DNA of 64,000 nt from Ruania albidiflava DSM 18029. Its GTDB lineage: Bacteria > Actinomycetota > Actinomycetes > Actinomycetales > Beutenbergiaceae. The DNA is taken from contig NZ_ATWL01000003.1 in NCBI RefSeq assembly GCF_000421225.1, forward strand, positions 248,001 through 312,000. The letters are read 5' to 3'. This document shows positions 1 to 64,000 of this stretch, in pieces; within the stretch, counting starts at the first letter, position 1, and every line of letters starts with the position of its first letter. The notes beneath the pieces are model-generated. The model was not told where the DNA came from and did not search any database. It saw nothing but the letters and a program-made list of their open reading frames with translations. The translations under genes were made by a program, and so were the position numbers.

Positions 1-1175
1 GGTCCCAGTGGGAGCAGGGAGAGCCGCAGGCGGAGATCCTGCAGGATGCGATCGACGACTTCACGGCGGACACCGGTATCGAGGTGCAGGTGGAGTGGCA
101 GGGCCGGCAGATCATGCAGAAGGTGCAGCCACTGTTGCGCTCCGGTGACGTCCCGGATGTGGTGGACGCCTCCAGCAACGACATCCGTGCCACGCTGGTG
201 CGCGCCGAGCAGACCCGGGGCCTGTCCGACCTGTTCGCCAGCCAGGTACCGGGAGAGGACGGGACCGTCGGCGATGCGCTCGGCGACTACGACGAGCTGA
301 TCACCGCCGATGGGATGGACGGGCCGTTCATGCTGCCGACCATCCTGATGGCGCAGAGCCTGTTCTACGACGGCAACGCCCACGACCTGGCCCAGCCGGC
401 CGACTGGTCGGAGCTCATGTCCATGCTCGAGGAGCTCGAGAGCGAGCGTGGCTCCGGACCGATCGCCCTCGACGGGGACATCGGCTCCTATGGTGCGGTG
501 TGGACCTCCGCTGCGTTGATCCACCAGCTCGGCGCCGGGGGCTTCAACACCATCGCCGCCGACGAGACCGGGCAGGCCTGGGACGATGACGGGGTGCGCA
601 CCGCACTCGGCCGGATCGCCGAGCTCGCCGAGGGCGGGTACTGGGCGGACGGCAGCTTTGGCTCGAAGTTCCCGCAGATGCAGGAACGCTGGGCGGCGGG
701 GGAGGCTGACCTGCTGTTCATGGGGTCCTGGGCGCCGCAGGAGACCAGCACCTCGACCACGGACAACTTCGAGTACCGCCAGCTCGGCTTCCCGCCAGCC
801 GGTAACGGCGAGTTCATGCAGAGCGACGTGTCCGGGTTTGCTGTCCTGGCCGGGTCGGACAACCCTGAGGAGGCGGAGCAGCTGCTGGCGCACTTCGTGC
901 AGGCTGACGTGATGCAGGCGATGGCCGACGACGCCGCCCAGCTGGTCACCCGCCCGGACATCGACCCGCCGGAGACGCTGGCCGACACCGCCGAGCTGAT
1001 CAACGACCGTACCGCCGTCCGGTTCTACGACGGTGTGGACGGTGACTATCCCGGGTACCCGACCGACGTGTTCGAGCCGGTGAACCTGGAGCTGCTGCGC
1101 GGGGAGATCGACGTGGACGAGGCGATCACCCAGCTGATCGAGGCCCAGCAGAGCTACTGGGCCAAGCAGGGCTGA
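1..1175 (+). CDS. ABC sugar transporter substrate-binding protein (5' end cut by window)
   Basis: Extracellular solute-binding protein of a carbohydrate ABC importer (SBP family 1 type). The frame is already open at base 3, so the N-terminus with the expected lipoprotein signal lies outside; about 390 residues are visible. Seen: a binding-protein-like opening (EILQDAIDDFTADTGIEVQV), a central LLFMGSWAP segment typical of the hinge region of sugar-binding proteins, and a C-terminal YWAKQG end. The stop is 2 nt before the first permease, so it belongs to that operon. Binding proteins normally dictate substrate; the GH172 and other enzymes downstream point to imported furanosidic oligosaccharides, but this is inference. 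The family call is firm, the substrate is not known. Confidence 0.88.
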   Translation, partial: SQWEQGEPQAEILQDAIDDFTADTGIEVQVEWQGRQIMQKVQPLLRSGDVPDVVDASSNDIRATLVRAEQTRGLSDLFASQVPGEDGTVGDALGDYDELITADGMDGPFMLPTILMAQSLFYDGNAHDLAQPADWSELMSMLEELESERGSGPIALDGDIGSYGAVWTSAALIHQLGAGGFNTIAADETGQAWDDDGVRTALGRIAELAEGGYWADGSFGSKFPQMQERWAAGEADLLFMGSWAPQETSTSTTDNFEYRQLGFPPAGNGEFMQSDVSGFAVLAGSDNPEEAEQLLAHFVQADVMQAMADDAAQLVTRPDIDPPETLADTAELINDRTAVRFYDGVDGDYPGYPTDVFEPVNLELLRGEIDVDEAITQLIEAQQSYWAKQG

Positions 1176-1177
1176 GC

Positions 1178-2152
1178 ATGACGGCGCCGGTGGCCGACCC
1201 GCTGACCCGCCCGGGCGGGTCCGGGGCGAGCCGCCCCGGGCGGCGCGCAGACGGCGGAGCGACCTCGCCGCTGCAGCGGCGCCGGGCGAAGATGTTCTGG
1301 CCGTTCCTGCTGCCCGCCCTGGTGCTGTACACGGCGTTCATGGTCGGTCCCACCCTCGCCTCGTTCTGGATCTCGCTGCACTCCTGGGACGGGATCACGC
1401 CGATGACCTGGCGCGGCCTGACGAACTTCCACCTGCTGCTGGCCGACCCGGTGTTCCACACCGCACTGCTGAACACGCTGGTGATCCTCTTCGGTGTGGG
1501 CGCTGCGGTGTTCGCGCTCAGCTTCGCTCTGACCATGCTGCTGCGGGACATGGCCGGACGGCGGTTCGCCCGCGCCGTCATCTTCTTCCCCTCGATCGTC
1601 TCGCCACTGGTGCTGGCAATCTTCTGGGGGTTCCTGTTCCAGCAGCGCGGTCTGCTGGACAGCCTGCTGACCGGGCTCGGCATGGCCGACCGGCCGAACT
1701 TCCTCGGCGACCACCTGTGGCTGATCGTCTGCCTGGGCATGGTGTGGATGTCCACCGGGCTGTACGTGACGATCATCATGGCCGGTGTCGACCAGATCCC
1801 TCCGTACCTGTACGAGGAGTGCGAGCTGGCCGGAGCCACCGCCTGGCAGCGGTTCCGGTACGTGACCTTCCCGCTCACCTGGGACGTCATCGCCACCACC
1901 ACCGTGCTGTGGACCGTGAGCTCGCTGAAGATCTTCGACTTCATCCTCGCCTTCGGCGGCACCACCAACGACCTGCCACCCACCAGCACCTGGAATACCG
2001 CGTTGTTCATCTACGGCAACACCTTCGGTGGCCGGGTGCCGCTGTACCAGTTCGGCTACGCCTCCGCCGCTGCGGTCGTCACGCTGGTGACGATCATCGT
2101 GCTCGTGGTGCTGCTGCGGCGGTTGACCCGACGAGAGGCGGTGCAGCTGTGA
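1178..2152 (+). CDS. ABC sugar transporter permease (MalF/UgpA type)
   Basis: Inner-membrane permease of a binding-protein-dependent sugar importer, 324 aa, about six membrane helices beginning near residue 45 (FWPFLLPALVLYTAFMVGP). The EAA loop that docks the ATPase is visible near residues 210-230 (YEECELAGATAWQRFRYVTFP). A proline/arginine-rich N-terminal tail of about 40 residues precedes the first helix. It starts 2 nt after the binding-protein stop, and its stop shares a GTGA overlap with the next permease, so the three are co-translated. No ATPase gene follows; a shared multitask ATPase (MsiK type) is inferred. Confidence 0.92.
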   Translation: MTAPVADPLTRPGGSGASRPGRRADGGATSPLQRRRAKMFWPFLLPALVLYTAFMVGPTLASFWISLHSWDGITPMTWRGLTNFHLLLADPVFHTALLNTLVILFGVGAAVFALSFALTMLLRDMAGRRFARAVIFFPSIVSPLVLAIFWGFLFQQRGLLDSLLTGLGMADRPNFLGDHLWLIVCLGMVWMSTGLYVTIIMAGVDQIPPYLYEECELAGATAWQRFRYVTFPLTWDVIATTTVLWTVSSLKIFDFILAFGGTTNDLPPTSTWNTALFIYGNTFGGRVPLYQFGYASAAAVVTLVTIIVLVVLLRRLTRREAVQL

Positions 2153-3009
2153 GCATCGCAGCCCTGCGCCGGTCCTCCCGGCGCAGCAGCACCTGGCGCA
2201 AGGTCGCCTCGGCGGCCGTCTGGCTGGTGATCGCCTTCAACCTGGCGGTCTTCCTCTGGGTGTTCGTCAACTCCCTGCGCAGCCACGCCGAGATCTTCGC
2301 CAACCCCTGGGGGCTGCCGCGCACGCTGCACACCGAGAACTGGATGAACGCCTGGGTCACCTCCGGGTTCGGTGCTGCCATCGGCAACTCCGTGCTGGTC
2401 TGCATCACCGCAGCGGTGGGGATCGTGGTCATCTCCGCCCCGGCCGGCTACATCCTCGCCAAGACGAACCGCCGGCTGTCCGAGGTGGCGCTGATGTACA
2501 TCGCCGTGGGGGTCGGGGTGCCCACCCAGGTGATCGTCATCCCGCTGTTCACCATCGTGCAGCGCCTGGGGCTGCTGAACTCTCTCTTCGGGCTGGTGGT
2601 GGTGTACGTCGCCCTGAACCTGCCGTTCACGATCTTCCTGCTCGCCGGCTTCTTCCGGTCGATGCCGGACGAGCTGGAGGAGGCAGCGGCACTCGACGGT
2701 GCCGGCAGCCTGCGCACCTTCGCCCAGATCGTGGCCCCGATGGCACGCTCGGGGATGACCACCGCACTCATCCTCAACCTGGTGTGGTTGTGGGCCGAGG
2801 TGTTCCTCGCCCTGATCCTCATCCAGAGCACGTCCAAGCAGACCCTCCCGCTGGCGCTGTTGAACTTCATGGCCCAGCAGCAGTACGGCGGGAACGACTA
2901 CGGCCAGCTGCTCGCCGGCATCGGCATCATCCTGCTGCCGGTGCTCGCCGCCTACATCTGGTTGGGTCGCCGCATCATCGAAGGAATGACCGTAGGAGCC
3001 GGTAAGTGA
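2149..3009 (+). CDS. ABC sugar transporter permease (MalG/UgpE type)
   Basis: Second permease of the importer, 286 aa. I choose the GTG at 2149 because it overlaps the stop of the previous permease by 4 bases (GTGA); the longer open frame upstream is out-of-frame shadow. Features are six predicted helices and an EAA loop around residues 185-205 (MPDELEEAAALDGAGSLRTF), the MalG-type form of the motif, followed by IVAPMARSG. With its partner it would form the transmembrane channel and needs an ATPase encoded elsewhere. It is coupled to the downstream DUF5107 gene by another GTGA overlap. Confidence 0.92.
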   Translation: MSIAALRRSSRRSSTWRKVASAAVWLVIAFNLAVFLWVFVNSLRSHAEIFANPWGLPRTLHTENWMNAWVTSGFGAAIGNSVLVCITAAVGIVVISAPAGYILAKTNRRLSEVALMYIAVGVGVPTQVIVIPLFTIVQRLGLLNSLFGLVVVYVALNLPFTIFLLAGFFRSMPDELEEAAALDGAGSLRTFAQIVAPMARSGMTTALILNLVWLWAEVFLALILIQSTSKQTLPLALLNFMAQQQYGGNDYGQLLAGIGIILLPVLAAYIWLGRRIIEGMTVGAGK

Positions 3010-4949
3010 CCATCCCCATGCTGCGCCGAGATGCGCTGCACCTGCCCGCCGCCCACCTGGGAGAGGAGAGCCTCCTGCCGGTGCCGGACGGGCTGCTCGA
3101 GGCCCCGTTCGAGCTCGGCGACGACCTGCCGGTCGAGCTGCAGGAAGGAGCGCAGATCGGCCCGCCGCGGTCGGTGCACCCCTACCTGCTGCAGGACGGC
3201 TACGACCGGCAGCGGCGCCCTGCCGAGCTCCAGGCGCTGGTGCTGGACAACGGCATCCTGCAGGCGACGTTCCTGCCGGGGATGGGCGGACGGCTGTGGT
3301 CGCTGGTGGACCTGACCACCGGGCGGGACCTCGTCTATGCCAACTCCTGCGTGCAGCCTGCGAACCTCGCCCTGCGGAACGCCTGGGTGGCCGGAGGGGT
3401 GGAGTGGAACCTGGGCACGAAAGGGCACAGCGTGCACACCATGGCGCCGCTGCACGCCGCCCGGGTGGAGGGTCCGGACGGTGCGCCACGGCTTCGGATG
3501 TGGGAGCTGGACCGGATCCGCCGCGTGGTCTTCCAGATCGACGCCTGGCTGCCCGCAGGCGGGCGCGGGCTGCACGTGTACGTGCGGGTCGAGAACCCGA
3601 ACGACGAGGCGGTCCCGATGTACTGGTGGTCGAACGCCGCGGTCGAGCAGCGCCCCGACCTGCGGGTGCTGGCCCCCACCCGCCGTGCGTACGCCACCGG
3701 CTACGACGGCACGATCGGAGAAGTGCCGGTCCCGGTGGCCGAGGACGGCGACCACACCTGGCCCGCGGCCAGCCCCCGGGCCGCGGACTACTTCTACGCC
3801 CTGCACGGCCAGCAGCAGCCGTGGGTCGCCGGCGTGCAGGGCAGCGGCCACGGGCTGGTGATCGCCTCCACCGCACGTCTGCACGGACGCAAGCTGTTCT
3901 GCTGGGGCAACGGGCCCGGCGGGCGGCACTGGCAGCAGTGGCTCTCCCCGGACGGCGGCGAGTACGTCGAGCTGCAGGCCGGACTGACCAGCACCCAGTT
4001 CGAGCACGTGATGATGCCCGGCGGGGCGAGCTGGGACTGGGTCGAGGTGTACGGGGACGTCGCCGCCGACCCCGACCTCGCCCACAGCCAGGACTGGGAC
4101 GTAGCGGTGGCGCACGTGGCCGACCGGGTCGCCGCACTGGCACCGCCGGAGCAGCTGACCGAGACGCTCACCGCCGCCCGGGCGCTCGCCGACCAGGCAC
4201 CTGAGCAGCTTCTCGCCGCCGGTTCCGGCTGGGGCGCCCTGGAGCGTGAGGTGCGCCGGAAGACCGGGGAACGCTGGATCGCCGAGAGCTCTCGACCGTT
4301 CCCCGCCAGCACCCTCGGGCCGGAGCAGCACCCGTGGCACCAGCTGCTCACCGAGCCCGGTGCCGACCCGTTCACCGACGCGGACCCGGCCGTGCCGCCG
4401 GCGTCCTACGTGTGTGGTCCGCCGTGGGCAGAGCTGCTGCACCAGGTCCCACCCGGCTGGCTGCGCGACTACCACCTGGGCGTGCTCGCCCATGCCCGCG
4501 GCGACCTGCAGAGCGCCCGGGACCACCTGCACACCTCCCGCGGCCAGCGCCCCACAGCATGGGCGGCGCGCGCGGAGGCTCGGGTCGCCGCCGAGCAGGG
4601 CGAGCCAGCGCTCGCGGTCGACCTGCTCACCGAGGCGGTGCGGCTCGCGCCGACCCAGCCGCACCTGCTGCTCGAGGCGATGTCGGCGGCCCTGGCTGCC
4701 GACCGCCCCGAGCTCGCCCTCACTCTCTTCGACGCCGCACCGGTGGCCAGCACGCGCACCGGCCGGGTACGGCTGCTGGAGGGCACCGCCGCGCTGCGCA
4801 CCGGAGACCGTGCCCGGGCCGAGGCCGTGCTGGCCTCCGACCTGGTGATCCCCGACCTGCGCGAAGGTGAACGCTCGCTCAGCGACCTGTGGCACGACGT
4901 CTACGGCGACCGACCCGTCCCCACCCACTACGACTTCCGGATGGCCTGA
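3006..4949 (+). CDS. DUF5107 domain protein with C-terminal TPR repeats
   Basis: 647-aa cytosolic protein (no signal peptide or membrane helix). The N-terminal ~350 residues match the DUF5107 type: a beta-rich, epimerase/glycosidase-like domain with LVLDNGILQATFLPGMGGR and WNLGTKGHSVH segments and many exposed Trp/His residues. The last ~170 residues are alpha-helical repeats of TPR character (GVLAHARGDLQSARDHL, LLTEAVRLAPTQPHLLLEAM). DUF5107 has no reaction I can name with certainty; such proteins sit in sugar-degradation operons. The GTG start at 3006 overlaps the permease stop by 4 bases, so it is made together with the importer. It may act on the imported oligosaccharide. Function unknown. 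Confidence 0.85.
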   Translation: MTIPMLRRDALHLPAAHLGEESLLPVPDGLLEAPFELGDDLPVELQEGAQIGPPRSVHPYLLQDGYDRQRRPAELQALVLDNGILQATFLPGMGGRLWSLVDLTTGRDLVYANSCVQPANLALRNAWVAGGVEWNLGTKGHSVHTMAPLHAARVEGPDGAPRLRMWELDRIRRVVFQIDAWLPAGGRGLHVYVRVENPNDEAVPMYWWSNAAVEQRPDLRVLAPTRRAYATGYDGTIGEVPVPVAEDGDHTWPAASPRAADYFYALHGQQQPWVAGVQGSGHGLVIASTARLHGRKLFCWGNGPGGRHWQQWLSPDGGEYVELQAGLTSTQFEHVMMPGGASWDWVEVYGDVAADPDLAHSQDWDVAVAHVADRVAALAPPEQLTETLTAARALADQAPEQLLAAGSGWGALEREVRRKTGERWIAESSRPFPASTLGPEQHPWHQLLTEPGADPFTDADPAVPPASYVCGPPWAELLHQVPPGWLRDYHLGVLAHARGDLQSARDHLHTSRGQRPTAWAARAEARVAAEQGEPALAVDLLTEAVRLAPTQPHLLLEAMSAALAADRPELALTLFDAAPVASTRTGRVRLLEGTAALRTGDRARAEAVLASDLVIPDLREGERSLSDLWHDVYGDRPVPTHYDFRMA

Positions 4950-4983
4950 CCCACCCTGCTCGCTGCCCAAGGAGGACAGCCCG

Positions 4984-6087
4984 ATGATCCCCGGACTCCC
5001 CACCGCCCCGCTGGGCGGCATGTCCCTGTTGTCCGACGCCCAGACCCGGTCGATCAGTGCGGAGAACCCCACCGGTGCCCCCGGCGGCGGTGGGCGCGCC
5101 GAACGTGGCGACCACTCCACCGCCTACGCATCCCGTGACCTGGGCCTCGGCTGGAAGAAGTCGCCGTGCAAGGACCTGCGGGGAGGTGAGACCTTCACCG
5201 TCGCCGAGATCGACGGTCCGGGCATCATCCAGCACATCTGGATGACCACGTTGCCCCGGCACTGGCGGTCCCTGGTGCTGCGCTGCTACTGGGACGAGGA
5301 GGACACCCCCTCGGTCGAGGTGCCCCTGGGGGACTTCTTCTGCCAGGGCTGGGCACGCTACGCCCCGGTCTCCTCGGTCCCCGTCGCCGTCGCCCCGGCC
5401 GGAGGGCTGAACTCCTACCTGCAGATGCCCTTCGCCCGGCACGCCCGGATCACCGTGGAGAACACCAGCAAGGACACCATCGAAGGCTTCTTCTACCAGA
5501 TCACCTACAGCCTCACCGAGATCGGCACCGGGCACGGCTACCTGCACGCCCAGTGGCGCCGGTCCGACCCGTTGCCCTACGGGGAGCCGCACGTCATCCT
5601 CGACGGCGTGCACGGGCAGGGGCACTATCTGGGCACCTACCTCGCCTGGGAGTCCCACCACACCGGCTGGTGGGGTGAGGGGGAGATCAAGTTCTACCTC
5701 GACGACGACGAGGACTTCCCCACGATCTGCGGCACCGGCACCGAGGACTACTTCGGCGGGGCCTGGGCCTTCGAGCACCCGGACGGGGCCCGGTACCAGC
5801 CCTACAGCACGCCCTACCTGGGCATGCCGCAGGTGATCACCCCGGACGAGTTCTACGACAGCCAGCTGCGGTTCGGTCTGTACCGCTGGCACCTGCCCGA
5901 CCCGATCCGCTTCACCCGCCGGCTCCGGGTGACGATCCAGGCGCTCGGGTTCGCCAGCCCCCAGGAGGGCCTGGAGCGCTACCGACCGCTGCAGGAGGAC
6001 ATCGCCTCGACGGCATGGTGGTACCAGAGCGAACCGCACGCTCCGTTCCCGCCAGCGCCGACCTTCGACCGGATGGACACCGTCTGA
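4984..6087 (+). CDS. GH172 (DUF2961) glycosidase, copy 1
   Basis: 367-aa cytosolic glycoside hydrolase of family GH172, a family with alpha-D-fructofuranosidase and exo-alpha-D-arabinofuranosidase members. The ATG at 4984 follows AAGGAGG by 8 nt. The family signature is clear: WWGEGE then TICGTGTEDYFGGAW, placing the two conserved glutamates at E232 and E254 (22 apart, matching the catalytic pair known in the family). No signal peptide, so it would act on imported sugar. It lies 34 nt after the DUF5107 gene. It is a close paralogue of the GH172 at 12315 (shared QTRSIS-ENPTGAPGGG N-terminus) and more distant from the one at 13650. Activity on D-arabinofuranosides is inferred from the neighbours. 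Confidence 0.9.
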   Translation: MIPGLPTAPLGGMSLLSDAQTRSISAENPTGAPGGGGRAERGDHSTAYASRDLGLGWKKSPCKDLRGGETFTVAEIDGPGIIQHIWMTTLPRHWRSLVLRCYWDEEDTPSVEVPLGDFFCQGWARYAPVSSVPVAVAPAGGLNSYLQMPFARHARITVENTSKDTIEGFFYQITYSLTEIGTGHGYLHAQWRRSDPLPYGEPHVILDGVHGQGHYLGTYLAWESHHTGWWGEGEIKFYLDDDEDFPTICGTGTEDYFGGAWAFEHPDGARYQPYSTPYLGMPQVITPDEFYDSQLRFGLYRWHLPDPIRFTRRLRVTIQALGFASPQEGLERYRPLQEDIASTAWWYQSEPHAPFPPAPTFDRMDTV

Positions 6088-6144
6088 CCCGGAGCGCCGA
6101 CAGCGCTCACGTCTCGAGCTCACGTCTCAAGGAGGAGAGAACCT

Positions 6145-9100
6145 GTGCACACCCGACGACTGATCACCCTGCTGGCAGCACCTGCGCTGCTGGCTGGCCT
6201 TGCCGTGGCCGCACTTCCAGCCTCGGCCGCACCGCCACCACCGCAGGATGCCGAGGTCTCCGACCTCCAGGTCGTCCCCACGTTGAAGGAGTGGCACGGC
6301 GACGACGGCGCCGACTTCCACCTGGGTGGGCACGTCGTGCTGCCGCAGGGCGCGGGAGAGGAGCTGACCGCCGTCGCGGCCACGTTCGCCGACGACCTGG
6401 AAGCACTCACCGGCCGGCACGTGCCGGTGAACAGCGGCCGCGCCCGGCCCGGGGACGTCCAGCTGGACCTGAGCGGCGACCACGAGCTCGGTGCGGAGGG
6501 CTACCAGCTCGACGTCGACGGCACGCTGACCATCACCGGGCCCACCGCGCACGGGGTGTTCAACGGCACCCGCAGCGTGCTGCAGCTGCTCAGCCGCGCT
6601 GAGGTGGTACCAGCGGGTACCGCGCGGGACTGGCCGACCAAACCCGTGCGCAGCGTGCTCGTGGACAACACCCCGCGACACTTCTCGATCACCTGGTGGG
6701 AGTCCTTCTTCCGGCAGATGAGCTACTTCAAGCTCAACGACACCAACCTGTACATCGACGGCGTGGGCATCACCCCTGAGCAGATGACCCAGATCGACGA
6801 GCTCGGCCAGCGCTACTACGTGCAGGTGGTGCCCCAGCTGAACATGCCCGGGCACATGGCGACCGTGCTGCCCTCGCACCCGGAGTACCAGCTGCGCAAC
6901 CAGGACGGGACCTTGGACCCGCAGGCCCTCGACCTCACCAACGAGGACGCCGTCGAGTGGGCGCTGAGCATCATCGAGGACACCATCGACCAGTTCTCCT
7001 CCGACGTGTGGCACCTAGGTTCCGACGAGTTCCCCAGCTGGCCCGGCACCGGTGAGAACCACCCCCAGCTGACCGAGTACGCACAGCAGAAGTTCGGCCC
7101 GGAGGCCACGTTCGCGGACCTGTTCGCCGACTTCCAGAACCGGGCGAACGAGATCGTGCAGGCGCACGGCAAGACCATGCGGGTCTGGAACGACATGATC
7201 CGCCAGTCCGACGTCGTCACCTTGGACGAGGACATCGCCGTGGAGTACTGGATCAGCCACCCCGCACTCCCAGGTCTGCTGTCCCCGCAGGACATCGCCG
7301 ACCGCGGCAACCAGCTGGTCAACGCCGACGTCGACCTGCTCTACTACGACATGTCCCGGCGCAACCTCGACCCGCGCGACCTGTACGAGCAGTTCGACGT
7401 GAACACGTTCACCGCCGACCAGCAGGTCGACCCCGATCACGTGGCCGGAGCGCGGATCGCCGTCTGGCTCGCGTGGATCGGCACCCCGATGGAGAGCGAC
7501 GCCGAGGTGCTCAGCAACCTGCGCCCGGACATGGCCGCCCTGACCCAGCACACCTGGGGGGAAGGGCCGGAACAGTCCTGGACGGACTTCTCCGCACTGG
7601 TGGACGAGCTCGGCCTGCCGCCCGGCCTGGTCAGCGGAGGTCACAGCATGACCGGCGAGCCAGCCCTTGCTGCGAACCCGGACGGTTCCATCGCCTGGTT
7701 CGCCCGGGACGAGGAGGGACGCCTCTGGTCTGGTCAGCAGCATGACCCGGGATCTGGTCCGTGGTCCCGCGACCGGCTCGCCACCAGGGTGGTCACCGAT
7801 CCGCAGACGATCGTCGACGACGACGGCCGGGTGCACGTGCTGGTCGGTGCGGCCCATGGCCGGGTGCTGCACGCCTGGCAGACCTCCCCGGGAGCCGACA
7901 CCTACCGGACCGAGCGACCGGGCCGCACCGTCGACGGTCCGCCCGCCCCGTTCCTCGACGCAGACGGGGTCGGTTGGGCGGTCCGGGCCGGTGCAGACCT
8001 GGTGGTCCGTACCGGTGACGGTGAGCAGTCGGTCGTGGCCAGCACGGTCACCGGGCCGGTGGCGGCCACTGTGGCCGATGGCACCGTGCACGTCCTCGCT
8101 GGGACGACCGACGGCATGGTGCACGCCTGGCGCACCGGCTCCACCTGGCAGACTGAGACCGAGGACCTCAAGCTGGACGCCGACCCGGTGCTGGTCGCGG
8201 ACGACGGTCAGCCGCTCGCTGTGGTGCGCAGCGGAGAGCAGGTCCTCGCCCGTGACCTGGCCTCCGGTGCCGACTGGACGCAGGTCGCCGATGCTGCGCA
8301 CGGCCAGCCGGCGGTCACTGTCGGGCCCGACGGCACTGCCCACGTCGCCTACCTGCACAGCGGCAACGAGGTCTGGTACGCCCATCGCGGGGACGGAGAC
8401 TGGTCCACGCGGGTGGCCTGGTACGACTTCGTCGACGACCCGGCCATCCTCGTGCAGCAGGACGGACGACCGCTCATCATGGGCCAGAACGACCGCGGCT
8501 TCCTCGCCGCCGTGCAGCCCGACCCGGACGACCCGGGGGCCGACTGGCAGTGGGCGCACCTGGCGGAGAGCACCAGTGGTACGCCGGCGATGATCCGGGA
8601 CGCCGAGGGCCGGGCCACCTATGCGGCCACCACCACCTACGGTGACCTGCAGACCGGCACCCGGTGGGGTGGTATCGGGGACTGGGGGCGGGACTTCGTC
8701 GTCGGCACCATCCAGTTCCCGGGCGACGACCTGGTCCCCGACCAGTTCTCGAGCACCCGATTCTCCGACGACTTCGACTCCGACACCAGCGGTGACTACG
8801 AGCTGCTCACCATGAGCGATTCCGAGGCCGCGCTGGCGCCTCAGGTCGTGGACGGGCGCCTGCAGGTCAGCGGCCAGGACTACTACTCGATGCTGCTTGC
8901 CGAGGAGAACCTTCCGGCCGAGGGTGAGACGACAGTGGTGCTGGACATCGAGGAGCTCGCCGACCCGGGCGGTTCGGAGAACTCCCTGTACCTGGGCTTC
9001 GCCCAGGATGCGGACAACCGCGCCGTCGCCTGGTACGACCGGAACGCCTCCAGGCTCGGGTTCGACATCGTCACCGACGGGCAGTCCTTCGGTGGCTGGG

Positions 9101-9339
9101 GAGACGTCCCAGCCCACCTGCGTCCGGGGGACCGGCTCGCCGTCACCCTCTCCGGGCGGTGGCTGACCGCCTACCGGTGGCACGACGGGCAGTGGGACCG
9201 GATCCACACCGCCCCGGTGAACGGCAACGACGACATCACCGATCCCCAGGTGCGTGCCGAGTACCGTCCAGCGGTGGGTTTCCGGGCTACCAGCGGCACG
9301 CTCGCCGTGGACAACCTCGAGCTGCGTACCCGGGGCTGA
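6145..9339 (+). CDS. Secreted GH20-type beta-N-acetylhexosaminidase-like enzyme with propeller and LamG-like domains
   Basis: 1064 aa. GTG start 6145 is preceded by AGGAGGAGA. Residues 1-29 form a signal peptide (RR, hydrophobic core, ASAA cleavage). Residues ~35-155 resemble the GH20 N-terminal domain; ~160-490 form the TIM-barrel domain with the GH20 acid pair in HLGSDEF (D294, E295). Residues ~495-860 carry repeats of a fucose-lectin/PLL-like propeller (VHVLVGAAHGRVLHAW, VHVLAGTTDGMVHAW), and the last ~190 a concanavalin-like sheet domain. GH20 enzymes use substrate-assisted cleavage of beta-HexNAc; this one may release HexNAc outside the cell. It is the last gene of block 1, followed by a hairpin. 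Its link to D-arabinan is unclear. Confidence 0.85.
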   Translation: MHTRRLITLLAAPALLAGLAVAALPASAAPPPPQDAEVSDLQVVPTLKEWHGDDGADFHLGGHVVLPQGAGEELTAVAATFADDLEALTGRHVPVNSGRARPGDVQLDLSGDHELGAEGYQLDVDGTLTITGPTAHGVFNGTRSVLQLLSRAEVVPAGTARDWPTKPVRSVLVDNTPRHFSITWWESFFRQMSYFKLNDTNLYIDGVGITPEQMTQIDELGQRYYVQVVPQLNMPGHMATVLPSHPEYQLRNQDGTLDPQALDLTNEDAVEWALSIIEDTIDQFSSDVWHLGSDEFPSWPGTGENHPQLTEYAQQKFGPEATFADLFADFQNRANEIVQAHGKTMRVWNDMIRQSDVVTLDEDIAVEYWISHPALPGLLSPQDIADRGNQLVNADVDLLYYDMSRRNLDPRDLYEQFDVNTFTADQQVDPDHVAGARIAVWLAWIGTPMESDAEVLSNLRPDMAALTQHTWGEGPEQSWTDFSALVDELGLPPGLVSGGHSMTGEPALAANPDGSIAWFARDEEGRLWSGQQHDPGSGPWSRDRLATRVVTDPQTIVDDDGRVHVLVGAAHGRVLHAWQTSPGADTYRTERPGRTVDGPPAPFLDADGVGWAVRAGADLVVRTGDGEQSVVASTVTGPVAATVADGTVHVLAGTTDGMVHAWRTGSTWQTETEDLKLDADPVLVADDGQPLAVVRSGEQVLARDLASGADWTQVADAAHGQPAVTVGPDGTAHVAYLHSGNEVWYAHRGDGDWSTRVAWYDFVDDPAILVQQDGRPLIMGQNDRGFLAAVQPDPDDPGADWQWAHLAESTSGTPAMIRDAEGRATYAATTTYGDLQTGTRWGGIGDWGRDFVVGTIQFPGDDLVPDQFSSTRFSDDFDSDTSGDYELLTMSDSEAALAPQVVDGRLQVSGQDYYSMLLAEENLPAEGETTVVLDIEELADPGGSENSLYLGFAQDADNRAVAWYDRNASRLGFDIVTDGQSFGGWGDVPAHLRPGDRLAVTLSGRWLTAYRWHDGQWDRIHTAPVNGNDDITDPQVRAEYRPAVGFRATSGTLAVDNLELRTRG

Positions 9340-9344
9340 CGACC

Positions 9345-9376
9345 GCGGGTCGTGCGGTGGGTGCCGCACGACCCGC
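9345..9376 (+). terminator. Hairpin after the GH20 gene
   Basis: A perfect 13-bp inverted repeat (GCGGGTCGTGCGG and its complement) with a 6-nt loop, starting 5 nt after the GH20 stop. There is no T-run, as is common in high-GC actinobacteria. It separates block 1 from the promoter of block 2 and is a likely transcription terminator. Confidence 0.65.
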
Positions 9377-9451
9377 CGGGCTCGCTGCGGCTCGGCTGCC
9401 GCCGCCAGGGCACGCGTGCGGCGATGTGTCCGGGCCGGTACACACCCTTGG

Positions 9452-9475
9452 TACACTCGCCTGAAATCGATTACG
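9452..9475 (+). promoter_or_regulatory. -10 element and LacI-type operator of block 2
   Basis: TACACT at 9452-9457 is a plausible -10; no good -35 is seen. At 9462-9475 lies TGAAATCGATTACG, a 14-bp LacI-family site with a central CG. Its core, GAAATCGATTAC, is identical to the first operator of block 3 (13501-13512). The operator would cover the transcription start, so the LacI encoded at 11223 would repress its own operon. The -10 is less certain than the operator. Confidence 0.6.
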
Positions 9476-9513
9476 AGGGTGTGTCCACAGTGTCCCTGGA
9501 GGAGTTCGGCGGT

Positions 9514-18083: not shown

Positions 18084-20663
18084 ATGAGCACCGGTGACCA
18101 GCAACGGCCGATCCCGCACACCGAGGGTCGGCACGTGGCCATGCCCCTCGGCGGTATCGGTACCGGCAACCTGGCGCTGGGCGCCGACGGCGGTCTGCGG
18201 CAGTGGCAGCTGCACAACATCGGCAACCACCGCGGGGAGCTGCCCGGGTCGTTCTTCGCCGTCCGCGTCTCGCAGTGGGAGCCGCCGTTCGACGCGGTGC
18301 GTGTGCTGCAGGCCCCGCCCGCACCGCTGGGGAGCACCAGCACCCCGCTGGTCACCGATGATGTCGTCCCCCGTTGGCAGCGCGATCTCCTCGCCCGCGC
18401 CGACGGCGTAGCCTCCACCACTTTCACCGGCACCTATCCGTTCGGTCGGGTGGAGTACCACGACGACACCCTGCCGGTGCAGATCAGCCTGGAGGCGTTC
18501 ACCCCGCTGGTCCCGCTGGACGTCGACCGCAGCTCGTTGCCGGCCGCGCTGTTCACGTTCACCATCACCAACACCGACTCGGTGCCCGTGCACGGATGGC
18601 TCGGCGCCGGGGTGCAGAACGCCGTCGGTGGTGATGGCGTCCTGCCGCCGGACGGAGTGCACCACCCCGGTTACGGCGGCAACACCAACCGGGTGCACCG
18701 CTCCGGCGGGTGGACGTCGCTGCTGCTGGAGAACCAGAGCCTGTCCGAACGCCATCCCGGTGCCGGGCAGATGGTGCTCACCTGCGACGCGGCCCCGACC
18801 GCGGCGCTGCCGGCCTGGACCAGCCCGCAGCAGCTGCTGGACTTCCTCGCATCCCGGCAGCCGTTCGCGGCTCAGGACTGGGCGCAGCTGCCTCCAGATG
18901 CGTCCGACCCGCAGCCGACCGGATCGTGGGCCCAGGCTGGCCCGAGCCCCGCCGGTAGTACCTGGAACGCCGCCCTGGCCGGCCAGTTCACCCTGGCGCC
19001 GGGGGAGAGCAGCACCGTGCGGCTGGCGCTGACCTGGCACTTCCCGAACCGGCAGGTGAACTTCACCCAGTTCGGCGGCATCCGACCGGAGCAGCTGGCC
19101 GACCGCGCCTGGCTCGGCAACTACTACACCACTCGGTACCCGGACGCGATGGCCGTGGCCGAGCGGGTGCAGGCCGAGTGGCACGAGCTGGAGCGGCTGT
19201 CCCGCGACTGGACCGACGTGCTCGGTACCGGCGCGCTGCGCGCCGGAGCGGTCGAGCACCTGGCTGCGCAGGCGGCCGTGATCCGCAGCCCCAGCTTCTT
19301 CCGCACCGCCGACGGGCACTTCTTCGGCTTCGAGGGCGTGCACGGCGCCTCCACGCTCATGTGGTCCGGGGACGTGGGCGGCTCCTGCCCGCTGAACTGC
19401 ACCCACGTGTTCAACTACGTGCAGGCGGTGGCGCACCTGTTCCCCGAGGTCGAACGGGACATGCGCGAGCTCGAGCTGGACGTGCTGCAGGCACCGGAGG
19501 GGTTCATCCCGCACCGGCTGCTGCTCCCGCTGGACACCCCGCAGCTGTGGGACCGAGAGATCGGTGGACCCGGAGAACCCGCCCTGGACGGCATGCTCGG
19601 CACCGTCTTGAAGACCTACCGGGAGGTGCGCGCCGGTGCCGGGCAGGACTGGCTCGCCCGGTACTGGCCCAGGCTGCAGCGGCTGCTGCACTACGTGGTC
19701 GAGGGGTGGGACCCGCAGGACACCGGCGTGCTGCACGGTATCCAGCCGTCCACCCACGACATCGACCTGGCCGGGGTGAACTCCTTCATGGGCACGCTCT
19801 GGCTGGCGGCGCTGCGGGCCGCTGAGGAGATGGCCCTGCTGCTCGGCGACCGGGCGGCCGCGCAGTCCTGGCGGGAACGGTTCGAGACCGGCTCCCGGGC
19901 CTACGACGAGGCCCTCTTCACCGGGGAGTACTACGTCCAGGTGCTCGAGGACGGCGACCCGGTGCAGTTCCAGTGGGGCCGCGGCTGCCTGTCCGACCAG
20001 CTGATCGGTCAGTGGTGGGCGCACCAGCTGGATCTGGGCCACCTGCTCCCGGCCGACCATGTGCGCACCGCGCTGCGTGCCGTGGTCCAGCACAACTTGC
20101 GTACTGACTTCACCGACTTCGAGCACGGCTACCGCGTGTTCGCCGACCGTGACGAGGCCGGCCTGCTGGTGTGCACCTGGCCGCACGGTGGTCGTCCCGA
20201 GGTGCCCACCCGCTACTGCGACGAGGTATGGACCGGCACCGAGCAGCAGGTGGCGGCGCACTGCCTGGCCGAAGGGCTCGTCGAGGAGGGGAACGCCATC
20301 CTGGAGGGCCTCTGGTCCCGCTACGACGGCCGGCGCCGCAACCCCTACAACCAGGTGGAGTGCGGGGACCACTACGTGCGTGCCCTGTCCGGGTGGAGCG
20401 TGCTGGGGGCGCTGACCGGGCATGTCTGGGACGCCACCTCGGCGACGTTGCACCTGCGCCGCCCACCGCACGGCACCGCCTACCCGGTGCTCACCCACAC
20501 CGGCTGGGGCACGGCGGAGGCGACCACCGACGGCCTGGTGCTGACTGCCAGGTACGGACAGCTCGCGATCGACCACCTGGCCCTGGAGGGACAGGTGAGC
20601 TCCGCCGTCGACCTGCACCTCGGGCCCGGGGAGAGGGCCACCGTTGCGGGACCGGTGCCGTGA
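18084..20663 (+). CDS. GH116 (DUF608) glycoside hydrolase
   Basis: 859 aa, cytosolic, ATG 18084 after a very strong ribosome site. The N-terminal ~320 residues are the GH116 beta-sandwich domain (MPLGGIGTGNLALGADGGLR); the C-terminal part is an (alpha/alpha)6 barrel with GGSCPLNCTHVFNYVQAVAH and THDIDLAGVNSFMGTLW segments. GH116 contains beta-glucosidases and beta-xylosidases; a member from an arabinan-degrading Microbacterium is an exo-beta-D-arabinofuranosidase. Beside GH172 and GH183 genes that activity is the most attractive guess: removal of the beta-1,2-linked terminal residues of D-arabinan. I do not assign catalytic residues. The stop overlaps the next start by 4 bases (GTGA). Confidence 0.88.
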   Translation: MSTGDQQRPIPHTEGRHVAMPLGGIGTGNLALGADGGLRQWQLHNIGNHRGELPGSFFAVRVSQWEPPFDAVRVLQAPPAPLGSTSTPLVTDDVVPRWQRDLLARADGVASTTFTGTYPFGRVEYHDDTLPVQISLEAFTPLVPLDVDRSSLPAALFTFTITNTDSVPVHGWLGAGVQNAVGGDGVLPPDGVHHPGYGGNTNRVHRSGGWTSLLLENQSLSERHPGAGQMVLTCDAAPTAALPAWTSPQQLLDFLASRQPFAAQDWAQLPPDASDPQPTGSWAQAGPSPAGSTWNAALAGQFTLAPGESSTVRLALTWHFPNRQVNFTQFGGIRPEQLADRAWLGNYYTTRYPDAMAVAERVQAEWHELERLSRDWTDVLGTGALRAGAVEHLAAQAAVIRSPSFFRTADGHFFGFEGVHGASTLMWSGDVGGSCPLNCTHVFNYVQAVAHLFPEVERDMRELELDVLQAPEGFIPHRLLLPLDTPQLWDREIGGPGEPALDGMLGTVLKTYREVRAGAGQDWLARYWPRLQRLLHYVVEGWDPQDTGVLHGIQPSTHDIDLAGVNSFMGTLWLAALRAAEEMALLLGDRAAAQSWRERFETGSRAYDEALFTGEYYVQVLEDGDPVQFQWGRGCLSDQLIGQWWAHQLDLGHLLPADHVRTALRAVVQHNLRTDFTDFEHGYRVFADRDEAGLLVCTWPHGGRPEVPTRYCDEVWTGTEQQVAAHCLAEGLVEEGNAILEGLWSRYDGRRRNPYNQVECGDHYVRALSGWSVLGALTGHVWDATSATLHLRRPPHGTAYPVLTHTGWGTAEATTDGLVLTARYGQLAIDHLALEGQVSSAVDLHLGPGERATVAGPVP

Positions 20664-22261
20664 GCAGGAGGCGACGGGCCGCACTGATCAGCATGGGAGG
20701 GATCGTGGCGATCAGCCTGGCTGCTGCGGGTGGGGCCTCGGCCTCGGAGGCCGGCTCCAGCGTGGTGCTGGTGGAGGAGATGACCGGCGCCGGTGCCGTC
20801 ACCGACACCGCTGCCCAGTGGCAGGTCGAGGGCACCGACCTGGGCATCATGTGGGACGACGGCCACGGCGGTGTGCTCACCGCGTTCGGGGACACCTTCG
20901 GCGACTGGTCCGGGGACGGCGGCGGAGGCGGGGACTGGCGCTCGAACGTGCTGCTGCGGTCCACCGATACCGACCTGACCGACGGGATGTCCTTCGACTG
21001 GGCGCTCGAGGACGCCCCCGGGCACGCCGGGGAGATCATCGGATCGGCGAAGGTCCCCGGCGAGGAGCACACCACCATCCCCACCGCCGGGATCGAGATC
21101 GAGGGACGCCAGTACCTGTCCTACATGTCGGTGCGGGAGTGGGGCGATCCGGGCCAGTGGTGGACGAACTTCGCCCAGCTGGTCTACTCCGACGACGGCG
21201 GGCAGACCTGGAGAAGCGACGGTATGTCCCGGTGGGAGAACGATGCGGACGGGTCCAGCCCGCTGCAGATGCATGCCTTCGTCCGCGACGACGGCTACCT
21301 GTACGTCTTCGGCACGCCGAACGGCCGGTTCGGGGCCGCCCACCTGGCGCGGGTCGCCGAGGACCAGGTCGCCGACCAGGCCGCCTACGAGTACTTCACC
21401 GGCCAGGGCTGGTCCGCCGACCCGGCCGACCTTCAGCCGGTGGTCGACCCGAGCGTGGCCGAGCTGTCCGTGCACCGGGACGCCGAGACCGGGCTGTGGC
21501 TGATGGTCTACCTGAACGAGGACGTGGACCTGGTGCTGCGCACCGCCACCGAGCCCACCGGCCCGTGGAGCGAGGCGCAGGTGCTGGCCAGCTCGGCGGA
21601 CTACCCGGGACTGTACGGCGGGTACGTCCACCCGTGGTCGCCCAGCGGTGAGCTGTACCTGGCGATGAGCCTGTGGGGCGGGTACAACGTGGCGCTGATG
21701 CACGCCGCCTACGACGCCGACGGGCAGCTGGTCCGCCCGAACCTGCTCGCCGACCCCAGCTTCGAGCGCAGCACCGACCTGGGCGCCGACGGCCCCTGGC
21801 AGCTGACCGGGACCGGCGGCATCGACGTGTCGATCGCCGACGCCAAGCTCGGCGGGCAGCACTTCTGGCTCCGGGACAGCCAGGGCGCGGCGGAGCTGAC
21901 GCAGACGGTGCCGGTGCGCCCGCACACCACTTATCGGCTCACCTGCTGGTTGCGCACCGGTGGGGCCAGCGGGCCGGGGGTGCTCGGTGCTCGCCCGGCC
22001 GCCGGCTCCGGCGGCGAGCTCGCCGTGGACTTCACCGACCTGGAGGGCTGGCAGCAGCTCAGCGGCACGGTGGACACCGGCTCGGCGGACAGTCTCCAGG
22101 TGTACATCTCCACCACGTTCGACGGCGGAGACAGGTGGGTGCAGGGGGATGACTGCTCCCTGGTGGAGACCGCCGGCGATGGTGGTGCGGCCGCCGGCGG
22201 AGTGGTCGGTGCTGGGCTGCTCGCCGGCGGCCTGCTGCTGATCCGGAGACGCCGAACCTGA
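20660..22261 (+). CDS. Secreted, membrane-anchored DUF4185/GH183 protein (candidate endo-D-arabinanase)
   Basis: 533 aa; GTG 20660 overlaps the GH116 stop. Residues 1-29: signal peptide (SRRRRAAL, hydrophobic core, ASAS). Residues ~30-350: DUF4185 propeller with the family opening WQVEGTDLGIMWDDGHGGVL, then AFGDTFG and WRSNVLL. GH183, founded on DUF4185, contains endo-D-arabinanases of mycobacteria and of D-arabinan-degrading bacteria. Residues ~355-500: a jelly-roll CBM-like domain (NLLADPSFERSTDLGADGPW). The tail has a glycine/alanine-rich helix ending in RRRR, so the enzyme is held on the outer face of the membrane. It would make the first cuts, supplying oligosaccharides to the importers. 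Last gene of block 3. Confidence 0.87.
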   Translation: MSRRRRAALISMGGIVAISLAAAGGASASEAGSSVVLVEEMTGAGAVTDTAAQWQVEGTDLGIMWDDGHGGVLTAFGDTFGDWSGDGGGGGDWRSNVLLRSTDTDLTDGMSFDWALEDAPGHAGEIIGSAKVPGEEHTTIPTAGIEIEGRQYLSYMSVREWGDPGQWWTNFAQLVYSDDGGQTWRSDGMSRWENDADGSSPLQMHAFVRDDGYLYVFGTPNGRFGAAHLARVAEDQVADQAAYEYFTGQGWSADPADLQPVVDPSVAELSVHRDAETGLWLMVYLNEDVDLVLRTATEPTGPWSEAQVLASSADYPGLYGGYVHPWSPSGELYLAMSLWGGYNVALMHAAYDADGQLVRPNLLADPSFERSTDLGADGPWQLTGTGGIDVSIADAKLGGQHFWLRDSQGAAELTQTVPVRPHTTYRLTCWLRTGGASGPGVLGARPAAGSGGELAVDFTDLEGWQQLSGTVDTGSADSLQVYISTTFDGGDRWVQGDDCSLVETAGDGGAAAGGVVGAGLLAGGLLLIRRRRT

Positions 22262-22307
22262 CCTCCCCCGACCCCTACCCATCCCACCCGACCCACCGAC
22301 TCACCCC

Positions 22308-22366
22308 GCGAGGGTGCGGTTATGGTCGTTCGAAACCGGTTTCAGCAACCACAACCGCACCCTCGC
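22308..22366. repeat. Long intergenic inverted repeat with nested palindrome
   Basis: Perfect 14-bp outer arms (GCGAGGGTGCGGTT at 22308-22321; complement at 22353-22366). At the centre, 22332-22343, is the perfect palindrome GAAACCGGTTTC, which has the form of a LacI-type operator core. It lies between the convergent GH183 and antiporter genes, so it may terminate both. Its total length (59 nt) and centred layout match the 60-bp palindrome family elsewhere in the window, though the sequence differs. Confidence 0.75.
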
Positions 22367-22382
22367 AGGCGATTTTCGGCGG

Positions 22383-24083
22383 TCAGTGCTCGGGGCCGCG
22401 CCAGAGCCGGGACTCCTCCTGGTCCAGCAGCGCCTGCGCCTCGGCGAGCACACCCGAGCTGCGGGCGCCGATCGAGCGCGCCTCCAGCAGCGCGCCGCGC
22501 TCGGCATCCAGGGCGCGACGGCGCAGGGCACGGTACTGCGCATACGTTCCGTGGCTATCGGCTTCTCGGGCGGCGGCTACACGGAGCCGGGCCTCGTTGC
22601 GCACCCGCTCCAGCACAGCGGGGTCGACCTCCTCGCCGGCGGTCGCCAGCGCCTCGTCGCTGATCGCCGCCAGCCCGGCCTGGGTGACCTCCTCCAGCAG
22701 GCTCGCCAGCTCCTCCCGGTGGGCCTCGGCGTCGGTGCCGCGCAGGTGCAGGCGGCGGATCACCATCGGTAGTGTGCTGCCCTGCAGCAGCAGGGTGGCG
22801 ACGCTCACCGTGAACGCCACCAGGACCAGCTGGGGCCGGTAGGGCAGGTCCCGCGGCAGGGTCTGCGCGGCGGCGAGCGTGATCACCCCGCGCATCCCGG
22901 CCCACGCGAGCACTGCGCCACCACGCCAGCTCAGCCCCTGGGACGCTGCGAAGTCGATGTCCGCCTGCCGGCGGGCCAAGAACCGGCGACCGAGGGCGAG
23001 CCGGGCGCGCAGTCGCTCGTCGGCCGGCTCGGCATGGTTCATCCGCTCGGCCATGGTCGCCAACCGTGGCCCGTGCTCGGCGGCGCGGCGGGTCTCCCGG
23101 CGCAGCGTGGCTACCAGGGGCACCATGAACAGCACCCGCACGACGATCAGTACGGCTGTGGCCAGCAGCCCGACCAGCACGGCGAAGCCGACCCCGAGGC
23201 GGTCCTCCTGGACGGCCTCCACCAGCGGTTTGAGCTCCACCCCGAGGAGCAGGAACACCCCGTTCTCCAGCACGAACTGGATGGTGCGCCAGTTCAGCCG
23301 CTCGCTGATCCGGTCCTGGGCGGTCAGGAGCTTTGCCCCGCGGTGACCGGTGACCAGTCCGGCGAGCACCACGGCCAGCACCCCGGAGGCGTGCAGCTGC
23401 TCGGCGGGGAGGTAGGCGAGGAAGGGCACGGCGAACGACACCGCCGTGGTCAGCACCGGATTGTCCAGCCGGGACCGGACCGCGACCGCCAGGTACCCGA
23501 TCACCAGACCGACCACCACGGCGCTGAGCACGGCCAGCACGAAGTCGCCGAGCACCTCCCAGAAGGTGACGGCTGCGGCGGTCGCCCCGATCGCCGTGCG
23601 CAGCAGCACCAGCGCGGTGGCGTCGTTGACCAGCCCCTCGCCCTCGAGCACGGTCACGAGCCGGGGCGGCAGCCCGAGCCGCTTCCCCACAGCGGTGGCG
23701 GCCACGGCGTCCGGCGGGCTGATCACCGCCCCGAGCGCGAACGCCGGCGCCAGCTCGAGGTTGGGGAACACCAGGTAGAGCACGTACCCGGAGACGCCGG
23801 TGCTCACGATCACCAGCACTACGGACAGGCTGCTGATCGCCTTGAGGTTGCGGCGCAGGTCGATGATCGGCACGGTGACCGCTGCCGAGTACAGCAGCGG
23901 TGGCAGCACCCCGATGAGGATCCACTCCGGTTCCAGCTCGATCGCCGGGGTGCCCGGGACCAGGCTGAACGCGACGCCGACGAGCACGAGCACCAGCGGG
24001 GCGGCCACCCCCAGCTTGGTGGAGAACCGGGTCACCAGGACGATCGTGACGATGGCGATGGCGCCACCCCACGCAAAGTCCAT
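22383..24083 (-). CDS. Na+/H+ antiporter, CPA1 family (NhaP/NHE type)
   Basis: 566 aa. I start at the ATG at 24083 (MDFAWGGAIAIVTIVLVTRF) because the open frame further upstream is arginine-rich shadow. About 12 membrane helices; the CPA1 exchanger motifs are present: SPPDAVAATAVGKRLGLP and EGEGLVNDATALVL (the ion-binding Asp is in the ND pair), plus AGMRGVITLAAA. The final ~130 residues form a soluble helical tail (TQAGLAAISDEALATAGEE ...). It exchanges Na+ (or K+) for H+ across the plasma membrane for pH and salt homeostasis. Single gene, convergent with the carbohydrate island. Confidence 0.93.
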   Translation of the reverse strand: MDFAWGGAIAIVTIVLVTRFSTKLGVAAPLVLVLVGVAFSLVPGTPAIELEPEWILIGVLPPLLYSAAVTVPIIDLRRNLKAISSLSVVLVIVSTGVSGYVLYLVFPNLELAPAFALGAVISPPDAVAATAVGKRLGLPPRLVTVLEGEGLVNDATALVLLRTAIGATAAAVTFWEVLGDFVLAVLSAVVVGLVIGYLAVAVRSRLDNPVLTTAVSFAVPFLAYLPAEQLHASGVLAVVLAGLVTGHRGAKLLTAQDRISERLNWRTIQFVLENGVFLLLGVELKPLVEAVQEDRLGVGFAVLVGLLATAVLIVVRVLFMVPLVATLRRETRRAAEHGPRLATMAERMNHAEPADERLRARLALGRRFLARRQADIDFAASQGLSWRGGAVLAWAGMRGVITLAAAQTLPRDLPYRPQLVLVAFTVSVATLLLQGSTLPMVIRRLHLRGTDAEAHREELASLLEEVTQAGLAAISDEALATAGEEVDPAVLERVRNEARLRVAAAREADSHGTYAQYRALRRRALDAERGALLEARSIGARSSGVLAEAQALLDQEESRLWRGPEH

Positions 24084-24206
24084 GGGCTGATTTTGCCAGG
24101 TCCACCTGTGGGCGGACACGCAGGTGCGCCACCAGGGGGAGCGCGGTCGTCCAGGTCCCGCCGCTGGGCCGATGTGCCGCCGGCCGCTGCGAAGCACGAT
24201 CGAGAC

Positions 24207-24392
24207 ATGACCACGATCCACGCTTCCAGCCCCCTCGATGCCAGTCCCACCACCGAGCAGGAGCCGGCCTCGCCGGGCGCCTCTGCGCTCACCGCCGGGC
24301 TGTCCCTGGTGGCTGTGCTGGCCGTGTGCGCCGGCGCCGCCGCTGTGCTCGGCCTGGCGTTCCGCGCCACCCTCGCCTTCTTCGGTGGCTGA
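24207..24392 (+). CDS. Small predicted single-pass membrane protein
   Basis: 61 aa: a polar Ser/Pro/Glu-rich N-terminal half, then one strong membrane helix (ALTAGLSLVAVLAVCAGAAA). It lies divergent from the antiporter with 123 nt between starts. The ribosome site is weak (GAG only), which lowers confidence. I recognise no family. The hydrophobic pattern looks more protein-like than chance GC-rich frames. Confidence 0.4.
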   Translation: MTTIHASSPLDASPTTEQEPASPGASALTAGLSLVAVLAVCAGAAAVLGLAFRATLAFFGG

Positions 24393-24515
24393 CCCGCCCT
24401 CCCTCGCGCTGAATCGATGCATTCGATACCTGGCGCGTGCGGTCGTGCTCCCGGGTATCGCGTCATCGTGCTAGGTATCGACCCGGTGAGTGAGCGGGCT
24501 GCCGGCACAGTGAGT

Positions 24516-24540
24516 GAGCAGCGGTGGCTGCCCGCTGCTC
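24516..24540 (-). terminator. Hairpin at the end of menB
   Basis: GAGCAGCGG and its perfect complement with a 7-nt loop, overlapping the last two bases of the menB stop codon. Upstream, 24414-24510 also holds CGATACC/GGTATCG inverted copies and two GTGAGTGAGC direct copies (24488 and 24511 region) of unknown meaning. Confidence 0.55.
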
Positions 24541-25480
24541 AGTAGTAGTACGGGAACGCCGACCAGTCCGGCTCGCGGCGCTGCAGGAACGCATCCCGGC
24601 CCTCGACCGCCTCGTCGGTCATGTATGCCAGCCGGGTGGCCTCTCCGGCGAAGACCTGCTGCCCGGCGAGTCCGTCGTCGGCGAGGTTGAATGCGAACTT
24701 CAGCATCCGGACCGCCTGCGGGGACTTGGTGGCGATGATCGCTGCATACTCCAGCGCCCGCTCCTCCAGCTCAGCGTGCGGCACCGCCTCGTTGACCGCA
24801 CCCCACGCCTCGGCCTGCTGTGCGGAGTACTCGCGGGCGAGGAAGAAGATCTCCCGCGCGCGCTTGTCGCCCACCTGCCGGGCCAGCAGCGCCGACCCGT
24901 ACCCGGCGTCGAAGGAGCCCACGTTGGCATCGGTCTGCTTGAACCGGGCGTGCTCGGCCGAGGCCAACGTCAGGTCGGCCACCACGTGCAGGCTGTGCCC
25001 ACCACCGGCCGCCCAGCCCGGTACGACGGCGATCACCGGCTTGGGCATGGTCCGCATCAGCCGCTGCACCTCGAGGATGTGCAGCCGGCCCGCCCGGGCC
25101 GGGTCCACCTCGCCCGGTGTAGCACCTTCGTACCGGTAGCCGTCCCGGCCGCGGATCCGCTGGTCGCCGCCGGAGCAGAACGCCCAGCCGCCGTCCTTGG
25201 GGCTCGGTCCGTTCCCGGTGAGCAGCACCGCTGCCACGTCCGAGGTCATCCGCGCATGGTCCAGCACCCGGTAGAGCTCGTCCACAGTGTGTGGGCGGAA
25301 TGCGTTGCGAACCTCCGGCCGGTCGAAGGCGACCCGCACCACCGGCAGGTCGCGCACCTGGCCAGCGGAACGGTCCACGCCACGGTGGTAGGTGAGGTCG
25401 GTGAGGTCGAAGCCGGGCACCTCACGCCACCGGCGCGGATCGAACAGCTCGGACACCTGGGCGGGAAGATCGTGGCTCAC
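24539..25480 (-). CDS. menB: 1,4-dihydroxy-2-naphthoyl-CoA synthase
   Basis: 313 aa crotonase-fold enzyme that closes the second ring of the menaquinone head group from o-succinylbenzoyl-CoA. Key segments: FCSGGDQRIRG, PGWAAGGGHSLHVVADLTLA (oxyanion hole region), VGSFDAGYGSALLARQVG and the C-terminal DAFLQRREPDWSAFPYYY typical of MenB. The start is GTG at 25480 (VSHDLPAQVSELF); a TAGAGT -10 lies exactly 7 nt upstream and no ribosome site is visible, so the mRNA is probably leaderless. The other men genes follow on the + strand nearby, but menE, menA and menH are not in this window. Confidence 0.96.
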   Translation of the reverse strand: MSHDLPAQVSELFDPRRWREVPGFDLTDLTYHRGVDRSAGQVRDLPVVRVAFDRPEVRNAFRPHTVDELYRVLDHARMTSDVAAVLLTGNGPSPKDGGWAFCSGGDQRIRGRDGYRYEGATPGEVDPARAGRLHILEVQRLMRTMPKPVIAVVPGWAAGGGHSLHVVADLTLASAEHARFKQTDANVGSFDAGYGSALLARQVGDKRAREIFFLAREYSAQQAEAWGAVNEAVPHAELEERALEYAAIIATKSPQAVRMLKFAFNLADDGLAGQQVFAGEATRLAYMTDEAVEGRDAFLQRREPDWSAFPYYY

Positions 25481-25487
25481 CCGCCCT

Positions 25488-25493
25488 ACTCTA
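25488..25493 (-). promoter_or_regulatory. -10 element of menB (leaderless)
   Basis: TAGAGT read on the minus strand, 7 nt before the GTG start at 25480. The first transcribed base would be at or next to the start codon. Confidence 0.6.
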
Positions 25494-25571
25494 GGCTGGC
25501 CCGCCGTGAGTCGGTCGGGTGGCTGAGACCGGCCCGCTGTCCGGGTGCCGGGGACCGGACCGGCCACCGGC

Positions 25572-25811
25572 TCAGCAGAGCGGCACACCCTCGCGGAGCA
25601 TCGCCGCGCAGGTCCGGATGCGCTCCTCCTGGGTCTGCAGGTGCAGCAGCCGGGTGCCCTGTCTGCGGGGGCGTTGGCCGCGGGTGAGGAGCATGTGGCC
25701 GAGCCGGACCAGCACCCGGCTGCGCGGGGTGGCGGGACCAGCCCCGGCGCGGTTGAGCTCCACACGGGTCGGCCAGAACACGTGGAGCGGTGCACCGGTG
25801 AGCTGCGTCAT
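25572..25811 (-). CDS. Small uncharacterised 79-aa protein with ideal ribosome site
   Basis: 79 aa, basic, no membrane helix: MTQLTGAPLHVFWPTRVELN at the start, Arg-rich centre, ending CAAMLREGVPLC. Reality is supported by AAGGAGGTGATC (25816-25827), complementary to the whole 16S anti-Shine-Dalgarno tail, 9 nt before the ATG. It is upstream of menB on the same strand (91-nt gap) and divergent from the WYL regulator, so it may be that regulator's target. I recognise no family. Two Cys near the C-terminus are notable. Confidence 0.6.
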   Translation of the reverse strand: MTQLTGAPLHVFWPTRVELNRAGAGPATPRSRVLVRLGHMLLTRGQRPRRQGTRLLHLQTQEERIRTCAAMLREGVPLC

Positions 25812-25854
25812 GACCGATCACCTCCTTCGTCGTCCGCCGAGCTGTCAGGATCTC

Positions 25855-25895
25855 GGACAACTAGGACAATTTCCGTCCTAGGGGACCGCTAGGCT
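25855..25895 (+). promoter_or_regulatory. Divergent control region: inverted repeat and -10 of the WYL regulator
   Basis: CTAGGAC and GTCCTAG (25861-25867, 25875-25881) form a 7-bp inverted repeat with a 7-nt spacer, preceded by a direct repeat of GGACAA (25855 and 25864). TAGGCT at 25890-25895 is a -10 exactly 7 nt before the regulator's GTG. The repeat is placed to control the regulator and the small divergent gene; autoregulation is inferred. Confidence 0.5.
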
Positions 25896-25902
25896 CGATG
25901 CC

Positions 25903-26859
25903 GTGATCACCGCCACCGCGCGCCTGCTGCAGCTGCTCTCCTTGCTGCAGCTCCAGCGCGAGTGGACCGGTGCTGCGCTGGCCGAACGCATGGGCGTCAC
26001 CGACCGCACGGTGCGCCGGGACATCGACAAGCTCCGTGAGCTCGGCTACCCGATCCAGGCCAGTGCCGGCGTAGCGGGTGGGTACCGGCTCGGCGCCGGC
26101 GCGCGGCTGCCTCCGCTGCTGCTCGAGGGTGATGAGGCGCTCGCAGTCGCCCTCGGGCTGGCAGCCGTGGCCACCAGCCCGGTCGCCGGTGTGGCCGAGG
26201 GCTCCGTCCGTGCGCTGACCAAGCTGGAGCAGGTGCTCCCGGCCAGGTTGCGTACCAGGTTCGCCACCCTGAAAGCGGCGGTCTCCCGGATCGGCGGTCC
26301 GTCCGACGCGGTGGACCCGCAGCACCTCACCGAGGTCTCCGCGGCGATCGCCGCCCACCGTCAGCTTTCCTTCGAGTACCAGCGGGCCGACGGGCAGCGC
26401 ATCCGGCGCGTGGTCGAGCCCTACCACCTGGTGGACTCCGGGCAGCGGTGGTACCTGGTTGCCTGGGACACCGCTCGCAGCGACTGGCGCACGTTCCGGG
26501 TGGACCGCATCCGTACCCACCCCTCGGAACGTGCCCGGTTCACCCCGCGTCACCTGCCTGCTGCTGACCTCGCAGGCTACGTGCAGGAAGCGATCAGCAG
26601 GTCGCCCTACCGCTACGACGTGACGGTGCGGTTGCACGGCCCGCTCGGTGACTTCGCCTCCCGGGTCAGCCCTGCCGCCGCTCAGCTCGCCGCCGACGGT
26701 CCGGAGCGCACGCTGCTGCGTGCCGGCTGGGACGACGCTGATGACTTCCTCGGCTGGTTGTTCGCCCTGGACGTGGACTTCGAGATCCTCGGTCCACCGG
26801 AGTTCGCCGACCGGTGCCAGCAGCTCTCCGTCCGCCTGCAGGCCGCGCTGCGCCGCTGA
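25903..26859 (+). CDS. WYL-domain transcriptional regulator (YafY/PafC-like)
   Basis: 318 aa. N-terminal winged HTH (LLSLLQLQREWTGAALAERM then DRTVRRDIDKLRELGYPI), a central WYL domain (SFEYQRADGQRIRRVVEPYH, then WYLVAWDTARSDWRTFRVDR) and a C-terminal WCX-like extension. WYL domains bind nucleic acid or other ligands and tune the HTH. GTG 25903 has a -10 7 nt upstream, so a leaderless transcript is likely. Divergent from the 79-aa gene, with an inverted repeat between them. The target and ligand are unknown. Confidence 0.92.
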   Translation: MITATARLLQLLSLLQLQREWTGAALAERMGVTDRTVRRDIDKLRELGYPIQASAGVAGGYRLGAGARLPPLLLEGDEALAVALGLAAVATSPVAGVAEGSVRALTKLEQVLPARLRTRFATLKAAVSRIGGPSDAVDPQHLTEVSAAIAAHRQLSFEYQRADGQRIRRVVEPYHLVDSGQRWYLVAWDTARSDWRTFRVDRIRTHPSERARFTPRHLPAADLAGYVQEAISRSPYRYDVTVRLHGPLGDFASRVSPAAAQLAADGPERTLLRAGWDDADDFLGWLFALDVDFEILGPPEFADRCQQLSVRLQAALRR

Positions 26860-26862
26860 ACT

Positions 26863-26917
26863 GACGGTCATAGGGCACGAGCTCGGCGATATGGCGAGCT
26901 CGTGCCCTATGACCGTC
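26863..26917. repeat. 23-bp-arm perfect inverted repeat upstream of menC
   Basis: Arms at 26863-26885 and 26895-26917 are perfectly complementary over 23 bp (core TCATAGGGCACGAGCTC) around a 9-nt loop. It begins 4 nt after the WYL regulator stop and its right arm reaches the -35 region of menC. It may terminate the first gene and affect menC initiation. The arm sequence is unrelated to the 60-bp palindromes. Confidence 0.75.
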
Positions 26918-26933
26918 GTTCGCACGGCCCGCC

Positions 26934-26939
26934 TATCCT
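26934..26939 (+). promoter_or_regulatory. -10 element of menC (leaderless)
   Basis: TATCCT, 7 nt before the GTG start at 26947; no ribosome site is present. Confidence 0.65.
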
Positions 26940-26946
26940 GAGTGTC

Positions 26947-27894
26947 GTGCGCACCGCCTGCTACGCCATCGACCTGCACACCCAGTTCCGCGGGCTGACC
27001 CGTCGCGACGGTCTGCTGATCCAGGGCGACGCCGGCTGGGGCGAGTTCTCCCCGTTCTGGGACTACGACGCGCCCACCTCCCGGCCCTGGCTGGCCGCCG
27101 CCCACGAGGCTGCAGAGCACGGTTTCCCCGATCCGGTACGCACCCGGATCCCGGTGAACGTCACTGTGCCGGCCACCACCCCGCAGCGCGCCTACGAGAT
27201 CGTCACCGGCTCCGGCGGTTGCACCACCGCCAAGGTGAAGGTCGCCGAGCCGGGGCAGACGCTCGCCGAGGAGCAGGCACGACTGGAGGCGGTCCGCGCC
27301 GCCCTCGGTCCCGCCGGCAAGGTCCGCATCGACGCCAACGCCGCCTGGGACTACGAGACCGCCCGCACCCGGCTGCCGAGCCTGGACCGCGCCGCCGGCG
27401 GGCTGGAGTATGCCGAGCAGCCCTGCGCCGCAGTGGCCGACCTGGCCGCCCTGCGGCGGGCCACCGACGTGCCGATCGCCGCCGACGAGTCCATCCGCCG
27501 CGCAGCCGACCCCTACGAGGTAGCCCGCGCGGAGGCAGCCGACGTGGTCGTGGTCAAGGTCCAGCCGCTCGGTGGGGTGCGCCCCGCGCTGCGGGTCGCA
27601 GAGGACATCGGCCTGCCGGTCGTCGTCTCCTCGGCGCTGGAGACCTCGGTGGGCATCGCGGCCGGCCTGGCGCTGGCCGCCGCGCTGCCCACCCTGGAGC
27701 ACGCCTGCGGCCTGGCCACAGTGCACCTGTTCACCGACGACGTCACCGACCAGCCGCTGCTCCCGGTCGGCGGAGCCATCGACGTGCGCCGCGCCGAGCC
27801 CACCCCGGAGCGGCTCGCCGCTACCGCCGCCGATCCACAGCTGGCCGCCCGCTGGCAGGCCCGGCTGAAGGCCGTGGCAGGATCGCAGCTGTGA
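26947..27894 (+). CDS. menC: o-Succinylbenzoate synthase
   Basis: 315 aa, enolase superfamily; dehydrates SHCHC to o-succinylbenzoate in menaquinone synthesis. GTG 26947 is chosen because of the -10 7 nt upstream; the in-frame ATG at 26902 lies inside the inverted repeat. Catalytic layout is complete: KVKVA (K96, K98), metal ligands D129 (IDANAAW), E157 (YAEQP) and D180 (AADES), and the second lysine K204 (VVVKVQPLGG). It overlaps menD by 4 bases (GTGA), forming a menCD unit. Confidence 0.95.
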   Translation: MRTACYAIDLHTQFRGLTRRDGLLIQGDAGWGEFSPFWDYDAPTSRPWLAAAHEAAEHGFPDPVRTRIPVNVTVPATTPQRAYEIVTGSGGCTTAKVKVAEPGQTLAEEQARLEAVRAALGPAGKVRIDANAAWDYETARTRLPSLDRAAGGLEYAEQPCAAVADLAALRRATDVPIAADESIRRAADPYEVARAEAADVVVVKVQPLGGVRPALRVAEDIGLPVVVSSALETSVGIAAGLALAAALPTLEHACGLATVHLFTDDVTDQPLLPVGGAIDVRRAEPTPERLAATAADPQLAARWQARLKAVAGSQL

Positions 27895-29552
27895 CCCTGA
27901 CCGAGCAGAACCCGTCCACTGCGTGCGCCCGCGCGCTGGTCACCGCCCTGGTTGCCACCGGTGTGCGCGACGTGGTGCTCGCCCCCGGCTCGCGCAGCGC
28001 CCCGCTGGCCTACGCGCTGGCGGGGGCGGCCGGTGCTGGCTGGTTGCGCGTGCACGTGCGGGTGGACGAACGCAGCGCCGGCTTCGTCGCCCTCGGTCTG
28101 GCCCGGGACCGGCCCACTGCGGTGGTCACCACCTCCGGCACCGCTGTGGCCAACCTGCACCCTGCGGTGCTGGAGGCTGCGCACGCCCACCTGCCCCTCG
28201 TGGTCCTCACCGCGGACCGGCCGCACGGGCTGCGCGGTGTCGGCGCCAACCAGACGACCGACCAGGTGAAGATCTTCGGCGATGCGGTACGCGGCTGCTG
28301 GGAGGTGCCCACCGACCAGGGCGACGTCGACACCCTGGTGCGCTCCGCCGTCGTGCGGGCTGTGACGGCTGCGAACGGGACCCGCACCCGCAACCCCGGG
28401 CCGGTGCACCTGAACGTCGCCTTCGCCGACCCGCTCACGCCCGACGGCGAGTGGTCGCCCGGGCAGCGGCCGTCGCCGTGGCTGGACGTGCACCCGTCCC
28501 GGCCGGCTGTCGAGGTGGAGCTGCCTCGTGGGCCGCGCACCGTGGTGGTGGCCGGTGACGGCGCCCCCTCCGGGATCGCGGCCGTGACCGAGCGTTGGGG
28601 GTGGCCGGTGCTGGCCGAACCCAGCTCGGGGGTGCGGTCCAGCTCGTTCGCACTGGTCGCCGGGCGGGTGCTGCTGGGCGTCGAGGAGCTCGCCGGGCCG
28701 GTCGAGCGGGTGCTGGTGCTCGGCCGCCCGACGCTCAGTCGCAGCGTCAGCCGCCTGCTGGCACGCACCGACGTGCAGGTGGTGGCGCTCAGCGCGCACG
28801 CCGACTGGGCGGACGTGGCCGGTACTGCGTCGGTGGTCTGCGACCAGGTCATGGTTGCGGGGGAGCCCTCGGCGCAGGAGCAGCTGTGGTGGCTGCGGTG
28901 GGCGAGTGCGGCGGCCGCCGCCGACCGGGTGCTGAGCTCGGCCCGGGGCCTGGACGGTACGGCGGTGGCGAACCTGCTGCTCGGCACGGCAGAGTCCACG
29001 GTGGTGCTCGGTTCCTCGATGGCGGTGCGGCACGCGGACCTGACGGCGGGGGTCGGGGACGAGCTGGCTCCGGAGCTCGTGGTGGCCAACCGCGGGCTGG
29101 CGGGCATCGACGGCACCATCTCCACGGCCACTGGCCTGGCGCTGTCCGGCAGGCAGGTGCGGGCGCTGGTGGGGGACCTGACCTTCGTCCATGATGTGGG
29201 CGGTCTGGTCCGTGGCCGCCTGGAACCGGAGGTGGACCTGCAGGTGATCATGCTCGATGACGGTGGTGGCACCATCTTCGCCACCCTGGAGCACGGTCGC
29301 CCGGAGCACCAGGGGACCTTCGAGCGGTACTTCGCCACCCCGCAGCATCTGGACGTCGCAGCGCTCGCGGCAGGGTTCGGCGCCCGGTACGTGCGCATCG
29401 AGACGCTGTCGGACCTGGGTCGGGAGGTGTCCGGTCCGGTGCGAGGGCGCAGCGTGCTGCACGTGCGGCTCGACCCCCAGCAGGAGCGCGAGCGGGCGGT
29501 GCAGCTGGTCCGGCAGATGGAGACCGAGGTGCGCGCGGCGCTGCTGGACTGA
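27891..29552 (+). CDS. menD: SEPHCHC synthase (MenD)
   Basis: 553 aa thiamine-diphosphate enzyme joining isochorismate and 2-oxoglutarate at the first committed step of menaquinone synthesis. GTG start overlapping menC. Motifs are APGSRSAPLAYAL and VRVDERSAGFVALGLAR at the N-terminus, the TSGTAVANLHPAVLEA segment, and the C-terminal TPP/metal region VIMLDDGGGTIFATLEHG. The full family length is present. Together with the isochorismate synthase at 31166 it forms the entry to the pathway. Confidence 0.96.
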   Translation: MTLTEQNPSTACARALVTALVATGVRDVVLAPGSRSAPLAYALAGAAGAGWLRVHVRVDERSAGFVALGLARDRPTAVVTTSGTAVANLHPAVLEAAHAHLPLVVLTADRPHGLRGVGANQTTDQVKIFGDAVRGCWEVPTDQGDVDTLVRSAVVRAVTAANGTRTRNPGPVHLNVAFADPLTPDGEWSPGQRPSPWLDVHPSRPAVEVELPRGPRTVVVAGDGAPSGIAAVTERWGWPVLAEPSSGVRSSSFALVAGRVLLGVEELAGPVERVLVLGRPTLSRSVSRLLARTDVQVVALSAHADWADVAGTASVVCDQVMVAGEPSAQEQLWWLRWASAAAAADRVLSSARGLDGTAVANLLLGTAESTVVLGSSMAVRHADLTAGVGDELAPELVVANRGLAGIDGTISTATGLALSGRQVRALVGDLTFVHDVGGLVRGRLEPEVDLQVIMLDDGGGTIFATLEHGRPEHQGTFERYFATPQHLDVAALAAGFGARYVRIETLSDLGREVSGPVRGRSVLHVRLDPQQERERAVQLVRQMETEVRAALLD

Positions 29553-29636
29553 GGTTCTCAGCCAGTTCCCAGCCACATCTCAGCGACTGGGCAGGTCTGC
29601 GTCGTTCTATGGATCCATCACGACATGGAGGATCCG

Positions 29637-31073
29637 ATGACCAGCAACGACAAGCAGCAACCCACCGGAGGTGCGCCCACCTACTCCTGGACCGCTCCCG
29701 ACTCCTTCTCCGGCCACCCCGGCGGATACCAGCCCGCCGGCCAGGGGCACCCGGGCGGCTACCAGCACCCTGGTGAGGCGCACCCGGGCGAGTCCCAGTC
29801 CGGCCGACCCCAGCCCGGCCAGCCGCAGCCCGACTATCGCACGGCCGGTGGGCACGGCTACTCCCAGCAGGATGGTGGCCCGGGCGGCCCCGGCGGCCCC
29901 GGCGGCCCCGGCGGCCCCGGCGGCCCCGGCCAGGGCCCGCACGGACCGCAGCACCCGGGCTCGTCCGGGCGCAACCGCAAGGGTGGCAAGCCCTGGCTGA
30001 TGGTCGGCACCGCCGCAGTGCTCGCCGCGGTCCTGGCCAGCGGTGGCACTGCCCTGGTGATGCACGACCAGGCATCCGACGGCAGCAGCGAGGCCCTCGT
30101 CCAGGTGCCTTCCAGCAGCACGAACGTGGCCAGCAGCTCCGACGGCAGCCCGGACTGGGAGGCCGTCTCCAGTGCCGTGCGTCCCTCGGTGGTCGCCATC
30201 GACGTGGCCACCCAGCGTGGGGCGGCAGCAGGGTCCGGGGTGATCCTCGACGCCGACAACGCCTACATCCTCACCAACAACCACGTGGTCGACGGCGCGC
30301 AGCAGATCGCCGTCGCGCTCTACGACGGGCGGATGTTCGAGGCGAACGTCGTCGGCACCGACCCGGCCACCGACCTGGCCGTGCTGCAGCTGACCGACCC
30401 GCCGGACGACCTGCAGGCCGCCACCCTGGGCACCTCGGACGGCCTGAAGGTGGGGCAGTCGGTGATGGCGGTAGGCAACCCGCTCGGGCTCAGCTCCACG
30501 GTGACCACCGGCATCATCTCCGCCCTGGACCGCCCGGTGGCCGCCAGCGACCAGTTCAGCCGTGAGCAGGTGGTCACCAACGCCATCCAGATCGATGCGG
30601 CCATCAACCCCGGCAACTCCGGTGGTCCGCTGTTCGACTCGTCCGGGCACGTCATCGGGATCACCTCCTCGATCGCCTCCACCGGGCAGAACTCCGGCAG
30701 CATCGGTCTGGGCTTCGCGATCCCGGTCGACCTGGCCACCACCATCGCCGACCAGCTCATCCAGAACGGTTCCGCCGAGCACGCCTACCTGGGCGTCAGG
30801 CTCACCGACGGCACCGCGAAGGTGGGTGACGCCACCCGGGTCGGCGCCGAGGTGCACCAGGTGATGGCAGACACCCCGGCCGCCGAGGCCGGGCTGCAGC
30901 AAGGGGACGTGATCATCAAGATCGACGACCACACCGTCGGCGGCGCGGAGTCGCTCACTGGCTACGTGCGCACCTACTCCTCCGGCGACCAGGTCACTCT
31001 GACCGTGGTCCGGGACGGGCAGGAGCAGGAGATCACCGCCACCCTGGCCACCCGGGAGGACGTCGCGTCCTGA
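29637..31073 (+). CDS. HtrA/DegP-like membrane-anchored serine protease with PDZ domain
   Basis: 478 aa. I start at ATG 29637 because GGAGG lies 5 nt upstream; ATG 29625 overlaps that site. Residues 1-115 are a cytosolic Gly/Pro/Gln-rich tail with five GGP repeats, ~117-140 one membrane helix, then the extracytoplasmic trypsin-like domain with the complete triad: H216 (LTNNHVVDGA), D246 (ATDLAVLQL), S328 (NPGNSGGPL). A single PDZ domain ends the protein (residues ~385-475, GVRLTDGTAKVG ... GDVIIKIDDHTV). It likely degrades or refolds damaged envelope proteins. It stands alone, ending at a 70-bp palindrome. Confidence 0.95.
   Translation: MTSNDKQQPTGGAPTYSWTAPDSFSGHPGGYQPAGQGHPGGYQHPGEAHPGESQSGRPQPGQPQPDYRTAGGHGYSQQDGGPGGPGGPGGPGGPGGPGQGPHGPQHPGSSGRNRKGGKPWLMVGTAAVLAAVLASGGTALVMHDQASDGSSEALVQVPSSSTNVASSSDGSPDWEAVSSAVRPSVVAIDVATQRGAAAGSGVILDADNAYILTNNHVVDGAQQIAVALYDGRMFEANVVGTDPATDLAVLQLTDPPDDLQAATLGTSDGLKVGQSVMAVGNPLGLSSTVTTGIISALDRPVAASDQFSREQVVTNAIQIDAAINPGNSGGPLFDSSGHVIGITSSIASTGQNSGSIGLGFAIPVDLATTIADQLIQNGSAEHAYLGVRLTDGTAKVGDATRVGAEVHQVMADTPAAEAGLQQGDVIIKIDDHTVGGAESLTGYVRTYSSGDQVTLTVVRDGQEQEITATLATREDVAS
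29884..29928 (+). repeat. Five tandem 9-bp units inside the protease gene
   Basis: GCGGCCCCG repeated five times without change, encoding Gly-Gly-Pro repeats in the cytosolic tail. Perfect 9-bp units are prone to slippage in frame, so tail length may vary between strains. Confidence 0.85.
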
Positions 31074-31077
31074 CCCC

Positions 31078-31147
31078 CTGGTCGCGAACGCTCCCCTTCG
31101 CGGCGTGAATCGTCACAACCGCCGCGAAGGGGAGCGTTCGCGACCAG
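31078..31147. repeat. 60-bp palindrome family, copy 1 (28-bp arms)
   Basis: Arms 31078-31105 and 31120-31147 are perfectly complementary over 28 bp with a 14-nt loop. The inner 60 nt (31083-31142) start and end with the family ends CGCGAACGCTC and GAGCGTTCGCG. It lies between the convergent protease and isochorismate synthase genes, where it can act as a two-way terminator. Confidence 0.85.
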
Positions 31148-31165
31148 TCGGGGAGAGGGGCGGGG

Positions 31166-32464
31166 TCAGCGGTCCAGCGCGGAGCGCATCGGCGCCAGCT
31201 TCGCCACCGACTCGGCCAGCTCGTCCGCAGGGTCGGAGGCCGCCACGATCCCGCAGCCGGCGAACAGGCGGAGCCCGGTACCGGTGGCATCCACCTGCGC
31301 CGAGCGCAGCGCGATCCCCCACTCACCGTCCCCGTCGGCGCCCAGCCAGCCCACCGGCCCGGCGTACCGGCCCCGGTCCATACCCTCCCGCTCGGCGATC
31401 ACCTCGGCCGCCAGCTCGGTGGGTGTGCCGCACACCGCAGCGGTCGGGTGCAGCTCGGCGGCCACCTGCAGCGAGGACATGTCGGCATGCTCGGTGGCCA
31501 GCACTGCGGTCACGTCGGTGGCCAGGTGCATCACGTTCGGCAGGTGCAGCACGAACGGGGCGTCCGAGGCGTTCGTGCTCGCTGCGTAGGGCGCCAGCGA
31601 CGCGGTGAGCGAGTCGACGGCGAACTCGTGCTCCTCCAGGTCCTTCGAGGACCGGGCCAGCGAGGCGGCCCGGGCCAGGTCGGCCTCGTCGTCACCGGTG
31701 CGCTGGATGGTGCCGGCCAGCACCCGGGAGGAGATCAGGCCGCGTTCGCGCCGTACCAGCAGCTCCGGGGTCGCCCCTACCAACGCGTCGACGGCGAAGG
31801 TCCAGCAGGAGGGGTAGTCACCCGCCAGGTTCTTCAGCAGGCGGCGCACGTCCACCGGCGCACTGGTGCGGGCACACACGTCCCGCGCCATCACCACCTT
31901 GGCCACGGCGCCGGTGCGGATCAGGTCCACCACCCCGGCTACCGCATCTCGCCAGTGTGCCTCGTCCCGCGCACCGGCGAGGTAGTCGGCAGCCACCGGC
32001 GGCAGCAGCGGTCGCCGTGCGGAGCGCAGCGCGGTCGGGGAGGGGACCGGCGCCAGCTCGGCAGCGGAGACGACTGTGGTCACCCACGCCTGCTGCCCGC
32101 GGCGGCCGACCACCACCTCCGGCACCACCAGGGAGCCGCCGGTGGGGGAGTCGGCAGCGAAGGAGAACGATCCGAACGCCACCGGACCGGTGCCGGGCGC
32201 CTGCACCTCGTCGCGAACCACCATCCGGCCGGCCAGGTCGCGCCAGCGGGCGTCCGCCTCGGCGAACCGACCCGGCCCGGAGGTGTCGATCCGGGCAGCC
32301 TCGCCCCAGCCGACGATCCCCTCACCGCGGCGCACCCAGGCCATCGCCTCCTGTGGCTGCGGTCCGGGCAGCAGGTCTAGCAGCTCCCCCACCGCTTCGG
32401 TGGGGACGGCTACGGTCCGCGCGAGCAAGGTCGCACGTGTCGGCGCAGCGGCAGCGTCAGTCAT
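31166..32464 (-). CDS. menF: Isochorismate synthase
   Basis: 432 aa chorismate-binding enzyme converting chorismate to isochorismate for menaquinone. ATG 32464 is chosen: a TATCCT -10 lies 7 nt upstream, and the longer frame runs into an inverted repeat. Family motifs: KVVMARDVCART, ATPELLVRRERGLISSRVLA, the SKDLEEHEFAVDS segment, and the C-terminal ELHPTAAVCGTP ... YAGPVGWLGADGDGEWGIAL ... FAGCGIV. No siderophore genes are near; with menB, C, D and G around it, the menaquinone role (MenF) is favoured over a siderophore role (EntC/DhbC). Confidence 0.9.
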   Translation of the reverse strand: MTDAAAAPTRATLLARTVAVPTEAVGELLDLLPGPQPQEAMAWVRRGEGIVGWGEAARIDTSGPGRFAEADARWRDLAGRMVVRDEVQAPGTGPVAFGSFSFAADSPTGGSLVVPEVVVGRRGQQAWVTTVVSAAELAPVPSPTALRSARRPLLPPVAADYLAGARDEAHWRDAVAGVVDLIRTGAVAKVVMARDVCARTSAPVDVRRLLKNLAGDYPSCWTFAVDALVGATPELLVRRERGLISSRVLAGTIQRTGDDEADLARAASLARSSKDLEEHEFAVDSLTASLAPYAASTNASDAPFVLHLPNVMHLATDVTAVLATEHADMSSLQVAAELHPTAAVCGTPTELAAEVIAEREGMDRGRYAGPVGWLGADGDGEWGIALRSAQVDATGTGLRLFAGCGIVAASDPADELAESVAKLAPMRSALDR

Positions 32465-32471
32465 CAAGGTC

Positions 32472-32477
32472 AGGATA
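32472..32477 (-). promoter_or_regulatory. -10 element of menF (leaderless)
   Basis: TATCCT on the minus strand, 7 nt before the ATG at 32464; no ribosome site. Confidence 0.65.
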
Positions 32478-32533
32478 TGCCGCCGGCTCCTGCGGTACCG
32501 GCCGCCCCACGTGATGCGCCCCACTTTCTCCCG

Positions 32534-32607
32534 CCCCTCGCGGGTCGTCATGCCAGCCGTGCGCCATAGCGCACCGGTGGCATGACGACCCGCAGGGTCG
32601 ATAGGGG
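32534..32607. repeat. Inverted repeat between divergent menF and menG
   Basis: Perfect 16-bp arms GCGGGTCGTCATGCCA (32540-32555) and complement (32578-32593), an inner GTGCGC/GCGCAC stem and outer CCCCT/AGGGG (32534-32538, 32603-32607). It overlaps the menG -10 region, so it cannot be only a terminator; it may be a regulatory or cruciform-prone site. Confidence 0.65.
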
Positions 32608-32612
32608 ATGAT
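32607..32612 (+). promoter_or_regulatory. Possible -10 element of menG (leaderless)
   Basis: GATGAT, 7 nt before ATG 32620. A weaker match to the -10 consensus than in the other men genes, but the spacing is the same. Confidence 0.4.
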
Positions 32613-32619
32613 GGGGCAC

Positions 32620-33369
32620 ATGTCACGAGCCAGCCTGGCCAAGGACCCGCGCGAGGTAGCGGGCATGTTCGACGGTGTCGCCGCCGGCTACGACCGCACC
32701 AACGACGTACTCACCATGGGTATCGACCGGCTCTGGCGGCGGGCCACGGTGGCCGCGGTCGAGGCCCGGCCCGGGATGCGGGTGCTCGACCTGGCAGCCG
32801 GCACCGGCACCTCCAGCGAGGTGTATGCCGATGCCGGTGTCGAGGTGGTGCCCTGCGACTTCTCCGCCGGCATGGTTGCCGTCGGCAAGCGCCGGCGCCC
32901 GGACCTGCCGTTCGTCGTCGGGGATGCGATGGCGTTGCCGTTCGCCGACGACTGCTTCGACGTGGTCACCATCTCCTTCGGACTGCGCAACGTCGTGGAC
33001 ACGACGGCGGGTCTGGCCGAGATGTTCCGCGTCACCCGCCCCGGTGGTCGGGTCGTGGTGTGCGAGTTCTCCCGCCCGCCGAACCGGCTCTGGGCCACCG
33101 CCTACGGGCTCTACCGCGACTACGTGCTGCCGCAGGTGGCCCGCCTGGTCTCCTCCAACACCGACGCCTACTCCTACCTGTCGGAGTCGATCGTCGACTG
33201 GCCGGACCAGCGCGAGCTGGCCGGTCTGATGCACCAGGCCGGCTGGCGGTCGGTGGCGTTCCGGAACCTCACCGGCGGCATCGTCGCCCTGCACCGCGGC
33301 AGCAAACCGGCTCAGCGTCCCAGCGTGCGGAACCAGCGATTCCCACAGGGTGGGCGCACCGGTAATTAG
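32620..33369 (+). CDS. menG: Demethylmenaquinone methyltransferase
   Basis: 249 aa SAM-dependent methyltransferase (UbiE/MenG) making menaquinone from demethylmenaquinone. ATG 32620 is preferred to ATG 32608/32611 because of the 7-nt -10 spacing. Motifs: [19 protein letters not shown] (UbiE signature), SAM-binding [34 protein letters not shown] and CEFSRPPN. The C-terminal ~15 residues (after LHRG) are an extra basic tail. The next gene is a menaquinone-tail-reductase-like flavoprotein. Confidence 0.95.
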
Positions 33370-33518
33370 CGCACACGCCAGTCGCATAAAAGCGGCGGAT
33401 TTTCGCGGGATCCCCGGGCTCGGTCGTGGTCTCAGCAGGTGCGATCAACGGGTAGCCTAGGCACCGAGGACCGATCCGCGGCGGCAGGTCGGCGCTTTGG
33501 CGCGAGCACTTCCGCAAC

Positions 33519-33524
33519 TAGGGT
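33519..33524 (+). promoter_or_regulatory. -10 element of the flavoprotein gene
   Basis: TAGGGT with a TTGGCG-like -35 16 bp upstream (33497-33502), 5 nt before the GTG at 33530. This may also drive the nuo operon. The 33370-33496 gap otherwise shows only a TAGCCT at 33453 and no gene. Confidence 0.5.
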
Positions 33525-33529
33525 CGCGG

Positions 33530-34870
33530 GTGTCGGTCACGACAGAGGACGAGAGAGTGGAACGGGTGGTAGGCGTGCGCAGCAGCCACGATGACGCGGA
33601 CGTCATCGTCGTTGGCGCAGGTCCTGCCGGTTCGGCCGCCGCGCACTACCTGGCGCTCGCCGGTCTGGACGTGCTGCTGCTGGAGAAGGCCACGTTCCCG
33701 CGAGACAAGGTCTGCGGTGACGGACTGACCCCGCGCGCCGTCTCCGAGCTGGTCCGGATGGGGGTGCCCACCCGCGCAGAGGACGGTTGGATCCGCAACC
33801 GCGGCCTGCGGGTGATCGGTGGCGGACACACCCTCCACCTGCCCTGGCCGCAGATCGAGCGCTATCCCGACTACGGGATGGCCCGCGCCCGCGGCGACCT
33901 GGACGAGCTGCTCGCCCAGCACGCCCGGTCCTCCGGTGCCAAGCTGCGCGAGGCAGTGTCGGTGACCGCTCCGGTGCTGCACGAGCGCACCGGTCGGGTG
34001 ATCGGCGTGACCGCGCGGCAGGTGACCGCCACGGGCCGACGTACCGACGCCGAGCCCATGACGTTCCACGCGCCGGTGGTGATCGACGCCGGTGGTGTCT
34101 CCGCCCGGATGGCCACAGCACTCGGTCTGGCCAAGCGCGACGACCGCCCGATGGGGGTGGCGGTGCGCACCTACTTCCGCACCCCGCGGCACGACGACGA
34201 GTGGATGGAGTCCCAGCTCGAGCTGTGGGCCGGGGAGCCGGGCAAGTCTGAGCTGCTACCCGGGTACGGCTGGATCTTCGCCCTCGGCGACGGCCGTGCG
34301 AACGTGGGCCTGGGCTCGGTCAGCTCCACCGCCAAGGCCACCCAGCTGGACTACAAGAGCCTGCTCGCCGCCTGGATGCGCAACGCCCCGCCGGAGTGGG
34401 AGTTCACCCCGGAGAACCAGGAGGGTCCGGTGCGCGGTGCCGCGCTGCCGATGGGGTTCAACCGGACCCCGCTGTACACCCGCGGGCTGCTGCTGGTGGG
34501 CGACGCCGGCGGGATGGTCTCGCCGTTCAACGGGGAAGGTATCGCCTACGCGCTGCAGGCCGGGCGGATCGCTGCCGACGTGGTCGCCCAGGCCTTCGCC
34601 CGCACCACAGCGGCCGCCCGGGAACGCACGCTGGCGACCTACCCGCAGCGGATGCGTGACGACCTCGGCGGCTACTTCACGCTGGGCCGGCAGTTCGTGA
34701 AGCTCATCGAGCAGCCTGAGGTGATGCGGCTGTGCACCAAGTATGGTCTGCCTCGGCCGCTGCTGATGAAGTTCGTGCTCAAGCTGCTGTCCGACTCCTA
34801 CGACATCCGCGGCGGTGACCTCACCGACCGGGTGATCACCACGCTGACCAGAATCGCACCTGCCGCATGA
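33530..34870 (+). CDS. Geranylgeranyl reductase family FAD enzyme (MenJ-like)
   Basis: 446 aa. FAD-binding Rossmann motif VIVVGAGPAGSAAAHYLALAG, the GDGLTPRAVSELVRMG segment typical of the geranylgeranyl-reductase family, and GLLLVGDAGGMVSPFNGEGI, the second FAD contact. In mycobacteria the related MenJ saturates one isoprene unit of the menaquinone tail; the location between menG and nuoA makes that role likely here. GTG 33530 is favoured by the -10 5 nt upstream, but GTG 33557 is a possible alternative. Gap to nuoA is 79 nt, so read-through into nuo is possible. Confidence 0.85.
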   Translation: MSVTTEDERVERVVGVRSSHDDADVIVVGAGPAGSAAAHYLALAGLDVLLLEKATFPRDKVCGDGLTPRAVSELVRMGVPTRAEDGWIRNRGLRVIGGGHTLHLPWPQIERYPDYGMARARGDLDELLAQHARSSGAKLREAVSVTAPVLHERTGRVIGVTARQVTATGRRTDAEPMTFHAPVVIDAGGVSARMATALGLAKRDDRPMGVAVRTYFRTPRHDDEWMESQLELWAGEPGKSELLPGYGWIFALGDGRANVGLGSVSSTAKATQLDYKSLLAAWMRNAPPEWEFTPENQEGPVRGAALPMGFNRTPLYTRGLLLVGDAGGMVSPFNGEGIAYALQAGRIAADVVAQAFARTTAAARERTLATYPQRMRDDLGGYFTLGRQFVKLIEQPEVMRLCTKYGLPRPLLMKFVLKLLSDSYDIRGGDLTDRVITTLTRIAPAA

Positions 34871-34949
34871 GACGAACCGCCTGCCTCGGCGCCGGCAGCG
34901 CGCCCACCACCAGCACCGACAGTGCTTGCTGTGTTCGGAGGAACGAACG

Positions 34950-35312
34950 ATGACCAACCCTTATGTGCCCCTGCTGATCATGGGTGGGCTCGCCCTGCTG
35001 ATGGGCATCGGCGGACTGGCCTCCAGCACGATCATCGGCCCACAGCGGTACAACAAGGTGAAGGTGGATGCCTACGAGTGCGGCATCCAGCCCTCCCCGC
35101 ACGCCAGCGGCTCGGGCAAGTTCCCGGTGAAGTACTACCTGGTGGCGATGACCTTCATCATCTTCGACATCGAGGTGGTGTTCCTCTACCCGTGGGCGGT
35201 GGCCTTCTCCGAGCTGGCCGTGTTCGGACTGGTGGCGATGGTCACCTTCCTGGTGCTGATCACCGTGCCGTTCGTGTACGAGTGGCGCCGCGGCGGCCTG
35301 GACTGGAACTGA
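34950..35312 (+). CDS. nuoA: NADH-quinone oxidoreductase subunit A
   Basis: 120 aa membrane subunit with three helices at the quinone-site end of complex I. ATG 34950 follows CGGAGGA by 7 nt. The conserved loop [17 protein letters not shown] and [14 protein letters not shown] are textbook NuoA. First gene of a complete nuoA-N operon in the usual order; 15 nt before nuoB. Confidence 0.97.
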
Positions 35313-35327
35313 GAGAGGAGAGGCGAG

Positions 35328-35885
35328 ATGGGACTCGAGGACAAGATTCCCGGCGACTTCATGCTGGGAAAGGTTGAGGACATCGTCGGCTGGGCCCGTT
35401 CCTCCTCGATGTGGCCGGTGACCTTCGGGCTGGCTTGCTGCGCGATCGAGATGATGGCCGTGGGTACCTCCCGGTTCGACATCTCCCGGTTCGGGATGGA
35501 GGTGTTCCGTGCCTCTCCGCGCCAGGCGGACCTGCTGATCGTCTCCGGTCGGCTCAGCCACAAGATGGCCCCGGTGATGCGCACTGTCTACGACCAGATG
35601 TCCGAGCCGAAGTGGGTCATCTCGATGGGCGTGTGCGCCTCCTCCGGCGGCATGTTCAACAACTACGCCATCGTGCAGGGTGTGGACCACGTGGTGCCGG
35701 TGGACATCTACCTCCCCGGCTGCCCACCGCGCCCGGAGATGCTGATCAACGCGATCCTGGAGCTGCACGAGCAGGTGGTCAAGAAGACCCCGCTGGGCGC
35801 CAACCGGGACAAGGTGCGCCGCGAGGTGGAGGCCGCTGCACTGGCAGCCACCCCCACCCACCAGATGAAGGGACTCCTGGCGTGA
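35328..35885 (+). CDS. nuoB: NADH-quinone oxidoreductase subunit B
   Basis: 185 aa peripheral-arm subunit carrying cluster N2, which passes electrons to quinone. The four ligands are present: C37-C38 ([11 protein letters not shown]), C103 ([11 protein letters not shown]) and C132 (LPGCPPRPE). Overlaps nuoC by 4 bases (GTGA). Confidence 0.98.
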
Positions 35886-36619
35886 CCTCCAGCGAAGAGA
35901 ACCTTCCCGCCGAGCAGCAGACCGCCTCCCAGGAGGTGGCACCGGCCGGGCGCGCCCCCCTCGACGTCATCTCCGTGCGCGAAGGCATGTTCGGCGTGCA
36001 CGGCTCCGGCGACACCTCCGGGTACGGCGGCCTGGAACGCGTGGTCTCCATGCCCGGTGCCAGCCCACGCCCCTACGGCAGCTACTTCGACGAGATCGTC
36101 GACGTGCTCACCGAGGTGCTCGCCGAGGCCGGGGTGGACTTCGACGACGCCGTGGAGAAGGTCGTGGTCTACCGCGACGAGCTCAGCCTGTACGTGGTGC
36201 CCGAGCACCTGCCGCTGGTGGCCCGTTCGCTGCGCGACGACCAGGACCTGCGGTTCGAGCTGTGCCTGGGCGTCAGCGGGGTGCACTACCCGGAGGACAC
36301 CGGTCGGGAGCTGCACGCCGTCTACCCGCTGTACTCGGTGACGCACAACCGCAACGTGCGTCTGGAGGTCGCCGTCCCGGACGCTGACCCGCACATCCCG
36401 AGCGTCATCGACATCTACCCGGCCAACGACTGGCACGAGCGCGAGACCTGGGACTTCTTCGGCATCATCTTCGACGGCCACCCCTCGCTGGCCCGGATCC
36501 AGATGCCGGACGACTGGCCCGGCCACCCACAGCGGAAGGACTACCCGCTGGGCGGCGTGCCGGTGGAGTACAAGGGCGCGACCGTACCCGCGCCCGACGA
36601 GCGGAGGGCCTACAACTGA
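35882..36619 (+). CDS. nuoC: NADH-quinone oxidoreductase subunit C
   Basis: 245 aa, separate from NuoD (not fused). GTG 35882 overlaps the nuoB stop. Signature segments are [20 protein letters not shown] and [13 protein letters not shown] ~45-residue acidic N-terminal extension precedes the core, as seen in actinobacterial NuoC. Its stop shares one base with the nuoD start. Confidence 0.97.
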
Positions 36620-37977
36620 TGGCTGCACCCACCACAGGACCCAGCGCGACCGCACCGATCGGCGACACCGGCGGGGCACGCGAGTACGTCGCCACCGGCG
36701 CCGACTGGGACGAGATCGCCGAGGACGCCCACGCGCACGCCGACGAGCGGATCGTCGTCAACATGGGCCCGCAGCATCCGTCCACGCACGGCGTGCTGCG
36801 CCTGGTGCTGGAGATCGACGGCGAGACGGTCACCGAGACCCGTGCCGGTATCGGCTTCCTGCACACCGGCATCGAGAAGAACATGGAGTACCGCACCTGG
36901 ACCCAGGGCGTGTCCTTCTGCACCCGGATGGACTACCTGGCGCCGCTCTTCCAGGAAGCCGCCTACTGCCTGGCCACCGAGAAGCTCCTCGGCATCACCG
37001 AGGACGTGCCGGAGCGGGCCACGTTGATCCGGGTGCTGATGATGGAGCTGAACCGCATCGGATCCCACCTGGTGGCGATCGGCACCGGGGGCAACGAGCT
37101 CGGTGCCACCACGGTGATGACGATCGGTTTCACCGGCCGGGAGGAGATCCTGCGGATCTTCGAGGCGATCACCGGCCTGCGGATGAACCACGAGTACATC
37201 CGGCCCGGTGGGGTGGTCACCGACCTGCCTGCCGGGTGCACGCAGATGGTGCGGGACGCGATCCCGAAGATCCGCCACCGGATCAGCCAGCTGGAGAAGA
37301 TCCTGCTGAAGAACCCGATCTTCGTCGGCCGACTCAAGGGTGTGGGCTACCTGCCGCTGGCCGGTGCGATGGCGCTCGGCGCCGCCGGGCCGATCCTGCG
37401 TTCCGCCGGGATGCCGTTCGACCTGCGCCGCGCTCAGCCGTACTGCGGCTACGAGAACTACGACTTCGAGGTACCCACCTCCACGGACGCCGACGCGTTC
37501 GCCCGGGTAGAGATCCGGTTCAAGGAGATGCGCGAGTCGCTGAAGATCGTGCAGCAGGTGCTGGACCGGCTGGAAGCACAGGACCGCAAGGGCAAGCAAC
37601 CGGTGATGGTCGCGGACAAGCGGATCGCCTGGCCCGCCCAGCTCTCCGTCGGTAGCGATGGTCAGGGCAACTCCTTGGAGCACATCCGCAAGATCATGAA
37701 CAACTCGATGGAAGCTCTGATCCACCACTTCAAGCTGGTGACCGAGGGCTTCAAGGTCCCGGCCGGGCAGGTCTACCAGCAGGTGGAGCACCCGAAGGGG
37801 CCGCTCGGGGTGCACCTGGTCTCCGCTGGCGGTACGCGGCCCTACCGGGCGCACTTCCGGGACCCGTCGTTCAACAACCTGCAGACCGTCGGCATGATGT
37901 GCGAAGGCGGCACGATCGCGGACGTGGTGGTCGCCGTGGCCTCCATCGACCCGGTGATGGGAGGAGTGGACCGCTGA
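36619..37977 (+). CDS. nuoD: NADH-quinone oxidoreductase subunit D
   Basis: 452 aa subunit forming the quinone pocket with Nuo[21 protein letters not shown] at the start of the core, [16 protein letters not shown], and the C-terminal DPVMGGVDR typical of NuoD. ATG 36619 and the next gene's ATG each share one base with the neighbouring stop. A ~50-residue N-terminal extension is present. Confidence 0.98.
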
Positions 37978-38852
37978 TGACGACCCCACCGAGCAGGCCC
38001 GGCAGTGCGGTGCACGATGCGCGCGCCGCCCGGCACTCCTACTCCGCGGAGGTGCTCGAGCGGCTGAGTGCCGACGCCGAGCAGATCCTGGCCAAGTACC
38101 CGGAAGCACGCTCCGCGCTGCTGCCGCTGCTGCACCTGGTGCAGTCCGAGGACGGCTACGTCTCCCCGGCAGGTATCGCCTTCTGTGCTGACGTGCTGGA
38201 CCTGTCCCGCGCCTCGGTGTCCGCTGTGGCCACCTTCTACAGCCAGTACAAGCGGCACCCGAACGGTGAGTACACCGTCGGTGTGTGCACGAACACCCTC
38301 TGTGCGGTGATGGGCGGGGATGCCATCTTCGACCGGCTCTCCGACCACCTCGGCGTGGGCCACGACGAGACCACCGACGACGGGAAGATCACCCTGGAGC
38401 GGCTGGAGTGCAACGCCGCGTGCGACTACGCACCGGTGATGATGATCAACTGGGAGTTCTTCGACAACCAGACCCCCGGCTCCGCCGTGGAGACCGTGGA
38501 GAAGCTGCTCGCCGGTGAGCCGGTCAAGCCCACCCGCGGGGCAGACTCGGTCGCCACCTTCAAGGAGGTCTCCCGGGTGCTGGCCGGCTTCGACGACGGC
38601 CGCGCGGACGAGGGCGAGGCCGCCGGGCCGGCGACGCTGGTCGGGTTGGAGCTCGCCCGGAAGAACGACTGGCGGGCCCCTGCAGGGCGCACCGAGCAGG
38701 CCGCTGAGCACGAGGCGGGCACCGAACCGGTGGGGGACACGGGCTCCAGCGCGGAACGTAAACCGCAGGCCCCGGCGGACACCTCGCCGTCCGGCCCCAC
38801 TGCTGGTGACGACTCCGATGCGAAGGGTTCAGGCAAGGAGGGATCGGCATGA
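37977..38852 (+). CDS. nuoE: NADH-quinone oxidoreductase subunit E
   Basis: 291 aa; binds the N1a [2Fe-2S] cluster in the NADH-dehydrogenase module. Ligand spacing is complete: C-x4-C (VCTNTLC) and C-x3-C (LECNAAC). The core ends near residue 190; about 100 further residues form an acidic Ala/Pro/Gly/Ser tail absent from short NuoE proteins and probably disordered. Overlaps nuoF by 4 bases (ATGA). Confidence 0.97.
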   Translation: MTTPPSRPGSAVHDARAARHSYSAEVLERLSADAEQILAKYPEARSALLPLLHLVQSEDGYVSPAGIAFCADVLDLSRASVSAVATFYSQYKRHPNGEYTVGVCTNTLCAVMGGDAIFDRLSDHLGVGHDETTDDGKITLERLECNAACDYAPVMMINWEFFDNQTPGSAVETVEKLLAGEPVKPTRGADSVATFKEVSRVLAGFDDGRADEGEAAGPATLVGLELARKNDWRAPAGRTEQAAEHEAGTEPVGDTGSSAERKPQAPADTSPSGPTAGDDSDAKGSGKEGSA

Positions 38853-40153
38853 CCACCCTGACACCGGTGCTGAGCGACCTGTGGGATGCCCCGCGGTCGT
38901 GGAAGCTCGAGGCCTACCAGGACGCCGGCGGCTACCAGGCGCTGCGTACCGCGCTGAGCATGGAGACCGCCGACCTGGTGACCATGGTGAAGGACTCCGG
39001 GCTGCGCGGCCGAGGCGGTGCAGGCTTCCCCACCGGGCTGAAGTGGAGCTTCCTGCCACCACCGGACGGCGGTCCTCGGTACCTGGTGGTGAACGCCGAC
39101 GAGTCCGAGCCGGGCACCTGCAAGGACGTGCCCCTGATGATGGCCAACCCGCACGTGCTGCTCGAGGGTGTGATCATCACCTCGATGGCGATCGGTTGCC
39201 ACCGGGCGTTCATCTACATCCGCGGTGAGGTGGTGCACGTCTACCGTCGGCTGCTCGCAGCCGTCGAGGAGGCACGGGCCGCCGGATTCCTCGGCGAGAA
39301 CATCCTCGGCTCCGGCTATGACCTGGAGGTCGTGGTGCACGCCGGTGCCGGCGCCTACATCTGCGGTGAGGAGACTGCACTGCTGGACTCCCTGGAGGGC
39401 CGCCGGGGCCAGCCGCGGCTGAAGCCGCCGTTCCCCGCAGTGGCCGGTCTGTACTCCCGCCCCACCGTGGTGAACAACGTGGAGACGATCGCCTCCGTGC
39501 CGCTGATCGTGGCCAACGGTGCCGACTGGTTCAACCACATGGGCACCGAACGCTCCAAGGGTCACGGGCTGTTCTCGCTGTCCGGGCACGTCGCCAAGCC
39601 GGGCCAGTACGAGGCCCCGCTGGGCATCACCTTCCGCGAGCTGCTGGACATGGCCGGCGGTATCCGGGACGGGCACCGGCTGAAGTTCTGGACTCCCGGC
39701 GGGTCCTCCACCCCGATCCTCACCGACGAGCACCTCGACCTGGTGCTCGACTACGAGTCCGTCGGTGCTGCCGGGTCGATGCTCGGCACCCGCGCCCTGC
39801 AGGTCTTCGACGAGACCACCTCGGTGGTGCGCTGCGTGTCCCGGTGGAACGACTTCTACCAGCACGAGTCGTGCGGCAAGTGCACACCGTGCCGAGAGGG
39901 CACCTACTGGATGAAGGAGATCCTGCACCGGCTCGAGGCCGGCAAGGGCACCGAAGGTGACATCGACCTGCTGCTGGACGTCGCCGACAACATCGACGGC
40001 CGCTCCTTCTGTGCCCTGGGCGACGCCTCTGCACAGCCGGTGAAGAGCGGGATCGCCTATTTCCGTGAAGAGTTCGAGCAGGGTCTGCACACCCCGGCCT
40101 GGGAGCTCTTCCCCTACGAAGCCAACGCGCTGTACTCCGGAGTTGCGTCATGA
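38849..40153 (+). CDS. nuoF: NADH-quinone oxidoreductase subunit F
   Basis: 434 aa; oxidises NADH, binds FMN and cluster N3. NADH/FMN motifs [18 protein letters not shown] and [19 protein letters not shown]; cluster motif [16 protein letters not shown] with the fourth Cys in [13 protein letters not shown] overlaps on both sides. Confidence 0.98.
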
Positions 40154-42783
40154 CCGCCCCGTCCGAGCAGAAGTCCCCGGCCCCGGTGGAAGAGGTCACC
40201 CTCACCATCGACGGCGTCGAGGTCAGCGTGCCCAAGGGCACCCTGGTGATCCGTGCCGCAGAACGGGTGGGCATCGAGATCCCCCGGTTCTGCGACCACC
40301 CGCTGCTCAAGCCCGCCGGCGCCTGCCGGCAGTGCCTGGTGGAGGTGTCCGCCCCCGACCGGGAGGGCAACGTGCGGCCGATGCCCAAGCCGCAGACTTC
40401 CTGCACGCTGGAAGCCACGCCCGGGATGCAGGTGAGCACCCAGAACACCTCCCCGGTGGCGGAGAAGGCCCAGCGTGGCCAGATCGAGTTCCTGCTGGTG
40501 AACCACCCGCTGGACTGCCCGGTCTGCGACAAGGGCGGGGAGTGCCCGCTGCAGAACCAGGCGCTCGACCACGGGTCGAACACCTCACGGTTCACCGGGG
40601 TGAAGCGCACCTTCCCGAAGCCGATCAAGATCTCCTCGCAGATCATGCTGGACCGGGACCGGTGCATCCTGTGCCAGCGCTGCACCCGGTTCCAGGACGA
40701 GATCGCTGGCGACCCGTTCATCGACCTGCAGGGCCGTGGCGGCGGCACCCCCGGCTACGAGGTGCACGGTCTGCACGCCCAGCAGATCGGCCGCTTCGAC
40801 GAGGCCATCCTGGACTACGTCGGCGGTGAGACGGTCACCGACGACGACTCCGTCGGTCCGATGGGTGAGCCCGCCCTGGTCTCGGCGACCGCGGGCAACG
40901 CCGGCACGGTCGGTCCCGCCGCGGTGGACGCCTCCGGACGCCCGTTCGCGTCCTACTTCTCCGGCAACACCATCCAGATCTGCCCGGTGGGCGCGCTCAC
41001 CTCGGCCAGCTACCGGTTCCGGTCCCGCCCGTTCGACCTGGTCTCCAGCCCCGCGATCGCCGAGCACGATGCGTGTGGCGCCGCGATCCGGGTGGACCAC
41101 CGGCGCGGCGTCGTGCTGCGCCGGCTCGCCGGCGACGACCCGGCAGTGAACGAGGAGTGGATCACCGACAAGGACCGGTTCGCCTTCCCCTGGCAGAGCG
41201 CACCGGACGTGCTCACCAGCCCGCTGGTGCGGGACGAGGAGACCGGTGAGCTGGTTCCCACCAGCTGGTCCGAGGCCGTGCACCTGGCCGCCCAGCTCTT
41301 GACCGGCGCCACCGGCGGGGTCGGCGCGCTGCCCGGCGGACGGCTGACCGTCGAGGACGCCTACGCCTGGTCGAAGTTCGCCCGCGTGGTGCTCGGCACC
41401 AACGACATCGACTTCCGCGCCCGGGCGCACTCTGCCGAGGAGTCCGACTTCCTCGCCCACCGGGTGGCCGGTGCCAGCATGGACGTCACCTACGGCGACC
41501 TGGAGCGCAGCCCGCAGGTGCTGCTCGTCGGCCTGGAGCCCGAGGAGGAAGCCGGCACGATCTTCCTGCGGTTGCGCAAGGGTGTGCTCGCCGGCCGGGT
41601 GAAGGTCGCCACGATCGCACCGATGGCCACCCGCGGCAGCACGAAGATGCGCGCCGAGGTGCTCCCGGTGGTCCCCGGTGGGGAGACCGAGGTGCTCACC
41701 GCACTGGCCGCCGGTGACAGTGAGCACACCCAGTACGCCGCGTTGGCGGAGGCGCTGCGCGGTGAGGGCGCCGTGATCCTCGCCGGTGAGCGTCTGGGCA
41801 TGGTGCCCGGGGGGTACACCGCGCTGCTCAAGCTCGTCGAGGCCACCGGCGCCCGGCTCGCCTGGGTGCCGCGCCGCGCCGGTGATCGTGGAGCGGTGGA
41901 GGTCGGGCTGCTGCCCGGTCTGCTCCCCGGGGGGCGCCCGACGGCGGAGGCTCAGGCGCGTGTGGACGTCGCCGCGGTCTGGGGTGTCGACGAGCTCCCG
42001 GCTACGCCGGGACGCGACCACACCGAGATCCTCGCCGCGGCAGCGGACGGCACCCTGGGTGCGCTCCTGGTCGGTGGTATCGACCTGGAGGACCTGCCCG
42101 ACCCCGCCCTGGCCGAACGCGCCCTGGCAGGCGTGGGCTCCGTCGTCCAGCTGGAGGTGCGCCGCTCCGCGGTGACCGAGCACGCTGACGTGGTGCTGCC
42201 GGTCGTCCCGCCGACCGGCAAGTCCGGCACCTTCCTGAACTGGGAGAGCCGGCCGCGCCCGTTCGAGACCGTGCTGGAGGGACCGGGCATGTCCGACGCC
42301 AAGGTGCTGGACATGGTCGCCGAGGCCGCCGGCACCGACCTGGGCACGAGGACAGTGACCGACACCTACGCCGAGCTGGCCGAGTTCCCCGGGTGGGACG
42401 GCCCTCGGCACGAGGCGCCCGCCGTCGAGGCCGCCCCCACCCCCGAGCTGGGTGCGGGACGTGCCGTGCTCGCCACCTGGCGGCTGATGCTGGACGCCGG
42501 CCGCGGTCAGGACGGTGAACCCCACCTGGCCGGCACCGCGCACCGTCCGGTGGCGATGCTCTCCGCCGCCACTGCCACCGGCATCGGCCTGCAGGCCGGG
42601 GGGAACGTGGTGCTCAGCACGGACACCGGGCGCCTGGAGCTGCCCGCCGTGCTGGCGGCGATGCCGGACGGTGTGGTGTGGGTGCCACAGCACTCGGTCG
42701 GCAGCTCGGTCTATCGCTCGCTCGGCGTCGGCGCGGGTGCTGTGGTGGCACTGGCCCCGGCTGATTCGGAGGTGCAGTCATGA
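40150..42783 (+). CDS. nuoG: NADH-quinone oxidoreductase subunit G
   Basis: 877 aa. N-terminal [2Fe-2S] ferredoxin fold ([20 protein letters not shown]), a His/Cys-ligated [4Fe-4S] segment ([14 protein letters not shown]), a further [4Fe-4S] motif ([14 protein letters not shown]), then a molybdopterin-oxidoreductase-like domain that in NuoG has usually lost its cofactor. It carries electrons from NuoEF toward NuoI. It overlaps nuoF and nuoH by 4 bases each. Confidence 0.97.
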
Positions 42784-44147
42784 ACCCGCCCGTGCTGGCA
42801 GCCGGAGGAGGTGCGGACTTCTCCGCCGACACCATCGGCCTGGTGGTGATCAAGGCAGCGGTCATCCTGGTGTTCCTGCTGCTCTCGGTCCTGTTCGCGC
42901 TCTGGTTCGAGCGGCGCATCATCGGCCGGTTCCAGGAGCGGCTCGGCCCGAACGTGCGCGGCCCCTTCGGGTTGGTGCAGTCCATCCCGGACGCGCTGAA
43001 GCTGCTGCTCAAGGAAGACATCACGGTCAAGGCCGCGGACAAGCTGATCTACAAGCTGGCGCCGCTGATCTCGGTGTTCTGCGCGTTCATGATCTTCGCG
43101 ATCATCCCGTTCGGGCCAGCAGTGCACATCCCCGGCACCGACATCATCACCCCGCTGCAGCTGACCGACCTGCCGGTGGCTGTGCTGTACATCCTGGCCG
43201 TCACCGGTCTGGGCGTGTACGGCATCGTGCTCGGTGGGTGGTCCGCCGGCTCCACCTACCCGCTGCTGGGTGCGGTGCGGTCCACGGCGCAGGTGCTCTC
43301 CTACGAGCTGTCGATGAGCCTCGCCCTGGTGTCCGTGCTGCTGGTCTCCGGGTCGATGTCCACCTCGGAGATCGTCGACGCCCAGACCGACCTGTGGTGG
43401 TCGATCGCGGTGCTGCCGGCGTTCATCATCTACGTGATCTCCATGCTGGGGGAGACGAACCGGCTGCCGTTCGACCTGCCGGAGGCCGAGGGCGAGCTGG
43501 TCGGTGGGTACAACACCGAGTACTCCTCGATGAAGTTCGCCTGGTTCTTCCTCGCCGAGTACATCAACATGCTGAACGCCTCGGCGATCGCCACCACCTT
43601 GTTCCTCGGCGGCTGGCGCGCCCCGTGGCCGCTCTCGGCGATCAACGGCGGCATGTTCAACGAGGGCTGGTGGCCCCTGCTGTGGTTCATGCTCAAGCTC
43701 TGGTTGGTGATGTTCTTCTTCGTGTGGGTCCGTGCCACGCTGCTGCGGTTCCGCTACGACCAGTTCATGCACCTGGGCTGGAAGGTGCTCATCCCGGTGG
43801 CTCTCGCCTGGGTGGTCGGCGTCGGTGTGATCCAGGGAGTGCGCCAGTTCACCGACATCAGCCTGCAGACCCTGTTGTTCACCCTGGCAGGTGTGCTGGT
43901 GGTGTTCGCGGTGGTGCTGCTGCTCATCCCGGAGAAGAAGGACACCGTCCCCGACGCCAAGCCCGGTAGCACGTCGGGCGCCAAGGGCAAGAGCACCGCC
44001 GAGGAGACCGAGCCGTTCGACGCCTTCGCCCACGGCTACCCGGTGCCTCCGCTGCCCGGGCAGTCGCTGCCGCCGTCGCCACGGCGCGCGAAGGTCACCG
44101 CACCGGCAGGGGCACCTGCCAGCGAGGAGGAGAACAACGATGGCTGA
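42780..44147 (+). CDS. nuoH: NADH-quinone oxidoreductase subunit H
   Basis: 455 aa membrane subunit linking the quinone site to the proton pumps; eight predicted helices. Motifs are [39 protein letters not shown] and [19 protein letters not shown]. The last ~70 residues are a soluble Pro/Ala tail longer than in enterobacterial NuoH. Overlaps nuoI by 8 bases. Confidence 0.97.
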
Positions 44148-44877
44148 CAAGCGAGGCCGCAAGGCCGGGAGCTCGTCATCACCGGCACCGGCGAAGAAGT
44201 CGTCCCAGGAGGTGGGCGCGAAGGGCGACTTCGACGTGGACGGCGACCTGGACAAGAATGCGATCGAGGAGTTCTTCGCCCCTGTCGCCGGGTTCGGTGT
44301 CACCATGGCGTCGCTGTTCTCACCGGTGGTGACCGAGCAGTACCCGTTCGAGAAGAAACCGACCGCACCGCGGTACCACGGCCGGCACCAGCTGAACCGG
44401 TACGCCGACGGGCTGGAGAAGTGCATCGGCTGCGAGCTGTGCGCCTGGGCCTGCCCGGCGGACGCGATCTACGTGGAGGCCGGGAACAACACCCCGGAGG
44501 CGCAGTACTCCCCGGGTGAGCGGTACGGGAAGGTGTACCAGATCAACTATCTGCGCTGCATCTTCTGCGGACTGTGCATCGAGGCCTGCCCCACCCGCGC
44601 GCTGACCATGACGAACGAGTACGAGCTCGCCGGCCAGACCCGCGCGGAGATGATCTTCGAGAAGGACGAGCTGCTCGCTCCGCTACGCTCGGGGATGCTC
44701 GCCGCGCCGCACCCGATGGTCGAGGGCACCAACGACGACGACTACTACCGCAACGAGGTCGATGGTCCCACCCCGACCCAGGTGGACTGGGTGCGTGAGC
44801 GCCGCCCGGAGGACCCGACTCTGGACGCGGCTGAGGCGGCTGCCCGCACCCGCGCCGAGCAGGGAGGAGAGCGATGA
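44140..44877 (+). CDS. nuoI: NADH-quinone oxidoreductase subunit I
   Basis: 245 aa ferredoxin-like subunit with two [4Fe-4S] clusters (N6a/N6b): [12 protein letters not shown] and [15 protein letters not shown] 44140 follows GAGGAGGAG inside the end of nuoH. A Lys/Ser-rich N-terminal extension (~50 residues) and an acidic C-terminal tail flank the core. Overlaps nuoJ by 4 bases. Confidence 0.97.
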
Positions 44878-45824
44878 CCGAGCAGCTGGTGATCTCCACC
44901 GGTGAGACGGTGCTGTTCTGGGTGCTCGCACCGTTGGCCGTGCTCGGTGCACTGTCCCTGCTGTTCGCACGCCGCGTGGTGCACATCGCGGTGAGCATCG
45001 CCGGGGTGATGGTGGCGCTGGCCATCCTGTACATCGCACTGGAGGCCCCGTTCCTGGGCATCGCCCAGATCGTGGTCTACACCGGTGCGGTGATGATGCT
45101 GTTCCTGTTCGTGATCATGCTGGTGGGTGTGGACTCGGTGGAGTCCCTGGCGGAGACGCTCACCGGGCAACGGTGGATCGCCGTGGTCGGTGGTGTGGGC
45201 CTGGTGGCGCTGATGATCGCGGTCGTCACCCGGGCCGCGTTCGCCGAACCGGTCGGGCTGGCCACGGTGAACGTCGACTCCAACCCCGTCGGTGTGGCGC
45301 ACCTGATCTTCGGCGACTACATCTTCCCGTTCGAGCTCACTGCGGCGCTGCTGATCACCGCAGCCCTCGGCGCCCTCGTGCTCAGCCACCGGCGCCGGCT
45401 CGGGCGCAAGCTCGGGCAGAAGGAGACGGTCGAGGCGAAGCTGGCCGCTTTCGCCTCCGGTGCCGGGGCCACCAGCGTCGTCTCCGCCCCCGGACCCGGT
45501 GTGTACGCACGCACCAACTCCGCGGACATGCCCGCGATCGACGCCCAGGGCAAGACGCTGGACGCCTCGATCACCACAGTGCTGCGGGTCCGCGGACAGG
45601 TGCACGGCCAGGCGGACGCCACTGCGCAGACCACCCGTGCGGCCCGGATCGCCAGCGGTGCCCCGGTGATCGAGGCCGACCGGGAGGAGCAGCTCGGCAC
45701 GAGCGCCCCCGCCGAGGTGAGCTCACCCGAGCAGGCGAGCCCCGCCGTCGACGGCCCGGAGGCCACCCCACCGGACGAACGACCCGGTGAGCCGAGCAAG
45801 ACCGGTGAAGGAGACGAGCAGTGA
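44874..45824 (+). CDS. nuoJ: NADH-quinone oxidoreductase subunit J
   Basis: 316 aa. The first ~175 residues are the five-helix NuoJ core with [20 protein letters not shown]. The remaining ~140 residues form a soluble, Ala/Pro/Glu-rich C-terminal extension, about doubling the usual subunit length; such tails occur in actinobacteria. Overlaps nuoK by 4 bases (GTGA). Confidence 0.96.
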
Positions 45825-46120
45825 GCCTGATCAACTACCTGGTGCTCTCCGGCATCCTGTTCAGCATCGGTGCGGTGGCCGTGCTGGTGCGGCGCAACGC
45901 CCTGGTGGCGTTCATGGGTGTGGAGCTGATGCTGAACGCCGCCAACCTCACCCTGGTCACCTTTGCCCGGATGCACGGTGACCTGCACGGGCAGGTGCTG
46001 GCGTTCTTCGTCATGGTCGTGGCGGCTGCGGAGGTCGTGATCGGGCTGGCGATCATCGTGTCCATCTTCCGAACACGCGGTTCGGCGTCGCTGGACGACG
46101 TCAACCTGCTGAAGAACTGA
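45821..46120 (+). CDS. nuoK: NADH-quinone oxidoreductase subunit K
   Basis: 99 aa, three helices, GTG start overlapping the nuoJ stop. Conserved membrane glutamates lie in [17 protein letters not shown] and in [13 protein letters not shown], which belong to the proton path. 16 nt before nuoL. Confidence 0.97.
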
Positions 46121-46136
46121 CGGGGTACGTGCGGAG

Positions 46137-48047
46137 ATGACTGTGACCAACCTTGCCTGGGTGCTGATCGCGGCACCGATGTTCGGCGCGGCGGTGCTGC
46201 TGCTGGCCGGCAAGCGCTCGAACGCCTGGGGCCACTGGCTCGGTGTGCTCGCCTCCGCGGTCTCCGCCGTGCTGGCGATCGGCATCCTCGTCGAGCTGCT
46301 CGGCCTGCCCGCCGGCGACCGGGCCAGCCAGCTGAGCCTGTACTCCTGGATCCCCGCCGGGGACTTCAGCGTGGACGTGGGGCTGCTCATCGACCCGCTG
46401 TCGGTGACGTTCGCGCTGCTGATCACGTTCGTCGGCACGTTGATCCACATCTACGCCGTGGCCTACATGGCCCAGGACGCCGCCCGGCGCCGGTTCTTCG
46501 CCTACCTGAACCTGTTCGTGGCCTCGATGCTGGTGCTGGTGCTCGCCGACTCCTACGCGCTGCTGTTCCTCGGCTGGGAAGGTGTGGGTCTCGCCTCCTA
46601 CCTGTTGATCGGGTTCTGGAACCACCGCACCGACTACGCCGTGGCCGCGAACAAGGCGTTCTTCATGAACCGGGTGGGGGACATGGGGATGCTGGTGGCG
46701 ATGATGCTGATGTTCGCCAGCGTCGGCTCGGTGGACTTCGAGACCGTGTTCGCCGCGGCCCCCGGCACCAACGAGGGCGTGCTCACCGCCACCGGCCTGA
46801 TGCTGCTGCTGGGTGCCTGCGGCAAGTCGGCACAGTTCCCGCTGCAGGCTTGGCTCGGGGACGCGATGGCCGGCCCCACGCCGGTCTCGGCGCTGATCCA
46901 CGCCGCCACCATGGTGACCGCTGGGGTGTACCTGGTGGTTCGCTCCGGCCCGATCTTCGAAGGTGCCCCCACCGCGCAGCTCGTGGTGGTCATCGTCGGC
47001 GCGATCACCCTGCTGTTCGGGGCGATCGTCGGTTGCGCCAAGGACGACCTGAAGAAGGCGCTGGCCGCCTCCACCATGTCCCAGATCGGGTACATGATGC
47101 TCGCCGCCGGCCTGGGCCCGATCGGGTACGCGTTCGCGATCTTCCACCTGATCACCCACGGGTTCTTCAAGGCTGGCCTGTTCCTCGGCGCCGGCTCGGT
47201 GATGCACGGGATGAACGACGAGATCGACATGCGCGGTTTCGGCAACCTGTCCAAGTACATGAAGATCACCTGGATCACGTTCGCCGCCGGCTGGCTCGCG
47301 ATCCTCGGCATCCCGCCGTTCTCCGGGTACTGGTCCAAGGACAAGATCATCGAGGCCGCGTTCGTCGGCGAGGGCTGGCAGCCGTGGGTGTTCGGCCTGG
47401 CCGCGATGGTCGGCGCCGGGATCACCGCGTTCTACATGTCCCGGCTGTTCTTCATGACCTTCCACGGCAAGGCCCGCTGGAACGACGGGAAGAACGACCT
47501 GCCCGGGGTGGAGCAGCACCCGCACGAGTCCCCGGCGCTGATGACCGTGCCGATGATCGTGCTGGCGATCGGGTCGGTGGCCCTCGGTGGCGTGCTGATG
47601 ATCGGGGACGGCTTCACCACCTGGCTGGAGCCGGTCACCGGGGTGGCCGAGCACCACGAGCCGGTGCTGCCGGCGCCGGTGATCATCATCGCCACCCTGG
47701 TGCTGGTGCTGCTCGGCGCCTTCCTCGCCTGGCGCCAGTACGCCGCCGCGGAGGTGCCGATCACCCCGCCCGCAGGCAGCTGGCTCACCCGCGCCGCCCG
47801 CGCGGACCTGTACCAGGACGCCACCAACGAGACCCTCGTCGGCCGGCCGGGCGAGCACCTCACCCGGGTGCTCACCTACACCGACACCGCAGTGGTCGAC
47901 GGCGCAGTAGGCGGGCTCGGGTCCGGCGCCGTGGGCTGGGGGGAGCGTTGGCGCCGCCTGCAGAACGGGTTCGTCCGGTCCTACGCCTCACTCATGCTCG
48001 TCGGTGTGGTGCTCGCCCTAGTCGTCGTCCTCGCCACGCGAGTCTGA
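46137..48047 (+). CDS. nuoL: NADH-quinone oxidoreductase subunit L
   Basis: 636 aa antiporter-like proton-pumping subunit with the long lateral helix at its C-terminus. Motifs: [37 protein letters not shown] and [16 protein letters not shown]. The start could also be GTG 46143, which has a better-spaced GGAG; the difference is two residues. 13 nt before nuoM. Confidence 0.97.
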
Positions 48048-48060
48048 GTCGGAGAAACGA

Positions 48061-49599
48061 ATGCCTGCACAACTCGCTGACCTTCCCTGGCTCACCGTCC
48101 TGATCGCGGTGCCCGCTGTGGCCGCTGCGCTGATCTGGTTGGTGCCAGCACTGCGCAAGATCGCCCGCCCGCTCGGCATGGCGGTAGCCGTGCTCGTGCT
48201 CATCGGCACGATCGTGATGGCCACTGGCTTCGATGCGGCCGGCGGCTACCAGTTCACCGAGACCTACACCTGGATGGCCCAGCTGGGCGTCTCCTGGGCG
48301 GTGGGCGTGAACGGGATGGGCCTGGTGCTCATCCTGCTCTCGGTGGTGCTGGTGCCGATCGTGATGCTCGCCTCCTGGAACGAGGTGGTGCTCCCCGAGG
48401 GCATCAAGGCCGAGGCCGCCGCCAAGGCGCTGGCCTACCGGCGCGCCGGGTACGTGGCGCTGCTGCTGCTCCTCGAGGCGATGATGATCGGGGTGTTCGC
48501 CGCCCGCGACCTGTTCCTCTTCTACATCCTGTTCGAGGCCATGCTGGTGCCGGTCTACTTCATGATCGGCGCCTACGGCGGGGCGGGCCGGCGGGCGGCA
48601 GCGATCAAGTTCCTGCTCTACGGCCTGGCCGGCGGTCTGGTGATGCTGGCCGGTGTGGTGCTGGTGGCCGTGCGTTCCGGTGGTGGTGAGGGTGCACTGC
48701 TGCTGGAGAACCTCGCGGACGTGGCCGCCGGGGACAGCGCCGCCGTACAGATGTGGATCTTCCTCACCTTCTTCGTGGCGTTCGCGATCAAGGCGCCGAT
48801 GGTGCCGGTGCACACCTGGTTGCCGGATGCGGCCGGGCAGGCACCGCCAGGGACCTCCACGCTGCTGGTCGGTGTGCTGGACAAGGTGGGCACCTTCGGC
48901 ATGATCGCCATCTGCCTCCCGCTGTTCCCCGGCGCATCGGCCGCGGCGGCACCGGTGATCATCGTGCTGGCGATCCTGTCGATCATCTACGGCGGCATCC
49001 TGGCGATCGGCCAGCACGACCTGATGCGGATGATCGCCTTCTCCTCGGTGTCCCACTTCGGGTTCATCGTGATGGGTGTGTTCGTCGGCACCCAGACCGC
49101 GATGGTCGGCGCGATGCTGTACATGGTCGCCCACGGGGTGACGATCGCCGCCCTGTTCCTCATCTCCGGGTTCCTCACCCAGCGTGGTGCGACTGCGGAC
49201 ATGCGCACCTACTCCGGGATGCAACGCATCACCCCGGTGATCGCCGGCACCTGGCTGCTGGCCGGGCTCGCCTCCCTGGCGCTGCCGGGCCTGAGCGGCT
49301 TCGTGCCGGAGTACCTGGTGTTCCTCGGCAGCTTCGAGGCGCACGCCGCCTACGGCGCCTTCGCCGTCATCGGTGTGGTGCTCTCCGCGCTGTACATCCT
49401 GCTGGCCTACAAGCGGATCTTCACCGGCCCGGTGGAGGCCGCCCGGGCCGAGCTGACCGACGCCGGTGGGCGAGAACGGTGGACCATCGTGCCGCTCGTC
49501 CTGCTGGTGCTGTTCCTCGGCTTCTACCCAGCCCCGGTGCTCGACCTGCTCACCGGCCCGGCTGACCAGTTCGTCGCGATCCTCGGGAGCGCCTCATGA
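48061..49599 (+). CDS. nuoM: NADH-quinone oxidoreductase subunit M
   Basis: 512 aa antiporter-like proton-pumping subunit. Motifs are LFYILFEAMLVPVYFMIGAY, FAIKAPMVPVHTWLPDA and AFSSVSHFGFIVMGVFVG. GGAGAAA lies before ATG 48061. Overlaps nuoN by 4 bases (ATGA). Confidence 0.97.
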   Translation: MPAQLADLPWLTVLIAVPAVAAALIWLVPALRKIARPLGMAVAVLVLIGTIVMATGFDAAGGYQFTETYTWMAQLGVSWAVGVNGMGLVLILLSVVLVPIVMLASWNEVVLPEGIKAEAAAKALAYRRAGYVALLLLLEAMMIGVFAARDLFLFYILFEAMLVPVYFMIGAYGGAGRRAAAIKFLLYGLAGGLVMLAGVVLVAVRSGGGEGALLLENLADVAAGDSAAVQMWIFLTFFVAFAIKAPMVPVHTWLPDAAGQAPPGTSTLLVGVLDKVGTFGMIAICLPLFPGASAAAAPVIIVLAILSIIYGGILAIGQHDLMRMIAFSSVSHFGFIVMGVFVGTQTAMVGAMLYMVAHGVTIAALFLISGFLTQRGATADMRTYSGMQRITPVIAGTWLLAGLASLALPGLSGFVPEYLVFLGSFEAHAAYGAFAVIGVVLSALYILLAYKRIFTGPVEAARAELTDAGGRERWTIVPLVLLVLFLGFYPAPVLDLLTGPADQFVAILGSAS

Positions 49600-51170
49600 A
49601 TTCCTTCGTCCCGCCGGAGATCGACTGGGCGGCGCTCAGCCCGATCCTCATCGTGCTCGGCGCAGCCGTGGTGGGCGTGCTGATCGAGGCCTTCGTGGCC
49701 GGCAAGGTCCGCCGCACCGTGCAGGTGCTGCTGTCCGTGCTCGCCCTGGGCGCGGCCCTGGTGACCGTCGCCTGGCGTTGGACCGTGGTGCAGTCCCAGG
49801 GTGCCACCTCGCTGGTGGCCGGTGCCGTGGTGGAGGATGCCCCGGCGCTGCTGACGCAAGGGATCGTGCTCATCTGCGCGTTCGTCGGGTTGCTGGTGAT
49901 CGCCGAGCGCTCCGGCGGTGAGGACGCGTTCGCGCCCACCGCCGCAGCGGTGCCCGGGTCGGCGTACGAGACCCAGGCCCGCCGGATGGGCCTGGTGCAG
50001 ACCGAGGCCTACCCGCTGGTGCTGTTCTCCGTGGGCGGCATGCTGATCTTCCCGGCGGCCACCGACCTGCTGACCCTGTTCATCGCGCTCGAGGTGCTGT
50101 CCCTGCCGCTGTACCTGCTCTCTGGGCTGGCCCGCCGGCGCCGGCTGCTGTCCCAGGAAGCGTCGCTGAAGTACTTCCTGCTCGGGGCGTTCTCCTCCGC
50201 GTTCTTCCTCATGGGCGTGGCCCTGCTGTACGGCTACTCCGGGTCCGTGCACCTGACCGAGGTGGCCACCGCCGTCCCGCAGATGACCGGCATGGACGGG
50301 GTGCTGCTCGCCGGAGTGATCCTGGTGATCATCGGGCTGCTGTTCAAGGTCGGTGCCGTACCGTTCCACTCCTGGATCCCGGACGTCTACCACGGGGCCC
50401 CCACCCCGATCACCGGGTTCATGGCAGCATGCACCAAGATCGCGGCGTTCGCGGCGCTGGTGCGGTTCGTGTACGTGGTGGCCCCGGGGCTGAGCTGGGA
50501 CCTGAGCCCCGCGCTGTGGATCATCGCGATCCTCACCATGCTGGTCGGCACAGTGGTGGGCATCGTGCAGACGAACATCAAGCGGATGCTCGCCTACTCC
50601 TCGGTGGCGCACGCCGGGTTCGTGCTCCTCGGTGTGGTCGCCTGGACCTCGTCGGGGATCAGCTCGGTGTGGGTGTACCTGCTCGTCTACGGTCTGGCCA
50701 CGGTCGGTGCCTTCGGGCTGGTCTCCCTGGTGCGGGAGCGGGACGCCGAGGGTAACGTGACCGCGGAGGCGGGGCACCTGAGCCAGTGGGCCGGCCTGGG
50801 CCGGCGCCATCCGGTGGTGGCCGTGTGCTTCACCGTCTTCCTGCTCTCTTTCGCCGGGATCCCGCTGACCGCAGGGTTCATCGGCAAGTACGTGGTGTTC
50901 GCGGCCGCGATCGAGGGTGGTGCGTGGCCGTTGGTGCTGGTGGCGGTGGCCGCCTCCGCGGCAGCTGCGTTCTTCTACGTGCGGGTGATCGTGCTGATGT
51001 TCTTCACCGAGCCCGCCGAGGACGCCCTGGGGGCACGGGCCACCGTGGTGCGCACCGAGGGGCTGAGCGTGGTGGCGGTCGCGGTCTGCGCGATCGGTAC
51101 CGTGCTGCTCGGCGTGCTGCCCGGCCCGTTGTTGGACCTGGCCGCGGATGCCACTAAGTTCCTGTTGTGA
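49596..51170 (+). CDS. nuoN: NADH-quinone oxidoreductase subunit N
   Basis: 524 aa third antiporter-like pump subunit. Motifs: FIALEVLSLPLYLLSGLARR, KVGAVPFHSWIPDVYHGAPT and LAYSSVAHAGFVLLGVVAW. Last complex I gene; its stop overlaps the polyprenyl synthase start (GTGA), so that enzyme is co-translated with the complex. Confidence 0.97.
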   Translation: MNSFVPPEIDWAALSPILIVLGAAVVGVLIEAFVAGKVRRTVQVLLSVLALGAALVTVAWRWTVVQSQGATSLVAGAVVEDAPALLTQGIVLICAFVGLLVIAERSGGEDAFAPTAAAVPGSAYETQARRMGLVQTEAYPLVLFSVGGMLIFPAATDLLTLFIALEVLSLPLYLLSGLARRRRLLSQEASLKYFLLGAFSSAFFLMGVALLYGYSGSVHLTEVATAVPQMTGMDGVLLAGVILVIIGLLFKVGAVPFHSWIPDVYHGAPTPITGFMAACTKIAAFAALVRFVYVVAPGLSWDLSPALWIIAILTMLVGTVVGIVQTNIKRMLAYSSVAHAGFVLLGVVAWTSSGISSVWVYLLVYGLATVGAFGLVSLVRERDAEGNVTAEAGHLSQWAGLGRRHPVVAVCFTVFLLSFAGIPLTAGFIGKYVVFAAAIEGGAWPLVLVAVAASAAAAFFYVRVIVLMFFTEPAEDALGARATVVRTEGLSVVAVAVCAIGTVLLGVLPGPLLDLAADATKFLL

Positions 51171-52171
51171 CCCAAGGCAACCTTCCGCTCGGTGACTCCG
51201 GCCTGCAGGCCGTCCTGGCCGAGGAGCTCGAGGACATCGAGCGGCGGCTGACCGAGGCCGCCCGCAGCGCCGACCCGCTGGTCGACCCGTCCGCCGGGCA
51301 CCTGCTCGCCGCCGGCGGTAAACGGATCCGGCCGGTGCTGGTGCTGCTGACCAGCCAGTTCGGCACCGGGGTGAACGACCAGGTGCGGGCCGCAGCGGTG
51401 GCTACCGAGCTGACCCACCTGGCCACGCTCTACCACGACGACGTGATGGACTCCGCTCCGCTGCGTCGCGGTGCGCCCAGCGCGCACGAGGTGTGGGGCA
51501 ACTCGGTGGCGATCCTCACCGGTGACCTGCTGTTCGCCCGGGCCTCGAGGATCGTGGCCGACCTGGGCCCGCAGGCGGTGCGGATCCAGGCGGAGGCGTT
51601 CGAGCGGCTGGTGCTCGGCCAGCTGCACGAGACCCTCGGGCCGCGGGAGGACGAGGACCCGATCGAGCACTACCTGCAGGTGCTGGCGGACAAGACCGGT
51701 TCGCTGATCGCCGCTGCCGCGCACTACGGCACCATCCTCTCCGGGGCGAGCACCGTGGTGGAGGAAGCGGCAGTGGCGTATGCGGAGAAGGTGGGGGTGG
51801 CCTTCCAGCTCGCCGACGACGTGATCGACCTGGTCTCCGACGCCGCCACCACCGGCAAGACCCCGGGCACCGACCTGCGCGAAGGGGTGCCGACCATGCC
51901 GGTGCTGCTGCTGCGCCGCGCGGCGGAGACCGGTGAGCTGGACGAGGCCGGCCGCCGACTGGTCACCGACCTGGACGGTGACCTCAGCGACGATGCGGTG
52001 CTCGCCGACGTGCTCGGCCGGCTGAACGCCCACCCGGTGCTGGAGCAGGCGCGGGCGATGGCCCGGCAGTGGGCGCAGGAGGCGGTGGCCGAGCTGGCCG
52101 CCTTGCCGGAGAGCCCCACCAAGGAAGCCCTGCACGAGTTCGCGCACCTGCTGGTCGACCGGCTCGCCTGA
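51167..52171 (+). CDS. Polyprenyl diphosphate synthase (menaquinone side chain)
   Basis: 334 aa trans-prenyltransferase that chains isopentenyl diphosphate into a long polyprenyl diphosphate. Both Asp-rich motifs are present: DDVMD at residue 91 and DDVID at residue 217, with GGKRIRPVLVLL near the start. The residues before the first motif (ATLYH) are small, as expected for long-chain products. The GTG start overlaps nuoN. As the last gene of the nuo operon it most likely supplies the tail of the quinone that complex I reduces. Exact chain length cannot be read from the sequence. Confidence 0.93.
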   Translation: MTQGNLPLGDSGLQAVLAEELEDIERRLTEAARSADPLVDPSAGHLLAAGGKRIRPVLVLLTSQFGTGVNDQVRAAAVATELTHLATLYHDDVMDSAPLRRGAPSAHEVWGNSVAILTGDLLFARASRIVADLGPQAVRIQAEAFERLVLGQLHETLGPREDEDPIEHYLQVLADKTGSLIAAAAHYGTILSGASTVVEEAAVAYAEKVGVAFQLADDVIDLVSDAATTGKTPGTDLREGVPTMPVLLLRRAAETGELDEAGRRLVTDLDGDLSDDAVLADVLGRLNAHPVLEQARAMARQWAQEAVAELAALPESPTKEALHEFAHLLVDRLA

Positions 52172-52184
52172 CTCCACCAGCCGG

Positions 52185-52246
52185 TCGCGAACGCTCTCCT
52201 GTGCGGCGGGCAAGCGCTTGCCCGCCGCACAGGAGAGCGTTCGCGA
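52185..52246. repeat. 60-bp palindrome family, copy 2 (perfect 62-bp palindrome)
   Basis: Every position from 52185 to 52246 pairs with its mirror partner, with no loop; the centre is GGCAAGCGCTTGCC. The family ends CGCGAACGCTC/GAGCGTTCGCG lie at 52186-52245. It is 13 nt after the polyprenyl synthase stop and convergent with the symporter gene, so two-way termination is plausible. Confidence 0.95.
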
Positions 52247-52318
52247 GATGAGGAGAAGCCGGCAGCGCCGCCACCTCGGGTCGAGGGTGACGGCGCTGCG
52301 CGTCCTGGGGCGGGTGGC

Positions 52319-53932
52319 TCAGTGGGCCACTGTGGCCTTCTCCGCCCCGGTGCCGGTGAGCGAGCGCACCTCCATCTCGGCGTACTTGGCCTTGTTGAAC
52401 TCCTTGGAGATCACCGTGCCCAGCCAGCCGAAGAAGAACCCGGCCGGGATGGACACCAGTCCGGGGTTGTCCAGCGGGAACCAGTGGAAGTCCACGCCCT
52501 GGAACATCGAGGCGCTCAGGCCCGTCTCCGGGTCCACCGGCTTGCCGGAGACCGCGGGGGAGAAGATGATCAGCGTCACCGCGGTGGTCAGCCCGCCGTA
52601 GATCGCCCACAGCGCACCGGAGGTGTTGAACCGCTTCCAGAACAGCGAGTACAGGATCACCGGCAGGTTGGCGCTGGCCGCCACGGCGAACGCGAGCGCC
52701 ACCAGGAAGGCGATGTTCTGCCCGTTGGCGATCACACCACCGACGATCGCCACCGCACCGATCACCACAGCGGCCCGGCGGGCGATCTTCATCTCCTGCT
52801 TCGGGTCCTCCTGGCCCTTCTTGATCACGTTGGTGTACAGGTCGTGGGCGAAGGAGGCCGAGGCGGTGATCGTCAGCCCGGCCACCACCGCCAGGATGGT
52901 CGCGAATGCCACAGCGGAGATGATCCCGAGCAGGATCGTGCCGCCCAGCTCGTAGGCCAGCAGCGGAGCAGCGGAGTTCACCCCACCCGGGGCCGCGAGG
53001 ATGTTGTCCGCACCCACCAGGGCGCCGGCGCCGAAGCCGAGCACCAGGGTGAACAGATAGAACAACCCGATCAGCGCGATCGCCCAGGTCACCGAGCGGC
53101 GCGCCTCCTTGGCCGAGGGCACCGTGTAGAACCGCATCAACACGTGCGGCAGACCTGCGGTGCCGAGCACCAAAGCGATCGCCAGGGAGATGAAGTCCAG
53201 CTTGGAGATCGCCGAGGCGCCGTACTTGTTCATCGGGTCGAGCAGGTGCAGCCCGTCGGCGCCGGCGGTGTCCAGCGCGTGGCCGAGCAGGTTGGACAGG
53301 TTGAACCCGTGCTGAGCCATGATCCACACGGTCATGCCAGCGGCGCCGACGATCAGCAGCACCGCCTTGACGATCTGCACCCAGGTGGTGCCCTTCATCC
53401 CGCCGACGAGCACGTAGAACACCATGATTGCCCCGACGACGGCGATCACGATCGACTGCCCGGTCCGGCCGGTGACGCCGAGCAGCAGCGCCACCAGACC
53501 CCCGGCGCCGGCCATCTGGGCGAGCAGGTAGAAGAACGAGACCGCCAGCGTGGAGGCGGCCGCAGCGGTGCGCACCGGGCGCTGGCGCATCCGGAAGGAG
53601 AGCACGTCGGCCATCGTGAACCGGCCGGTGTTCCGGAGCAGCTCGGCCACCAGCAGCAGCGCCACCAGCCAGGCCACGAGGAACCCGATCGAGTACAGGA
53701 AGCCGTCGTAGCCGTACACCGCGACCGCACCGGCGATGCCGAGGAAGGAAGCCGCGGACAGGTAGTCGCCGGAGATCGCGATGCCGTTCTGCGGACCGGT
53801 GAAGGACCGGCCACCGGCGTAGAAGTCCGCGGTGGACTTGTTGTTCCGGGAGGCGCGGATCACGATCACCATCGTGGCGACCACGAAGAGCCCGAAGATG
53901 GTGAAGTTCACCAGGCTGTTGCCGATGTCCAT
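52319..53932 (-). CDS. Sodium:solute symporter (ActP/MctC-like, acetate/pyruvate type)
   Basis: 537 aa, about 13 helices, SSS family. Monocarboxylate-type signatures: STADFYAGGRSFTGPQNGIA, SGDYLSAASFLGIAG and GTAGLPHVLMRFYTVPSAKE. It imports acetate, propionate or pyruvate with Na+ or H+. It starts where the DUF485 gene ends (one-base overlap at 53932), the common ActP-DUF485 pairing. The operon faces the nuo operon. Confidence 0.93.
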   Translation of the reverse strand: MDIGNSLVNFTIFGLFVVATMVIVIRASRNNKSTADFYAGGRSFTGPQNGIAISGDYLSAASFLGIAGAVAVYGYDGFLYSIGFLVAWLVALLLVAELLRNTGRFTMADVLSFRMRQRPVRTAAAASTLAVSFFYLLAQMAGAGGLVALLLGVTGRTGQSIVIAVVGAIMVFYVLVGGMKGTTWVQIVKAVLLIVGAAGMTVWIMAQHGFNLSNLLGHALDTAGADGLHLLDPMNKYGASAISKLDFISLAIALVLGTAGLPHVLMRFYTVPSAKEARRSVTWAIALIGLFYLFTLVLGFGAGALVGADNILAAPGGVNSAAPLLAYELGGTILLGIISAVAFATILAVVAGLTITASASFAHDLYTNVIKKGQEDPKQEMKIARRAAVVIGAVAIVGGVIANGQNIAFLVALAFAVAASANLPVILYSLFWKRFNTSGALWAIYGGLTTAVTLIIFSPAVSGKPVDPETGLSASMFQGVDFHWFPLDNPGLVSIPAGFFFGWLGTVISKEFNKAKYAEMEVRSLTGTGAEKATVAH

Positions 53933-54321
53933 CAGAGGTCCCCCTCTTCCAGGCTGGTACGGATCTTGTCCGCGATCGGGTCCAGCCGCCGGTTCGCGTG
54001 CCGCACGTAGCCGAACGTGATGCCGAACGTGGTGACGAACTGCGCCAGTCCGAACAGCAGGCCGATGTTCACGTGCCCGATCACCGGGGTGGCCATGAAC
54101 TCCACGGCGTAGGTGGACAGCAGCACGTAGGTCAGGTACCAGAGCAGGAACGCGGCGGTCATCGGGAACGCGAACGTGCGCACCCGCCGGCGCAGCTCCT
54201 GGAACTCCGGTGAGGCCTGTGCACGTTCGAACTCTGCTGCGGTGACGACGCGTTCGCCACGTGGTGGCGCCCCGGGTGCAGCTGTACCCGAGGCGGCGGG
54301 ACCGGCACTGTCGGCAGTCAC
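53932..54321 (-). CDS. DUF485 membrane protein, symporter partner
   Basis: 129 aa from the GTG at 54321, which has AAAGGAG 6 nt upstream (a longer form from 54363 is possible). N-terminal Ala/Pro linker, then two helices (AFPMTAAFLLWYLTYVLLST and GLLFGLAQFVTTFGITFGYV), the DUF485 pattern. DUF485 proteins accompany acetate symporters (YjcH-ActP) and are thought to aid assembly or regulation. Co-transcribed with the symporter. Confidence 0.9.
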   Translation of the reverse strand: MTADSAGPAASGTAAPGAPPRGERVVTAAEFERAQASPEFQELRRRVRTFAFPMTAAFLLWYLTYVLLSTYAVEFMATPVIGHVNIGLLFGLAQFVTTFGITFGYVRHANRRLDPIADKIRTSLEEGDL

Positions 54322-54511
54322 TGCGGGCTCCTTTGCTCGAGGTCTGGGTGTGACGACCGTCACGTTACGAGCGAGTCGTCGACGGCGGAACGCCCCTGGC
54401 CCGTCCGGGCGGCAGGTGGCGCTCTGCTTCGGTAGGCGGCGCGCCGTGGCGCGGTGAACGGTCGCTCTGCCGCGACGAGCGGTCCGACCCGCACCGCAAC
54501 CTCACGAAGGA

Positions 54512-54529
54512 CCGGGCACCGGTGCCCGG
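54512..54529. terminator. 18-bp palindrome downstream of the second symporter
   Basis: CCGGGCACCGGTGCCCGG, perfect, 38 nt past the stop of the gene at 54568 (minus strand). Likely its terminator; bases 54322-54511 show no gene and presumably hold the promoter of the DUF485-symporter operon. Confidence 0.5.
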
Positions 54530-54567
54530 GTTTGATTGACAGGCTCGGGACCCTGGCGGCCGAGGGA

Positions 54568-56325
54568 TCAGCGCCGGAACCGGCGCTCCGGATCCCACGG
54601 ACCCCGGTCCAGCGGCACGTCCTCCGGGGTGTGCAGGCGGACCATGGTGCGCCACAGCCCCCGGGGGCGCCGGCCGGGGGTGAGCAGGGAGACCACCACC
54701 ATCGTGATGAACGCCAGCGGCACCGTCCACGCGGCGGGCTGGGCGAGCAGTGCACCGGGCAGACCGGTGGAGGAGCCGAGCATGATCGTCGCGCCCACAG
54801 CCGCCGTGGCCGCCCCGCCGCCGACCACGAGCCCGGCCATCGCGCCGGCGTCGGTGAGCCGGCGCCACCAGATACCGAGCAGCAGCAGCGGGCAGAACGT
54901 GCTCGCTGCCACGGCGAACGCCAGACCGACCACGTCCGCGATCGCCAGGTCCAGCCCGCCCAGCGCGAGCAGGGTCGGCACCAGCAGCGCCAGTACCGTG
55001 CCCACCCGGAACGCGGTGACCGGGGAGGAGATGCGCCGGTTCAGCACATCCTGGGAGAGCACCCCGGCCACGCTGACCGTCAGGCCCGAGGCGGTCGACA
55101 GGAACGCGGCGAACGCACCGGCGGTGACCAGCACGGTGAGCACCTGACCAGCTGTGCTGCCGGCGCCGAGCATGGCCGACGGGAGCAGCAGCACCACCGC
55201 CTCGGTGCGTCCGGTGAGCAGCAGCTCCGGGGCGTACAGCCGGCCGAGCCCGCCGTAGATGGTGGGGAACAGGTAGAACACCCCGAGCATGGCCAGCACG
55301 GTGACCGTGGTGCGCCGGGCAGCCCGACCGTCCGGGTTGGTGTAGAACCGCACCAGCACGTGCGGCAGCCCCATCGTGCCCAGGAACAGGGCGATGATCA
55401 GCGAGTAGGTGGTGTACAGCGCGTACGGGGTGCCGCTGCTCATCGGGTACGTCCAGCCCGGGCCGTCCACGGCGCGCAGGCCCTGCGCGTGCGGTACGGG
55501 AGCATCCTCCGCGAAGGTGAGCTCGGTGCCGGTACCCACCTGGACCCCTCCGGCAGGTAACGTGACCTCACCGCTGACAGCATCGCCGTCGAGCGTGCCC
55601 TCCGCATGCACCAGCAGCGGCTCGGCCACCTCCAGCTCCACCGGGGCTGCGACTTCGACCGTGGTGGTCTCGGTGAACGTGGCCGGACCTTCGCTGGTGA
55701 TCTCCGGGCTGCCGTCCGCGCGCCACACCAGCACCAGCACGATCGCCGGGATCGCGATCGCGGTGACCTTCAGCCAGTACTGGAATGCCTGCACGAACGT
55801 GATCGCCCGCATCCCGCCGGCCAGCACCGAGACCAGCACCACCGCGGCCACTGCCACCGGCCCCACCCAGGCCGGGGTGCCGGTGATGGTGCGCAGCGTG
55901 ATCCCTGCGGCGTGCAGCTGCGGCAGCAGGTACAGCCAGCCGATCGTCACCACCCCGGCGCTGGCGACCTTGCGCAGTACCTGGGACTCGAGCCGCAGCT
56001 CGGCGAAGTCCGGCAGCGTGTAGGCGCCGGAGCGGCGCAGCGGGGCGGCCACCAGCACCAGCAGCAGCAGGTATCCGGCGGTGTAGCCCACACCGAACCA
56101 GAGCATGTCTGCGCCGTAGGCCAGGATCAGCCCGGCCACCCCCAGGAAGGACGCCGCGGACAGGTACTCGCCGCTGATCGCCGAGGCGTTCCACCACGGG
56201 CTCACCGTGCGGGAGGCCACGTAGAAGTCGCTGGTGGTGCGGGCCGCGCGGACACCCACGATGCCCAGCAGCGCGGTGCTGATCGCCACCAGCAGCACGG
56301 CGAGGAGCCCCGCGGTGGGGTTCAT
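54568..56325 (-). CDS. Sodium:solute symporter, second copy with large insert
   Basis: 585 aa SSS-family transporter (MNPTAGLLAVLLVAISTALL start at 56325). Shares TTSDFYVASRTVSPWWNASA, SGEYLSAASFLGVAG and GTMGLPHVLVRFYTNPDGRA with the first copy, so it is also monocarboxylate-like. It differs by an extra ~85-residue extracytoplasmic segment (about residues 215-300, rich in Thr/Glu/Val: TFTETTTVEVAAPVELEVAE) between helices. It overlaps the 119-aa partner gene by 4 bases, mirroring the first operon. Confidence 0.92.
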   Translation of the reverse strand: MNPTAGLLAVLLVAISTALLGIVGVRAARTTSDFYVASRTVSPWWNASAISGEYLSAASFLGVAGLILAYGADMLWFGVGYTAGYLLLLVLVAAPLRRSGAYTLPDFAELRLESQVLRKVASAGVVTIGWLYLLPQLHAAGITLRTITGTPAWVGPVAVAAVVLVSVLAGGMRAITFVQAFQYWLKVTAIAIPAIVLVLVWRADGSPEITSEGPATFTETTTVEVAAPVELEVAEPLLVHAEGTLDGDAVSGEVTLPAGGVQVGTGTELTFAEDAPVPHAQGLRAVDGPGWTYPMSSGTPYALYTTYSLIIALFLGTMGLPHVLVRFYTNPDGRAARRTTVTVLAMLGVFYLFPTIYGGLGRLYAPELLLTGRTEAVVLLLPSAMLGAGSTAGQVLTVLVTAGAFAAFLSTASGLTVSVAGVLSQDVLNRRISSPVTAFRVGTVLALLVPTLLALGGLDLAIADVVGLAFAVAASTFCPLLLLGIWWRRLTDAGAMAGLVVGGGAATAAVGATIMLGSSTGLPGALLAQPAAWTVPLAFITMVVVSLLTPGRRPRGLWRTMVRLHTPEDVPLDRGPWDPERRFRR

Positions 56326-56681
56326 CGGCGGTCGACCAGGTCGGTGAACTCCCGCTCCACCCGTTCGCTCTGCCGCACGTACAGCCACGCGGCGCCGGCC
56401 AGCAGCGGGTAGGCGCCGATGCCGAGCAGCCACCACGGCACCGGGATCCCGGCGAGCGTGGGTGTGGCGGTGCCCGGGGCTAGGGCGAACACGACCGGCA
56501 GAGCCGCCAGCAGGCCGAGCGTCGACAGTCCCACCGCCAGGCCGAGTCGCAGCTGGGTGCGCATCAGCCCGCGCAGGTACACGTCCCCCAGCCGGGTCTG
56601 CTCGTCGATGTCCGAGGTGGCCGGGCGGCGGGCCCGCCGCTGCGGGCGGCGCGGGCCGGTGACCACCTCACGCTCGACCAT
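56322..56681 (-). CDS. Small two-helix membrane protein paired with the symporter
   Basis: 119 aa; basic cytosolic N-terminus, then helices near residues 45-70 (LRLGLAVGLSTLGLLAALPV) and 80-103, ending in a charged tail. The topology and position match the DUF485-type partner of SSS transporters, although the sequence is not clearly DUF485. ATGA overlap with the symporter start. Inferred role: assembly or regulation of the symporter. Confidence 0.85.
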   Translation of the reverse strand: MVEREVVTGPRRPQRRARRPATSDIDEQTRLGDVYLRGLMRTQLRLGLAVGLSTLGLLAALPVVFALAPGTATPTLAGIPVPWWLLGIGAYPLLAGAAWLYVRQSERVEREFTDLVDRR

Positions 56682-56720
56682 CAGTGCTGCCCTCCCGGCG
56701 GGCGTGCACGTGCCGCCCCG

Positions 56721-57461
56721 TCATCTGTGCTCCCCGCCCCGCCCGGCGAGCAGCTCGCGCAGCTCCCGCGCGTGCCTGCGGGCCACCGGCAGCCGCGTGC
56801 CAGCCACCACCGCCTGCAGCCGCCCGGACTGCCCGCGCAGCTCGCGCACCTGGTCCAAGGCCACCAGGTGGGAGCGGTGGATGCGCACGAACCCCGCGTC
56901 CGCCCAGCGCTCGGCCAGCGTGCTCAGCGGCATCCGCACCAGGTGCTCACCATCGGCGGTGTGCAGCCGAGCGTAGTCACCGTGCGCGGTCACGTGCAGC
57001 ACGTCGCTGCGGCGCACGTACCGGGTCACACCGGCCAGCTCCACCACGATCGTCTCGTCCTCCACCTCGGTCGTGCCGGCCTGCAGCGCAGCGTTCGCCC
57101 GCCGGATCGCCTCAGCGAGCCGTTCGGGGCGGTAGGGCTTCATCACGTAGTCCGCGGCGCCGATGTCGAAGGCCTGCACTGCGTGCTCGTCGTAGGCGGT
57201 GACGAACACGACCTCCGGGGCCTTGCGGAACCGGGAGAGCACCCGGGCCAGCTCCAGCCCGGTCAGCCCGGGCATCTTGATGTCCAGCACGATCACGTCC
57301 ACGTCCCCGGCGTCCAGCTCGCGCAGCGCGGCGGCGCCGTCGGCAGCGGTGCGCACCTCGGACACGTGCGAGTCCTGGCGGAGCAGGAAGGCCAGCTCGT
57401 CCAGGGCCGGGGGCTCGTCATCGACGGCGAGGACCGTGAGCATGCCCTTCAGAGTAGTCAT
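56721..57461 (-). CDS. LytTR-family response regulator
   Basis: 246 aa. Receiver domain with acidic pocket D14-D15 and phospho-acceptor D60 (VIVLDIKMPG), then a C-terminal LytTR DNA-binding domain (YVRRSDVLHVTAHGDYARLH, VRIHRSHLVALDQV). ATG 57461 overlaps the kinase stop (ATGA); MLTVLAVDDE at 57443 is an alternative. It is 39 nt upstream of the small membrane/symporter genes on the same strand, so it probably controls them. Similar kinase-regulator pairs (YpdAB, BtsSR) sense pyruvate and drive transporter genes. Confidence 0.94.
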   Translation of the reverse strand: MTTLKGMLTVLAVDDEPPALDELAFLLRQDSHVSEVRTAADGAAALRELDAGDVDVIVLDIKMPGLTGLELARVLSRFRKAPEVVFVTAYDEHAVQAFDIGAADYVMKPYRPERLAEAIRRANAALQAGTTEVEDETIVVELAGVTRYVRRSDVLHVTAHGDYARLHTADGEHLVRMPLSTLAERWADAGFVRIHRSHLVALDQVRELRGQSGRLQAVVAGTRLPVARRHARELRELLAGRGGEHR

Positions 57462-58627
57462 GCCACGTGCACACCCGGGTGGAACTTCGGCACCCGCAGG
57501 CTCACCTTCGACCCGGCACCCACCGCGGTCTCCACCACCAGCCCGTACTCCTCGCCGAACGTGGCGCGTAGCCGTTCGTCCACGTTCGCCAGCCCGACCC
57601 GGTCGCCGGGTGCGCCGCCGAGCTGGTGGCGCAGCGTCTGCGGGTCCATCCCGGCGCCGTCGTCCTCGATGCTCAGGTGGGCCTCGTTGCCCACGTCCTC
57701 GGCCACGATGGTGATCTGTCCGCCCCGGGGCTGGCCCTCGAGGCCGTGCTGCACCGCGTTCTCCACCAGTGGTTGCAGGCACAGGAACGGCACCACCACG
57801 CCGAGCACCTCCGGCGCGATGCGCAGCGTGACCCGCAGCCGGCCGGCGAACCGCGCCTGCTCCAGGGTGAGGTAGTGCTCGATCGACTTCAGCTCCTCGG
57901 CCAGGGTGGTGAACTCCCCGTGCCGGCGGAAGGAGTAGCGGGTGAAGTCGGCGAACTCCAGCAGCAGCTCGCGGGCGTGCTCGGGGTCGGTGCGGATGTA
58001 GGAGGCGATCGCGCCGAGCGAGTTGTAGATGAAGTGCGGGGAGATCTGTGCCCGCAGTGCGCGCAGGTCGGCCTCGGCGAGCTCGGCCCGGGAGCTCTCC
58101 AGCTCGGCCAGGTCCAGCTGGCCGGAGATGAAGTCGGCGATCTCCTCCACGGCCCGCACCAGCCCGGCGGGCGGCGCTCCGGTGGCGTAGGCGGTGACCG
58201 CGCCTACCTGCAGGTCGCTGGTGGTCAGAGGTGCGGTCACGGCGTAGCGCAGCGGGCAGGAGTCCTCGCGGCAGGCGACCAGGTCGGGGCCGAGCACCCG
58301 GGTCTCGGACACCTGCTCGCCGGTGGGTACGTGGTGCTGGTGAGACTCCCCGGCCCCGCTCCAGGCGAGCAGGCGCTCGGAGTCGGCCAGTGCCAGCGCA
58401 GCGGAGCCGGTGAGCGCGTGCAGATGCTTGACCGCACGGCTCGCACCCGGGGCCAGGCCGGCGCGCAGCGGCGGGGAGGCCAAGGTGATCCGGTGCAGGA
58501 TGCGGTAGGTGGACCGGTGCTCGGCCGGTCCGAGCAGCACTCGGGGGCGCAGTTCCCGCCAGAGCACGGCCGCCACGGCGAGCACCGCCACCAGGGAGGC
58601 GATCGCCGCCAGCAGCTCCGGGCTCAT
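57458..58627 (-). CDS. LytS-type sensor histidine kinase
   Basis: 389 aa. One N-terminal membrane helix (SPELLAAIASLVAVLAVAAV), a GAF-like sensor region (residues ~40-185) with a C-x5-C pair (VACREDSCPL), then the LytS-type kinase core: phospho-acceptor His in RAQISPHFIYNSLGAIASYI and ATPase motifs LVENAVQHGLE, DDGAGMDP and GVGLANVDERL-like GDRVGLANVDERL. It lacks the multi-helix 5TM sensor of classical LytS, so sensing is cytosolic or membrane-proximal. ATG 58627 has no clear ribosome site. Confidence 0.93.
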   Translation of the reverse strand: MSPELLAAIASLVAVLAVAAVLWRELRPRVLLGPAEHRSTYRILHRITLASPPLRAGLAPGASRAVKHLHALTGSAALALADSERLLAWSGAGESHQHHVPTGEQVSETRVLGPDLVACREDSCPLRYAVTAPLTTSDLQVGAVTAYATGAPPAGLVRAVEEIADFISGQLDLAELESSRAELAEADLRALRAQISPHFIYNSLGAIASYIRTDPEHARELLLEFADFTRYSFRRHGEFTTLAEELKSIEHYLTLEQARFAGRLRVTLRIAPEVLGVVVPFLCLQPLVENAVQHGLEGQPRGGQITIVAEDVGNEAHLSIEDDGAGMDPQTLRHQLGGAPGDRVGLANVDERLRATFGEEYGLVVETAVGAGSKVSLRVPKFHPGVHVA

Positions 58628-58689
58628 AGCAGGAGACAACCAGGTCCGCTCGGCTCTGTCACCCGACCCGCCCCGGTCACCCCATCGGT

Positions 58690-58749
58690 CGCGAACGCTC
58701 CGGTTCGCGGCGGGGAAGCGCTTGCTGGTCGCGAACGAGAGCGTTCGCG
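58690..58749. repeat. 60-bp palindrome family, copy 3
   Basis: 60 nt with the family ends CGCGAACGCTC/GAGCGTTCGCG and centre GGAAGCGCTTGC. Most arm positions pair, with a few mismatches (for example 58701-58702 against 58737-58738). It lies between rarD and the histidine kinase, both on the minus strand, so it follows rarD. Confidence 0.85.
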
Positions 58750-58779
58750 GGCGGCGGGTGACGGCGGAGCCTGGGGTGC

Positions 58780-59736
58780 TCAGGTCTCGCGCCGGGGGCG
58801 TGGGGTCGCCGTGCGCGTGGCCCGGTAGCCGTCGGTGCTGAGCACCACCAGGGCCACCCACACCACGGCGAACCCGGCCCACCGGGTGGCGGACATCTGC
58901 TCGTGGTACAGGAACACGCCGGTCAGGTACTGCATCGTCGGGGTCACGTACTGCAGCAACCCGAGCATCGCCAACGGTAGTCGTCGGGCCGCGGCCGCAA
59001 ACAGCACCAGCGGAACTGTGGTCAGCACCCCGGAGCCGACCAGCAGGAGCGCCAGCCCGGTGCTGGAGAACAGCTCGCCGGGGCCGCCGAAGCTGCCCTC
59101 GCCGCGCACCGCCAGCACCACCAGCAGCACGAGCGCGGCCGGTGCGAGCGTGAGCGTCTCCACCCCTAGGCCGGGTAGCGCCGGCACCTTCTCACCCACC
59201 TGCTTCTTCACCAGGCCGTAGCCGCCGAACGTCCCGGCCAGCACCAGGGAGATCCACGGGAAGGTGCCGTTCCCGACGGCGATCACCACCACTCCGGTGG
59301 CCCCGAGCCCGGCCGCCACCCACTGCGCTGTGCGGAGTCGTTCGCCGAGGATCGTCACCGCCATTCCCGCGGTCACCAGCGGGTTGATGTAGTAGCCCAG
59401 CGACGCCTCCACCACGTGCCCGGTGAGCACGGCGAGCACGAACGTCACCCAGTTCGCGCTAAGCAGCACCGCCGCCAGCCCCAGGCGGGCGGAGACCCGG
59501 GTGGTGCGCAGCAGCCGCCAGAACCTGCCGAGCTGGCCGAGCATGGCCAGCACCAGCAGGCACAGCAGCAGCGACCAGAGCACCCGGTGTGCGGTGATCT
59601 CCCACGGACCGGCTGGCGCCAGCAGCGGGAAGTACAGCGGCAGCATCCCCCACCAGAGGTAGCCGCCGAAACCCGCAGCCAGCCCGCGTCGGTCGATCTC
59701 GCCGCCGGTGGCGGACGGGGGAGCGGGGAGGGTCAC
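58780..59736 (-). CDS. rarD: RarD-like EamA-family membrane transporter
   Basis: 318 aa, ten predicted helices in two EamA halves. RarD signatures: GGYLWWGMLPLYFPLLAPAG, EITAHRVLWSLLLCLLVLA, SANWVTFVLAVLTGHVVEAS and GYYINPLVTAGMAVTILGER. GTG 59736 lies 8 nt after a TAGATT -10, so the mRNA is probably leaderless. RarD (chloramphenicol-sensitive protein type) transporters export or import unknown metabolites. Confidence 0.92.
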   Translation of the reverse strand: MTLPAPPSATGGEIDRRGLAAGFGGYLWWGMLPLYFPLLAPAGPWEITAHRVLWSLLLCLLVLAMLGQLGRFWRLLRTTRVSARLGLAAVLLSANWVTFVLAVLTGHVVEASLGYYINPLVTAGMAVTILGERLRTAQWVAAGLGATGVVVIAVGNGTFPWISLVLAGTFGGYGLVKKQVGEKVPALPGLGVETLTLAPAALVLLVVLAVRGEGSFGGPGELFSSTGLALLLVGSGVLTTVPLVLFAAAARRLPLAMLGLLQYVTPTMQYLTGVFLYHEQMSATRWAGFAVVWVALVVLSTDGYRATRTATPRPRRET

Positions 59737-59744
59737 GAGGCGTG

Positions 59745-59750
59745 AATCTA
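59745..59750 (-). promoter_or_regulatory. -10 element of rarD (leaderless)
   Basis: TAGATT on the minus strand, 8 nt before the GTG start. Confidence 0.55.
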
Positions 59751-59787
59751 CCCGGGCCACAGCGCATCCCAGCCCACCCCACCCCAC

Positions 59788-59847
59788 CGCGAACGCTCGC
59801 CTTGGCGGCCGGAAAGCGCTTGCTCGCCGCCAAGGAGAGCGCTCGCG
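59788..59847. repeat. 60-bp palindrome family, copy 4
   Basis: 60 nt, start CGCGAACGCTC, centre AAAGCGCTTGC, end GAGCGCTCGCG, with internal arms GCCTTGGCGGC and its near complement. It lies between divergent rarD and fprA, where it cannot terminate either gene, so the family is not simply a terminator. Confidence 0.85.
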
Positions 59848-59887
59848 ATCGTGGGGAGTGACCTAGGTCTCTTGGAATAGGCGGACG

Positions 59888-59906
59888 GTAAGGACACCCT
59901 TACACT
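59888..59906 (+). promoter_or_regulatory. Palindrome and -10 upstream of fprA
   Basis: GTAAGG-ACAC-CCTTAC (59888-59903) is a perfect 6-bp inverted repeat overlapping TACACT (59901-59906), a likely -10. Upstream, GACCTAGGTC (59860-59869) is another palindrome. Together they look like a regulated promoter; the regulator is unknown. Confidence 0.45.
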
Positions 59907-59972
59907 GGGCCGTGGACCCTGGGCGCACCATCGCACCCGTTTGAGACTCTTCGAAAGAGGCATCCCATCACC

Positions 59973-61364
59973 GTGCCTACCACGACTCCGCTCCGTGTCG
60001 CCGTCGTGGGTGCCGGCCCTGCCGGGATCTACGCGGCCGACATCCTGTCCAAGACCGACCTGGATGTGCAGATCGACCTGCTGGAACGCTTGCCCGCACC
60101 GTATGGTCTGGTGCGCTACGGCGTCGCCCCCGACCACCCCCGGATCAAGGGCATCATCAACGCCCTGTACAAGGTCCTGCAGAAGGGCGCTGTGCGGTTC
60201 ATCGGGAACGTGGACTACGGCACCGACCTGACCATGGCCGACCTGCGGCACTACTACGACGCGGTCATCTTCGCCACCGGCGCGATCCGGGACGCCGATC
60301 TGAACATCCCCGGCATCGACCTGCAGGGCAGCTTCGGGGCAGCCGACTTCGTCTCCTGGTACGACGGCCACCCGGACGTTCCCCGTACCTGGCCGCTGGA
60401 GGCACGCCAGATCGCGGTGCTCGGCGCCGGTAACGTAGCCCTGGACGTGGCCCGGATCCTGGCCAAGCACGTCGAGGACCTGATGGTCACGGAGATCCCG
60501 GACAACGTCGTCGAGGGGCTGCGTGCCAGCCCGGTCACCGACGTGCACATCTTCGGCCGCCGCGGCCCGGCGCAGGTGAAGTTCACCCCGCTGGAGCTGC
60601 GTGAGCTCGGTCGTGTGCCCGATGTGGACGTCGTGGTCTACCCGGAGGACTTCGACTTCGACGAGGGATCTGAGGAAGCGATCCGGTCCTCCAACCAGAC
60701 CAAGCAGGTGGTCAAGACCCTCACCGACTGGACGTTGCGGGAGGAGAGCGAGCGTACCGCCTCCCGCCGCATCCACCTGCACTTCCTGCACCGCCCGGCC
60801 GAGATCCTCGGCGCCGACGGCAAGGTCACCGGGCTGCGCACTGAGCGCACCGAGCTCACCGGGGACGGATCTGTGCGCGGTACTGGCACCTTCGAGGAGT
60901 TCGAGGTGCAGGCGGTCTACCGCGCAGTCGGCTACTTCGGCTCGCCTCTGCCCGACCTACCCTTCGACCCGGTCGCCGGGGTGATCCCGAACGACGGTGG
61001 CCGCGTGCTGGACAGCCACGGCGAGCACGTCGCGGGCATGTACGCCACCGGCTGGATCAAGCGCGGCCCGGTCGGGCTGATCGGGCACACCAAGTCCGAC
61101 GCGTCGGAGACCGTCCGCCACCTGGTGGCCGACCTGGCCGAGGCGAGCGAGCAGGGCCGGCTGAGCACCGCCGTCGAACGCGACCCGCAGGCGTTGCTGG
61201 ACCACTTGCACGCCGACGGGGTGCCCTACACCACCTGGCACGGCTGGGAGCTGTTGGATGCCTACGAGCGCTCGGTGGGCGAAGAGCAGGGCCGGGAGCG
61301 GGTGAAGATCGTCCCGCGCGAGCACATGACCGAGATCTCCCGAAATGTGGGCGCCCGCGCCTGA
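59973..61364 (+). CDS. fprA: FprA-type ferredoxin/flavodoxin-NADP+ reductase
   Basis: 463 aa flavoprotein of the adrenodoxin-reductase type. FAD motif VAVVGAGPAGIYAADIL, the RLPAPYGLVRYGVAPDHPRI signature, NADP motif VLGAGNVALDVARIL and the C-terminal ATGWIKRGPVGLIGHTKSDA. It shuttles electrons between NADPH and ferredoxins, feeding P450s or other ferredoxin-dependent enzymes. GTG 59973. Single gene convergent with the regulator at 61473. Confidence 0.95.
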   Translation: MPTTTPLRVAVVGAGPAGIYAADILSKTDLDVQIDLLERLPAPYGLVRYGVAPDHPRIKGIINALYKVLQKGAVRFIGNVDYGTDLTMADLRHYYDAVIFATGAIRDADLNIPGIDLQGSFGAADFVSWYDGHPDVPRTWPLEARQIAVLGAGNVALDVARILAKHVEDLMVTEIPDNVVEGLRASPVTDVHIFGRRGPAQVKFTPLELRELGRVPDVDVVVYPEDFDFDEGSEEAIRSSNQTKQVVKTLTDWTLREESERTASRRIHLHFLHRPAEILGADGKVTGLRTERTELTGDGSVRGTGTFEEFEVQAVYRAVGYFGSPLPDLPFDPVAGVIPNDGGRVLDSHGEHVAGMYATGWIKRGPVGLIGHTKSDASETVRHLVADLAEASEQGRLSTAVERDPQALLDHLHADGVPYTTWHGWELLDAYERSVGEEQGRERVKIVPREHMTEISRNVGARA

Positions 61365-61424
61365 GGCCCGCCCGCCTGCCGGGGCTCGTCACCGGTACAC
61401 GAGTGCCTCCGCGCAGGGGGAGGT

Positions 61425-61450
61425 GCCGCGGCGGTGGGCCGCGGCGGTGG
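61425..61450. repeat. 13-bp perfect tandem duplication
   Basis: GCCGCGGCGGTGG occurs twice in a row in the 108-bp gap between the convergent fprA and regulator genes. A short CCTCC/GGAGG hairpin just before it may be the terminator. Confidence 0.6.
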
Positions 61451-61472
61451 GCACTGCGCGGGTGGGCGGGGC

Positions 61473-62594
61473 TCAGCGGGCGCGGGGCGGCCCGCTGGAG
61501 TCGCGCACCTTCAGCGTGGGGCTCACCCGCACGCAGTGCACCGGGCGGTCCGGTTCGGCCAGCCGGGCGGCCAGCAGCGCGGTGGCGGTGCGCCCGATGG
61601 TGCGCCGGGGTGGGCGCACGGCCGACAGCGCGGGTGAGGTCAGTGTGGCGATCTGGTCGTCGTAGGCGAGCACGGACAGGTCCCCGGGCACGTCCAAGCC
61701 CTGCTCCTCGGCGCGCTGCACGATCCGGACCGCCTCCGGGTCGGAGTGCACCAGCAGCGCCGTGGTCCCGGTCGATACCGCCGCAGCCACGCAGGCCTCG
61801 ATCGCCTCGTCGAAACCGGGGTCGCGCCGGTCCGGCACCGGTAGGTCCACGACCTCCTCGGTCGGCAGCCCCAGCTCGCCGCAGCTGCTCAACCAGCCGG
61901 CCCGGATCTGGTGCACGTGCGGTGACTGCTGGCTGAACGCCAGGCCGATCTTCCGGTGGCCCAGGCTGGCCAGGTAGTGCACCGCCATCGTCGATCCACC
62001 CGCGTGGTCGGTGACCACCGACTCGGCGGACCGGCGCACCTCGCCGAGCACGGCGCGGCGTTCCATCAGCACCGCGGGCACCGGGGCGTCGGCGAGCCAC
62101 CGGCGAATCCGCTCCCCGCCGGGCCCGTCCATCGTGGGGGCGAGCAGCAGGCCCCGCGCGCCGCTGTCCACCAGGCGCTGCACGTCGGCCCGCTCGTCAC
62201 GGGAGTGGTACACCGAACCGCGCAGGGTGATGCGCAGCCCCAGCCGCCGCGCCTCCTCCTCCGCGCCTCGGGCCACGTCCGGCCAGTAGTAGTCCAGGGA
62301 GGGCACCAGCATCCCCACCGGCACGCGGTGCCGAGCGCCCACCGCCGCACCGATCGCCGGTGGGAGCACATTGGTGGCCGTCGCCCCGCCGTGCACGCGA
62401 CGTACCAGACCGGCATCGGCGAGCACGCTCACGTCCCGGCGCACCGTCACCGGTGTCACCCCCAGCTCGGCGGCCAGCTCGGTCACCCGGATGGTGCCGC
62501 GCTCGGTGACGGCGGTGAGCACCTCTGCCTGCCGTGAGCCCGGTTCCGGGCGCCACGAGGTAGGTGCCGGGGCTGCTCGCTCCGTCTGTGCCAT
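61473..62594 (-). CDS. Transcriptional regulator: DeoR-type HTH fused to LacI-type sensor
   Basis: 373 aa. Residues ~18-75 form a DeoR winged HTH (SRQAEVLTAVTERGTIRVTE, then VTPVTVRRDVSVLADAGLVR, RVHGGA). The rest is a LacI/ribose-binding-protein-like sensor (RVPVGMLVPSLDYYWPDVAR, GHRKIGLAFSQQSPH, ending LSVLAYDDQIATLTSPALSA). DeoR proteins normally carry a sugar-phosphate-isomerase-like sensor, so this is a domain swap suggesting a free-sugar ligand. It is divergent from the dehydrogenase-DUF2264 operon, with a GATC-rich control region between. Likely repressor or activator of that operon. Confidence 0.9.
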   Translation of the reverse strand: MAQTERAAPAPTSWRPEPGSRQAEVLTAVTERGTIRVTELAAELGVTPVTVRRDVSVLADAGLVRRVHGGATATNVLPPAIGAAVGARHRVPVGMLVPSLDYYWPDVARGAEEEARRLGLRITLRGSVYHSRDERADVQRLVDSGARGLLLAPTMDGPGGERIRRWLADAPVPAVLMERRAVLGEVRRSAESVVTDHAGGSTMAVHYLASLGHRKIGLAFSQQSPHVHQIRAGWLSSCGELGLPTEEVVDLPVPDRRDPGFDEAIEACVAAAVSTGTTALLVHSDPEAVRIVQRAEEQGLDVPGDLSVLAYDDQIATLTSPALSAVRPPRRTIGRTATALLAARLAEPDRPVHCVRVSPTLKVRDSSGPPRAR

Positions 62595-62632
62595 CTCCGG
62601 GTCCCTTCTGCAGCTGTGCTGGGGTCAGGTTA

Positions 62633-62766
62633 GATCACGACCCGATCACGAATCGGTCATCGACGACATCGATCGATCACGGGATCTTGACGGTCAGGGT
62701 GATCGGGCTTACGGTTTATGATCGTAGCGCACTTTCGATCATCAAACGATCAGATCGGTGATCACG
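62633..62766. promoter_or_regulatory. GATC-rich divergent control region with repeated operator-like sites
   Basis: Eleven GATC tetramers lie in about 130 bp (at 62633, 62644, 62671, 62675, 62683, 62701, 62720, 62737, 62748, 62753 and 62760), where about 0.5 is expected by chance. GATCACG occurs four times, including a direct pair 11 bp apart (62633, 62644), about one helix turn. These are good candidates for binding sites of the adjacent DeoR/LacI hybrid regulator. Confidence 0.65.
62687..62715 (+). promoter_or_regulatory. Candidate promoter of the dehydrogenase operon
   Basis: TTGACG (62687-62692), 17 bp, TACGGT (62710-62715). A TATGAT at 62717-62722 is an alternative -10 without a good -35. 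Both are embedded among the GATC sites. Confidence 0.5.
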
Positions 62767-62773
62767 TGAGGAG

Positions 62774-63790
62774 ATGCCCGTGACGAGGCGGCCACGCACG
62801 GTGCTGGTGATGGCACCGGCAACCTTCGACCAGCTCTTCGGCCCCGAGGAGCTGGTCCGGCTGCGTGCGCTCGCCGAGGTGAGCGAACCCGTCTGCGTCG
62901 CTGCCTTCGACGAGCTGCCGCCAGCCACCCTCGCCGAGCTGGAGGTGCTGATCACCGGATGGGGCTGCTCCGAGATCCCCGAACGAGTGCTCGATGCGGC
63001 ACCGCGGCTGCGGCTGGTGCTGCACGCAGCCGGCAGCGCCCGCGGCCTGCTCCCGGCGGCCGGGTACCGGCGCGGCATCGAGGTGGCCACTGCTGCGGAG
63101 GCGAACGCGGTGCCGGTGGCCGAGTACACCCTCGCCGCGATCATCTTCGCCGGCAAACGGGCCCTTCCGTTGGCCCAGCAGGGGCGCCGCACCCCCGCCG
63201 GGTGGGGGTCCTCGTTCGCAGCCCGCACCTTGTCCAACCGGCAGCGCACGATCGGCATCGTCGGCTTCTCCAAGATCGGTCGCCGCGTACTCGGCCTGCT
63301 GCGCGCGCTGGAGACCGGACCAGTGCTGGTCGCCGACCCGATCGCCGATCCGGACGTGGTCCGCAGCGCCGGTGGGGAGCTGGTGCCGCTGCCCGACGTG
63401 CTCACCCAGGCGGAGATCTGCTCGCTGCACGCCCCGCTGCTGCCCAGCACCGAGGGGATGATCGGTGCCGCCGAGCTCGCGCTGCTGCCCGACGGCGCCA
63501 CCCTGATCAACACCGCCCGCGGCGGCATCCTGGACCACCACGCGCTGCTCACCGAGTGCGCCGCCGGCCGGCTGGACGCCATCCTGGACGTCACCGACCC
63601 CGAACCGCTGCCGGCCGGGCACCCGTTGCTGGACCTGCCGAACGTGACGATCACACCGCACGTGGCCGGCTCCCTGGGGTCGGAGACCCGCCGGTTGTCC
63701 GCCTTCGCCCTGGATGCGTTGGCCGCCCACCTGGAGTCGCGGCCGCTACCGGGCGCGCTCACCGCGGCGAGCATCGGGGTGAGCGCATGA
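62774..63790 (+). CDS. D-2-hydroxyacid dehydrogenase family NAD(P)-binding protein
   Basis: 338 aa; ATG 62774 follows GAGGAG closely. NAD-binding Rossmann motif TIGIVGFSKIGRRVLGLL, then the family active-site set: Arg in INTARGGILDHHAL, acid in DVTDPEPLPAGHPL, His in TITPHVAGSLGSE. It would oxidise a hydroxyacid or reduce a ketoacid (2-hydroxyacid dehydrogenase/phosphoglycerate dehydrogenase type). First gene of an operon divergent from the hybrid regulator; overlaps the DUF2264 start by 4 bases. A sugar-acid substrate is a guess. Confidence 0.92.
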   Translation: MPVTRRPRTVLVMAPATFDQLFGPEELVRLRALAEVSEPVCVAAFDELPPATLAELEVLITGWGCSEIPERVLDAAPRLRLVLHAAGSARGLLPAAGYRRGIEVATAAEANAVPVAEYTLAAIIFAGKRALPLAQQGRRTPAGWGSSFAARTLSNRQRTIGIVGFSKIGRRVLGLLRALETGPVLVADPIADPDVVRSAGGELVPLPDVLTQAEICSLHAPLLPSTEGMIGAAELALLPDGATLINTARGGILDHHALLTECAAGRLDAILDVTDPEPLPAGHPLLDLPNVTITPHVAGSLGSETRRLSAFALDALAAHLESRPLPGALTAASIGVSA

Positions 63791-64000
63791 GGCCCCCGCT
63801 GCGCACCCGCGCCGACCTGGTCGCACTCGCCGACGACCTGCTCGCCGCCGTGACGCCGTACACCTCACCCGGCGGGGCGCTGATCACCCTGCCCGGCACC
63901 CCCGGCGGGTACGGCACCGCCGTGGACGCCCTGGAGGGCTTCGCGCGCACCTTCCTGCTGGCCGCCATGCGCCTGCGGGCCGACCCTGCCGACCCTGCCG
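63787..64000 (+). CDS. DUF2264-family protein (3' end cut by window)
   Basis: First 71 residues only. ATG 63787 overlaps the dehydrogenase stop (ATGA). The visible part (ALADDLLAAVTPYTSPGGAL, then TAVDALEGFARTFLLAAMRL) matches the N-terminus of DUF2264 proteins, putative (alpha/alpha)6-type sugar-processing enzymes without a well-established reaction. The pairing suggests a small carbohydrate-related operon continuing past the window. Confidence 0.75.
   Translation, partial: MRPPLRTRADLVALADDLLAAVTPYTSPGGALITLPGTPGGYGTAVDALEGFARTFLLAAMRLRADPADPA

Follow-up and report, generated by a model that had tools for sequence, protein, structure and literature searches.

A candidate D-arabinan utilisation locus in Ruania albidiflava with a GH183-related companion protein and an operator-like DNA box

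To our knowledge, it was only in 2023 that genes were assigned to the enzymes that cut mycobacterial D-arabinan, and helper proteins in the published set are left unnamed. The window analysed here, a stretch of 64,000 nucleotides from Ruania albidiflava DSM 18029, raises the question of whether the genes at 1-22261 form a locus for D-arabinan utilisation, as an earlier note had proposed, and what its further genes may contribute. We consider it very probable that this actinobacterium of the genus Ruania carries such a locus, similar in kind to that of Microbacterium arabinogalactanolyticum, with a scheme of uptake, cytosolic cleavage, isomerase and LacI. This reading draws on gene identities, active-site residues, gene neighbourhood and the distribution of a DNA box, all taken from sequence. 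From these we infer the substrates, protein locations, regulation and transcripts, the catalysis and linkage of the GH183-like protein D4L, the isomerase substrate and the kinase.

Gene content and predicted activities

Most of the genes named in the earlier note were recovered by Pfam searches (Table 1). There are three GH172 genes (DUF2961/GH172 matches of 314, 295.5 and 294 bits), one GH116 gene (180 bits for the N-terminal and 145 bits for the catalytic domain), a LacI gene and two sugar ABC importers, each a binding protein with two permeases (3-3009 and 14800-18064). No importer ATPase was seen among the 15 genes read at the locus. The claim of two GH183/DUF4185 genes held only for one strong copy (385 bits), the other being a distant relative at 34 bits against a cut-off of 39.5. 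That note had overlooked the secreted GH20, the DUF5107-TPR gene and, left of the window, isomerase-like and ROK genes. Genes follow one another on a single strand across the whole stretch. Most genes scanned between ~22 and 52 kb of the window have housekeeping roles, among them an antiporter, menaquinone genes and NADH dehydrogenase. In a genome-wide profile search the only GH172 matches, three in number, and the sole GH116 match fell inside the locus, while DUF4185 gave one strong and two sub-threshold matches (Pfam). GH172 is rare, with any copy present in just 23 of the 197 class genomes.

Table 1. Coordinates of features in the window and the matches on which their naming rests
Feature	Position	Strand	Evidence or remark
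SBP1, importer 1 sugar-binding lipoprotein	3..1175, start ~126 bases before window	+	SBP_bac_1 80.7 bits; N-terminus MMTTTARQRRAGLVLPALTVAALALASCSGG
Importer 1 permeases	1178-2152, ~2149-3009	+	BPD_transp_1 45.6 and 72.7 bits
DUF5107 and TPR-like protein	3006..4949	+	PF17128 115 bits; one PDB relative, 5cd6
GH172-A, ExoMA1-related, Ala at ExoMA1 Asn253 position, no signal peptide seen	4984..6087	+	8ic8 426 bits
Secreted GH20, lacto-N-biosidase-like, PLL-lectin-like repeats	6145..9339	+	PF00728 86.7 bits; 8hvb 221 bits
D4L, divergent GH183-like with C-terminal F5/8C-like domain	9424..11226, exact start uncertain	+	Pfam, alignments, structure prediction
Operator-like box GAAATCGATTAC	9463..9474	+	ahead of D4L-LacI
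LacI-family regulator	11223..12239	+	Pfam; nearest NCBIfam model RbsR, below its cut-off
GH172-B, predicted exo-alpha-D-arabinofuranosidase, ExoMA1 clade, Asn at specificity position	12315..13370	+	8ic8 577 bits
Operator-like box, second exact copy in window	13501..13512	+	degenerate inverted copy at 13515-13526
GH172-C, DgGH172c/BACUNI-type, Cys at specificity position	13650..14741	+	4kq7 291, 8ah3 277, 7v1v 276 bits
Importer 2, SBP2 and permeases	14800..18064 (SBP2 14800-16170; permeases 16251-17171, 17171-18064)	+	Pfam
GH116, predicted exo-beta-D-arabinofuranosidase (ExoMA2-like)	18084..20663	+	8ic6 425 bits
GH183, predicted endo-D-arabinanase (EndoMA1-like)	20660..22261, start 20660 or 20693	+	8hhv 438 bits over 469 residues

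The GH183 gene (open reading frame 20171-22261; DUF4185 384.8 bits, above the Pfam cut-off) aligns with EndoMA1 (8hhv) across the catalytic and CBM domains. Its Asp nucleophile, Asp acid/base, Arg and Glu are invariant in all 20 aligned rows, and its layout comprises a leader peptide, the catalytic domain, a putative CBM and a C-terminal hydrophobic stretch with an RRRR tail. The proposed role of surface GH183 proteins in making the first cuts suits this protein, with its leader and surface features, but probably not the second, which has no visible signal peptide. The best PDB match of GH116 is ExoMA2, of GH116 subfamily 4, at only 38% identity, and the equivalents of E431, D557, H446 and R483 (nucleophile, acid/base and two beta-D-Araf determinants) are kept in 11 of 11 rows. 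A seeming loss of the nucleophile in the phmmer alignment was ruled out, as realignment restores the Glu. A tRNA-Arg call falls within the GH116 gene.

GH172-B shares with ExoMA1 both its clade in the tree and Asn at position 253. GH172-A is sister to the ExoMA1 clade and has Ala rather than Asn at this position, as does the same-genus copy L038; the remaining 26 rows of the GH172-A clade all have Asn. In aFFase1 the equivalent residue is Gly, which leaves room for a 1-hydroxymethyl group (PMC10509167). It seems to us extremely improbable that the GH172 copies are alpha-D-fructofuranosidases and that the locus consumes a fructofuranoside. GH172-C does score about equally against aFFase1, DgGH172c and BACUNI_00161, yet GH172-B speaks against this by its position in the tree and its specificity residue, as do the GH183 and GH116 partners, which are of the D-Araf type. 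The firm grouping with fructofuranosidases that the earlier note had named as an objection did not appear, none of the copies falling firmly with aFFase1 in a tree whose deep joins are unsure because of the long aFFase1 branch.

On the D-arabinan reading, the surface GH183 would cut the D-arabinan of arabinogalactan or lipoarabinomannan, and importer 2, whose relatives recur in further D-arabinan-type clusters, would take up the released oligosaccharides. GH172-B and GH172-C would then strip alpha-D-Araf in the cytosol and GH116 beta-D-Araf, while D4L might cut a linkage poorly handled by the exo-enzymes, at branch points or in longer oligomers. The isomerase-like enzyme would convert D-arabinose to D-ribulose, and an unlinked FGGY kinase would feed this to the pentose phosphate pathway; the genome has seven FGGY kinases, none of them in the cluster. 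The fucose/D-arabinose-isomerase-like gene sits ~3.3-1.6 kb left of the window and scores 28.2 bits against a Pfam cut-off of 29.3. Its relatives occur in 16 of 80 D4L loci, ten at 61-70% identity and six at just 24-28%. The cell would then feed on mycobacterial-type walls, and other D-Araf glycans exist, such as the pili of Pseudomonas aeruginosa PA7 (PMC10115798).

D4L, a divergent relative of GH183

The D4L open reading frame (9352-11226) matches DUF4185 at 34.1 bits, below the Pfam threshold of 39.5. Its family straddles this cut-off: in 33 of 46 rows the match has an E-value of 0.01 or lower, and the D4L genes of seven of the ten class genomes that carry one pass it, three (window copy included) falling below. 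Comparison with the GH183 profile in hhalign gave 98.6% (E 1.3e-15) with 23% identity in the profile alignment. The best fold matches are 8ic1 and 8hhv, the EndoMA1 match in Foldseek having TM-scores of 0.4-0.5 and a whole-chain rmsd of 13 A. A single-sequence phmmer search with D4L found no match in the PDB, and the weak sialidase-repeat matches and chance-like UnaG match of a profile search were set aside. D72 and D90, the two catalytic Asp, and R247 are invariant in 46 of 46 rows, the acid/base column coming from hhalign and the nucleophile column, just outside that alignment, being matched by eye (D72-L73 with D60-L61). Judged from sequence and modelled fold, D4L is a family related to GH183, distantly homologous to it, sharing its predicted fold and retaining the two catalytic Asp.

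The window copy is probably no first-cut enzyme, since no signal peptide was seen in it. The idea that D4L is simply another surface GH183 was rejected on this ground, on its score below the cut-off and on Gln in place of Glu. As to the earlier concern that the DUF4185 proteins might lie outside GH183, the strong one is an EndoMA1-type GH183, while the weak one scores under the family cut-off.

The missing residue is the third carboxylate (EndoMA1 E243), where 45 of 46 rows have Gln and one has Leu. This carboxylate is essential in EndoMA1, whose E243Q variant is nearly inactive (PMC10509167). The replacement would fit a GH183 relative that has lost catalytic activity and instead binds D-arabinan oligosaccharides. 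We regard this as unlikely, because the equivalents of the nucleophile, acid/base and Arg are all unchanged and DgGH4185b tolerates loss of the third carboxylate, its E381A variant being broadly active (PMC10115798).

GH172, GH116 or GH183 lies within 10 kb in 43 of 80 D4L family loci; for GH172 alone the count is 39, vs the scarcity of this family in the class. The other 37 loci have no GH172/116/183 match, and 15 of all 80 are under 15 kb. All ten class genomes with D4L, eight of them from one family, fall among the 23 with GH172. Within the family, the D4L copies in loci L045, L047, L048, L050 and L051 sit outside D-arabinan-type clusters, with no box found in these loci, and L049 is accompanied by GH116 only. 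We tentatively propose, at only a little short of even odds, that the D4L branch consists of hydrolases of imported (cytosolic form) or outside (lipoprotein or secreted form) D-arabinan fragments, acting at a linkage poorly cut by GH183, GH172 and GH116. Such proteins would occur in many actinobacterial families and some Bacillota, in many under one conserved box of LacI type, GWAATCGATTWC, which would be a signature of D-arabinan regulons and could help in finding further D-arabinan genes. We know of no published name for D4L or the box, and the published DUF4185 tree may include D4L.

The operator-like box and the left module

The 4.17-Mb genome has three exact copies of the box, every one of them within the cluster, against none for the reversed control; the copy outside the window lies at the isomerase-like gene. 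Across 24 family genomes, 29 of 36 boxes have D4L or GH172 no more than 10 kb away, a span that makes up 0.73% of the sequence, and seven lie elsewhere. A LacI relative is present in 34 of 43 box-bearing D4L loci vs 6 of 37 without the box. In the named loci 24 of 67 boxes are not near any assignable gene start, and no box was found in the D4L cluster of genome G016. The LacI protein may repress the isomerase, D4L-LacI and GH172-C/importer-2 transcripts through GAAATCGATTAC, with D-arabinose or a product of it as its likely ligand.

Ruania belongs to the Micrococcales and lies outside the mycolic-acid order. Furthermore, the importers, leaderless exo-enzymes, isomerase-like gene and LacI box form a catabolic arrangement. 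Both points speak against a gene set for remodelling the cell wall in an organism that makes D-arabinan itself, a reading that we hold to be highly unlikely even though GH183 enzymes are found in arabinan makers (PMC10115798) and D4L is present in Nocardia without GH172 nearby.

The left module (importer 1, DUF5107-TPR, GH172-A and GH20) was found in three genomes of one genus only. Of the nine family loci in which a D-arabinan-type cluster surrounds D4L, two have it (L037 and L038, same genus), and among the 80 named D4L loci GH20 relatives occur in one and DUF5107 in none. The GH20 has a leader and the motif WHLGSDEF, and lectin matches were found; its lacto-N-biosidase likeness is by sequence match alone. 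These counts are consistent with two adjoining loci, the right half (D4L to GH183) serving D-arabinan and the left half another furanoside-containing glycan with terminal beta-HexNAc. The Ala of GH172-A where the other clade rows have Asn (compare the Gly of aFFase1; PMC10509167) and the importer of the module's own point the same way, as does the finding of no box directly ahead of it. On the other hand, GH172-A nonetheless branches next to the ExoMA1 clade as its sister, the single-strand succession continues through both halves, and the module lies inside the regulon borders because the box-bearing isomerase-like gene is further left. We rate the two-loci arrangement as a real possibility, somewhat below an even chance. 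The D-arabinan catabolism proposed in the earlier note is supported by best matches to characterised enzymes, active-site residues, tree placement and conserved neighbourhoods; the target of the left module need not be D-arabinan.

Comparison with characterised D-arabinan systems

D4L, as a conserved companion family whose active site can be tested, and the DNA box, as a marker of these loci, could lead directly to the missing activities and to analytic tools for arabinogalactan and lipoarabinomannan. The co-occurrence of GH183, GH172, GH116 and a sugar ABC importer, by which an actinobacterial D-arabinan PUL is recognised, is found here. As in the PUL of M. arabinogalactanolyticum JCM 9171 (PMC10509167), GH183 has a signal while GH172 and GH116 have none, and a sugar ABC importer and putative isomerase are present. 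EndoMA1, ExoMA1 and ExoMA2 of that strain are the best PDB matches of the Ruania GH183, GH172-A/B and GH116, respectively. Ruania has one clear GH183 against four DUF4185 genes and three GH172 genes against one. Its extras are GH20, DUF5107-TPR, a second importer and D4L, although the uncharacterised DUF4185 genes of JCM 9171 might include a D4L, and the Ruania cluster lacks the kinase reported for JCM 9171.

PUL42 of Dysgonomonas gadei likewise has three GH172 genes, DUF4185 enzymes and a fucose isomerase (PMC10115798), and GH172-C resembles its DgGH172c. However, PUL42 is a Bacteroidota system, whereas the Ruania locus uses ABC importers. Compared with the GH183/DUF4185 family, D4L is alike in predicted fold, both catalytic Asp and the passing of the DUF4185 cut-off by some members; it differs in the sub-cut-off score of the window copy, the Gln, the extra F5/8C-like domain and the lack of a visible signal peptide. 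Beyond the Microbacterium kind, the locus adds D4L, the operator-like box and a genus-level module with an Asn-to-Ala GH172.

The cluster and its GH183 and GH116 enzymes

The window corresponds to 248001-312000 of contig 3 in a draft genome of 4.17 Mb and 60 contigs. All 15 genes read in its first 22261 nucleotides share one strand (a third-position G+C check was made), with no ATPase gene among them, and the cluster is followed on the right by ordinary genes (Na+/H+ antiporter, menC, menB and the NADH dehydrogenase operon).

Features of the cluster and related positions (window coordinates unless stated; negative values fall before position 1 of the window, on its contig)
Feature	Position	Strand	Remark
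Gene order, left to right	1-22261	+	SBP1, two permeases (importer 1), DUF5107-TPR, GH172-A, GH20, D4L, LacI, GH172-B, GH172-C, SBP2, two permeases (importer 2), GH116, GH183
D4L	9424-11226	+	weak DUF4185 gene
GH183	frame opens at 20171	+	protein start most likely 20660 or 20693, at the end of GH116
tRNA-Arg (CCT)	19354-19428	+	ARAGORN call within the GH116 coding sequence; probably false, in G+C-rich DNA
Isomerase-like frame	about -3268 to -1617		574 codons; C-terminal fucose-isomerase match of 28.2 bits against a cut-off of 29.3
ROK regulator	left of window, same contig	opposite to isomerase-like frame	
Third DUF4185 match of the genome	L005:9836-11131 (contig 8, about 42.8-44.1 kb)		sub-threshold, 32.3 bits

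From either start, the GH183 protein carries a hydrophobic leader at its N-terminus and ends in a hydrophobic stretch followed by RRRR. EndoMA1 of Microbacterium arabinogalactanolyticum (8hhv) aligned with it over 469 residues, spanning the catalytic propeller and a putative CBM. Counterparts of EndoMA1 Asp33, Asp51, Arg198 and Glu243 occur in 20/20 rows of an alignment of the window protein with 19 of the 23 GH183 relatives found in D4L loci, that is, loci around relatives of D4L. For GH116, the top PDB match was ExoMA2 of the same Microbacterium (425 bits, 38% identity), every other chain scoring 96 bits or less, and counterparts of the nucleophile, acid/base, His446 and Arg483 are retained in all rows of an 11-row alignment. 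Such loci hold two GH116 sub-types: an ExoMA2-like type (five Microbacterium rows, 72-78% identical to ExoMA2) and the window's type (four rows, 52-81% identical to the window protein).

The divergent GH183-like family D4L

The earlier note had listed D4L as a probable DUF4185 gene, counting it as a second surface GH183. This reading does not stand, as the window protein scores 34 bits for DUF4185, under the Pfam cut-off, and no signal-like N-terminus was seen by eye. Nor was one found in its near relatives in L052, L053, L054, L064 and L080, which scored 0.1-1.1 in a crude hydrophobicity test (best of all possible starts, threshold 1.8); of the 70 D4L relatives whose start was usable, 51 reached the threshold, compared with 23 of 24 GH183 proteins.

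D4L is a conserved family, present in 14 of 24 genomes of the taxonomic family; a one-genome-per-species scan turned up 147 relatives. The 80 retained come mostly from Actinomycetota, and the remainder from Bacillus, Cohnella and a few MAGs belonging to other groups. Using phmmer, no PDB relative of the window protein was found. Profile-profile comparison linked D4L with GH183 (probability 98.6%, E 1.3e-15, 23% identity across 228 columns), and with the AlphaFold2 model (mean pLDDT 89, pTM 0.89, residues 1-43 unsure) as query, the top Foldseek PDB matches were EndoMA1 structures 8ic1 (E 9.8e-20) and 8hhv (E 1.4e-18), followed by sialidases and GH43 enzymes, with AraH2 (8an0) at rank 27 (TM 0.64 by target length). 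Over whole chains the model fits EndoMA1 loosely (rmsd 13 A, TM 0.4-0.5), perhaps owing to a different predicted placement of the C-terminal domain. Among ten genomes of the class with D4L genes, seven have them over the DUF4185 cut-off and three do not (G098, G154 and the window's own, G000); the family therefore straddles the DUF4185 border, and GH183 may already include some of its members.

All 46 rows (the window protein plus 45 near full-length frames chosen from 77 usable) keep counterparts of the nucleophile, the acid/base and the Arg; at the position of the GH183 Glu, 45 have Gln and one has Leu. Both Asp are reported as required in EndoMA1 (PMC10509167) as in DgGH4185b of Dysgonomonas gadei (PMC10115798), whereas the mutants of the third carboxylate described there disagree, the Glu being required in EndoMA1 (PMC10509167) and broadly dispensable in DgGH4185b (PMC10115798). 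Because both Asp and the Arg are invariant, the Glu is lost and the published Glu mutants disagree, catalysis by D4L appears likely but unproven.

Neighbours in the 80 D4L loci, 15 of them shorter than 15 kb, were scored by tblastn (E 1e-5, >60 bits). GH172 occurs in 39, GH183 in 19 and GH116 in 13; at least one of the three is found in 43, at least two in 18 and none in 37. Relatives of the isomerase-like gene occur in 16 (10 at 61-70% identity, 6 at 24-28%). Across the class the background is low, any GH172 occurring in 23/197 genomes, and all 10 genomes with D4L fall within these 23 (hypergeometric 6e-11), although the events are not independent because eight come from one family. The order D4L-LacI-GH172-B-GH172-C-importer-GH116 is repeated in the family loci L037 and L038, with a GH183 relative interposed in L039-L041 and L043, and in part in L042 and L044; D4L copies also lie outside such clusters (L045, L047, L048, L050, L051).

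Microbacterium clusters L076, L089, L090 and L098 hold two D4L copies each, one lipoprotein-like and the other low-scoring (L076, L098) or ambiguous (L089, L090). Nocardia species are arabinan makers; their loci L082 and L084-L088 contain D4L with no GH172, GH116 or GH183 match within the locus, the L082 protein has a Tat-like leader, and a wall-remodelling role is possible. In the Bacillota loci L093 and L081 (Cohnella, Bacillus), D4L is paired with GH172-C-type genes, hinting at inter-phylum transfer, and the Cohnella locus additionally holds GH183 and a related importer. The DUF4185 match in L005 neighbours a sugar importer, a short-chain dehydrogenase, an enolase-type protein and an acetyl-xylan-esterase-like gene, in what looks like another sugar cluster.

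GH172 copies and an operator-like box

The GH172 tree comprised 48 rows (38 of 40 locus copies, three from the window, three from L038 and four characterised enzymes). GH172-B falls inside the clade of ExoMA1, the M. arabinogalactanolyticum GH172; together with the GH183/EndoMA1 and GH116/ExoMA2 matches, this upholds the kind of locus proposed in the earlier note, D-arabinan utilisation. The note was also right on most of the genes, but missed GH20, the DUF5107 gene and, outside the window, the isomerase-like gene. GH172-A and an L038 copy pair beside the remainder of the ExoMA1 clade (28 rows together, support 100/100), and GH172-C groups separately with DgGH172c of D. gadei and BACUNI_00161 (support 97/98). 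The fructofuranosidase aFFase1 sits on a long branch that belongs to neither group. Deep joins are unsure because long branches meet, as the tree program warns, including those of the GH172-A and GH172-C groups.

ExoMA1 Asn253 is described as the residue blocking fructofuranose (PMC10509167). Its position holds Asn in 26 of the 48 rows, Cys in 17, Ala in two (GH172-A and the L038 copy) and Gly in aFFase1, two rows being missed by the motif search. In the sample of 24 family genomes, two besides the window's own have relatives of GH172-A at about 90% identity; among 396 phylum genomes (E 1e-40), the best match outside its own genome shares 59% identity and has Asn at this position. The module of importer 1, DUF5107-TPR, GH172-A and GH20 was observed in the window's genus, and its target need not be D-arabinan.

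In the intergenic stretches read, the word GAAATCGATTAC lies ahead of the isomerase-like gene, D4L-LacI and GH172-C, whereas the stretches immediately preceding SBP1, GH172-A and GH20 showed no copy. Allowing up to two mismatches, the window has five matches at three places (0.34 expected). The exact word has three copies in the genome, all in the cluster, with none for the reversed control, and four of the five genomic matches with up to one mismatch are in the cluster. The pattern GWAATCGATTWC has 67 sites in 43 of the 80 D4L loci, while control cores in the same frame gave 0 (CCGG), 0 (GCGC), 3 (ACGT) and 0 for six more. By a crude assignment, a set gene starts close to 43 of these sites and not to the other 24. 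The box is carried by 31/43 loci with hydrolase neighbours versus 12/37 without, and a LacI relative accompanies it in 34/43 box-bearing loci versus 6/37 boxless ones. As the 80 loci were selected for D4L, the family genomes offer the fairer test: in all 24, 29 of 36 sites are no more than 10 kb from D4L or GH172, in stretches making up 0.73% of the sequence, the other seven being in G002, G012, G015, G016, G018 and G019 (two). Two cautions apply to the box: the word could be common to other LacI-family regulators, and related species share descent.

A proposed pathway and its place among known systems

From gene identities, residues and box positions we infer substrates, cell location and control as follows. 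Outside the cell, GH183 would open the D-arabinan polymer, and importer 2, a type also present in other such clusters, would carry oligosaccharides inward. There GH116, GH172-B, GH172-C and probably D4L would release D-arabinose, which the isomerase and an unlinked kinase could convert to D-ribulose 5-phosphate; LacI would leave the box when sugar is present. The locus is a further member of the D-arabinan locus kind described in 2023, and a variant that merits testing on account of D4L, the box and the gate-changed GH172.
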